From NCBI RefSeq assembly GCF_035474595.1, contig NZ_DATIND010000102.1:1-33358 (forward strand): a stretch of 33,358 nucleotides of DNA. The letters are read 5' to 3'. This DNA is from Longimicrobium sp. GTDB taxonomy: Bacteria; Gemmatimonadota; Gemmatimonadetes; Longimicrobiales; Longimicrobiaceae. Both the position numbers and the translations under genes were made by a program. The notes beneath the pieces are model-generated. The model worked only from the letters and a program-made list of their open reading frames with translations. It was not told where the DNA came from and made no database searches. Below are positions 1 to 33,358 of the stretch, one piece after another (the stretch's first letter is position 1; every line of letters begins with the position of its first letter).

Positions 1-7
1 GATTGGT

Positions 8-110
8 CGTGAGCGCTGATGCCACAGAATGAGCGGATCAGCCTCGCGCAGTTTGCGAGGCTTCCCGTAGTTGTTGCTGCGACTTCAGTCGCCGGTGGGG
101 GGCCAGGCCG
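8..110 (-). repeat. Two-hairpin dispersed repeat, copy A1
   Basis: The top strand reads an 8-bp stem (40-47 with 55-62, AGCCTCGC/GCGAGGCT), a linker containing GTTGTTG, then a 5-bp stem (79-83 with 88-92, GCGAC/GTCGC, loop TTCA). Read on the minus strand the order is small stem, linker AGCAACAAC plus 7 nt, large stem. The same layout recurs at 13235, 13433, 28593 and, reversed, 26660. The match to the 13204 copy extends upstream to about position 10. Confidence 0.85.
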
Positions 111-123
111 CGAACTTTCTATT

Positions 124-234
124 CAGGCCGGCCACACCGAAATCAGCGTCTACACGAGAGGTTGCAGGCCGAAGGATCTATCGGCGCCGCAGCACGTGAT
201 TTGGCTGGATGCACTGATACTTATGCCGGATTGG
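124..234 (+). repeat. Dispersed repeat family B, copy B1
   Basis: It begins with CAGGCCGGCCACAC, carries the core AGGCCGAAGGATCTAT, then GCAGCACGTGATT, and ends near GCCGGATTGGTATGA. It directly follows repeat A1, joined by GCCGCGAACTTTCTA. The same A-to-B junction appears at 28593-28771, so A and B can travel as one composite unit. Confidence 0.85.
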
Positions 235-253
235 TATGATCCCTGTCCCCTGC

Positions 254-2671
254 CTACCGCTCCCCGTCCGCCAGCCCGGGCGAGCGGCTGGGCCCGTACA
301 GTCGGCGATACACCTCGGCGTTGCGGATCACCACCTTCACGTACTCGCGCGTCTCGGCGAAGGGGATCTTCTCGCGGAAGGCGTCCACGTCGCGGCCGTA
401 GCCCAGCTCGCTCTTCCACCGGTCGGCGCGGCCGGGGCCCGCGTTGTACGCCGCCAGCGCCAGGTCGCGCGCGCCGCGGTAGCGCCGCAGCTGGTCGCGC
501 AGGTAGCGCGCGCCCATCCGCAGGTTGATCTCGGGGACGGCCAGGAGCGAGGGATCGTAGCTCTTCACTCCCGCCGCCGGCGCCAGCCACGCCCCGGTGG
601 ACGGCATGATCTGCGACAATCCCGTCGCGCCCACCCACGAGCGCGCCTCGTGGTTGAACGACGATTCCTGCCGCACCAGCCCCGCCAGCAGCCAGGGATC
701 GATGTCCGAGCGCTCCGCCTCGTCCGCCAGGATCTCGCGGTAGGGGAAGGGGAAGACCACGCGCAGCAGCCGAAGGTCCCACGCGCCGCCGCGCATCTCC
801 AGCAGCCGCCGGCCGATGCGGATGGCGTCGACCGTGTGCCCCGCGTCGCGCACCCCCTCCGCGAGGAGAAGGAGAGCATACGGGCGATCGGCGAAGCGGC
901 GCGTCTGCGAATCCATCTCCGCCTTCCACGCCTCCTCCGCGCCCGCGGCCTCCAGCGCGGCCAGGCGCCGGACGACGCCCGCCACCTCGCCGTCGTCGCC
1001 CACCGTCACCGCCCAGGCGGCCGGGCGCGCGGCGACGTCCGCCAAGGGGTCCGCGCCCAGCCGGTCGGCCGCGCGGATGGCGTAGTAGTCCACCGGGTCG
1101 GCGGCGATGGCGGCGGCGTACATCGCCCGGGCGCGGTCGGCGCGGCCCGCGCGCTCGTGCAGCACGCCGGCCATGTACGCGGCCCGCGCCGTCTCCTCGC
1201 CGCGCGGCCAGCGGGCGGCGTAGTCCTCCCACGCCTTCGCGGCGCAGGCGTCGTCGCCCGCCTTCAGGCAGCGGTCGCCCACGCGGTACTGCGCCTCGCG
1301 GGCGAAGGGGGATTGAGATGCGGCGGCGCGGCGGTAGCCGGCGATCGCGGCGTCGCGGTCGGACGCGGCGTCGCCCAGCAGGAACCACGCGGATCCCGCG
1401 GCCGCCGTCCCCGCGCGGCGCTCGATGAGGCGGCGCAGCGCGGCCACGCCGTCGTCCTCCTCCCCGCGGCGGACGAGCGCGCGGGCGGAGATCAGCTCCG
1501 CCTCGGCGGCGCCCTCGCCGTCCAGCTTCTCCGCCGCCTTCAGCGCCCACTCCCGCGCCGGCGCGTAGTCGGCCGCGTCGAACAGCAGGCGGGAGATGCG
1601 GAGCAGCGTGGCCCCGTCCGCCGCCGCGCCGCGGGAAAGGGCGACGCGCAGCGCCTTCGCCGCGAGCCCCGGCTTCCCCGCCGATTCGTACGCCGCCGCG
1701 CGCGCCACCTGCTCCTCGGCGGAGAGGCCGCCGGGAAGGTCGGCCAGCACTCCCGCCGCGGAGACGCGCACCGCCGGCTCCACCCGCGCGTCCGCCGCCG
1801 CCGCGCGCAGCTCGCCGCGCACCTCCGCCGCGCGCTTCTCCCCGGCCAGGATGCGGGCGCGCTGCACCTGCAGCTCGGCGGCGAGCGACGGATCGTCGTC
1901 CGCGATGGCCTCCGCCTCGCGCGCCAGCAGCGCGGATGCGCCCGCCCGGTCGCCACGCGCGGAGCGCGAGCGCGCCTCGGCCCGCGCCGCCCACGCCCGC
2001 GCCGCGGCCGAGCCGGACGCCGGCGCGGCCACGCCCTCGCCCGCGTCCTCCAGCGCATCGGCGCGGAGCGCGGCCAACCAGTCCGCCACCTCCGGCAGCT
2101 CGCCGCCCGCCTTCGCGAACGCCTCCGCCGCCTCGCGGTCGTGGCCGGCCGCGCGCAGCACGCGCCCCAGCCGCGCGTACGCCATCCCCCGGTCGGAGCC
2201 GGCGGCGGCGCGCGCGTAGCCGCGGTAGGCGCGGGCGGCGGCGTCCCAGTCGCGCGCGGCCTCTTCCGCGCGGCCCAGCAGCATCAGCCCGGCGCCGCCG
2301 TCCTCGCGCGCCAGCCAGTCGCGGCCCTCCAGCAGCCGGCGCACGTGGCTCCAGCCGTCCCACCCCGCCGCGGCGCGCGCGGCCAGCAGGGCCACGGAGG
2401 GCGGCAGCTCGTCCGCGTCGTCGCCCGCGAAGTCGCGGATGGCGTTCCACGCGGCCCACGGGCGGCCGTCGTCCAGCCGCGCCTGGGCGGTGCGCGCGGC
2501 CACCAGCATCCCCGCGTGCGTCACCGCGCGGAAGGGGTCCAGATCCACCTTCGGCGCCAGCTGCGACATGCGCGGAAAGTCGCGCACGGCATGCGCGGAG
2601 CCGCCGAAGACCAGGCCGGCGAGCACGCCCGCGATCCCGGCGCAATGGACGATGTTCAGGGTGTGCTTCAT
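254..2671 (-). CDS. Periplasmic soluble lytic murein transglycosylase (TPR/SLT, Slt70-like)
   Basis: This 805-residue protein should cut the MurNAc-GlcNAc bond of peptidoglycan in the periplasm to give 1,6-anhydro ends. The N terminus is signal-peptide-like (MKHTLNIV..., hydrophobic core, SAHA). Residues from about 40 to 640 are Ala-rich helical repeats, as in the TPR superhelix of Slt70. The C-terminal 150 residues are a family 1 SLT domain with the catalytic Glu669 in RQESSFN, then GATGLSQIMP and AYNAGPGR. The start at 2671 puts the signal peptide first and has AAGGA about 11 nt upstream; the reading frame is open a further 28 codons, but that extension is Arg-rich and unlikely. It stands alone. 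Function is confident; the exact start is fairly sure. Confidence 0.93.
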   Translation of the reverse strand: MKHTLNIVHCAGIAGVLAGLVFGGSAHAVRDFPRMSQLAPKVDLDPFRAVTHAGMLVAARTAQARLDDGRPWAAWNAIRDFAGDDADELPPSVALLAARAAAGWDGWSHVRRLLEGRDWLAREDGGAGLMLLGRAEEAARDWDAAARAYRGYARAAAGSDRGMAYARLGRVLRAAGHDREAAEAFAKAGGELPEVADWLAALRADALEDAGEGVAAPASGSAAARAWAARAEARSRSARGDRAGASALLAREAEAIADDDPSLAAELQVQRARILAGEKRAAEVRGELRAAAADARVEPAVRVSAAGVLADLPGGLSAEEQVARAAAYESAGKPGLAAKALRVALSRGAAADGATLLRISRLLFDAADYAPAREWALKAAEKLDGEGAAEAELISARALVRRGEEDDGVAALRRLIERRAGTAAAGSAWFLLGDAASDRDAAIAGYRRAAASQSPFAREAQYRVGDRCLKAGDDACAAKAWEDYAARWPRGEETARAAYMAGVLHERAGRADRARAMYAAAIAADPVDYYAIRAADRLGADPLADVAARPAAWAVTVGDDGEVAGVVRRLAALEAAGAEEAWKAEMDSQTRRFADRPYALLLLAEGVRDAGHTVDAIRIGRRLLEMRGGAWDLRLLRVVFPFPYREILADEAERSDIDPWLLAGLVRQESSFNHEARSWVGATGLSQIMPSTGAWLAPAAGVKSYDPSLLAVPEINLRMGARYLRDQLRRYRGARDLALAAYNAGPGRADRWKSELGYGRDVDAFREKIPFAETREYVKVVIRNAEVYRRLYGPSRSPGLADGER

Positions 2672-3174
2672 GGGTCCCGCGGTCCTTCGTTGTGCTGCGA
2701 TCCTGCGTATCCAGGTCCGGCGCACGGGCACGATCCGTTCCCGAACCCGTTGCACGCGAACGGGTTGGGCGATCAGGGCCGATGTGCTGGGGATGAGCAG
2801 GGTTCAACCCTCCCCGCCGCCGGATGTTCCCCGCCCCGTTCTCCGTGCGAACCGCCCCGGATCGTGCGGGATGCGATTGCAAGCCGTTGGGAAACAAGGA
2901 CCTTGTCGCTGGTGGGAGTTCGTGCGGCGGCGGACCGGTCCGCCGCCGCGACCCGGACGAGCGGGCCGATCCGCTTCGCCCTCCGGTTTCCGCGGTGATG
3001 CAGACGGTGTAACGCCGCGGTGCATCGAAGCGGCGGATGCGATCTGCCAACTGCCGCCAGGTCGTTGATTTCAGACAACTTGCGATCCGGGCGCGACCGG
3101 CGCGGGTGATGCGCTTCCGGGCGGCGGGATGACGGGATCCGGAGAATGGGAGACGAAATGCCGCGGAGGGAAAG
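2672..3174. other. Intergenic region with a perfect 26-bp palindrome
   Basis: This 503-bp gap lies between the divergent transglycosylase and the 3175 gene. I see no convincing gene. It holds an 8-bp inverted repeat (AACCCGTT, 2744-2751, with 2759-2766) and a perfect 26-bp palindrome at 2924-2949 centred on GGACCGGTCC. No T-run follows either, so they are not typical terminators. Both promoters presumably lie here, but no clear -35/-10 pair is visible. Confidence 0.5.
2924..2949. repeat. Perfect 26-bp GC palindrome
   Basis: Thirteen bases (GCGGCGGCGGACC) are followed at once by their exact reverse complement. With no loop it would fold poorly as RNA, so a dimeric-protein DNA site or a GC-rich coincidence is more likely than a terminator. 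It occurs once in the window. Confidence 0.6.
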
Positions 3175-4149
3175 ATGAACCTGGTCGTCATGCTCGAGGC
3201 GAATCCGGACTGGATCATGCTCACCAACGCCATCACCATCAAGATCAGGCACCAGGCGCCCTCGATCCTGATGCTGGCCAACCCGGCCGTCGACCTCGCC
3301 GCCGCCGGGCTCACGCAGAACGACACCCTGTTCCTGATCGGGCATGCCGGGCCGGACCAGGCGGGCGACTACACCCCCGAGACCCTCGCGGCCACGCTGC
3401 GCGCCCGCAATCTCCCCGGGGACCATCGCTTCATCGTGCTCCCGTCCTCGTGCGAGATCGCGCAGGAGGCGCCGCGCGGGACGTTCATCGCCCGTCTGGT
3501 GCTGGCGCTGAGCAAGCTGGAGTACAACCAGGTTTCGGTGACCGGCGCCGTGGGCCTGGCCATCTCCGGCTGGGGGGTGGACCAGGTGGTCGATCCCGCC
3601 CAGCGTGCCGCGTACATCGTCGCCGAGGACCGGAGCATCGCCGACAACCAGCCGTTCATCGACGCTGCGGCGGTGCTCGCCAGGGGAATCGACGCGGACT
3701 CGAGCTCGGCGACGATCGTGGCGGCGGCGACGGCCATCGCCATGCGGGTGGACTACTTCTACGAGAACCTGGCACTCAGGGCGCACCGGCACCTGCTCCC
3801 GCCCGGCACCGGCACCGGCACGCGCACGGCGGCGATGGCGTCGTTCCGCCTGAACCTCTCGGCCGACGCGAACGTAGAGGTTCGCGGCGCAGCAGCCGGG
3901 CCCGTGGCCAGGGACGCGCGCCACCGGGCATCGCTGAACCGCAGCCCGCAGGAGGTGCGCGTGCGCCTGCGCGCCAGCGGCCGGGTGGTGCCCGCCACGT
4001 ACTGGGCATGGGAGCGCGGGGCCGTGCTGCGGATCGAGGCGCCCGGCGACATCTCCACCGCGCCGGCCGTGCTGGGAGGCCCGTGCGCCTCCGTCCGTTT
4101 CAGCAACCCCGACTTCGAGCTGGACGTGGCGAGCATCACCCCGGCGTGA
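3175..4149 (+). CDS. Unrecognised protein with a clan CD (caspase/C80-like) peptidase pattern
   Basis: This 324-residue protein has no signal peptide. Residues 1-130 look like an alternating beta/alpha fold: strand TLFLIGHAG with His57 at its end, then strand FIVLPSSC with Cys93 at its end, then helix FIARLVLAL. A hydrophobic strand ending in GH(A/G)G followed 30-50 residues later by a strand ending in Cys is the arrangement of the His/Cys dyad in clan CD peptidases (caspases, gingipains, C80 toxin-processing domains). Residues about 130-200 are helical; residues from about 208 to the end look beta-rich. The start is well supported by GGAGGGAAAG just before ATG. The gene stands alone beside a tRNA. 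Cysteine peptidase activity is inference from this pattern only; a non-catalytic relative is possible. Confidence 0.6.
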   Translation: MNLVVMLEANPDWIMLTNAITIKIRHQAPSILMLANPAVDLAAAGLTQNDTLFLIGHAGPDQAGDYTPETLAATLRARNLPGDHRFIVLPSSCEIAQEAPRGTFIARLVLALSKLEYNQVSVTGAVGLAISGWGVDQVVDPAQRAAYIVAEDRSIADNQPFIDAAAVLARGIDADSSSATIVAAATAIAMRVDYFYENLALRAHRHLLPPGTGTGTRTAAMASFRLNLSADANVEVRGAAAGPVARDARHRASLNRSPQEVRVRLRASGRVVPATYWAWERGAVLRIEAPGDISTAPAVLGGPCASVRFSNPDFELDVASITPA

Positions 4150-4320
4150 GCGTCCTTCGTCCGGACACGCCGGGCATCCGCGGCCGTCTGGCCGGCACGT
4201 CGGCGGCGCCAGGCGTGCCGTCGGGCGCCTCGGGCGATCCCCCGCGAAACATCCCGAAGCCGATCGGCCCAGGAGCATCCAACCTGCGGAGCGGATGGGA
4301 GATGGGTGCGCTTCGGCGGG

Positions 4321-4347
4321 TTGACACGACAACCCCGCTTTTATAAC
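4321..4347 (+). promoter_or_regulatory. Sigma-70 type promoter of tRNA-Asn
   Basis: A perfect -35 box TTGACA (4321-4326) is followed after 15 bp by TATAAC (4342-4347), about 35 bp before the tRNA. The spacer is short, but both boxes are good in an otherwise GC-rich region, and the position suits a stable RNA promoter. Confidence 0.7.
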
Positions 4348-4382
4348 TTTGGGGCCGCTCCGGAAACGGGGCGCATTTGTTT

Positions 4383-4456
4383 GCCCGTGTAGCTCAGTCG
4401 GTTAGAGCACCTGACTGTTAATCAGGGGGTCGTAGGTTCGAGTCCTACCGCGGGCG
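4383..4456 (+). tRNA. tRNA-Asn (GTT)
   Basis: The acceptor stem GCCCGTG (4383-4389) pairs with CGCGGGC (4449-4455) with one G-T pair; the discriminator is G4456. The anticodon stem is CCTGA/TCAGG around the loop CTGTTAA, with anticodon GTT at 4417-4419. The T loop GGTTCGAGTCC is canonical. CCA is not encoded, so it must be added after transcription. Confidence 0.97.
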
Positions 4457-4469
4457 CTGAGATAAGGGA

Positions 4470-4505
4470 AGGCCCGGCAACGGTTTACGTTGCCGGGCCT
4501 TTTCG
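4470..4505 (+). terminator. Rho-independent terminator of tRNA-Asn
   Basis: A perfect 13-bp stem (4470-4482 with 4488-4500, AGGCCCGGCAACG) has a five-base loop GTTTA and is followed by TTTT. It begins 14 nt after the tRNA. Confidence 0.92.
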
Positions 4506-4792
4506 CGCTTGCACCACAGGAAGAGGTAACGGTGTAACCAGAACCGGTTTGGAGCATGGCCGGATCCGCCGGTCCGGGGGAACGCCGGGCCGCCGGCGGC
4601 GTAAACCCTAGGTGCGTCCCGCGCTCTCGCGTGGACGGGCAACTTCAACCCCAGGAGCCAGTTGCGGATTGGATCGCCGGAGATGACCGACACCGCGCGC
4701 CTGGCGGCCTGTTCGCGACATCGGCGGACACCCCGGGTCCCGAGCTCCCCGGTGCTCCCCGCGTGCATCGCGCCGCGATGAGGGAGATCGGA

Positions 4793-5134
4793 ATGCGGCG
4801 CCTGCTTCGGGCGGCGCTGGCCCTGCTCCTGGCCGCGCCCGCGCTTCATCATCCCCACTCCGCCGCCGCCGCGCAGCACGCCGGCGTCCGGCCGCGCGAC
4901 GAGGTGTATGCGGCCGCCGCGTCGCACCGCGGCACGTTGGCCCAGGCGCCCGTGCCGAAGCGCGGCGCACAGCCCGCCTCCGGGCCGGACCTCCATCCCC
5001 CCGCCTTCATCCCCGCCTCCGCCACGCTGCTCCCCCGGGCCGAAGCGGGCGGGACGCATCTCCGTCCATCTCGCATCCCGGTGCCGCGCAGCGCGAAGCG
5101 GCCCGCCTACTACGCCACGGCCCCTCCCCGCTGA
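4793..5134 (+). CDS. Small exported hypothetical protein
   Basis: I do not recognise this 113-residue product. It opens with a classic signal peptide: MRRLLRAA, a Leu/Ala core, then a likely cleavage in SAAAA-QH. The mature part is Pro/Ala-rich and low in complexity, with no Cys and no clear domain. The ATG at 4793 has GGGAG 7-8 nt upstream; an in-frame ATG at 4778 is the alternative. A single-helix membrane peptide follows 60 bp downstream on the same strand, so the two may be cotranscribed. The signal peptide argues for a real gene, but the low-complexity body keeps confidence moderate. Confidence 0.5.
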   Translation: MRRLLRAALALLLAAPALHHPHSAAAAQHAGVRPRDEVYAAAASHRGTLAQAPVPKRGAQPASGPDLHPPAFIPASATLLPRAEAGGTHLRPSRIPVPRSAKRPAYYATAPPR

Positions 5135-5193
5135 AGCGTTGATTGAACCTCCCACCCGCCGGCCGGCGGGTGGACAACGACTTCTGCAGGGAG

Positions 5194-5376
5194 ATGAAGA
5201 AGATGATGTCGATGCTCGCGGTGGGCGTCTTTCAGGACGCGCCCCCGCTGGAGGTCGCGATCGCGGTGGTGATCGCGGCGATCTTCGCGTGGGCGCTGTG
5301 GATCGGCGCCCGCAGCGGGAAGAATCCTCCGCGGGACCCCGACCAGGCCGGCGAGGGCGGCTCGCCACCCGCCTGA
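5194..5376 (+). CDS. Small single-pass membrane peptide
   Basis: About 60 residues. It has a short N-terminal stretch (MKKMMSMLAVG), one strong transmembrane segment (LEVAIAVVIAAIFAWALWIG), then a polar GARSGKNPPRD tail. The start is uncertain: ATG at 5194, 5203 or 5206 are all in frame, and AGGGAG at about 5188-5193 best serves the later ones. Function is unknown. Its layout resembles small inner-membrane helper peptides. A perfect 16-bp hairpin follows 19 bp after the stop. Confidence 0.55.
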   Translation: MKKMMSMLAVGVFQDAPPLEVAIAVVIAAIFAWALWIGARSGKNPPRDPDQAGEGGSPPA

Positions 5377-5395
5377 CGGACTCACATGCGAAGAC

Positions 5396-5431
5396 GCGAA
5401 GGCGTGGAGGGGACCCCCTCCACGCCTTCGC
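5396..5431. terminator. Perfect 16-bp hairpin between convergent genes
   Basis: GCGAAGGCGTGGAGGG (5396-5411) pairs fully with 5416-5431 around the four-base loop GACC. It lies between the small membrane peptide (+) and a universal stress protein (-). There is no clean T-run on either side, so a bidirectional terminator is plausible but not certain. Confidence 0.6.
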
Positions 5432-5502
5432 GCAAGCTCCGCCCATGCCGTAGAAGTGATTACCCGGCCGACAGGCCGGGCGCCCACGTCGCCAAGCCGA
5501 GC

Positions 5503-6339
5503 TCACACCCGGGCGGCATCCTGAGCCATCCACGCGGCCGGCGGCACCAGCAACAGGGGGCAAGGCGTCTCACGCGCGATGGCCGCCGACACGCTGCCCA
5601 GACCCGATGACGGCGGGGCCGCGCCACGGGTTCCGACCGCCAGCAGATCGGCGGAGTCCGAGGCGGCAAGCCGCAGGATCTCCCCGGCCGGATCCGAGCC
5701 GGGACCCAGCCGCTCGTGGATTTCCACGAAGGAGGCATCCCGGGCGCGCGCGCGAGCCCGCTCGACCTCCTCGCGCACCCGCCGCACGGTGTCCTCGCCG
5801 GGGTCCGGGGTGACGTGCAGCGCGGTGAGCCGCGCCTTCCCACCCCGCGGGCGCAACGCCGACGCCCACGACAGGGCGACCGACAGCACCCCGCTGGCCG
5901 CCTCCGACAGATCGATGGCGGCGATGACCCGCTCCAGGGGCAGGAGCAGTTCCGTGGCCGTGACGAGGCACGGACACGGGGCCGTGCGAACGATGCTCGC
6001 CGCGGTGCTCCCCAGCTCTCCCGTCTGCCCGGTGCCGCGCCGGTGAGGCCCGAGAATCACCACGTCCGCACCGACACGGGCAGCCTGCTCCACGATTGCC
6101 TCCGCTGGGACGCCGCCGACGACCCGGGCGCTCTCGAGTCCGGGGGCATCCGGCGCGATTTCCCTGAACAGCTCCCTCAGCCTGGACTCGCCACCCGGGA
6201 CCGGCGCATCCGCGACGTGCACCAGGTGGAGGCTGGCCCCGGCGAGCGTCGCCAGGCGGGCAGCGGTCCGGAGCGCGAACGGGGAAGCCTCGTCGAGGTC
6301 CGTGGCGACCAGTACCGATTTCAGCGTCAGAAGCCGCAT
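5503..6339 (-). CDS. Universal stress protein, two UspA domains
   Basis: This 278-residue cytosolic protein has tandem UspA folds. Domain 1 (about 6-128) starts SVLVATDLDEAS and carries an intact ATP-binding loop, GPHRRGTGQTGELGS at 97-111, fitting the G-x2-G-x9-G-S/T rule. Domain 2 (about 136-266) starts RVIAAIDLSEAA and has a shorter GTRGAAPPSSGLGS loop at 236-249. Such tandem proteins bind ATP and help survival under starvation, oxidative or energy stress. The start at 6339 follows GGAG (in GGAGATCC) closely and places the first beta strand at the N terminus. It lies downstream of, and on the same strand as, the sigma/anti-sigma pair, separated by a repeat. Confidence 0.92.
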   Translation of the reverse strand: MRLLTLKSVLVATDLDEASPFALRTAARLATLAGASLHLVHVADAPVPGGESRLRELFREIAPDAPGLESARVVGGVPAEAIVEQAARVGADVVILGPHRRGTGQTGELGSTAASIVRTAPCPCLVTATELLLPLERVIAAIDLSEAASGVLSVALSWASALRPRGGKARLTALHVTPDPGEDTVRRVREEVERARARARDASFVEIHERLGPGSDPAGEILRLAASDSADLLAVGTRGAAPPSSGLGSVSAAIARETPCPLLLVPPAAWMAQDAARV

Positions 6340-6490
6340 TGGATCTCCAACGGGAATGCCGCGGTGGCTCAACGGGGGTGGCGCGTCGTTCCGGCAGGTT
6401 CCGGGCCCGTCCGTACGCGCACCAGGCAGCGCGGCCACGGTGCGCCCGGACCGTGGCTCATGGGGTCTCGGATCGTCTCGCGCGGCCCTG

Positions 6491-6603
6491 GGGCCGTATC
6501 CAATACCAGATCCGGCGGAAGAATCGGTGCACCTCGCCGAATCACGTGCTGCGGAGATGCGTAGACGATAGTTACAGTTTGGCCGGCCTCAGGATGACGT
6601 CGG
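6491..6603 (-). repeat. Dispersed repeat family B, copy B2 (internal deletion)
   Basis: Read on the minus strand it runs GACGTCATCCTGAGGCCGGC, a short variable part, then CCGCAGCACGTGATTCGG and GCCGGATCTGGTATTG. The central AGGCCGAAGGATCTAT core is missing. It occupies most of the 322-bp gap between the universal stress gene and the anti-sigma gene. Confidence 0.8.
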
Positions 6604-6661
6604 GTTGATGCGGCGAGGGATGCACGAACTGGATTCCCGGATTCGGCAGGAGAACAGGGGG

Positions 6662-6913
6662 TTACGCGGATTGCCGGCTGTGGAGGGCCTGGAGGAGCCG
6701 GTCTTTCATCGAGGCGGGCATCGGCTCGCGGGGGAGTGCACCGAGCCGGTGGATGGTCTGGCGGATTTCCTGGAGGTAGCGGGTGCAGTTCGCGCATTCC
6801 GCGAGGTGCTGTTCGAAGGGCTCCTTCGCACCGGGCGGAAGCGCCTCGTCCAGGTACTCGGTAACGCGCTGCATCACGTCGTCGCAAGCCAGCCGGGTGT
6901 CCATGGGCATCAT
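6662..6913 (-). CDS. Zinc-finger anti-sigma factor (zf-HC2/ZAS)
   Basis: This 83-residue cytosolic protein binds the ECF sigma factor encoded just upstream. Residues 36-43 give the ZAS signature H-x3-C-x2-C (HLAECANC), with Cys10 as the likely fourth ligand. Flanking helices suit the sigma-clasping domain. There is no membrane segment, so sensing should be intracellular, either redox-linked through the zinc cysteines or through a partner. The ATG at 6913 starts 2 nt after the sigma stop, implying translational coupling. ATGs at 6910 and 6904, and a TTG at 6919 overlapping the stop, are alternative starts. Confidence 0.9.
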   Translation of the reverse strand: MMPMDTRLACDDVMQRVTEYLDEALPPGAKEPFEQHLAECANCTRYLQEIRQTIHRLGALPREPMPASMKDRLLQALHSRQSA

Positions 6914-6915
6914 TC

Positions 6916-7635
6916 TCAAGGATTTACGAGATACGGCGCCAGCGCGTCGCGGACCCTGACCCGCGCCCGGTGGAGCAGCACCCGCTGATTGGACTCGGAG
7001 ATCTCCAGCATGTTACACACCTCGCCCGGGGTCCACCCTTCCACGTCCCGGAGGACGATCACTTCGCGCTGCTTCGCCGGCAGTGCCCCGATCGCCGCCT
7101 CGATGTGCTCCCGCAGCTCATCCGACAGCAGCCAGTCCTCGGGGTTCCTGGCCATGGACGCGGAGCCGGAGAACAGCGGCTCCGCGTCCGGCGGGCAGCC
7201 GTCCAGGGGATCGGCCGGGTATGGGGTGCCGCCTCCATCCGCGTCCTCCTGTCCCCGGCCCAGGCTGGACAGCGGGACGAGCCGCGCATCCCGCGTGGCC
7301 GAGGTCTTCGCCCGGTTGATCAGGATGCGGAAGATCCACGTCTTCAGCGACGAGCGGCTGCCGAAGCGGTCGATCCCGCCCAGGACCGCCAGCCACGTCT
7401 CCTGCACCACCTCCTCCGCCCGCGCACGGCTCCCCACGTAGATCGTCGCGGTCCGCAGCATCGGCGCGTAGTAGCGGTCGAGCACCAGCTCGAACGCGGC
7501 CTCGTCGCGCTCGCGAAGCGCCTGCACGAGGAGCTGCTCCTCGCGCGCCGCCTGGAACGACAGGTCCCGGGACGGCGCCCGGGGCGCGGGTGCTTCGTCG
7601 GGAACCGGTGCCGAAACCGGGCTCTGCCGAGCCAT
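6916..7635 (-). CDS. ECF-type RNA polymerase sigma factor
   Basis: This 239-residue protein directs RNA polymerase to stress promoters. Region 2 spans about 46-112 (ALRERDEAAFELVLDRYY through RAEEVVQETWLAV and SLKTWIFRILINRAK). Region 4 spans about 174-230 (ALPAKQREVIVLRDVEGW, then the helix-turn-helix GEVCNMLEISESNQRVLLHRAR). The 60-residue linker between them (113-173) is longer than usual and acidic/Gly-rich. The ATG at 7635 is preceded by GGAGG at good spacing. It is coupled to the anti-sigma gene downstream and divergent from a universal stress gene. Confidence 0.95.
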   Translation of the reverse strand: MARQSPVSAPVPDEAPAPRAPSRDLSFQAAREEQLLVQALRERDEAAFELVLDRYYAPMLRTATIYVGSRARAEEVVQETWLAVLGGIDRFGSRSSLKTWIFRILINRAKTSATRDARLVPLSSLGRGQEDADGGGTPYPADPLDGCPPDAEPLFSGSASMARNPEDWLLSDELREHIEAAIGALPAKQREVIVLRDVEGWTPGEVCNMLEISESNQRVLLHRARVRVRDALAPYLVNP

Positions 7636-7929
7636 CACGTGGGGTTCCTCCAGGCGCCTGCGCGCCGGTTGCGTGGATCTCGCCGCCTGCGTGGAGTGCC
7701 CCGGGTCCTACCCCCGGCGCACCGGAAGGCTCCCCCTCGCGGGGCTGTAACGGACCGGCCGGCGGCGAGACTGCATGGCGAAAGCAGGGGTGGACCCTGC
7801 TGCCGCCCCCGTCGGCCGCCGGCGCTCTGCGCGGACGCCGGTGCCGGGTCGATGACGACCCCGGCGCCGCGGCTTCGCGCATCCATGCGCCGGGGCGCGG
7901 AGGCGGCGCGACCCGCTCTCGAAAGGCTC
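7636..7929. other. Divergent promoter region between sigma factor and universal stress gene
   Basis: This 294-bp gap must hold both divergent promoters. I see a direct repeat TGCGTGGA (7670-7677 and 7688-7695, 18 bp apart) but no recognisable -35/-10 pair. An autoregulated ECF promoter would be expected here. Confidence 0.3.
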
Positions 7930-8892
7930 ATGCGCTCGATCCTCGCCGTCTCGGACCTGACTCCCGCCTCGGACCGGGCCCTGTCTGCCGCCGCCGTGCT
8001 CGCCATCCGCAGCGGTGCCGGGCTCCACGTCGTCCACCCCATGGAGATCGTGGGGATGACGCTGCGGGACGCTCTCCAGGCGGACGTGGGCAGGCGGATC
8101 GAGGACGCGAAGTCCGCGCTCGCGCGGCAGGTCCGGCGCGTCGTCCCCGCCGGGCTGGCGCCCGCGAGCTGCGCGCTCGGTTTCAACCAGGCCGGGGATA
8201 CGGTGCGGGTGCGTGCGCGCGAGGTCGGAGCGGACCTGGTCGTGCTCGGGGCGGGAGATCCGGACACGCCGGGAGGGGTCCGGCACCTCCGCGCGCTCCA
8301 CGACGCCGCCGGGGCGGCCGCCGCGCCCTGCCTTCTCGTCCGCAACCCGCTCAATCGCCCCTTCATCCGCGTGCTGCTGCCGCTCTCCGCCGCCGAGGTC
8401 GGGCAGGGCGTGCTCGCCCACGCGTGCGACTGGCTGAGCTCGCTCGACCCGCCGACCCCCACGGAGCTGCGGGTCCTCCACGTAACGAGCGGACCGCGCG
8501 AATGGCGGGAGCTTGCCCCCGAGCTCGATCGCGAGCTCCGCCGGGCGGGCGGCCAGCGCCCGTGGCGGGCCCGGCTGCGGATCCGCCGCAGCATTCGCTG
8601 GAACACGGTCCCGCACACGGAGATCCTCCGCGTGGCCGCCGAAGAGACGCCGGATCTCGTGATGCTGGGGCCGGCGGGTGGCGTCGCCAGCTCGGCCGGG
8701 TGCCCGGAGGATGCCCGCGCGATCCTCCTCCACCGTCTCCCCTGCTCCGTGCTGGTGCTCCCCGGGACGCTCGCGCCGTGGCCCGACACGGACGGAGCCG
8801 GCGCTCCGGCCTCCTCCACGGACCCGGAGATGCCCACGCGGGAGGCGGTGGAGCCCGAGGCGACCATGGAGCTCGCCGCTGCCGGAGACTGA
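7930..8892 (+). CDS. Universal stress protein, two UspA domains (degenerate ATP loops)
   Basis: This 320-residue protein starts MRSILAVSDLTPAS, the usual first strand of UspA. The first domain ends near CLLVRNP (134-140). The second begins FIRVLLPLSAAE (145) and ends SVLVLPG (273-279). In both, the loop after VVLGAG (105-109) or VMLGPA (244-249) lacks the full G-x2-G-x9-G-S/T pattern, so ATP binding may be lost, unlike in the 5503 protein. The acidic tail from about 286 is low complexity. GAAAGG lies just before the ATG; an in-frame start upstream would add a weakly conserved leader. It is divergent from the ECF sigma gene and may be one of its targets. Confidence 0.88.
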   Translation: MRSILAVSDLTPASDRALSAAAVLAIRSGAGLHVVHPMEIVGMTLRDALQADVGRRIEDAKSALARQVRRVVPAGLAPASCALGFNQAGDTVRVRAREVGADLVVLGAGDPDTPGGVRHLRALHDAAGAAAAPCLLVRNPLNRPFIRVLLPLSAAEVGQGVLAHACDWLSSLDPPTPTELRVLHVTSGPREWRELAPELDRELRRAGGQRPWRARLRIRRSIRWNTVPHTEILRVAAEETPDLVMLGPAGGVASSAGCPEDARAILLHRLPCSVLVLPGTLAPWPDTDGAGAPASSTDPEMPTREAVEPEATMELAAAGD

Positions 8893-8905
8893 TACCGAAG
8901 GAGAT

Positions 8906-8999
8906 CGGCAGCGCACGTGCGACTCGCCTATAGATCCTTCGGCCTGCAACCATTCGCGCGAGGGAAATGACAGTGTGGCCGGCCTCAGGATGACGTCCT
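8906..8999 (-). repeat. Dispersed repeat family B, copy B3
   Basis: On the minus strand: GACGTCATCCTGAGGCCGGC, then TTGCAGGCCGAAGGATCTAT, AGGCGAGTCGCACGTGCGCT. It fills much of the 353-bp gap after the universal stress gene; nothing else is seen there except the leader of the next gene. Confidence 0.85.
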
Positions 9000-9245
9000 T
9001 TCTATGCGTTTGGGATGCACAGGTGATTGCGGGTATCCGGTATGGCTGCTCCTGCTCGAGGTGAGCCGCGCCGGCCGGATGCAACGTACGGCATCTCCGC
9101 GGATGTAACGGATCCGGTTGCCGCGAGACTGCGGGATAGAGCGTCGCCGGTTCCCAGCGCTGGAGCCGGCGGCGTTTCTCCGCCCGCGCCGGAGAGTGGC
9201 GGGTGGAACCAGCGGATGAAGGGCAACCGAACCAGGAGGCCGGAG

Positions 9246-9710
9246 ATGATCGCGGACGTGAGGGATCGGCTTGGCAGCGAGCTGGAGCAGCTGTCGCGCC
9301 AGCTTACGGACGATATGGAGGCCGAGCTCGGCGGCGCCACCGCCGTGTGCGCCGCCCCGGAGGAGCGGCGGGGGGTGCAGGAAAGGATCCGCCGTCTGGG
9401 CCAGCTGGTGGCCGGGCTGGCGGGGCTGGAGTGCGGCGCGCTTCCCATCGACCGGGTGGGCTACGGCTCGTCGGTCGTCCTCCAGAACCTCGATGATCGC
9501 CGGCGCGTCTCGTACACGCTGGTCACCGGGGACGTGATCGACCTCGACGAGGACCAGGTGAGCCTCGCCTCGCCCGTCGGCCAGGCGCTCCTGGGCCGCA
9601 AGGCCGGCGACCGCGTCTCCGTGCAGACGCCCGCGGGGACGCTGCGCTACCGGATCGTCTCCGTGACGACTCTCCCGCAGATGCTGGGTCTGATCCCGGC
9701 GTACGCCTGA
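9246..9710 (+). CDS. GreA/GreB-fold protein (transcript cleavage factor or Rnk-like)
   Basis: This 154-residue protein has a helical N-terminal half (about 1-75: LGSELEQLSRQL, RRGVQERIRRLGQLV) fitting the coiled coil that enters the RNA polymerase secondary channel. Its C-terminal half is a Gre/FKBP-like domain: GYGSSVVLQNLDD, YTLVTGDVIDLDEDQVSLASPVGQALLG, then VQTPAGTLRYRIVSV. Canonical GreA rescues backtracked polymerase through acidic residues at the coiled-coil tip; here the tip could be near DDMEAE, but I cannot show that it is catalytic. A regulatory Gre-like role is equally possible. AGGAGG precedes the ATG. It follows the stress block in the same direction. Confidence 0.85.
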   Translation: MIADVRDRLGSELEQLSRQLTDDMEAELGGATAVCAAPEERRGVQERIRRLGQLVAGLAGLECGALPIDRVGYGSSVVLQNLDDRRRVSYTLVTGDVIDLDEDQVSLASPVGQALLGRKAGDRVSVQTPAGTLRYRIVSVTTLPQMLGLIPAYA

Positions 9711-9798
9711 CGCGCGCGAGGGCTTCCCCGGACCGGGATCGTGGCGGGACGAAGAGGAAGCCGATCCTGCCGGGCCCGGAACGCGGAGAGGCGGATGA

Positions 9799-9839
9799 AC
9801 AGCGGGGGCGCCGCCCGGCCCGGGTGGCGCCCCCGCTGT
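9799..9839. terminator. Strong 14-bp hairpin between convergent genes
   Basis: ACAGCGGGGGCGCC (9799-9812) pairs perfectly with 9826-9839. The loop itself contains CCCGGCCCGGG. It sits between the convergent Gre-like gene and the DUF899 gene and probably ends both transcripts, although the T-run is poor. Confidence 0.65.
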
Positions 9840-9894
9840 CCTGCTTCGTCCGATGGCGATCAGGCCGCCGGATGCGCGGCGCCGAACAGACACC

Positions 9895-10854
9895 TCATGC
9901 CGTGGCGCGGGCGTCGGGGTTGCGGAACGCCTCCTCTCCCGCGTCCGACACCTCCACCCACTTGGGATCGGGCGCGGCCTCGGCCTCGTAGTTGTCGTGC
10001 CAGTTCCACCACTTGTACGTGGGGGTCTGCGGGTAGCCCTCCGGCGAGTCCTCCCAGAGCTCCTGGCGGCCGAGCGGGGTGAGGTCGAGGTAGCTCCAGG
10101 TGGTGCCCATCGCCTCGTCGCCGCGGTTGTTGATGAAATAGGTGCGGAAGATCCGGTCGCCGTCGCGGATGAACACGTTGTGGCCGTGCCACTCGTCCAC
10201 GCCGAAGTCGGCGTCGAAGCTGTCGGTGATGGTGTACCACGGCATCTGCCACCCCATCCGCTCCTTCAGCCGCGCGATGTCCGGCTGCGGCGCGCGCGAG
10301 GCGTACGCGAGCGTGGTGTCGCGGGCGTTCAGATGGGCGAGATGCGCGACCTGGTCGGCCCCCAGGGAGCAGCCGCGGCAGGCGTGGTCGGGCCAGCCGA
10401 ACACCCCGGGCTCGAAGAACGCGCGGTAGACGACCAGCTGGCGGCGGCCCTCGAACAGGTCGAGCAGGCTCGCCGTTCCGCCCGGCCCCTCGAACACGTA
10501 CTCCTTCTCCACCGCCACCCACGGCATCCGCCGGCGCTCGGCGGCCAGCGCGTCGCGGGCGCGGGTCATGGCCTTCTCCTTCACCAGCAGCTGCTCGCGC
10601 GCGGCTTCCCACTCCTGCGGCGAAACGATCGGTGGCGTCTGCATGGCGAGCTCTCCGTCGAGGTGGTTCGCGGGTGATCCGGACATGGTCGTTGCAACCT
10701 CCGGTTTGGGCGAGTTGGCGAGCGGCCGCCGCACGCCGGCGGCGAGGGCGGCCCCGCGGCCGCGCATCCGCACGGCGACGGCGGCCAGACCGCCGGTGGA
10801 GGTGGCGCCGGCGGCGACCATCGCCAGCGTGGACAGGCATGCGGGGCAGATCAT
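9895..10854 (-). CDS. DUF899 thioredoxin-like protein with an N-terminal CxxC membrane-like leader
   Basis: The reading frame is open from an ATG at 10854, which overlaps the ArsR stop by ATGA, to the stop at 9895 (319 residues). Residues 1-30 (MICPACLSTLAM, then AAGATSTGGLAAVAV) are a CxxC followed by a hydrophobic helix. I recall this pattern as a small standalone protein in other genomes. Residues 71-319 are a complete DUF899 domain (MQTPPIVSPQEWEAAR, KEYVFEGPGG, WPDHACRGCS, FIRDGDRIFRTYF) of the thioredoxin-like fold, with a CxxC at 89 and 92 of that part. The internal ATG at 10644 has GGAG upstream and gives a normal-length 249-residue DUF899 protein. Either a fusion is made, or both products are. 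The DUF899 reaction is unknown; a redox role is inferred. Confidence 0.85.
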   Translation of the reverse strand: MICPACLSTLAMVAAGATSTGGLAAVAVRMRGRGAALAAGVRRPLANSPKPEVATTMSGSPANHLDGELAMQTPPIVSPQEWEAAREQLLVKEKAMTRARDALAAERRRMPWVAVEKEYVFEGPGGTASLLDLFEGRRQLVVYRAFFEPGVFGWPDHACRGCSLGADQVAHLAHLNARDTTLAYASRAPQPDIARLKERMGWQMPWYTITDSFDADFGVDEWHGHNVFIRDGDRIFRTYFINNRGDEAMGTTWSYLDLTPLGRQELWEDSPEGYPQTPTYKWWNWHDNYEAEAAPDPKWVEVSDAGEEAFRNPDARATA

Positions 10855-11201
10855 GAATCCTCCAGGCTCTCGGCGATGCGCTTGATGGCCGCGAGCCGCG
10901 CATCCCACTCGGCCGCGAGCCGCGAGACCCACCGCGCGGCTTCTTCCAGCCGCCCGGGGCGCACGTGGTAGCGTACCTCGCGGCCGCTGCGCCGCGCGCC
11001 TACCAGCCCCGCGCGGCTCAGGACGGACAGGTGCTTGGCGACCGCCGGGCGGCTGACGGGGAGCTGCGCGGCCAGGGTGGTGGCCGTCTCCTCGCCGTGC
11101 GCGGCCACCAGGTTCAGCATGCGCCAGCGCGTGGGGTCCGCCATCGCGACGAGGGCGTCGTCCGGCGGAGCCGGCCCGGCGGCGCGGAGGCGCGGGGTCA
11201 T
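10851..11201 (-). CDS. ArsR-family winged-helix repressor
   Basis: This 116-residue regulator has the ArsR fold: ADPTRWRMLNLVAAHGEETATTLA (21-44), recognition helix SRPAVAKHLSVLSRAG (50-65), then the wing RSGREVRYHVRPG (71-83). No metal-binding Cys pair is present, so it is of the non-metal type often found next to SRPBCC/AHSA1 genes. Its ATG overlaps the AHSA1 stop by ATGA, and its own stop overlaps the next ATG in the same way, so translation of all three genes is coupled. It probably binds the palindrome at 11677-11692. Confidence 0.95.
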   Translation of the reverse strand: MTPRLRAAGPAPPDDALVAMADPTRWRMLNLVAAHGEETATTLAAQLPVSRPAVAKHLSVLSRAGLVGARRSGREVRYHVRPGRLEEAARWVSRLAAEWDARLAAIKRIAESLEDS

Positions 11202-11644
11202 TCCGCGCCCCTCTCCACGTACTCGCGCAGCTCGTCCAGCTCGGCCGTCCAGCCGTGCTCGTGGCTGCGGACGTACTCGCGCACCCTCGCCTCCGCCATC
11301 TCCAGCCCGCGGATCCCGCTCTCCACCATCCGCAGCAGGGTGCCGCCGCCGTCGGGCGCCAGCGTGAACTCCACGAGCGTGTGGTTGCCCGGCTCCGGCT
11401 CTTCGTGGCCGCCGCGTATCCAGCGGAACGAGAAGACCGTGGGCGGCTCCACGCGCTCCACGCGGCCGCGCGCGGTGCCGTTCTTCTCCCAGTTGAGGGT
11501 GATGGCGCCGCCGGGCCGCAGGTCGATGGTGGCGCCGGCGTCGCCGAACCAGGTGCCCAGGTGCTTCGCCTCCGTCAGCGCGGCCCATACGCGCTCCATC
11601 GAGGCGGCGATGCGGATCTCGCGTTCGATCTGGTCGGGAATCAT
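11198..11644 (-). CDS. SRPBCC/AHSA1-domain protein
   Basis: This 148-residue single-domain protein has the START-like helix-grip fold: IEREIRIAASMERVWAALTEAKHLGTWFG, then DLRPGGAITLNWE, ERVEPPTVFSFRWI, LVEFTLAPDGGGTLLRMVESG and a C-terminal helix with HEHGWTAELDELREYVE. Bacterial members bind hydrophobic ligands or partner proteins and are often cotranscribed with ArsR, as here. The ATG at 11644 follows AAGGGCG; a GTG at 11674 would add ten residues but would leave almost no 5' leader. First gene of the operon. Confidence 0.92.
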   Translation of the reverse strand: MIPDQIEREIRIAASMERVWAALTEAKHLGTWFGDAGATIDLRPGGAITLNWEKNGTARGRVERVEPPTVFSFRWIRGGHEEPEPGNHTLVEFTLAPDGGGTLLRMVESGIRGLEMAEARVREYVRSHEHGWTAELDELREYVERGAE

Positions 11645-11676
11645 CGCCCTTGCCCGTGAGAGTGAATCGATCACAC

Positions 11677-11692
11677 GTAACTACATAGTTAC
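11677..11692. promoter_or_regulatory. Candidate ArsR operator (7-2-7 palindrome)
   Basis: GTAACTA (11677-11683), spacer CA, TAGTTAC (11686-11692): a perfect inverted repeat that stands out as AT-rich in this sequence. It overlaps the proposed -10 box of the AHSA1-ArsR-DUF899 operon, the place for a repressor to block initiation. That ArsR binds it is inference. Confidence 0.65.
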
Positions 11693-11714
11693 ACCTCGAT
11701 GCGGATTCGCGCAA
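11686..11714 (-). promoter_or_regulatory. Promoter of the AHSA1-ArsR-DUF899 operon
   Basis: On the minus strand, -35 TTGCGC (11714-11709) and -10 TAACTA (11691-11686) are separated by exactly 17 bp. The -10 box lies inside the palindrome. The first ATG is about 40 bp downstream. Confidence 0.6.
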
Positions 11715-11864
11715 CCCTCAAGTTACGCGTCGCCATCTTGACCTGCGCGGCGACAACGGCTTCGGGATCATCCACCGGCCGCGAAGAACCTTGTTTCGCC
11801 GGTGCGATGACCGGAAGTTTGGTCCACCGTTCGCCCACCATCGCCCCTCATCTCCCCTCCCCTG

Positions 11865-13088
11865 ATGTTGACCGCCCGCTGCCAGTGCGGAGAAGTCTTC
11901 CACGGCGAAGAGTCGCACGCGGGACGCCGGCTGCGGTGCCGCTGCGGACGCGTGGTGGAGCTCCCCGTGCGCGTGAAGGCGACGGCCGCGCCGCGCCGCG
12001 GGCCGCCCGCGCCGGAGCCTTCCTCACGCTCCCAGCCCGCGGCTCGGCCGCGTCCGGGCCCGCGGCGCGAGGGCGGCGCGCGGGCGAGGCTCGCGTGGTG
12101 GCTGGCGCTGGTGTCGTGGGGCTACCTGGCCGCGGCGATCGCCGCCTGCGCGGTGCTGTGGGGGCTGGGGGACCGGTGGGTGCCGGCGACGGCCTTCCTG
12201 TTCGCGGGGAAGTGGCCGCTCCTGCTGCCGCTGGCCGTGCTCGTCCCGCTCGCGGCCGGGCTCCGGCGGCGGCTGCTGCTGCCGCTCGGGGCCGCCGCGG
12301 GCGTGGTGCTGGTGGGGGTGATGGGGTGGCGGCCGGGCGTGCGGCTCCCGGCGGGCGGCGACGCGCGGATGAGCCTGCGCGTGGTCACCTTCAACGCCGA
12401 CGGCGGCGACGGGGCCGCGGTGCGCCTGCCGGACCTGCTCGAGACCTGGCACCCCGACGTGGTGGCGTTCCAGGAATGCGTCGGCCCCCTCATCAACGCG
12501 ATCAACGCGCTCCAGGGCTGGTATCACCAGGAGAAGGACAGCCTCTGCCTGCTCAGCCGCTACCCGATCGTGGCGGCCGCGATGATGGACCGCTCGGCGC
12601 TGGAGCACATCGCCGAGACCTCGTCCGTGGGCGGCACGGGGATCGTCATCCGCTACACCCTGCGGACGCCCGCGGGCCCCGTCGACGTCACCAACGTGCA
12701 CCTGGAGACGCCGCGGAAGGGCTTCGAGGCGCTGGCGGGGCTCGGATGGACGGCCATGCGCACCAACACGGAGCTGCGCGCCATCGAAGCGCACCTCGCC
12801 CGCGCGTGGGTGGACCGCGGCACCGCGCCGCGCCTGGTCGTGGGCGACTTCAACACGCCGGTGGAGAGCCGCATCTTCCAGGAGCACTGGGGCGGCCTCA
12901 CCGACGCGTGGGAGGCGGCCGGGCGCGGGTTCGGATGGACCAAGGACAACGGATGGATCCGGGTGCGCATCGACCACGTGCTGATGGGCCCCGGCTGGCG
13001 TGCCCGCCGGATCTCCACCAGCCCGGACAACGCGGGTTCGGACCACCACCCGGTCATCGTCGACCTGCAGTTCCTCGACGGGTCGTAG
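11865..13088 (+). CDS. Membrane-anchored EEP-family hydrolase (endonuclease/exonuclease/phosphatase)
   Basis: This 407-residue protein has three parts. Residues 1-35 are a zinc-ribbon-like segment with paired CxC (Cys6/8 and Cys25/27). Residues about 75-155 hold three hydrophobic helices. Residues 170-405 are an EEP (DNase I/nSMase-like) domain with Asn178 (TFNADGG), Glu204 (FQE), NVHLET, Asp328 and Asn330 (VGDFNT) and the final SDHHP (Asp393, His394). All metal and catalytic residues are present, so it should be an active phosphodiesterase or phosphatase, probably outside the membrane. The substrate cannot be read; nucleic acid, sphingomyelin-like lipid and inositol phosphate are options. 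It stands alone. The start is ATG 11865 at the zinc ribbon. Confidence 0.88.
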   Translation: MLTARCQCGEVFHGEESHAGRRLRCRCGRVVELPVRVKATAAPRRGPPAPEPSSRSQPAARPRPGPRREGGARARLAWWLALVSWGYLAAAIAACAVLWGLGDRWVPATAFLFAGKWPLLLPLAVLVPLAAGLRRRLLLPLGAAAGVVLVGVMGWRPGVRLPAGGDARMSLRVVTFNADGGDGAAVRLPDLLETWHPDVVAFQECVGPLINAINALQGWYHQEKDSLCLLSRYPIVAAAMMDRSALEHIAETSSVGGTGIVIRYTLRTPAGPVDVTNVHLETPRKGFEALAGLGWTAMRTNTELRAIEAHLARAWVDRGTAPRLVVGDFNTPVESRIFQEHWGGLTDAWEAAGRGFGWTKDNGWIRVRIDHVLMGPGWRARRISTSPDNAGSDHHPVIVDLQFLDGS

Positions 13089-13203
13089 ACGGGATGATCC
13101 CGGGTCCGGGGGATTCAGCCCGTGGCTCCCCGCCGCATCGACCCGCCGTCTCCTGAGTCGTCCTCGCGCTAGCCCGTCCAGGGAGGATGAAAGGAGACCC
13201 GTT

Positions 13204-13290
13204 GTGAGCGCCGATGCCGCGGAATGAGCGGATCAGCCTCGCGCAGTTTGCGAGGCTTCCCGTCGTTGTTGCTGCGACTTCAGTCGCCGG
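13204..13290 (-). repeat. Two-hairpin dispersed repeat, copy A2
   Basis: Large stem 13235-13242 with 13250-13257, small stem 13274-13278 with 13283-13287 (loop TTCA). It matches A1 from the upstream GTGAGCG(C/T)... to the end, apart from scattered changes. Together with A3 it fills most of the 513-bp gap between the EEP gene and the DinB gene; no gene is seen there. Confidence 0.85.
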
Positions 13291-13425
13291 TGAGGGGGGC
13301 ATGGAAGGGCGATCGAAATCACGGCAACAACGGCCCGAAGTCCGCCTTCGCGGACTCCCTACCTTGCCATCTCCGCGCGTATCAAGCGGTCTACGACTTC
13401 GAACTCGCCTCCCCGCCTGAACCGA

Positions 13426-13490
13426 GCGGATCAGCCTCGCGCGGTTTGCGAGGCTTCCCGTCGTTGTTGCTGCGACTTTCAGTCGCCGGT
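13426..13490 (-). repeat. Two-hairpin dispersed repeat, copy A3
   Basis: Large stem 13433-13440 with 13448-13455 (loop GCGGTTT, one change from A1), small stem 13472-13476 with 13482-13486, loop TTTCA, one base longer than A1. Stems are conserved while the loops differ. Confidence 0.85.
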
Positions 13491-13601
13491 GATCGGCCGC
13501 GCCCGGAGCTTTCCACGCGGCGGAGACCCGGCACGGTTGCGCAAGCCGGCCGCGGGACCGAGTATCACGACGGATTCCCCATCACCCTCCCGGGAGGACG
13601 T

Positions 13602-14186
13602 ATGAAGACCTATGCAGTGCTCCTCGCCCTGGTCCTGCCGGCCAGCCTTGCCGCCCAGCAGCCGTCCGGAAGTCCGCCGGCGAACCCGATCACCACGGTG
13701 TTCCGTGCGCGGACCCTGGGGCTGCAGCGGAACATCGCCCAGGCGTTCGACTCGATCCCGGAGCGGCTGTTCAGCTACAAGCCGACGCCCGTGCAGCTCA
13801 CCATCGGCTACATCGCCCAGCACCTCGCCAGCGACAACTACCTGTTCTGCAACGCGTTCGGCGACATGAAGGCGCCGGTGGCGGCCGAGGACACCGCGAC
13901 CGCCGACTCCGTGAAGGCCACCTGGCCCAAGGCCAGGCTGATGGCCAACCTCAACGCGTCGTTCGCGTTCTGCGAGCGCGCGCTCGGGCAGCTGGACGAT
14001 GCGAAGCTGGCCGACCAGGTGACCCTGTCGTTCCGCGGCCAGTCTCGCCAGGTGCCGCGCGTGAGCATGGTGCTGGGCCACGTGACGGACATGGCGGACC
14101 ACTACAGCCAGCTCGCCAACTACATGCGCCTGAACGACCTTATCCCCCCGACGGCGCTCCCGCGGCCGGCCCGGACCGGCCAGTAG
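13602..14186 (+). CDS. Exported DinB-like protein
   Basis: This 194-residue protein has a signal peptide (MKTYAVLLALVLPASLAAQ, cleavage near Ala-Gln-Gln). The rest is a four-helix DinB/YfiT-like bundle: ERLFSYKPTPVQLTIGYIAQHLASDN, a helix with SFAFCERALGQLDDAKL, then LGHVTDMADHYSQLANYMRLNDLIPP near the C terminus. His in IAQH and the later His residues (GHVTDMADH) suit the metal site of the family. DinB proteins of this type are often thiol transferases or of unknown role; export is common in secreted lineages. GGGAGG lies just before the ATG. A hairpin terminator follows. Confidence 0.9.
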   Translation: MKTYAVLLALVLPASLAAQQPSGSPPANPITTVFRARTLGLQRNIAQAFDSIPERLFSYKPTPVQLTIGYIAQHLASDNYLFCNAFGDMKAPVAAEDTATADSVKATWPKARLMANLNASFAFCERALGQLDDAKLADQVTLSFRGQSRQVPRVSMVLGHVTDMADHYSQLANYMRLNDLIPPTALPRPARTGQ

Positions 14187-14252
14187 CGGCGGCGTCCGGG
14201 TGCCCTCTCGCACCACCTGCCCCGCGTCGGCGAGGTGGTGGGGAAACGAAGC

Positions 14253-14285
14253 CCCCGGCAGCGGTTCACGCTGCCGGGGCTTTCG
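14253..14285 (+). terminator. Rho-independent terminator after the DinB gene
   Basis: An 11-bp stem (14253-14263 with 14269-14279, CCCCGGCAGCG) with loop GTTCA is followed by CTTTCG. Its loop and CGGCA...TGCCG core resemble the tRNA-Asn terminator at 4470. Confidence 0.75.
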
Positions 14286-14383
14286 CTTGTCCCCAACCCA
14301 CTGGATCAGGCCGAAACTTGCAATCCGGGCCGCGCCACCCGCATCGTTCGGCTCCCGGTTGATCTTTGGACAGAGGAAACCCG

Positions 14384-15061
14384 ATGGTGAACCTTCCGCT
14401 CACGGATGTCGAAGTGCGTATCCTCGGCGCTCTCCTCGAGAAGGAGGTGACGACGCCGGAGAACTATCCGCTTTCGCTGAACGCGCTCCTGTCGGCGTGC
14501 AACCAGACGACCAACCGCGACCCGGTGATGCGGCTGGACGAGGACACCGCCACGCACCACATCATCGCGCTCCGCCGCGGTGGCCTGCTGCACCAGATCC
14601 AGCCGGTGGGCTCGCGCGTGACCAAGTTCCAGCACCTGCTGGCGGAAGAGCTGAAGCTCGACGAGCGCCAGCTGGCGGTGCTGGGCGTGCTGATGCTCCG
14701 CGGCCCGCAGACACCGGGCGAGCTGCACGCGCGCACCGCGCGGCTGGCGTCGTTCGCCGACATCCCCGACCTGGAATCGGTGCTGGAGTCGCTGATCGCG
14801 CGCCAGCCGTTCCCCCTCGTCGCCCGCCTCCCCCGCCGCCCGGGCCAGAAGGAGGTCCGCTACACCCACCTGCTCGCCGGCGAACCCACGCAGGCCGATG
14901 CGCCCGAGATGGCGGACGAACCACCCCCCCGCGCTCGCCCTCACCGCGCCGATGTGGACGAGGACCGGGTCGCCGCGCTGGAGCGCACGGTCGAGGCGCT
15001 GCAGGCGGAGGTCGCCGCCGTGCGCGCAGAACTCGAGGCGTTCCGCGCGCAGTTTCAGTAG
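14384..15061 (+). CDS. yceH: YceH family protein (DUF480)
   Basis: This 225-residue protein matches YceH: LTDVEVRILGALLEKEVTTPENYPLSLNAL, CNQTTNRDPVM, then THHIIALRRGGLLHQ and LDERQLAVLGVLMLRGPQTPGELHAR with FPLVARLPRRPGQKEVRYTHLL. The fold is two winged-helix domains; the molecular role is unknown. The tail (about 195-225) is a short coiled coil (VAALERTVEALQAEVAAVRAELEAF). ATG at 14384 with AGAGG upstream matches the conserved N terminus. It stands alone between a terminator and uvrA2. Confidence 0.94.
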   Translation: MVNLPLTDVEVRILGALLEKEVTTPENYPLSLNALLSACNQTTNRDPVMRLDEDTATHHIIALRRGGLLHQIQPVGSRVTKFQHLLAEELKLDERQLAVLGVLMLRGPQTPGELHARTARLASFADIPDLESVLESLIARQPFPLVARLPRRPGQKEVRYTHLLAGEPTQADAPEMADEPPPRARPHRADVDEDRVAALERTVEALQAEVAAVRAELEAFRAQFQ

Positions 15062-15260
15062 CGGACTGGGATGGACGGCGGCTTCGGCTACGAGCAGGCT
15101 CTGCACATCGCTCGGGCTGAGGCGAGCTCACGCCGGCTTCGGGCACGACTCTGGCGCCGCGCGGCACACCACGGGGCAGAGATTGGAATGCGGGTGCATC
15201 GCCATCTCCCGATCCCCATCATCTCCATAATCGGAACAACCTCTCGGGCGGGCTGGGACG

Positions 15261-17807
15261 ATGAAGGCAGGCAAGAGCGGGAAGACGGCGGCGGAGGGCG
15301 CGCGACAGGCGGAGTTCGTGCGCGTGCGCGGTGCGCGGGAGCACAACCTGAAGAACGTGGACGTCGACATCCCCCGCGACGCGCTGGTGGTGTTCACCGG
15401 CGTGTCGGGGTCGGGGAAGTCGTCGCTCGCGTTCGGCACGCTGTACGCCGAGGCGCAGCGGCGCTACCTGGAGTCGGTGGCGCCGTACGCGCGGCGCCTC
15501 TTCCACCAGATGGGCATCCCCGACGTCGACGAGATCGACGGAATTCCGCCGGCGGTGGCGCTGCAGCAGCAGCGGGGCACACCCACCACGCGCTCGTCCG
15601 TTGGCAGCGTGACCACGCTCAGCAACCTGCTGCGGATGCTGTACTCGCGCGCGGGCGACTATCCGCCCGGCCAGCCGATCATCTACGCCGAAGGCTTCTC
15701 CCCCAACACCCCCGAGGGTGCCTGCCCCCGCTGCCACGGGCACGGCCGCATCTACGAGGTCACCGAACGCTCGATGGTGCCCGACGACTCGCTGACCATC
15801 CGCGAGCGCGCCATCGCCGCGTGGCCGCAGGCGTGGGGCGGGCAGAACCAGCGCGACATCCTGGTCACCCTGGGCTACGACGTGGACCGCCCCTGGCGCG
15901 ACCTGCCGCAAAAGGACCGCGACTGGATCCTCTTCACCGACGAGCAGCCCGTCGTACCCGTCTATCCCGGCCTGACGCCCGAGGAAACGCGGCGCGCGCT
16001 GAAGCGGAAGGACCCGCCCGACTACATGGGCACCTTCACCAGCGCGCGGCGGCACGTGCTGCACACCTTCGCCAACACGCAGAGCGCGGCCATGCGCCGG
16101 CGCGCGCAGCAGTACATGCTGAGCACCGAGTGCCCGGTGTGCCGCGGCAAGCGGCTGCGCCCCGAGTCGCTGTCGGTGAAGTTCGCGGGGATGGACATCA
16201 CCGAGCTGTCGCGCCTGCCGCTGGCGCGCGTGGCCGCCCTGGCCCGCCCCTACGCGGAGGGAACGCAGACGGGGCGCAAGCGCCGCGACGCGGAGCATCC
16301 GGAAAAGGCGATGGTGGCGCACCGCATCTCGCAGGACCTCTGCGCGCGCCTGGAGGTGCTGCTGGACATGGGGCTTGGCTACCTCTCCATCGAGCGCAGC
16401 ACGCCCACCCTCTCGCCCGGCGAGCTGCAGCGCCTGCGGCTGGCCACGCAGGTGCGCTCCAACCTGTTCGGCGTGGTCTACGTGCTCGACGAGCCCTCCG
16501 CCGGCCTGCACCCGGCCGACACCGAGGCGCTGCTGCGCGCGCTGGACGGGCTGCTGGCCGCGGGGAACTCGCTGTTCGTGGTGGAGCACGAGATGGACGT
16601 GGTGCGCCACGCCCACTGGATCGTGGACGTGGGCCCCGCCGCGGGCGAACAGGGCGGCCGCGTGCTCTACAGCGGCCCGCCCGCCGGGCTGGCGGACGTG
16701 CAGGAGTCGCAGACGCGCCGCCACCTCTTCGGCGAGGAGAAGCCGGCGCCGCGGACGCCGCGCGCGCCAAGGGGATGGCTGGCGCTGGAGTGCGTCACCC
16801 GCAACAACCTGCACGAGCTGGACGTGAGGTTTCCGCTCGGCGTGTTCACCACCGTCAGCGGCGTCAGCGGCTCGGGAAAGTCCAGCCTGGTGAGCCAGGT
16901 GCTGGTGGAGCTGGTGGCCGCGCACCTGGGTCACGAGCTGCCCACGGCAGCCGATGAGGAGGATGATGCCGATCACCCGTCCGCCATCGCCGTCGGCGGC
17001 CGCATCGCGGGCGGGATGGAGGAGATCCACCGCCTGGTGCAGGTGGACCAGAAGGCGATCGGGCGTACGCCGCGCAGCAACCTGGCGACGTACACGGGAT
17101 TGTTCGACCACGTCCGCCGCCTCTTCGCCGCCACGCCGGACGCGAAGAAGCGGCGTTACGACGCCGGGCGGTTCTCGTTCAACGTGGCGAAGGGGCGCTG
17201 CGAGACGTGCGAGGGCGAGGGGTGGGTGATGGTGGAGCTGCTCTTCCTTCCCAGCGTCTACGCGCCCTGCCCCACCTGCCACGGCGCGCGCTACAACGCG
17301 AAGACGCTGGAGATCCGCTACCAGGGCCGCAACATCGCCGAGGTGCTGGGGATGACCGTGGACGCCGCGTGGGAGTTCTTCGCCGGCGAAGAAGGCGTGC
17401 GCCGCTCGCTGCACGTGCTGCGCGAGGTGGGATTGGGATACCTGCGCCTGGGCCAGCCCGCCACCGAGCTTTCCGGCGGCGAGGCGCAGCGGATCAAGCT
17501 GGCCACCGAGCTGCAGCGCCAGCAGCGCGGCCACTCGCTCTACGTGCTGGACGAGCCCACCACCGGCCTGCACCCGTCCGACGTGGAGAAGCTGGTGGCG
17601 CAGCTGCACGGGCTGGTGGAGGCCGGCAACACCGTCGTCGTCGTCGAGCACGACATGCACGTGATCGCCGGCAGCGACTGGGTGATCGACATCGGCCCCG
17701 GCGCGGGCGAGGAAGGCGGCCGCGTCGTCGCCGCCGGCCCGCCGGCCGCGGTGGCCCGCGCGACGAAGAGCCGCACCGCGCCGTACCTGGCGCGGGAGTT
17801 GGGGTGA
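15261..17807 (+). CDS. uvrA2: UvrA2-type excinuclease ATPase lacking the UvrB-binding domain
   Basis: This 848-residue protein has two ABC cassettes. Walker A motifs are GVSGSGKSS at 47-55 and again near 537. Signature motifs are LSPGELQRL (cassette I) and LSGGEAQRI (cassette II), with Walker B DEPSAGLH and DEPTTGLH. Zinc sites are CPRCHGHG (155-162) with a later CPVCRGKR, and CETCEGEG with CPTCHG. Canonical UvrA is about 940 residues and inserts the UvrB-binding domain before the first zinc module. Here LYSRAGDY runs almost directly into [13 protein letters not shown], so that domain is absent, as in UvrA2/DrrC-like proteins tied to resistance to DNA-binding drugs or secondary damage tolerance. 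It probably works without UvrB or as an accessory damage sensor. Confidence 0.93.
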
Positions 17808-17948
17808 GGGACGGAGAGGAGAAACCAGTTTGCCTTTCCGGACCAATTCGGTGCAACTGGCTCAGTCCAGATGAAGCATGAAGCGGCATGACTCCAGGCC
17901 GGATGGCTGTGGTCTGACACACCCGGCTGGCCGGCCATCTCGCGACGT

Positions 17949-19580
17949 TCAGGGCGTCGCCGTCTTCGCAACGGCAGGTGCGCCGGGTCCGAATGAGGCA
18001 TCGGCCTGCAGCCACGGCAGGGTGTGCAGCGGCAGGGAGTTCTGCAGTGCCACGCCGATGTATGTTCCCTGGCTCTCGTTGACGGAAGACTGGACCGTGG
18101 GGCGGGAAGCGACGATCGTGGCGTTCGTTGCCGGAAAGTAGTCTGTGGTTCCCGCTGGACGCGTATCAGCGGCGGTGACGGTGACCCCCCAGTTGTCCCA
18201 TCCGCCGATCGCGAAGAAACTATCCGCCTCCGGGTTGGGTTGCACCCAGGTGGGTTCCGATAGCGTGGGCGAATCGGGAGCCGACAGGTCGAGCGTGCTG
18301 TACTGCACCGCGAGTCCAATCCGGTTGCCGTAGCACGACACCATCTGGAAGCCGGTGATTACCGCGTAGCGATTGGGACCAGAGACCAGGGGCGGCTGCG
18401 CATACGACGTGTTGAAGTACGCGTAGTTGTCTCCATCGGGCTGCATCACGTACGCGGGGTTGCTCGCCAGGTCCACTCCGCTCACCGGCGGGTTGTCCAG
18501 GATGAACCCGACGTTCACCGAATGCGGCGCGCTCCCCATCCAGCTCCCCGGGTTCATTGCCAGGTTGGGGCCGATCGTGACGGGCATGGCCTGCAGGTAC
18601 AACATCGCCTCGTCCAGCGTCAGCATCTCGTTGAATGCGGGCTCCACCTGCAGGCGAAGCCCTCCAAAGTACGTGCCGGCGGGAGCGATGAGCTGTACGC
18701 CGCTCGCATAGAAGGCGGCTGTATACTGGAAGTCCTGGTTCCCGAGAACTGCCGTGGACGTGAACGGTGTCGCGGCGGAACCGTTATCGCACGACGTCAT
18801 GCAGGCTCCATACTGCACGGCGGGCTCACCGGGGGCGATGGCGCTGGCCAGCGGGCCAGCGAAAGCGTTCCAGACCGTGTTCGCCGTGCTGACGTTGCCG
18901 AAAAGCTGCGACACCAGCGGCCGCAGCGAAACGAAGTTGTGCGGGTTGGCGGGATTGTCGGCCTTGTACAGCGCAAGGGCGCTCTCGTGCGCGAATACCA
19001 TTGAGCCAACCATGCCGTAAACCTGCTGCATGAGCTGAAGCGTGAGGGTGTACTGCGTCTGGCCCACGAAGCCCGGCATTCCGTTCGCGGCGGCGGCCTG
19101 GCAGACACGTTGCCAAATGGTCAGGATCGGCGGGTCGGCAGAGGAGCCTCCCGAGAGGAAGAGGTTCCCCAGGATGCTCAACTGTGACGAGAGGATCGTC
19201 AGCGCGCCCGATTCCAGGCCGTTACCGACACCCGTTTCGCACCACCGGACAAGGGGCATCTCCACCCCCGCCTGCACAATGCGATGAGTGGGAGTGAGGG
19301 TTGCAAGTTGTTCCAACAGTGGCAGAGAGGCGGCTTGAATGCTCTCTAGTTCCAGTATCCTGGCGCTCCACTGCTCTTGGTACGTGCTGTTGTTTACGGC
19401 TGTCACGACCTGGGCCATGCCTTGCGAGAAGACGTTGTCCAGCGAGCCGATTGCCGCCACGATCGATGACATGCCATCGTTGCCCGTCAGAATGTCAAAG
19501 ACTTTCGATGCATCTTCAATGGCTCCCGCGAGGGTGCTGAACGACTTCGCGATCGAGACGATGTTGCTGAAAGCCGGCAT
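17949..19580 (-). CDS. Unrecognised lower-GC 543-residue protein (helical N-terminal half, beta-rich C-terminal half)
   Basis: I do not recognise this protein. Residues 1-200 look helical and amphipathic (MPAFSNIVSIAKSFSTLAGA, QWSARILELESIQAASLPLL). Residues about 290-530 look beta-rich with Gly/Asn turns (YFGGLRLQVEPAF, NRYAVITGFQMVSCYGNRIG, GGWDNWGVTVTAADT). There is no signal peptide. This alpha-then-beta layout is seen in some pore-forming toxins, but I claim no homology. By eye the gene is clearly lower in GC and freer in codon use than its neighbours, suggesting recent acquisition. It lies antisense between the complete uvrA2 and a uvrA2 remnant. ATG at 19580 has AAAGG upstream; the frame is open further 5', but that part runs through a repeat and is not coding. 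Confidence 0.75.
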   Translation of the reverse strand: MPAFSNIVSIAKSFSTLAGAIEDASKVFDILTGNDGMSSIVAAIGSLDNVFSQGMAQVVTAVNNSTYQEQWSARILELESIQAASLPLLEQLATLTPTHRIVQAGVEMPLVRWCETGVGNGLESGALTILSSQLSILGNLFLSGGSSADPPILTIWQRVCQAAAANGMPGFVGQTQYTLTLQLMQQVYGMVGSMVFAHESALALYKADNPANPHNFVSLRPLVSQLFGNVSTANTVWNAFAGPLASAIAPGEPAVQYGACMTSCDNGSAATPFTSTAVLGNQDFQYTAAFYASGVQLIAPAGTYFGGLRLQVEPAFNEMLTLDEAMLYLQAMPVTIGPNLAMNPGSWMGSAPHSVNVGFILDNPPVSGVDLASNPAYVMQPDGDNYAYFNTSYAQPPLVSGPNRYAVITGFQMVSCYGNRIGLAVQYSTLDLSAPDSPTLSEPTWVQPNPEADSFFAIGGWDNWGVTVTAADTRPAGTTDYFPATNATIVASRPTVQSSVNESQGTYIGVALQNSLPLHTLPWLQADASFGPGAPAVAKTATP

Positions 19581-19827
19581 TGATATGCCTTTGGGCAGAA
19601 GGGGGCGAGAACGGCAAGAGGGAAGCGAACGGGACAGCCCTGGAACCTGGAGCGGCGTAGGATGAATTCGAACGCAGTCCCATGTATTGGCGGCAAAGAG
19701 CGTAATCATATGTTTTCTCCCAAGCCATGTCAATTGGCCAGACGGAGCCTCCGGCAGTCGCAGAGTGGGATCCGACAGGGGCGGCATTCTGCATCCGAGG
19801 AGATCGGAAGGCTCACCCGGCAAGCAC

Positions 19828-19972
19828 GAGTTCGTGCGGTGCGCGGGGCGCGGGAGCACAACCTGAAGACGGGGAGGAAGGCGGCCGCGTGGTCGCTGCC
19901 GGCCCGCCGTTGCAGGTAGCAAAATCACCGAAGAGCCGCACCGCGCCGTACCTGGCGCGGGTGCTGGGGTAA
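19828..19972 (+). pseudogene. Remnant of a second uvrA2 copy (5' end joined to 3' end)
   Basis: 19828-19869 matches the start of the intact uvrA2 (the coding sequence for [14 protein letters not shown], with small changes). After a few bases, 19874-19972 matches its last 33 codons ([12 protein letters not shown] through SRTAPYLAR(E/V)LG and stop). About 2.4 kb between them is gone and the two pieces are out of frame. It looks like a duplicated gene collapsed by internal deletion. It lies about 2 kb after the intact copy. Confidence 0.85.
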
Positions 19973-20028
19973 CGGACGGGGGCGGCGAATCCCCCTGAAC
20001 GGCAGGCGGATTCAGGAAAAGATGGGTT

Positions 20029-20090
20029 TCACGCGGAGAAGCGGAGGAGCAGAGGGAGAATTCCTCTGTTTCTCTGCTCTCTCCGTGTGA
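20029..20090. repeat. Imperfect inverted repeat with GAGCAGAG/CTCTGCTC core
   Basis: TCACGCGG (20029-20036) faces CCGTGTGA (20083-20090), with an inner perfect stem GAGCAGAG (20047-20054) and CTCTGCTC (20072-20079). The sequence type (CACGCGGAGA...CTCTGCTCTC) resembles a dispersed hairpin I have seen in many GC-rich bacteria. It abuts repeat B4. Confidence 0.65.
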
Positions 20091-20213
20091 TACGAAATCC
20101 GGGAGAAGGATCGGTGCATCCGACCCACTCACGTGCTGCCGCGCTCACAGATCCTTCGGCCTGCAAGGTGTTGTGCTGATGCGGGTTGCAGTGTGGCCGG
20201 CCTCAGGATGACG
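20088..20213 (-). repeat. Dispersed repeat family B, copy B4 (near full length)
   Basis: Minus strand: GCGTCATCCTGAGGCCGGCC, TTGCAGGCCGAAGGATCTGT, GCAGCACGTGAG, GATGCACCGATCCTTCTCCC, ending CGTATCA. One of the two most complete copies, defining an element of about 126 bp. With the uvrA remnant it accounts for most of the 703-bp gap between the orphan gene and the acetyltransferase; the rest holds no gene I can support. Confidence 0.85.
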
Positions 20214-20283
20214 CCAGGTGGGTGCAGTGCGGATGCAGAAGCTGATCTCCCGGATCCGGGATGAGACCAGCCTTCCAGCGGCG

Positions 20284-20804
20284 TCAGGACGCGCCGCCGT
20301 CCAGCTCGCGCGTCATCTCGATCATCGTGCGGCGGAAGCCGGCGCGGGCGAAGAGGCGCTGCGCGGACTCGTTCCGCTCCGCCGTGGAGAGCACCACGCG
20401 GGGCGCGCCGCGGGCCCGGAGCGCCGCCAGCGTGGCGTCGAGCAGCATCCGGCCGATGCCTTGGCCGCGATGGGCGGGATCGACCACGATGTCGTACAGC
20501 ACGCCGGCCGGCCCGCGCAGCGCCATGTAGTCGTTCCCCTCGACGCCCGCGAAGGTGTAGCCGAGCACCTCGCCGCCGCGCTCCGCGACCAGGATCGCGA
20601 CGTCCGGCTCCGCGAGCTGCGTCGCGAAGAACGAGGCGTACAGGTGACCGGTTTCCGGCGTGGCGGCGATGAAGCGCTGCGGATCGAAACCGTGGTGCAT
20701 CCGCACCAGCATCGCGCCGAGCCGGCCGACGGCCGGGAGGTCGGCGGGCACCGCGGGGCGGATGACGACGTCCGGAACGCCGGACCGGCCGGGCGGCGCG
20801 GCGC

Positions 20805-20808
<4 letters not shown>
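20284..20808 (-). CDS. GNAT family N-acetyltransferase
   Basis: This 174-residue enzyme should move an acetyl group from acetyl-CoA to an amine. The GNAT core is clear: VIRPAVPADLPAVGRL, VAERGGEVLGYTFA, LYDIVVDPAHRGQGIGRMLLDATLAALRARG (acetyl-CoA loop HRGQGIG), and VVLSTAERNESAQRLFARAGFRRT. The start is unusual: no ATG is available. A TTG at 20808 overlaps the stop of the upstream reductase gene as TTGA, giving MSAAPPGRSG and a full domain. Last gene of a tightly packed operon. The substrate is unknown. Confidence 0.88.
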
Positions 20809-23230
<2,422 letters not shown>

Positions 23231-23237
23231 TCAGAGC

Positions 23238-23265
23238 GGCCCCGGCGAGCGAACTCGCCGGGGCC
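23238..23265. repeat. GC hairpin repeat, copy C1
   Basis: GGCCCCGGCGAG pairs perfectly with CTCGCCGGGGCC (12 bp), loop CGAA, followed by GAAG. C2 and C3 have the same stem and different loops. C1, C2, the aldo/keto remnant and the TGACAG repeat are the content of the 535-bp gap before the cupin operon. Confidence 0.85.
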
Positions 23266-23348
23266 GAAGGGTTCGCTGGCCGATCGATGCGCCAGCCGTC
23301 CGCGCCTTGACGTTGGCGACGGACCGCGAGCACGATGGATACAATGCG

Positions 23349-23376
23349 GCCCCGGCGAGCCTTCTCGCCGGGGCCG
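23349..23376. repeat. GC hairpin repeat, copy C2
   Basis: Same 12-bp stem, loop CCTT, followed by GAAG. It lies 84 bp after C1 in the same gap, about 110 bp past the 3' end of the alcohol dehydrogenase gene. Confidence 0.85.
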
Positions 23377-23485
23377 AAGCCATCGCCGAGTCGAACGAGT
23401 TCACGCGGCGCGTCGCGCGAAGCCACGGCTGAATTGCTGTCCCGACTGCACGATCCATCGGACGCTGCGCGCGTGCTTCGCCCCG

Positions 23486-24508
23486 CTACGGGACCAGCAG
23501 GGCCTTGATGGCGCGGCGCTCGTCCATGGCGCGGTAGCCCTCGGCCACCTGGTCCAGCGGCAGCGTCAGGTCGAACACCTTGCCGGGATTGATCCTGCCG
23601 GTCCAGATCAGGTCGATCAGGTGGGGGAGGTAGCGCCGGACCGGGGCGGGGCCGCCGAGCAGGTGGACCTCCGCGAAGAACAGCTCCAGGCCGGGGATCT
23701 CCACGCCGTGGGCGACCCCGACGAAGCCCACGTGCCCGCCGGGGCGGGTGGAGCGGATCGCCTGCATCATCGACTCCTGCGTCCCCACCGCCTCGATCAC
23801 CGAGTGCGCGCCCAGTCCGCCGGTCAGGTCCCTGATGCGGGCCACGCCCTCGTCCCCCCGCTCGGTCACGATGTCGGTGGCGCCGAACTCCACCCCGAGC
23901 TTCTGCCGGTCCTCATGGCGGCTCATCAGGACGATGCGCTCCGCGCCCATCTGCTTCGCGGAGAGCACGCCCAGCAGCCCGACCGCGCCGTCGCCGATCA
24001 CCACCACCGTCTTGCCGGGGCCCGCCGCGGCGGCGTCGGCGGCGAACCAGCCCGTGCCCAGGACGTCGGAGGCCGCCAGCAGGCTCGGGACCAGGTCGCC
24101 GGAGGGGAGTTCCGGCGTGGCGACCAGGGTGCCGTCGGCCAGCGGCACGCGCAGGAAGGGCGCCTGCGCGCCCAGCGCGCCGATGGGCTGGGCCTGCACG
24201 CACCGGCCCTGGTAGCCCGCCCGGCAGATGGGGCAGGTGTTGTCGGAGGCGAAGAACGAGCCGACCACGAACTGGCCCGGCCTGACGTTCCGCACGTCGC
24301 GGCCGACCTCCTCGACGATGCCCACGTACTCGTGGCCCATCGGCTGCGGCCCGGGGAACGTCTCGATTCCGCGCCAGGGCCACAGGTCGGAGCCGCAGAC
24401 GCAGGCGGCCGTGACGCGGAGAATCGCGTCCGTCGGCTCGATGATCTTCGGGTCGGGGCGCTCCTCGAAGCGCACGTCGCCCGGTCCGTAGAGAACGGCT
24501 CCCTTCAT
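23486..24508 (-). CDS. Zinc-dependent alcohol dehydrogenase-like oxidoreductase
   Basis: This 340-residue medium-chain dehydrogenase has the catalytic zinc ligands Cys38 (VCGSD), His59 and Glu60 (GHEY), and the coenzyme loop GDGAVG at 172-177 of a Rossmann fold. The structural-zinc lobe reads D89-x2-C92-x2-C95-x7-C103: the first Cys is Asp, a variant common in this threonine-dehydrogenase-like subgroup. It oxidises or reduces alcohols and aldehydes; the substrate is unknown. The start at 24508 gives MKGAVLYGPGDVRFEE with GGAG upstream. Repeat B5 separates it from the SDR gene. Confidence 0.93.
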   Translation of the reverse strand: MKGAVLYGPGDVRFEERPDPKIIEPTDAILRVTAACVCGSDLWPWRGIETFPGPQPMGHEYVGIVEEVGRDVRNVRPGQFVVGSFFASDNTCPICRAGYQGRCVQAQPIGALGAQAPFLRVPLADGTLVATPELPSGDLVPSLLAASDVLGTGWFAADAAAAGPGKTVVVIGDGAVGLLGVLSAKQMGAERIVLMSRHEDRQKLGVEFGATDIVTERGDEGVARIRDLTGGLGAHSVIEAVGTQESMMQAIRSTRPGGHVGFVGVAHGVEIPGLELFFAEVHLLGGPAPVRRYLPHLIDLIWTGRINPGKVFDLTLPLDQVAEGYRAMDERRAIKALLVP

Positions 24509-24640
24509 CTCGATCCACTCCCATCGTTCACTGGTGATCGTGGCCAGCGCGGGCTCGCGCCGGCCACGCAGGCCGCTCGATCTCCGTCCGCCGCCACCCC
24601 CGCCGGGAATTTCGTTCGTGCATCCTCGCCGCATCAACTC

Positions 24641-24768
24641 GACGTCATCCTGAGGCCGCCCACAGCGTAACCAGCGTCCACACAGGAGGTTGCAGGCCGA
24701 AGGATCTATCGCCTCCGCAGCACGTGATTCAGCGAGATGCACCGACTCTTCTGCCGGATGCGGTATCA
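24641..24768 (+). repeat. Dispersed repeat family B, copy B5 (full length; supplies a stop codon)
   Basis: GACGTCATCCTGAGGCCGCC, TTGCAGGCCGAAGGATCTAT, CCGCAGCACGTGATT, GAGATGCACCGACTCTTCTG, ending GCCGGATGCGGTATCA. The last three bases (TCA, 24766-24768) read as TGA on the minus strand and are the stop codon of the SDR gene. Insertion may have reset that protein's C terminus. Confidence 0.85.
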
Positions 24769-25596
24769 ATCGTGGTCGAGCGTGGTCGAAAGTTCCGGGA
24801 ACGCCTCGGCCTGCTGGCGGAGCAGGCCGGCTTTCCGGATGACCGCCTGGACGGCGTCGGCGCCGGCGACCCACCGCTCGGGCGGCGCGGGCAAGTCCAG
24901 CAGCGTGACCAGGGCGCGGCCGAGCTTGGCCGGGTCGCCCGACTGCCTGCCGTTCATCCCTTCCCACATGGGGATGATCTCCGCGGTGCGCGGCGCGTAG
25001 TCGCCGATCGACAGCGCCGGCAGGAGCGTCGACTCCTTCTCGAGCAGCCTGGTGCGGAAGAACCCCGGCTCCACGACCGTCGTGGTGATGCCGTAGGGCG
25101 CCACCTCGGGGCGCAGCGCCTCCATCCACCCCTCGACCGCGTACTTCGAGGCCGCGTACGCGGAGGTGAACTCCCCGGCGGCCACACCGGCGGTCGAGGA
25201 GATGGTGACGACCTGGCCGCCGCGCTGCCGGCGCATCACCGGAAGCACGGCGCGGGTGACGTTGAGCGTGCCGAAGAGGTTGACCTCGATCTGCGCCCGG
25301 AACTGCCCGGGGCTGATCTCCTCGAAGCAGCCGGCCTGGAAGTTGGCGGCGTTGTTGACCAGCACGTCGATGCGGCCGAACCGCCCGACCGCCGCCGCTA
25401 CGGCAGCCTCGGCGTCCGCCGGAATGGTGATGTCGAGCTTCAGCGCCAGCAGGTTCTCCGCCTTGCCGACCGCTTCGGTGACGGCCTCGGGACGGCGGCC
25501 GGTGGCGACCACCCGGTGCCCCGCGGCCAGCGCCGCGCGGGCGATGTCGACACCCATGCCACGTCCGGCGCCGGTGATGAAGTAGACCTTGCTCAT
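24766..25596 (-). CDS. Short-chain dehydrogenase/reductase
   Basis: This 276-residue classical SDR has the cofactor loop TGAGRGMG (8-15), NNAAN (81-85), Ser133/134 (TISS), Tyr147 and Lys151 (YAASK). GRR after the second strand suggests NADP(H). AGGAGG sits six bases before the ATG at 25596. The stop codon lies at the last bases of repeat B5, and the C-terminal tail (ELSTTLDHD) runs up to the repeat edge, so the end may have been changed by the insertion. It is divergent from the LysR gene, the usual arrangement for a LysR target. Confidence 0.94.
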   Translation of the reverse strand: MSKVYFITGAGRGMGVDIARAALAAGHRVVATGRRPEAVTEAVGKAENLLALKLDITIPADAEAAVAAAVGRFGRIDVLVNNAANFQAGCFEEISPGQFRAQIEVNLFGTLNVTRAVLPVMRRQRGGQVVTISSTAGVAAGEFTSAYAASKYAVEGWMEALRPEVAPYGITTTVVEPGFFRTRLLEKESTLLPALSIGDYAPRTAEIIPMWEGMNGRQSGDPAKLGRALVTLLDLPAPPERWVAGADAVQAVIRKAGLLRQQAEAFPELSTTLDHD

Positions 25597-25686
25597 TCCT
25601 GCCTCCTGGTCGGTTCGCGGTGGGGCCGAGTCCCTCACTCCAGCCGCGGCCGCAAAGCGGTTGCCTGATTCGACGCAGAAAGCTAT

Positions 25687-25716
25687 GTCAGTGACTGTCG
25701 CGGATAAACGAGACAG
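25687..25716. promoter_or_regulatory. Candidate LysR operator between SDR and LysR genes
   Basis: CTGTC (25695-25699) and GACAG (25712-25716) form an inverted repeat with 12 bp between; TGTCAGTGACTGTC just precedes and overlaps it. It is within the 151-bp divergent gap, where LysR regulators usually bind. Actual binding is inferred. Confidence 0.4.
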
Positions 25717-25747
25717 CGGTTCGCACCCTGATGCCCTCAGGTTGACA

Positions 25748-26650
25748 ATGCCGGATATCACGGACGGCGTCCCGGAGTTCGTCGCGGTGGTGGAAGCGAA
25801 GGGCTTCCGCGCCGCGGGACGGCAGCTGGGCGTGAGCGGGACGGCGCTGAGCAAGGCGCTGCGGCAGCTGGAGCAGCGCCTCGGCGTCACGCTCCTCCTG
25901 CGGACCACGCGCAGCGTGCGGCTGACCGAGGCGGGAGAACGGTTCTACGCGGCTTCGCGCCAGGCGCTGGACGGGCTGCGGGCGGCCGCGGAGGCGGTGG
26001 GAGAGCTGGCGGACGAGCCCCGGGGGACGCTGCGGCTGAACATCAGCAGCGGAGCGGAGGGGTTCCTGCGCGGGCCCGCGCTCGCGGCGTTCCTCCAGGC
26101 GTACCCCCAGGTCCGGCTCGACATCATCGTCGACGAGGACGTGAGCGACATCGTGGCGGCCGGCTACGACGCAGGCGTCCGGCTGGGCGAGGTGATCGAG
26201 CAGGACATGATCGCCGTGCCCGCGTCGGGCCCGCAGCGGATGGTGGTGGTCGGGTCGCCCGCGTACTTCGCGACACGCCCGATGCCGGAGCACCCCCGCG
26301 ACCTTGCCGGGCATGCGTGCATCAACTGGCGGCCGGGTCCGGATGCGCCGCCGTACCGCTGGGAGTTCACCGAGCCCCGCGGCGGCGACTTCTCCGTCGC
26401 GGTGCCGGCCCGGGTGGTCGCCAACGACTTCTCGCTGATGATGCGGCTGGTGACGGCGGGGCTGGGGGTGACCATCGGGATGGGGGACGGAGTGCGGCCG
26501 TACCTGGACCGCGGCGAGGTGGTTGCCGTGCTGGAGGAGTTCTGCCCGCCGTTCGCGGGCTACTACCTGTACTATCCCCAGCGGCGGCAGGCCTCGCCGG
26601 CCCTCCGCGCGCTCATCGACTACCTGCTCCGCATCCGGCAGGCGCGGTGA
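25748..26650 (+). CDS. LysR-family transcriptional regulator
   Basis: This 300-residue regulator has the LysR winged helix-turn-helix at about 8-65 (FVAVVEAKGFRAAGRQLGVSGTALSKALRQLEQRLGV, then LLRTTRSVRLTEAGERF). The effector domain runs from about 90 (RGTLRLNISSGAEGFLRGPALAAF) to the C terminus. It presumably senses an aromatic or aldehyde-type compound and controls the divergent SDR and perhaps the cupin/aldo-keto operon. The start at 25748 gives MPDITDGVPEF, the usual ten residues before the HTH; an in-frame ATG at 25685 would lengthen it by 21 residues. An A-type hairpin repeat follows 9 bp after the stop. Confidence 0.94.
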   Translation: MPDITDGVPEFVAVVEAKGFRAAGRQLGVSGTALSKALRQLEQRLGVTLLLRTTRSVRLTEAGERFYAASRQALDGLRAAAEAVGELADEPRGTLRLNISSGAEGFLRGPALAAFLQAYPQVRLDIIVDEDVSDIVAAGYDAGVRLGEVIEQDMIAVPASGPQRMVVVGSPAYFATRPMPEHPRDLAGHACINWRPGPDAPPYRWEFTEPRGGDFSVAVPARVVANDFSLMMRLVTAGLGVTIGMGDGVRPYLDRGEVVAVLEEFCPPFAGYYLYYPQRRQASPALRALIDYLLRIRQAR

Positions 26651-26659
26651 GCCCTGCGT

Positions 26660-26709
26660 CCCCGGATTGGAAATCCGGGGCAACAACCGCACAAAGTCCC
26701 TGCGGGACT
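26660..26709 (+). repeat. Two-hairpin dispersed repeat, copy A5 (compensatory changes)
   Basis: Stem CCCCGGATT/AATCCGGGG (26660-26668 with 26672-26680), linker CAACAAC plus seven bases, stem AGTCCC/GGGACT (26695-26700 with 26704-26709). The linker and layout equal the A1-A4 copies read on the minus strand, but both stems have different bases that still pair fully. It begins 9 nt after the LysR stop and could end that transcript. Confidence 0.75.
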
Positions 26710-26844
26710 GCCAGGCTGCATCCGGGCTCGCCGTAGGCACAGGTGCCGCGCATCCGCGCGGTCGACAGCCGTGTCGAATTCCGGGATCCCCGTTCGTCGC
26801 CCGTGTGACGCAGCGAGCATCGACCCTGACCGGAGAGGCCCCCA

Positions 26845-27426
26845 ATGAGAAAGCTGATCGTTTCCGAGTTCGTGACCCTGGACGGCGTGATGCAGGCGCC
26901 CGGCGGCAAGGACGAGGATACCGACGGAGGATTCGAGCACGGCGGCTGGACGCTCCCCTACTGGCACGACGACATCGGGAAGACCTTCTTCGAGCTGATG
27001 CAGGGTTGCGATGCGTTCCTCCTGGGCCGCCGCACGTACGTCACCCACGCGGAGGCGTTCGAGCCGATGCCGGCGGGCGATTTCTTCGGCGACATGATGA
27101 ACGCCCCGAAGAAGTACGTCGTCTCGGCGACCCTTCAGCAGCCCATCTGGCGCGACACCACCATCATCCGCGACAACGTGATCGAGTCGGTGCGCGCGCT
27201 GAAGGAGCAGCCCGGCGGGAACATCCTGACGGACGGCAGCAGCCAGCTCGTGCACGCCCTGCTGGAGCACGGCCTGGTGGACGAGCTGCACCTGCTCGTC
27301 TACCCCATCACGCTCGGAAGCGGCAAGCGGGTGCTGCCGGACGGCGTGCACGCGACGTTCGAGCTGAAGTCCGCGACGCCCTACCCGACCGGCGTGGTCG
27401 GCCTCCACTACGCGCTGCGGCGGTAA
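26845..27426 (+). CDS. RibD C-terminal/dihydrofolate reductase-fold protein
   Basis: This 193-residue protein is a single RibD-C domain: MRKLIVSEFVTLDGVMQAPG, AFLLGRRTY, KKYVVSATL, then GGNILTDGSSQLVHALLEHGLVDELHLLVYPITLGSGKR, and the final YPTGVVGLHYALRR. It is the YwjB/YyaP-like group, NADPH-binding with unknown substrate. It is unrelated in sequence length and detail to the 20805 paralogue, though the fold is the same. GGAGAGG lies ahead of the ATG. It stands alone after the LysR gene. Confidence 0.92.
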   Translation: MRKLIVSEFVTLDGVMQAPGGKDEDTDGGFEHGGWTLPYWHDDIGKTFFELMQGCDAFLLGRRTYVTHAEAFEPMPAGDFFGDMMNAPKKYVVSATLQQPIWRDTTIIRDNVIESVRALKEQPGGNILTDGSSQLVHALLEHGLVDELHLLVYPITLGSGKRVLPDGVHATFELKSATPYPTGVVGLHYALRR

Positions 27427-27441
27427 TCCCTGCGAGAGGGG

Positions 27442-27476
27442 TTGACGCCTCTCCGGAAAGCTAAATACCGTATAGC
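27442..27476 (+). promoter_or_regulatory. Possible promoter of the 27514 peptide
   Basis: TTGACG (27442-27447) is followed by an AT-rich stretch CTAAATACCGTATAG (27461-27475). The spacing to the best -10 (TACCGT or AAATAC) is 15-18 bp. It is the most AT-rich point near the gene, about 45 bp before its ATG. Confidence 0.4.
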
Positions 27477-27513
27477 GACACGATCTGACACGCCTGAACC
27501 TGGGAGGTGCCGC

Positions 27514-27693
27514 ATGCGGATGAATCTGGACCTGGAGGCGCTGCACGTGGAGACTACCGTGATGCAGCCGGATTTCACGGGGCTGGATGGCCGGGACGGT
27601 TTCGACGGCGGGTACGCCGCGTCGATCCTGTGGGACACGCAGACGCGCCCGATCGAGAGACCGAACACCAACTCGTCGCCGTGCATCGCCTGA
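27514..27693 (+). CDS. Small RiPP-precursor-like peptide (lanthipeptide/pinensin-type leader)
   Basis: This 59-residue peptide starts MRMNLDLEALHVETTV, matching the L-x-L-D/E-x-L-x-V-E-(T/S) pattern of class I/pinensin-type lanthipeptide leaders known from Bacteroidota and, I believe, Gemmatimonadota. The tail TQTRPIERPNTNSSPCIA holds Thr, Ser and one Cys suitable for thioether formation. GGGAGG lies well before the ATG, and a strong hairpin (C3) follows 26 bp after the stop, so expression as a unit is likely. No LanB, LanC, LanM, protease or transporter gene is seen nearby, so the call rests on sequence pattern alone; a non-RiPP small protein is possible. Confidence 0.6.
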   Translation: MRMNLDLEALHVETTVMQPDFTGLDGRDGFDGGYAASILWDTQTRPIERPNTNSSPCIA

Positions 27694-27718
27694 GTTGCGT
27701 CCCGGTGTGATACGAAAC

Positions 27719-27746
27719 GGCCCCGGCGAGATCTCTCGCCGGGGCC
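27719..27746. repeat. GC hairpin repeat, copy C3
   Basis: GGCCCCGGCGAG pairs with CTCGCCGGGGCC, loop ATCT, followed by GAAG as in C1 and C2. Just upstream is TGTGATACGAAA, the end sequence of repeat B4. It could terminate the small peptide gene. Confidence 0.85.
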
Positions 27747-27893
27747 GAAGCTTTCGCCGCGCGGATCATCGAGCCGCCGCCCGATCGAGCCCGCCGTTGG
27801 CGGCTCCCGGCATCGCCCCGTAGCTTTCGCCGCCCGTCCGCTGCCCGGCTTTCATCAGCCGGGTGGATCCGTATCCCCCGCACACGCACCCAC

Positions 27894-28421
27894 ATGCGCA
27901 CACGTCATCTGCCTCTCCTGCTGCTCCCGCTGCTCGCCGCCTGCCAGCCGCGGACGTCGCCCGCCCCGTCCGCGACCGGGGCCGCGGCGGCCGGAGCGCG
28001 TGAAACCACCGCGCAGGAGCGGGCCGCGGTGCTCGCGTCGCTCCAGGGCTTCATGGACGCGCTGCGGATGAAGGACACCACGGCGATGAGCCAGCACGTG
28101 GACTCGCTCACGCGCATCACGCTGATCCGCCCGGCGCGCGACGGCGGAACGCGCGTGGTGGTGCTGACCGCCGCGCAGTTCATCCACGCGGTCACGCAGC
28201 CGAACCAGCCGGGGATCGACGAGCCCATCCGCAACCCGGTGGTCCACGTGAGCGGCGACCTGGCCACGGTCTGGGCCGAATACCAGGTCCGGCGCGACGG
28301 CACCGTCACGCACTGCGGCTTCGACGCCTTCCACCTGACCCGGCGCGACGGGCGCTGGAAGCTCCTGAACATCAGCGACACCTACCAGCAGACGGGGTGC
28401 GGCCCCGCGTGGCCGCGCTGA
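27894..28421 (+). CDS. Lipoprotein with NTF2/SnoaL-like domain
   Basis: This 175-residue protein has a lipoprotein signal peptide: MRTRHLPLLLLPLLAAC with the lipobox LAAC and Cys17 as the lipid anchor. After a short Ala/Pro linker, residues about 40-170 fit a cystatin-like NTF2 fold: LASLQGFMDALRMKDTTAMSQHV, then ITLIRPARDGGTRVVVLTAAQF, VVHVSGDLATVWAEYQVRRDG, CGFDAFHLTRRDGRWKLLNISDTY. Such proteins are small-molecule binders or inactive enzyme relatives on the cell envelope. It stands alone. The start follows from the signal peptide. Confidence 0.9.
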   Translation: MRTRHLPLLLLPLLAACQPRTSPAPSATGAAAAGARETTAQERAAVLASLQGFMDALRMKDTTAMSQHVDSLTRITLIRPARDGGTRVVVLTAAQFIHAVTQPNQPGIDEPIRNPVVHVSGDLATVWAEYQVRRDGTVTHCGFDAFHLTRRDGRWKLLNISDTYQQTGCGPAWPR

Positions 28422-28454
28422 CTCTCGTCCAGGCCGCACGCCACCACGGGTGCT

Positions 28455-28512
28455 GTCATACCGGATCTGGCAATCACCCGTGCCACCAATGCCCAGAGAG
28501 ACGTCGTCCTGA
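28455..28512 (+). repeat. Repeat D (5' extension of family B)
   Basis: ACCGGATCTGGCAATCA, a variable bit, then CCAGAGAGACGTCGTCCTGAG. The same block precedes copy B7 at 30680-30736, where it runs straight into the B core. Here the B core is replaced by about 80 bp and an A copy, as if the unit was broken by insertion or deletion. Confidence 0.7.
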
Positions 28513-28592
28513 GTCGAACACCGCGCTTCGCGCGACCACGATGGATGAAAGGGCGGCGTCCTCCGGGACCGGAACTCGTCGCCGAGCCGAAC

Positions 28593-28648
28593 AGCCTCGC
28601 GCAGTTTGCGAGGCTTCCCGTAGTTGTTGCTGCGACTTCTTCAGTCGC
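28593..28648 (-). repeat. Two-hairpin dispersed repeat, copy A4
   Basis: Large stem 28593-28600 with 28608-28615, small stem 28632-28636 with 28644-28648; the small loop is TTCTTCA, three bases longer than in A1. It is followed through GCCGCGAACTTTCTA(TCTA) by repeat B6, as A1 is by B1. Confidence 0.85.
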
Positions 28649-28684
28649 CGGTGAGGGAGGCAAGGCCGCGAACTTTCTATCTAT

Positions 28685-28771
28685 TCAGGCCGGCCAACTG
28701 TCGTTGCCTCCGCACGAACGGTTGCAGGCCGAAGGATCTACAGGCGAGTCGCACGTGCGCTGCCGGATTGC
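28685..28771 (+). repeat. Dispersed repeat family B, copy B6
   Basis: CAGGCCGGCCAACTGTCGTTG, then CGGTTGCAGGCCGAAGGATC, TACAGGCGAGTCGCACGTGC, GCTGCCGGATTG. It forms a composite with A4. With D and A4 it accounts for the 471-bp gap before the response-regulator gene. Confidence 0.85.
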
Positions 28772-28802
28772 GCGATCGATCCCCGAAATCGGGATCACCA
28801 TG

Positions 28803-28837
28803 AAGGCCCGGCACCGAGCTTCGGCGCCGGGCCTTCG
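28803..28837. terminator. Hairpin upstream of the response-regulator gene
   Basis: GAAGGCCCGGC pairs with GCCGGGCCTTC, with an inner CCG/CGG pair across one A-C mismatch and loop AGCTT. It lies about 55 bp ahead of the kdpE-like start. It may end readthrough from upstream or be another dispersed hairpin. Confidence 0.55.
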
Positions 28838-28892
28838 TGCGTTGCCGCCGGCTCGCTGGTCCCGCGCCGCGGCGGGTGCTAGCATGCGTGGC

Positions 28893-29591
28893 ATGACCGA
28901 GACGACCATCCTGGTGATCGACGACGAGCCGCAGATCCGGCGCGTGGTGCGGAACGCGCTGGAGGGCGACGCGGTGCGCGTGCTGGAGGCGGCCACCGGG
29001 CGCGAGGGAATGGACCGCGCGGCGGCGGAGCGCCCCGACCTGATCGTGCTGGACCTGGGGCTCCCGGACGTGGCGGGCGCCAGCGTGTGCGCGGAGATCC
29101 GCGGCTGGTCGTCGGCGCCCATCGTGGTGCTGTCGGCGCGGCACTCCGAGCACGAGAAGGTGGCGCTGCTGGACGCGGGGGCGGACGACTACGTGACCAA
29201 GCCGTTCAGCCCCGCCGAGCTGCGGGCCCGCGTGCGCGCCCAGCTGCGGCGCTCGCGCGCGGAGCCCCGCGCGGGCGGCGGCGGCCCGGTGGAGCTGGAC
29301 GGGCTCCGGATCGACCTGGCGCGGCGCGTCCTCTCGAAGGACGGGGGAGAGGTCCACCTCACCCCCACCGAGTGGGACCTGCTCCGCGCCTTCGTGTCGA
29401 ACGCCGGGCGCACGCTCACGCACGACCAGATCTTCCGCGCGGTGTGGGGGCGCGCCGGCGGCGGCGACCCGCAGGCCTATCTCCGCGTGCACGTGGCCAA
29501 CCTGCGCCGCAAGATCGAGCGCGACTCCGTTCGCCCCGCGCTGATCGTCACCGAGCCGGGCGTGGGCTACCGCTTCCGCGCGCTGGACTGA
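28893..29591 (+). CDS. KdpE-like OmpR-family response regulator
   Basis: This 232-residue regulator has a receiver domain (about 5-115) with acidic pocket Asp10/Asp11, phospho-acceptor Asp54 (LIVLDLGLPD), Ser81 and Lys103 (VTKPFS). The output is an OmpR/PhoB winged helix (about 135-230): LTPTEWDLLRAFVSNAGRTLTHDQIFRAVWG and YLRVHVANLRRKIE with VTEPGVGYRF. Sequence and partner (a DUF4118 kinase) suit KdpE. An in-frame ATG nine bases upstream is an alternative start. The kinase gene starts 2 nt after the stop, so the two are translationally coupled. Confidence 0.92.
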   Translation: MTETTILVIDDEPQIRRVVRNALEGDAVRVLEAATGREGMDRAAAERPDLIVLDLGLPDVAGASVCAEIRGWSSAPIVVLSARHSEHEKVALLDAGADDYVTKPFSPAELRARVRAQLRRSRAEPRAGGGGPVELDGLRIDLARRVLSKDGGEVHLTPTEWDLLRAFVSNAGRTLTHDQIFRAVWGRAGGGDPQAYLRVHVANLRRKIERDSVRPALIVTEPGVGYRFRALD

Positions 29592-29593
29592 CG

Positions 29594-30673
29594 GTGGGCG
29601 CCCGCGTCCGGGGGCTGCTGCGGTGGGCCGCCTGGCTGGCGGCGGCGGCCGCGCTCACGGCCGGCATGGCGGCGGTGCGCGCGGACCTGGAGCGGGTGCA
29701 CGTGGCCCTTGCCTACCTCCTGCTGGTGCTGGCCGCCAGCTCCAGCGGCACGCGGGCGCTGGGGCTGGTGGTGGCCGTCGTGGCGTTCCTCTGCTTCAAC
29801 TTCTTCTTCCTCCCGCCGTACCAGAACTTCGGGCTCAGCGACCGGCGCGACTGGCTGGTGCTGCTCACCTTCCTGGCGGTGGCGACGGTGGCCACGCAGC
29901 TGCTGCACCGCGCGCGCCGCCAGGCCGCCGAGGTGCAGCGGCTCTCGGCAGAGGCCGGGCGCGCCGCCGCGCTCCGCGAGGCCGACCGGCTGAAGGACGC
30001 GCTGATCGCCGCGGTCAGCCACGACCTGCGGACGCCGCTGACCACCATCAAGGCGCTGGCGCACGACCTGGGCGAGACCGGCGACGAGCGGGCGGTGACC
30101 ATCGAGGAGGAAGCCGACCGGCTGAACCGCTTCGTGGCCGACCTGCTGGATCTCTCCCGCCTGAACGCGGGGGAGCTGCGCGTGGCGCCGGAGATCGTCG
30201 CGGCCGAGGACCTGGTGGGCGCGGCGCTCCAGCGCGTCTCGGGCTCGCTGGGAGACCGGGAGATGCGGGTCGAGCTGCATCCCCACGAGCCGCTGCTGCT
30301 GGGGCGGTTCGATTTCGTGCAGTCGCTGCGTGTGCTCGTGAACCTGCTGGAGAACGCGCACAAGTACGCGCCCGCGGCCACGCCGATCGAGCTCTCCGTC
30401 TCGCGCGACGGCGGCCGCCTCGTCTTCCGCGTGGCGGACCGCGGCCCCGGCGTGCCGGAGGACGAGCGCGAGCGCATCTTCCACCCCTTCTACCGCCGTC
30501 CGCAGGGCGAGGCGGATGCCGGGGGCGCGGGGCTGGGCCTCTCCATCTCCCGCCGCCTGGCCGAGGCGCAGGGCGGCACGCTCGCCTTCGAGCCGCGGCC
30601 GGGCGGCGGAAGCGTGTTCGTCTTCACCCTCCCCTCCGCCGACCTCGCCGATCCCGCCACCCTGCCGGGGTGA
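29594..30673 (+). CDS. KdpD-like sensor histidine kinase lacking the N-terminal KdpD and USP domains
   Basis: This 359-residue membrane kinase has four hydrophobic helices near 7-104 forming a DUF4118 sensor region (VALAYLLLVLAASSSGTRALGLVVAVVAFLCFNFFFLPPY). The HisKA helix holds His143 (AAVSHDLRTPLTTIKALAHDL). The ATPase has N box NLLENAHKYAP, G1 DRGPGVP, F box IFHPFYR and G2 GAGLGLSI. Full KdpD (about 900 residues) begins with a KdpD domain and USP-like domain; both are absent. The start is GTG at 29594, 2 nt past the regulator stop, with no clear Shine-Dalgarno, consistent with coupling. It probably senses potassium or envelope stress and phosphorylates the 28893 product. Confidence 0.9.
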   Translation: MGARVRGLLRWAAWLAAAAALTAGMAAVRADLERVHVALAYLLLVLAASSSGTRALGLVVAVVAFLCFNFFFLPPYQNFGLSDRRDWLVLLTFLAVATVATQLLHRARRQAAEVQRLSAEAGRAAALREADRLKDALIAAVSHDLRTPLTTIKALAHDLGETGDERAVTIEEEADRLNRFVADLLDLSRLNAGELRVAPEIVAAEDLVGAALQRVSGSLGDREMRVELHPHEPLLLGRFDFVQSLRVLVNLLENAHKYAPAATPIELSVSRDGGRLVFRVADRGPGVPEDERERIFHPFYRRPQGEADAGGAGLGLSISRRLAEAQGGTLAFEPRPGGGSVFVFTLPSADLADPATLPG

Positions 30674-30679
30674 TGTCTC

Positions 30680-30822
30680 ACACCGGATCTGGCAATCATC
30701 TCCCTGCTACAAACGCCACAGAGAGACGTCGTCCTGAGGCCGGGCCACACCGTCGTTGCCTTCCGCACGAGCGGTTGAAGGCCGAAGGATCCATAGGCGA
30801 GGTCGCACGTGCGCTTCCAGAT
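30680..30822 (+). repeat. Dispersed repeat family B, copy B7 with 5' extension D
   Basis: ACCGGATCTGGCAATCA, GCCACAGAGAGACGTCGTCC, TGAGGCCGGGCCACACCGTC, GGTTGAAGGCCGAAGGATCC, ATAGGCGAGGTCGCACGTGC. It shows that D and B belong to one longer unit. It is inverted relative to B8, 85 bp away, so the pair could fold into a long hairpin or be substrates for inversion. Confidence 0.85.
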
Positions 30823-30907
30823 TGCACGATTCGATCTTCTGATCCATAGCCGCAGCATCGTGTCTCGGCTGATGCGCTGATCCTTCCGACAGATTGAACG
30901 GTGAGGT

Positions 30908-31001
30908 CCGGCAGCGCACGTGCGTGAGCGGTTATAGATCCTTCGGCCTGCCAGCACTGGTGTAGACAAAATTTCGTCATGGCCGGCCTCAGGATGACGT
31001 C
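30908..31001 (-). repeat. Dispersed repeat family B, copy B8
   Basis: Minus strand: GACGTCATCCTGAGGCCGGC, GGCAGGCCGAAGGATCTAT, ACGCACGTGCGCTGCCGGAC. It faces B7. Together with the microsatellite, B7 and B8 fill the 519-bp gap between the kinase and the permease; no gene is seen there. Confidence 0.85.
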
Positions 31002-31026
31002 TATCCGGCATCACGCGTTTCATCCG

Positions 31027-31074
31027 ATCTCCATCTCCATCTCCATCTCCATCCCCATCTCCATCTCCATCTAT
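31027..31074 (+). repeat. Hexanucleotide microsatellite (ATCTCC)n
   Basis: Seven units of ATCTCC, one with a single change (ATCCCC), then a decayed ATCTAT. It lies about 120 bp before the permease start, outside coding sequence. A milder version (CATCTCC...CATCATCTCC) lies before uvrA2 near 15205-15235. Copy number could vary by slippage. Confidence 0.9.
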
Positions 31075-31192
31075 CTCATCTCCCAGTCTTTACGACTCCT
31101 TCACGCTGGACGGACGGATCTTTGTGCCTCCTTCACGGGACCGTCACGATCTTCCCGAATTTCGTGGCGAATGGACCCGGGGCACCGAGGGA

Positions 31193-33178
31193 ATGGAGAC
31201 CACGAGACGCAAGCGGATGGCGCGCGCGGTGCTGGGGGAGCCGCGCGACGTGCGGGACCCGCGGACCTACCACAACATCTCGCTGATCGCGCTGCTGGCG
31301 TGGGTGGGGCTGGGCGCGGACGGGCTTTCGTCGTCGGCGTACGGGCCCGACGAGGCGTTCCGCGCGCTGGGGCCGCACGCGTACCTGGCGGTGGCGCTGG
31401 CCGGGGCCACGGCCGTGACCGTGCTGGTCATCTCCATCGCCTATTCGCAGATCATCCGCCGCTTCCCGTTCGGCGGCGGCGGGTACGTGGTGGCCAGCCA
31501 GCTGCTGGGCGCCCGCTGGGGCGTGGTGTCGGGGGCGGCGCTGCTGGTGGATTACGTGCTGACCATCTCCGTGTCCATCGCCAGCGGCGCCGACCAGGTG
31601 TTCAGCGTGCTCCCGCCCGCGTGGCACCGCTGGAAGCTGGCGGCCGCGGGCCTCGTCATCCTCCTGCTGGTGGTGCTCAACCTGCGCGGGGTGAAGGAGT
31701 CGGTGAGCATCCTGGCGCCGGTGTTCGCCGCGTTCCTGCTGATGCACGCGGTGCTGATCGCGGGCGGGCTGGCCACGCACGCGGGCGAGGTGCCGCGGGT
31801 GGCGCGCGAGGTGTCGGGCGGGTTCCGGCAGGGGCTGGGCACGCTGGGCGCCGTGGGGCTGTTCGCCGTGTTCCTGCGCGCGTACTCGATGGGGGCGGGC
31901 ACCTACACGGGAATCGAGGCGGTGAGCAACGGGCTGCAGATCATGCGCGAGCCCCGGGTGCGGACGGCCACGCGGACGATGGTTTACATGGCCGTGTCCC
32001 TCGCGGCCACGGCCAGCGGAATCCTGCTGCTGTACCTGCTTTTCCGGGTGGCGCCCGTGGAGGGGAAGACGCTGAACGCGGTGCTGCTGGAGCGCTTCGC
32101 GGGGGCGTGGCGGCTGGGCGGGGTGAACGTGGGGTACGGCTTCGTGGCCTTCACGCTGGCCACCGAGGCGGCGCTCCTGTTCGTGGCGGCGCAGGCGGGG
32201 TTCATCGACGGGCCGCGGGTGATGAGCAACATGGCCGCCGACCGCTGGCTTCCGCATCGCTTCGCCCAGCTCTCCGACCGGCTGACGATTCAGGACGGTG
32301 TGCTGCTGATGGGCGGCGCGGCCATCGCCACGCTGGTCTACACGAGGGGGGACATCACCCGGCTGGTGACGATGTACTCCATCAACGTCTTCGTCACCTT
32401 CTCGCTCTCGCAGCTGGGGATGGTGCGCTACTGGCTGCGCACCCGCGGCGGGCACCGCGGACGTGGGCTGGCCATCCACGGCGTGGCGCTGGCGCTGTGC
32501 GCGGGGATCCTGGCCGGGGTGCTGTACGAGAAGTTCGAGGTCGGGGGATGGGTGACGGTGGCGGTCACCGGCGCCGTGGTGGGCCTCTGCCTGGCGGTGC
32601 GCCGCCACTACGACCGCGTACGCGAGGGTTTCCGGCGGCTGGACGAGGTGATGGGCGGCCTGCCCGCGGCGTACGACGGCCCGCCGAAGCCGCTGGACCC
32701 GAAGGCGCCCACGGCGGTGCTCCTGGTGGGCGGCTACGGCGGGCTGGGGATCCACGCGCTGCTCTCGGTGCAGCGGCTCTTTCCGCGGCACTTCGGGAAC
32801 TTCGTGTTCGTGTCGGTGGGCGTGATCGACGCGGCGGCGATGAAGGGGGTGGACGAGGTGGACCGCGTGCGCGAGCGGACGGAGGCGGCGCTGCGGGGCT
32901 ACGTGGAGCTGGCCCGCGGGCTGGGGCTGCCGGCGGAGTATCGGATGCGCGTGGGAACGGAGGCGGTGAGCGAAGCCGAGGCGCTGTGCGCCGGGATCGC
33001 GAAGGAGTTCCCGCGCTCCATCTTCTTCATGGGCAAGCTGATCTCGCAGCGCGAGGGGTTCTTCTTCCGCATGCTGCACAACAACACGGCGGACCAGCTC
33101 CAGCGCCGCCTGCAGTTCGCGGGGATGAACGCCATGCTCCTCCCCGTCCGCGCGATGGAGCTGCCGCGGGCGGGGTGA
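31193..33178 (+). CDS. KimA-like APC superfamily potassium permease
   Basis: This 661-residue protein has about 12 transmembrane helices to about residue 480, then a cytosolic domain of about 180 residues (GGYGGLGIHALLSVQRLF, FVFVSVGVIDAAAM). The first helix GADGLSSSAYGPDEAF gives Asp43 and Tyr50, the same D-x6-Y spacing as the potassium-site Asp36 and Tyr43 that I recall from KimA (YdaO). Thr239-x-x-Glu242 (TGIEAVSNG) matches the helix 6 T-x-x-E. FPFGGGGYVVASQLLG and ALLVDYVLTISVSI are also KimA-like. I therefore favour proton-coupled potassium import over amino-acid transport, although its general annotation would be 'APC family permease'. ATG at 31193 has GAGGGA upstream; a GTG at 31124 would add a poorly conserved leader. 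It lies 519 bp after the KdpE/KdpD-like pair on the same strand. Confidence 0.86.
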   Translation: METTRRKRMARAVLGEPRDVRDPRTYHNISLIALLAWVGLGADGLSSSAYGPDEAFRALGPHAYLAVALAGATAVTVLVISIAYSQIIRRFPFGGGGYVVASQLLGARWGVVSGAALLVDYVLTISVSIASGADQVFSVLPPAWHRWKLAAAGLVILLLVVLNLRGVKESVSILAPVFAAFLLMHAVLIAGGLATHAGEVPRVAREVSGGFRQGLGTLGAVGLFAVFLRAYSMGAGTYTGIEAVSNGLQIMREPRVRTATRTMVYMAVSLAATASGILLLYLLFRVAPVEGKTLNAVLLERFAGAWRLGGVNVGYGFVAFTLATEAALLFVAAQAGFIDGPRVMSNMAADRWLPHRFAQLSDRLTIQDGVLLMGGAAIATLVYTRGDITRLVTMYSINVFVTFSLSQLGMVRYWLRTRGGHRGRGLAIHGVALALCAGILAGVLYEKFEVGGWVTVAVTGAVVGLCLAVRRHYDRVREGFRRLDEVMGGLPAAYDGPPKPLDPKAPTAVLLVGGYGGLGIHALLSVQRLFPRHFGNFVFVSVGVIDAAAMKGVDEVDRVRERTEAALRGYVELARGLGLPAEYRMRVGTEAVSEAEALCAGIAKEFPRSIFFMGKLISQREGFFFRMLHNNTADQLQRRLQFAGMNAMLLPVRAMELPRAG

Positions 33179-33219
33179 GGGGAGGCGCGACGGCAAGGGC
33201 GGGAGAGTCTTGAAAGTCC

Positions 33220-33358
33220 TAACAGGCTGCTAAAAATCGCAATGTACACTTTCGGTCGAAGCGGCACGGCTGTAAATTGCCGTAACCTTCGGCCGGGAGC
33301 ATGGATGCGCGGACGCGAACCAGAGCAGCGGGTGATGTTCAGCTACGTGAACATCGAG
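33220..33358 (+). mobile_element. Left end of an insertion sequence (truncated by the window edge)
   Basis: About 40 bp after the permease stop, sequence composition changes: AACAGGCTGCTAAAAATCGC (about 33221-33240) resembles the terminal repeat of IS1182/IS5-type elements. A transposase reading frame follows. The other end is outside the window, so element length cannot be given. Confidence 0.65.
33305..33358 (+). CDS. Transposase, N-terminal fragment (IS1182/IS5-like, DUF772 type)
   Basis: Eighteen codons are visible, MRGREPEQRVMFSYVNIE, to the window end. This pattern (MRG-x2-x-x-Q-x3-FSYV) is the usual start of transposases of the IS1182 or DUF772 group. GGGAG lies about 7 nt before the ATG. 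The rest of the gene is outside the window, so integrity and activity cannot be judged. Confidence 0.7.
   Translation, partial: MRGREPEQRVMFSYVNIE

Follow-up and report, generated by a model that had tools for sequence, protein, structure and literature searches.

What are the short two-hairpin repeats scattered through this stretch of Longimicrobium DNA, and why do their stems change in sequence from copy to copy and go on pairing? The window—the whole 33,358-nucleotide stretch analyzed, contig C102 of a 6.57 Mb genome—holds four copies of one family on the minus strand: A1 at 40–92, A2 at 13235–13287, A3 at 13433–13486 and A4 at 28593–28648. Their positions and layout, re-checked in the sequence, are those of the preliminary description: read on the minus strand, a GCGAC/GTCGC stem is followed by AGCAACAAC and seven further nucleotides, and then by a stem of AGCCTCGC/GCGAGGCT. 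The loop variants, too, are as listed: TTCA, TTTCA (in A3) and TTCTTCA (in A4). A reversed copy, A5, lies on the plus strand at 26660–26709, starting 9 nt past a stop codon at 26650, and is also laid out as claimed. Its first stem, of 9 bp, pairs 26660–26668 with 26672–26680 around the loop GGA (CCCCGGATT-GGA-AATCCGGGG); the linker CAACAAC follows at 26681–26687; and the second stem, of 6 bp, pairs 26695–26700 with 26704–26709 around TGC (AGTCCC-TGC-GGGACT). A sixth copy, absent from the earlier list and, like A5, of the B-family, occupies 13309–13356 on the plus strand, back to back with A2 and facing A3. Its stem 1 is degenerate, with four pairs out of five (GCGAT-CGAA-ATCAC), its linker is GGCAACAAC, and its stem 2 is AGTCCGC-CTTC-GCGGACT.

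The general design of a unit is thus a first hairpin with a loop of T[G/A]AA or TGGAA, a linker characteristic of a clade of transposases—GCAACAAC in the host window—and a second hairpin; nearly all copies have both hairpins. A1–A4 and A5 represent two families that flank different transposase genes (locus L101 for the one, L102 and L103 for the other). That A5 might be unrelated to A1–A4 had been set as a test, and can be ruled out: the combination of its linker and that kind of stem turns up about 100 times in the genome, hundreds of copies share linker and layout, and Y1 transposase genes are flanked by copies of both kinds.

The repeats are far more abundant than chance allows. The pattern GCAACAAC-N4-12-AGTCC has 248 matches genome-wide and GCAACAAC-N4-12-GCCTC has 263, versus four for the reversed-pattern control in each case. 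Repeats of the A5 kind occur in all nine congeners, with 29–153 matches in eight and one in G007, a genome that is 76% complete. R1, a covariance model of the repeat that was built and searched against the genus and its relatives as had been proposed, shows it to be widespread in the genus, with at least 149 copies in each genome (per-genome counts are lower bounds). Of the relatives that lack a Y1 gene, most have 0–3. G003 and G010, which are 86% and 72% complete, depart from this; in the first, many copies were found and no Y1 gene. Many host contigs end within A copies (C7:54, C8:54, C43:9, C48:9, C61:91, C62:89 and C63:93), which indicates that the repeat breaks the assembly and that the true copy number is probably higher. 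At C44 72859–73422, three like-oriented B copies are spaced exactly 255 bp apart, each with a facing partner; this is a tandem duplication of a unit that holds the element pair.

What, then, are they repeats of? The preliminary description had guessed at sites bound by a RAYT-like transposase, and that guess was largely right. Six host sequences, one of them a fragment, match the profile Y1_Tnp (PF01797), and a linked Y1 gene of the kind looked for was found for each family: the gene at C46 148725–149063, with which A1–A4 belong, lies between A copies, and B copies bracket Y1 genes at C91, C39 and C73, of which the one at C39 10086–10427 is most likely the partner of A5. When inverted repeats were sought around 20 Y1 genes from the genus and family, irrespective of their structure, all 20 genes proved to have the two-hairpin element on both sides as inverted, inward-pointing copies. 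The linker varies by gene and is GCAACAAC, GCTACAAC, GCTGGAAC or GCCTCGAAAA, with one odd form at L108. Identity among the host's five Y1 genes is 44–86%, and so they are not recent copies.

Where the guess fell short was the class of enzyme. The proteins carry the motifs DHVH (DHAH or DHTH in three), WQ and, mostly, Y[I/V]..QE.HH; they score 60–78 bits with the IS200 profile NF033573, above its cut-off of 55, and at most 30 with the RAYT profile NF047646, whose cut-off is 80. The solved structures nearest in sequence are those of IS200/IS605-family transposases. Motifs and profile scores together rule out a RAYT, and the motifs—DH[V/I]H, WQ and Y...Q..HH—identify the proteins, by the published definitions (PMC6006769), as carrying the signature of TnpA-Y1 subclass 1.2. 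One of them, encoded at C46 79048–79389 in the host (L105 1713–2405, minus strand), has a C-terminal extension that matches TIGR02574, a putative addiction module component, above cut-off; alignment shows a similar extension in its G008 homologue, L112.

We conclude that the repeats are very probably REP-like, non-autonomous DNA elements of an IS200-class HUH tyrosine (Y1) transposase. On single-stranded DNA, the enzyme would recognize the folded stems by their shape and the linker by its sequence, and might then cut the unit and copy or move it. Read in this way, the stems would be free to change as long as they pair; the linker would not. On the complementary strand, hairpin 1 comes after the tetranucleotide GTTG, or GTAG in other clades. 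Together the two look like a canonical REP on its GTAG foot, and the whole unit therefore resembles a REP plus a further hairpin. Conservation fades gradually outside the hairpins and so draws no sharp line for the ends of the element or for its target site.

The main rival is that each unit is a minimal IS200 element, with hairpin 1 as its left end and hairpin 2 as its right: a tiny, gene-less insertion sequence, with the Y1 gene lying between two such units. The enzyme, IS200-class by profile and with IS200/IS605-family transposases as its closest solved relatives in sequence, fits this, as do the two hairpins per unit and the gene-less copies, which far outnumber the gene-bearing ones. But the hairpin ends of an IS200/IS605 element should share one orientation on one strand, and the unit should move with its gene. 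Here, complete two-hairpin units are inverted around the gene, no identical gene is present in multiple copies, and gene-less units number in the hundreds. Conservation, moreover, is strongest between the hairpins rather than outside them. Hairpin ends the two kinds of element do have in common, but the arrangement makes a minimal IS200 unlikely.

The changing stems call for separate treatment. To begin with, the covariation is real. Among 100 copies collected by linker and AAGTCCCT only, such that stem 1 is unselected, stem-1 pairs 1–5 are paired in 98–100%, with two to three standard pair types at each, and 22 distinct combinations of stem-1 arms occur. Among 39 distinct copies with a five-base loop, chosen without regard to stem 1, 97.4% of stem-1 cells pair versus 74.0% when shuffled, and the covariation score is 0.504 versus 0.106 for shuffled and at most 0.132 for slid partners; both bases have changed at seven of eight pairs, a count whose reading as independent events is limited by shared descent among the copies. 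Covariation was counted on two alignments, numbered A4 and A5 in a series of their own (A2 of that series mixed two stem registers in MAFFT, and A3 contained a few misplaced rows); because the rows of alignment A5 were chosen for pairing, the unbiased evidence is alignment A4 and the 100-copy count alone. The claim that covarying stems mark a structure under constraint is upheld. The companion claim, that the A stem is fixed while its loop varies, holds within the window but not genome-wide, where GCGAC/GTCGC is found in 30 copies and the doubly changed GCGGC/GCCGC in 16.

Wobble is nearly absent from this record. A one-sided change to a wobble pair occurs in one of 312 stem-1 cells in the 39 copies; half-changed intermediates are almost lacking, and the stem variants are discrete. 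We take so few wobble intermediates to favor a DNA hairpin, or else the copying of one arm onto the other, over selection on RNA. Arm-to-arm copying, by template switching or hairpin-directed repair during replication, would generate covariation without any selection on the stem, and the discrete variants, the 22 arm combinations and the scarcity of intermediates speak for it. It leaves unexplained, however, the fixed linker, the match between linker and enzyme, and the shared design at both ends of the Y1 genes. As the source of the covariation we consider it doubtful; it concerns the diversification of the stems only, and could act alongside the REP-like behavior that we favor.

In 1.2 Mb of the 6.57 Mb genome, with genes predicted by a simple codon-usage gene finder, none of 108 copies lies within a gene, versus 78% of random positions; convergent gaps hold 38 of the 108, versus 18% of random intergenic positions, and the start of a copy is often no more than 20 nt from a stop codon. 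Neighboring copies less than 300 bp apart are about seven times commoner than chance (20 pairs versus 2.9 expected), and 14 of these pairs face each other, as in REPINs. Intergenic position, convergent-gap enrichment, nearness to stop codons and two conserved hairpins would all suit a structured RNA in 3′ UTRs—a 3′-end protector, as was suggested for A5, a terminator or an attenuator, selected on RNA structure site by site—but this option is very improbable, as copies in tandem gaps show no strand preference (27 lie with the genes and 33 against), a search of Rfam with the elements matched no curated family, wobble changes are down to that single cell although RNA stems usually tolerate G-U, and a tolerated mobile element would equally avoid genes and promoters.

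The copies also differ in presence between relatives. At one syntenic position, the gap in the host contains two B elements in inverted orientation, that in G008 a B element unlike these, and that in G001 a repeat of another kind; in six congeners the gap is almost absent. Three congeners have the LysR-type ortholog but no A5 behind it. Relatives thus have empty sites, as they do for mobile elements, and we infer that the element transposes. The preliminary description had set a selected nucleic-acid structure against the simple copying of a mobile sequence. That is a false contrast: with copies dispersed in the genome and missing from syntenic gaps in relatives, the element is both.

The window contains other repeats as well. 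An unrelated dispersed family, GGCCGGCCTCAGGATGACG...GGTTGCAGGCCGAAGGATCTATCGGCG, is present at 125–231, 6571–6618, 8906–9014, 20088–20253, 24603–24768, 28697–28765 and 30738–30962, and a related repeat, CATCCTGAGG, occupies in G001 the gap that holds B elements in the host. G+C-rich hairpins of the types GGCCCCGGCGAG..CTCGCCGGGGCC (23228–23278, 23338–23388 and 27709–27759) and GCCCGGC..GCCGGGCCTT (4468–4501, 14249–14282 and 28802–28835) look like intrinsic terminators.

How far does the association between repeat and enzyme extend? A scan of a genome collection yielded 80 named relatives, chosen by similarity to the alignment and not as a census. Under a strict structural scan, inward-pointing elements flank the Y1 gene on both sides at 48 of 108 loci: 19 of 31 in Gemmatimonadota, 11 of 22 in Chloroflexi, four of eight in Armatimonadota and 14 of 31 in Cyanobacteria. 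The remaining 60 distant loci fail this both-sides test; the few in Planctomycetota, Bacteroidota and Acidobacteriota gave no such element pair, and neither did shuffled flanks. An outward-pointing copy is also present at about one-fifth of loci, as expected of dispersed repeats. In these other phyla, all ten genomes whose Y1 genes are flanked are positive for R1, with 17 to more than 150 copies (more than 150 in Oscillatoria sp. PCC 10802 and 144 in Nostoc sp. CHAB 5836), and all four whose genes are unflanked are without a single copy. The two-hairpin design thus surrounds related Y1 genes in at least four phyla: Gemmatimonadota, Cyanobacteria, Chloroflexi and Armatimonadota.

Within this range, the type of linker follows the tree of transposases. 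On a tree of 70 Y1 proteins, linker type requires 11 changes versus a mean of 24.4 when shuffled, and none of 200 shuffles comes as low, although near-copies inflate this statistic. The abundance of each sub-family follows its matching enzyme, too. The GCCTCGAAAA linker, the one that is fully private to its sub-family, marks 90 copies in G009, which holds its enzyme (L107), and none in nine congeners. The CTGGAAC...AAGACCGC kind numbers 103 copies in G005 and 68 in G006, where its enzymes (L116 and L109) are found; elsewhere there are 28 in the incomplete G003, 16 in G004, which has the related L113, and 0–2 in other genomes.

Of the systems already known, the closest are the ‘REPtrons’, in which REPs, REPINs or BIMEs accompany a RAYT (TnpA-REP) (PMC2817692, PMC3733652, PMC6006769). 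Like canonical REPs, the elements here are short intergenic palindromes present in hundreds of copies (the 248 and 263 matches above), some in REPIN-like facing pairs; and as in REPtrons, a single-copy Y1 gene lies between inverted copies of its own repeat family—true of all 20 genes—with one repeat sub-family per enzyme and copy number that tracks the cognate enzyme. REPs, however, have one hairpin per unit, and these have two; the canonical 5′ foot is GT[A/G]G, whereas the window copies have GTTG on the complementary strand, with GTAG confined to clades with CTAC linkers (L105, L120 and cyanobacterial loci, for example); and RAYTs are class 2 enzymes (Y...NP), whereas these are class 1 (Y...Q..HH). 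Subclass 1.2 shares with the present enzymes its motifs, a length of ~140–150 aa, low copy number and a prominence in Cyanobacteria. It is described as mostly cyanobacterial and Bacteroidetes, and is listed without REPs (PMC6006769); here, in contrast, two-hairpin repeats are abundant, and Gemmatimonadota, Chloroflexi and Armatimonadota are represented as well. TIRtrons, going by the description of their ‘double palindromic’ terminal repeats (PMC3733652, Fig. 9), are similar in that inverted repeats, some of two palindromes, flank the Y1 genes of TIRYTs. In the papers that we could search by sequence and by topic, we met no description of the element.

Overall, the element most probably serves class-1 Y1 enzymes as a REP-like substrate, and does so in no fewer than four phyla. 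We lean, with rather less assurance, toward a broader proposal: that the two-hairpin, clade-linker element is a distinct kind of REP, the substrate of subclass-1.2 (IS200-class) HUH enzymes across those phyla, read by stem shape and linker sequence, and that it links the ends of IS200 with the REP/RAYT systems. A group of transposases listed without repeats proves to have abundant repeats of its own, in a design that we did not meet in the literature searched. Enzymes and their matching linkers (CAAC, CTAC, CTGG and CTCG) form a natural series, which allows the reading of sequence and shape by HUH enzymes to be probed, and bears on the origin of REPs from IS200-type insertion sequences. In Gemmatimonadota, Cyanobacteria, Chloroflexi and Armatimonadota, the element also accounts for intergenic hairpins that number hundreds per genome and could pass for RNA motifs or terminators.

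Follow-up and report, generated by a model that had tools for sequence, protein, structure and literature searches.

KdpDE is the textbook sensor bound to a single pump, and in Escherichia coli a domain of KdpD also phosphorylates the pump subunit KdpB, shutting the pump off. The geometry of the E. coli KdpE site and the DNA contacts of the regulator, made by R193, R200, and T215, are described in the portions of PMC3264566 available to us. Split forms of KdpD are also on record, in the accessible parts of the respective papers, as DR_B0081/0082/0088 of Deinococcus radiodurans (PMC5716572) and as pairs of a KdpD/Usp ASK and a TM/GAF/DHpCA HK (PMC11018627). For the importer KimA, the available excerpts name D36, Y43, T230, and Y377 as K+ ligands and D117 and E233 as functional residues (PMC6994465, PMC10284832).

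The window considered here, the whole stretch of 33,358 nucleotides (33 kb) of Longimicrobium sp. DNA that was analyzed, contains open frames for a response regulator (RR), a sensor kinase (HK), and a permease, all on the + strand and together spanning 28893-33178 (Table 1). The kinase gene starts with a GTG codon, two bases past the stop codon of the regulator gene. The pair adjoins the permease in 10 of the 18 genomes of the phylum that have a long ortholog match, so the grouping is not a matter of chance. Because the kinase and permease genes are separated by a 519-bp gap carrying repeated elements, the permease is probably not cotranscribed with the pair. No sigma-70 promoter or terminator was detected at 30500-31400. 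A further gene, orfX, has no Pfam match.

Table 1. Features of the locus, in positions of the window.
Feature	Position	Strand	Basis
KdpE-like response regulator (receiver and winged helix)	28893..29591	+	Pfam, NCBIfam, PDB KdpE 4kny
DUF4118-HisKA-HATPase sensor kinase	29594..30673	+	Pfam, start codon, GAF gap, tree
KimA-like (KUP-family) permease, 661 aa	31193..33178	+	PDB sequence search, residue conservation, structural model
Repeated element, copy upstream of RR gene	28456..28776	+	Repeat families D2, D3, D5, D6
Repeated element, direct copy between HK and permease promoter	30678..30830	+	Repeat families D2, D3, D5, D6
Repeated element, partial inverted copies	30891..31005	-	Repeat families I1, I3, I4, I6
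Predicted KdpE-type operator box 1, GTC-TTTACG-ACTCC-TTCACG-C	31086..31106	+	PWM rank 1 in window, 22.5 and 22.6 bits
Predicted KdpE-type operator box 2, ATC-TTTGTG-CCTCC-TTCACG-G	31118..31138	+	PWM rank 2 in window, 19.5 and 20.3 bits

The regulator contains Response_reg and Trans_reg_C domains, both scoring over the Pfam cut-off. KdpE was the best of 96 NCBIfam models, at 229.5 bits; as this lies under the equivalog cut-off of 325 bits, the protein is called KdpE-like. Its best PDB matches were 6lgq (E 1.2e-62), which is near-identical to the KdpE chain 4kny, and 4kny itself (E 2.8e-62), with RegX3 next at 3.1e-42. The three KdpE DNA-contact residues are kept in the alignment with 4kny, which was read by eye with a numbering offset of two residues.

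In the kinase, a DUF4118 membrane domain is followed by HisKA and HATPase domains, and the description of the pair as KdpE/KdpD-like in the first-pass annotation was borne out. Pfam searches of the protein gave no KdpD (PF02702), Usp, or GAF match, nor is there a GAF-sized insert before HisKA; the kdp kinase L129 of the same genus has ~154 extra residues with weak GAF matches. The annotation had also held that the kinase had lost its N-terminal KdpD/Usp domains. These domains are indeed absent, but the kinase itself does not appear to have lost them: in most kdp loci examined across Gemmatimonadota KdpD is split, with KdpD-N/Usp as a gene of its own inside the kdp locus, accompanying kdpFABC. 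Local truncation by deletion was rejected on this ground, and the domain content identifies the kinase as the predicted counterpart of the C-terminal half of a split KdpD. In a tree built on kinase cores alone, the window kinase and a kdp-operon kinase of the same genus are sisters (support 95/88); the tree took in places to about E 1e-60 and left out, e.g., G170:C362, G019:C1:3281991, and G123:C41. Loss of GAF showed no significant association with a KimA partner (6 of 13 KimA-adjacent and 5 of 19 kdp-adjacent clade-A kinases; Fisher p 0.28) in a comparison in which two kdp rows are cut fragments and from which five kdp rows without a DUF4118 match and ten clade-B rows were omitted.

The permease consists of an APC-fold membrane part and a C-terminal cytosolic domain. 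A PDB sequence search to E 0.01 returned two matches, KimA (4.2e-61) and a zinc-finger protein (0.005), the latter judged spurious. In alignment columns read by eye, KimA D36, Y43, D117, and T121 correspond to permease D43, Y50, D120, and T124, and S125, T230, E233, and Y377 to S128, T239, E242, and Y395; KimA T121 and S125 presumably also have roles in the ion path. All eight residues are invariant across 15 aligned permeases, and the Asp/Tyr and T-x-x-E positions of KimA proposed from the bare sequence (D43, Y50, T239, and E242) are among them. The structural model (pLDDT 78.2) matched KimA 8b71 with Z 48.4 over model residues 37-655, at a large rmsd of 12.9, and its membrane part matched KimA 6s3k with Z 45.2 and an rmsd of 2.4 over 425 residues. 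The c-di-AMP pocket keeps the HN residues (H579, N580), with R337 replaced by His and S582 by Thr (columns read by eye), and Q581 is Asn here and Glu in most relatives; these C-terminal columns depend on the alignment between PERM1 and PERM2, our labels for two KimA-like subfamilies, of which PERM1 is the window type. A diadenylate cyclase gene is present in the genome. From its fold and ion-path residues, the permease is predicted to import K+ coupled to protons.

The two predicted 21-bp boxes lie 32 bp apart just upstream of the permease gene and match the geometry of the E. coli KdpE site (3+6+5+6+1, with 6-5-6 direct repeats); the same pair was recovered by the repeat search (D9). Window scores came from two PWM training sets, both of which excluded the window. 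The second comprised 13 PERM2/Kup promoters of other families and included neither PERM1 genes nor any sequence of the window's family; under it the next site in the 33 kb after the two boxes scored 8.6 bits, while the best of 200 resampled windows reached 19.3 bits. Shuffled motif controls used 50 starts each, vs. 160 for the real set.

Similar boxes also precede kdpFABC, KimA-type, and Kup genes that adjoin related kinases. Among held-out kdp loci, the top site was upstream of kdpA or the regulator gene in 9 of 11; the matrix failed at the kdp loci L133 and L146 and at L035, whose box ranked second. A tandem-box search of 249 genomes of the phylum gave 26 matches in 21 genomes, compared with 2 for the reversed control, although some of the promoters counted had also trained the motif. 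Seventeen of the matches were at kdp, KimA, or Kup genes or at the regulator start of such loci, two at porin-like genes adjoining the same type of two-component system, two at a kdp-associated lipoprotein, and four within one unrelated coding gene, and one was unclear; thus 21 of 26 sites fell at K+-transport loci, genes adjoining the same kinase type, or the kdp-associated lipoprotein. Part of the box signal comes from shared ancestry of the promoters.

Eight of the 18 long PERM1 orthologs have no adjacent two-component system on the contig. Seven PERM1 orthologs of this kind have their promoter on the contig (L045 and L037, the latter being the second piece of the G243 gene, both have their promoter off the contig and were omitted), and boxes occur only in G224, where two strong boxes precede PERM1 and the regulator-kinase pair lies on another contig; the other six score at most 4.3 bits in 330 bp upstream. 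Judged from these scores, the predicted boxes go with the kinase group rather than with the permease. Another clade of kinases (L039, L040, L041, L044, and L048) has a different box, which it shares with the kdp promoters of the corresponding kind. In G010, the pair listed for the window kinase group adjoins PERM1, ~20 kb from a kdp operon with no pair of its own within the fetched 20 kb, and boxes occur at both promoters. In the family to which the window belongs, G000, G032, G224, and G243 combine tandem boxes and a close kinase match with kdp or PERM1; in G180, G052, and G208 all of these are absent.

The genome that contains the window (96.85% complete, 163 contigs) gave no match to KdpA, which was found in 42 of the 249 genomes of the phylum, and none to the KdpD N-domain PF02702 or TrkH. 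The first-pass remark that kdpFABC is absent thus agrees with the genome-wide search, in which KdpA stood for the whole pump, and the suggested look for another KdpD gave no PF02702 match. Two Kup genes are present. Because neither has a box upstream (L278), they were left outside the regulon, and because Kup is present twice, the permease is not the sole likely K+ route.

These findings make it probable that the locus is a KdpDE-type K+ circuit with a KimA-like K+/H+ symporter as its output instead of KdpFABC, a reading that is well supported because of the KdpE-geometry boxes, the sister relation of the kinase, and the lack of KdpA. Low external K+ would be sensed by the DUF4118 membrane part of the kinase, which would phosphorylate the KdpE-like regulator; the regulator would bind the two tandem boxes and activate the permease, and K+ would be imported with protons. 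With the pump absent, the KdpD-N/Usp protein may not be needed, and it is itself missing. The suggestion that the permease stands in for the pump is a probable reading for this locus, whichever of the two came first in the genus; it is not general, since 16 of the 46 genomes having a KimA-like match contain kdp genes as well. Two Kup genes are also present here. Relatives seem to have made comparable regulator-transporter pairings more than once.

Pfam assigns the permease only to AA_permease_2, and its model also resembles the amino-acid transporters ApcT (Z 35.7), BasC (34.5), and AdiC (34.0), with which it has the APC fold in common. That the protein is an ordinary APC-superfamily permease for amino acids, next to a KdpDE-like pair by chance, is nevertheless quite unlikely: no PDB sequence match other than KimA is credible, KimA is by a wide margin the best structural match too, the ion-path residues are invariant, KdpE-type boxes stand at the promoter, and 24 of 80 loci across phyla have Kup, kdp genes, or a KdpDE-like pair no farther than 6 kb away. 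Cultured species in which PERM1 adjoins kdp genes include Trichlorobacter thiogenes, Geomonas silvestris, and Anaeromyxobacter sp. PSR-1. The protein might instead import K+ while the adjacent pair controls something else and the boxes serve another OmpR-family regulator. Within the same family, 30 kinases form a clade (support 80/89) whose fetched flanks contain neither kdpA nor a KimA or Kup gene, so this two-component family also has other functions, but the tracking of the boxes with the kinase group, from the six pairless loci to G224, and the separate box of the second clade at its own kdp promoters make this arrangement unlikely.

There is also a small chance that a kdp operon was missed by the incomplete assembly, and the coexistence of kdp and KimA-like genes in other genomes would fit a normal Kdp regulon without any rewiring, with the permease as an additional member. 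We consider this very unlikely, given that the genome lacks KdpA as well as KdpD-N, which are separate genes, that the pair heading the same-genus kdp locus L129 precedes the permease in the window, and that in G224 and G243, from the same family, PERM1 is likewise present and KdpA missing.

A broader reading can be advanced tentatively: KdpDE may be an exchangeable regulator of K+ acquisition, whose tandem TTYRYG-N5-TTYRYG boxes, 32-33 bp apart, drive KdpFABC, two KimA subfamilies, or Kup, plus an undescribed lipoprotein and a BBP2-type porin of the outer membrane. Together these would make up a K+ module spanning the envelope, with repeated swaps of the inner-membrane transporter and a constant regulator and boxes. 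In the window genome, the regulon under the tandem code would consist of just the KimA-like gene and this lipoprotein, which, if this reading is true, would act in K+ uptake as a new accessory factor; lipoprotein and porin are unstudied candidate partners. With one operator code and related pairs placed on KdpFABC, KimA-like, and Kup genes by turns, two questions become testable, namely what the true signal of a KdpD-type kinase is, as here the membrane part alone remains, without GAF, Usp, or KdpD-N, and whether KdpD-N, which is here present or absent together with the pump, is purely a serine kinase of KdpB. A gene found in many phyla and recognized by Pfam only as an amino-acid permease also becomes a predicted K+ importer.

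Compared with E. coli KdpDE-kdpFABC, the locus has in common the KdpE-like regulator and the DUF4118 and HisKA/HATPase core, whereas its output is a KimA-like permease with no pump found, its kinase lacks the KdpD, Usp, and GAF domains, and its operator consists of two tandem boxes with half-sites TTYRYG, not TTTAYA. As in Gemmatimonadota, the split KdpD systems encode the sensor kinase and KdpD-N/Usp in two different genes (PMC5716572, PMC11018627), and in Deinococcus the regulator adjoins the kinase, as here (PMC5716572); so far as the available text of these papers goes, work on the split systems concerned species that have the pump, the set of PMC11018627 being species with annotated Kdp, while the window genome lacks KdpA and KdpD-N. 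Bacillus subtilis KimA (6s3k, 8b70, and 8b71; PMC6994465, PMC10284832, in part) shares with the permease the APC/KUP fold, the cytosolic C-terminal domain, and, besides the ion-path residues, the Y118 and N237 positions. It differs in having R337 in the c-di-AMP pocket and in being under a c-di-AMP ydaO riboswitch, according to the accessible part of PMC11018627; no c-di-AMP riboswitch was found upstream of the permease in the window at the Rfam gathering threshold. KimA-like importers of Enterococcus faecalis and Streptomyces occur in genomes that possibly also hold KdpDE, as here, and the portions available of PMC9945522 and PMC10117811 describe no control of KimA by KdpDE. The open-access literature searched, subscription papers being outside its scope, contained no link between KdpDE and KimA. 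A split KdpD is thus already known, and KdpDE-type control of a KimA-like importer, as predicted here, would be the new part.

The simplest account of the sequence comparisons is that the window, which is the entire contig C102 of a 6.57-Mb genome (163 contigs, 96.85% complete), carries a KdpDE-type circuit with a KimA-like importer, putatively in exchange for the ATP-driven pump, or alongside the pump in relatives. The genes for the KdpE-like response regulator (RR), DUF4118 histidine kinase (HK) and permease were found where the first-pass annotation had placed them. Kinase and permease are separated by 519 bp containing copies of a repeated element found also upstream of the RR gene, so the permease is probably transcribed separately from the RR-HK pair, which fits the position of two predicted KdpE-type operator boxes immediately before it. 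Directly upstream of these boxes lies a hexamer tandem array (ATCTCC/ATCCCC, window 31027-31072), possibly a length-variable promoter element. The universal stress protein encoded at window 5506-6342 (- strand), in which two Usp stretches were matched, is, as far as tested, unconnected to the Usp domain of KdpD.

Features of the potassium-linked locus and its candidate regulon (window positions unless a locus is named)
Feature	Position	Remarks
RR gene	28893-29591	
Kinase gene	29594-30673	GTG start 2 bases past RR stop
Permease gene	31193-33178	
Repeated-element copies	28456-28776, 30678-30830, 30891-31005	on either side of RR-HK pair, one between kinase and permease promoter
Predicted box 1	31086-31106	22.5 bits (17-promoter matrix), best in 33-kb window
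Predicted box 2	31118-31138	19.5 bits (17-promoter matrix), second best in 33-kb window
Lipoprotein-like protein, 163 residues	own genome (G000), C43; L280 3931-4419	- strand; tandem boxes at L280 4461-4513

A sequence search of all solved structures returned KimA as the sole credible match of the permease (E 4.2e-61); the second match, a zinc-finger protein at E 0.005, was not credible. The predicted permease model (pLDDT 78.2, pTM 0.77) superimposed on KimA 8b71 with Z 48.4 across model residues 37-655, C-terminal domain covered, and the next-best structural family was the amino-acid transporter ApcT (Z 35.7). In a by-eye reading of 15 aligned permeases, the equivalents of KimA D36, Y43, D117, T121, S125, T230, E233 and Y377 were invariant. 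Excerpts of published work give D36, Y43, T230 and Y377 as the K+ ligands of KimA (PMC10284832) and relate D36, D117 and E233 to essential residues of Escherichia coli Kup (PMC6994465). The family of the window permease was named PERM1; another such family found in this phylum, PERM2, matches KimA over its whole length (E 2e-142). G038 (L047) encodes a tandem PERM1 pair sharing 54% and 53% identity with the window permease.

KdpA and PF02702, the N-terminal KdpD domain, were sought in the genome, and neither was found in the 163 contigs, nor was TrkH; two Kup genes are present. The domain scan assigned only DUF4118, HisKA and HATPase domains to the window kinase, which has no GAF-sized insert. 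The annotation had read this kinase as having lost its N-terminal KdpD/Usp domains; they are indeed absent, but most kdp loci examined encode a split KdpD, a 400-residue KdpD/Usp protein plus a separate DUF4118 kinase, and five loci a fused KdpD. Split KdpD is already known according to excerpts of two reports (PMC11018627; PMC5716572). Since the KdpD domain phosphorylates KdpB, as an excerpt of one states (PMC11018627), its absence where the pump is absent would make sense. Among 249 Gemmatimonadota genomes, KdpA is present in 42 and PF02702 in 40 (3 more below cut-off). The two occur together in 39; in the 40th PF02702 genome, G024, a contig end carries kdpB and kdpC, and three genomes (G022, G168, G232) have KdpA but no PF02702. 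KimA-like matches are found in 46 genomes, 16 with PF02702, all 16 having kdp genes, and 30 with neither KdpA nor PF02702. In many Gemmatimonadota kdp loci examined, the gene after KdpD-N is orfX (L128 12079-13032), whose 317-residue product matches no Pfam family.

Long PERM1 matches (E at most 1e-149) occur in 18 phylum genomes, with short pieces only in two additional ones (G205, G138). An RR-HK pair lies within ~2 kb of PERM1 in 10 of the 18 (the window, G071, G010, G142, G243, G155, G049, G008, G228, G214), in varying layouts (co-directional, divergent, HK before RR), and no pair is near PERM1 on the contig in the other eight (G224, G114, G002, G018, G119, G041, G038, G043); the G119 contig stops at the PERM1 gene start. 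Among the PERM2 neighbourhoods fetched, which are part of the total and include several with neither pair nor kdp locus, PERM2 adjoins such a pair in G144, G242, G177, G065, G213, G137, G115 and G202 and lies within or adjoining kdp loci in G245, G115, G169 and G027. G115 has PERM2 twice, behind kdp genes and with a separate RR-HK pair (L131, L167), with tandem boxes at each; in G105 (L134) a divergent kdpC-kdpA pair (45-47% identity) adjoins a distant PERM2 (39%).

A direct repeat of 11-bp period was visible on inspecting upstream regions. Expectation maximisation on 17 promoters, window and kdpA promoters excluded and one PERM2 promoter lying inside a kdp locus, yielded the 21-bp motif ATC-TTTGCG-AATTC-TTTACG-C, scoring 203 (160 starts) vs 60.5, 68.5 and 64.9 for three shuffled controls with 50 starts apiece. 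The third-best window site reached 8.7 bits. A matrix from 13 PERM2 and Kup promoters alone left the window ranking unchanged (22.6, 20.3, then 8.6 bits); top scores with it were 19.3 in 200 resampled windows and 21.4 in 2000 resampled intergenic regions, none of which reached 22.6. With this matrix the locus-best site lay upstream of kdpA or RR in 9 of 11 kdp loci (exceptions L133, L146). Of five other PERM1 loci, four had their best site upstream of PERM1, and in L035 the site there ranked second.

In six PERM1 loci that lack a neighbouring pair and whose contig includes the promoter (L036, L038, L042, L046, L047 with two copies, L049), no site within 330 bp upstream exceeded 4.3 bits. G224 has its pair on a different contig and carries two boxes at PERM1, 32 bp apart (24.4 and 23.7 bits). 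In G010, a pair of the K+-linked kinase group adjoins PERM1, a kdp locus lies ~20 kb away with no RR-HK pair in the 20 kb fetched, and boxes occur at both promoters.

A tree of 86 kinase cores, in which many kdp rows entered via a KdpA search so that label counts are not prevalence figures, placed the window kinase as sister (95/88) to the kinase of G032, a genome of the same genus in which the search found no KimA-like gene and the RR-HK pair stands at the head of a kdp locus. Thirty kinases of this RR-HK family (27, and 3 more located at contig edges) form a clade (support 80/89, not starred) with no kdpA, KimA or Kup in its fetched flanks; the other 56 adjoin kdp (29), KimA-like genes (18), Kup (4), a contig edge (1) or none of these (4). 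Nine loci of the 30-kinase clade (within L198-L237) share a ~440-residue neighbour resembling, by eye, an outer-membrane efflux factor. A second deep clade (n=10) joins five kdp-associated fused KdpDs (873-920 residues) with five PERM1-associated kinases (511-557 residues); of two scanned, L142 has the KdpD domain and L044 lacks it. Because kdp and KimA labels interleave and this second clade includes kinases at PERM1, the association of these kinases with KimA-like genes has arisen or been retained on at least two occasions. The second clade has a distinct box, CAATCCTGATGGAATCTTGAT, learned from its five PERM1 promoters; this box also gives the top site ahead of kdpA in each of the four kdp loci where it could be tested (L140, L142, L154, weakly L144; L141 and L143 have no stretch upstream of kdpA), two of them again with boxes paired 32 bp apart.

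Searching the 249 genomes for two boxes 32 bp apart (at most 2 mismatches) gave 26 matches in 21 genomes, a count not fully independent of the motif, as several promoters trained it (e.g., G243, G202, G065, G071); the reversed pattern gave 2. Matches adjoin kdpA (5, with a lipoprotein gene between boxes and kdpA in G032), the RR start of such loci (3), PERM1 (3), PERM2 (4), Kup (2), a porin-like gene beside this two-component system type (2; no transporter gene seen near the G123 one) and a lipoprotein (2); four fall within the same coding gene each time, which we take to be rbfA, and one elsewhere. This last (L370, G215:C50:13174-13222, one mismatch) precedes a protein of 225 residues, and no K+ gene lies closer than 1.5 kb. 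In the own genome the pattern occurs only twice, at the permease promoter and at C43:27461-27509. The latter site precedes a protein that looks lipoprotein-like by its N-terminus (by-eye reading), has no Pfam family, and has relatives inside the kdp loci of G032, G012, G119 and G245 and immediately downstream of PERM1 in G243 (L037 17846-18262). Among the genes inside kdp loci is one for a BBP2 (OmpL-like) porin, and porin-like genes adjoining the two-component system in G213 and G123 have tandem boxes (L128 9680-10840; L272/L378; L377); the BBP2/porin-like protein is a possible outer-membrane partner of K+ uptake.

Beyond the phylum, 80 PERM1 loci, a few from Gemmatimonadota, were kept of at least 572 relatives in a collection with one genome per species; hosts among the matches listed include Anaeromyxobacter, Geomonas and Trichlorobacter. 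Within 6 kb of PERM1 in these 80, kdp genes occur in 14, a KdpDE-like pair in 14, Kup in 6 and any of them in 24; among the 42 loci flanked by 5 kb or more on either side, any of them occurs in 16. In 19 of the 80, the locus-best box lay upstream of PERM1 at a distance of at most 330 bp, vs 2.7 expected by length.

The open-access literature searched yielded no description of a KimA-type gene controlled by KdpDE. An excerpt on E. coli KdpE sites describes direct 6-bp repeats, TTTATA and TTTACA, spaced 5 bp apart in a minimal 21-bp fragment (3+6+5+6+1; PMC3264566), and the layout of the learned motif and of the predicted window boxes is identical to it.
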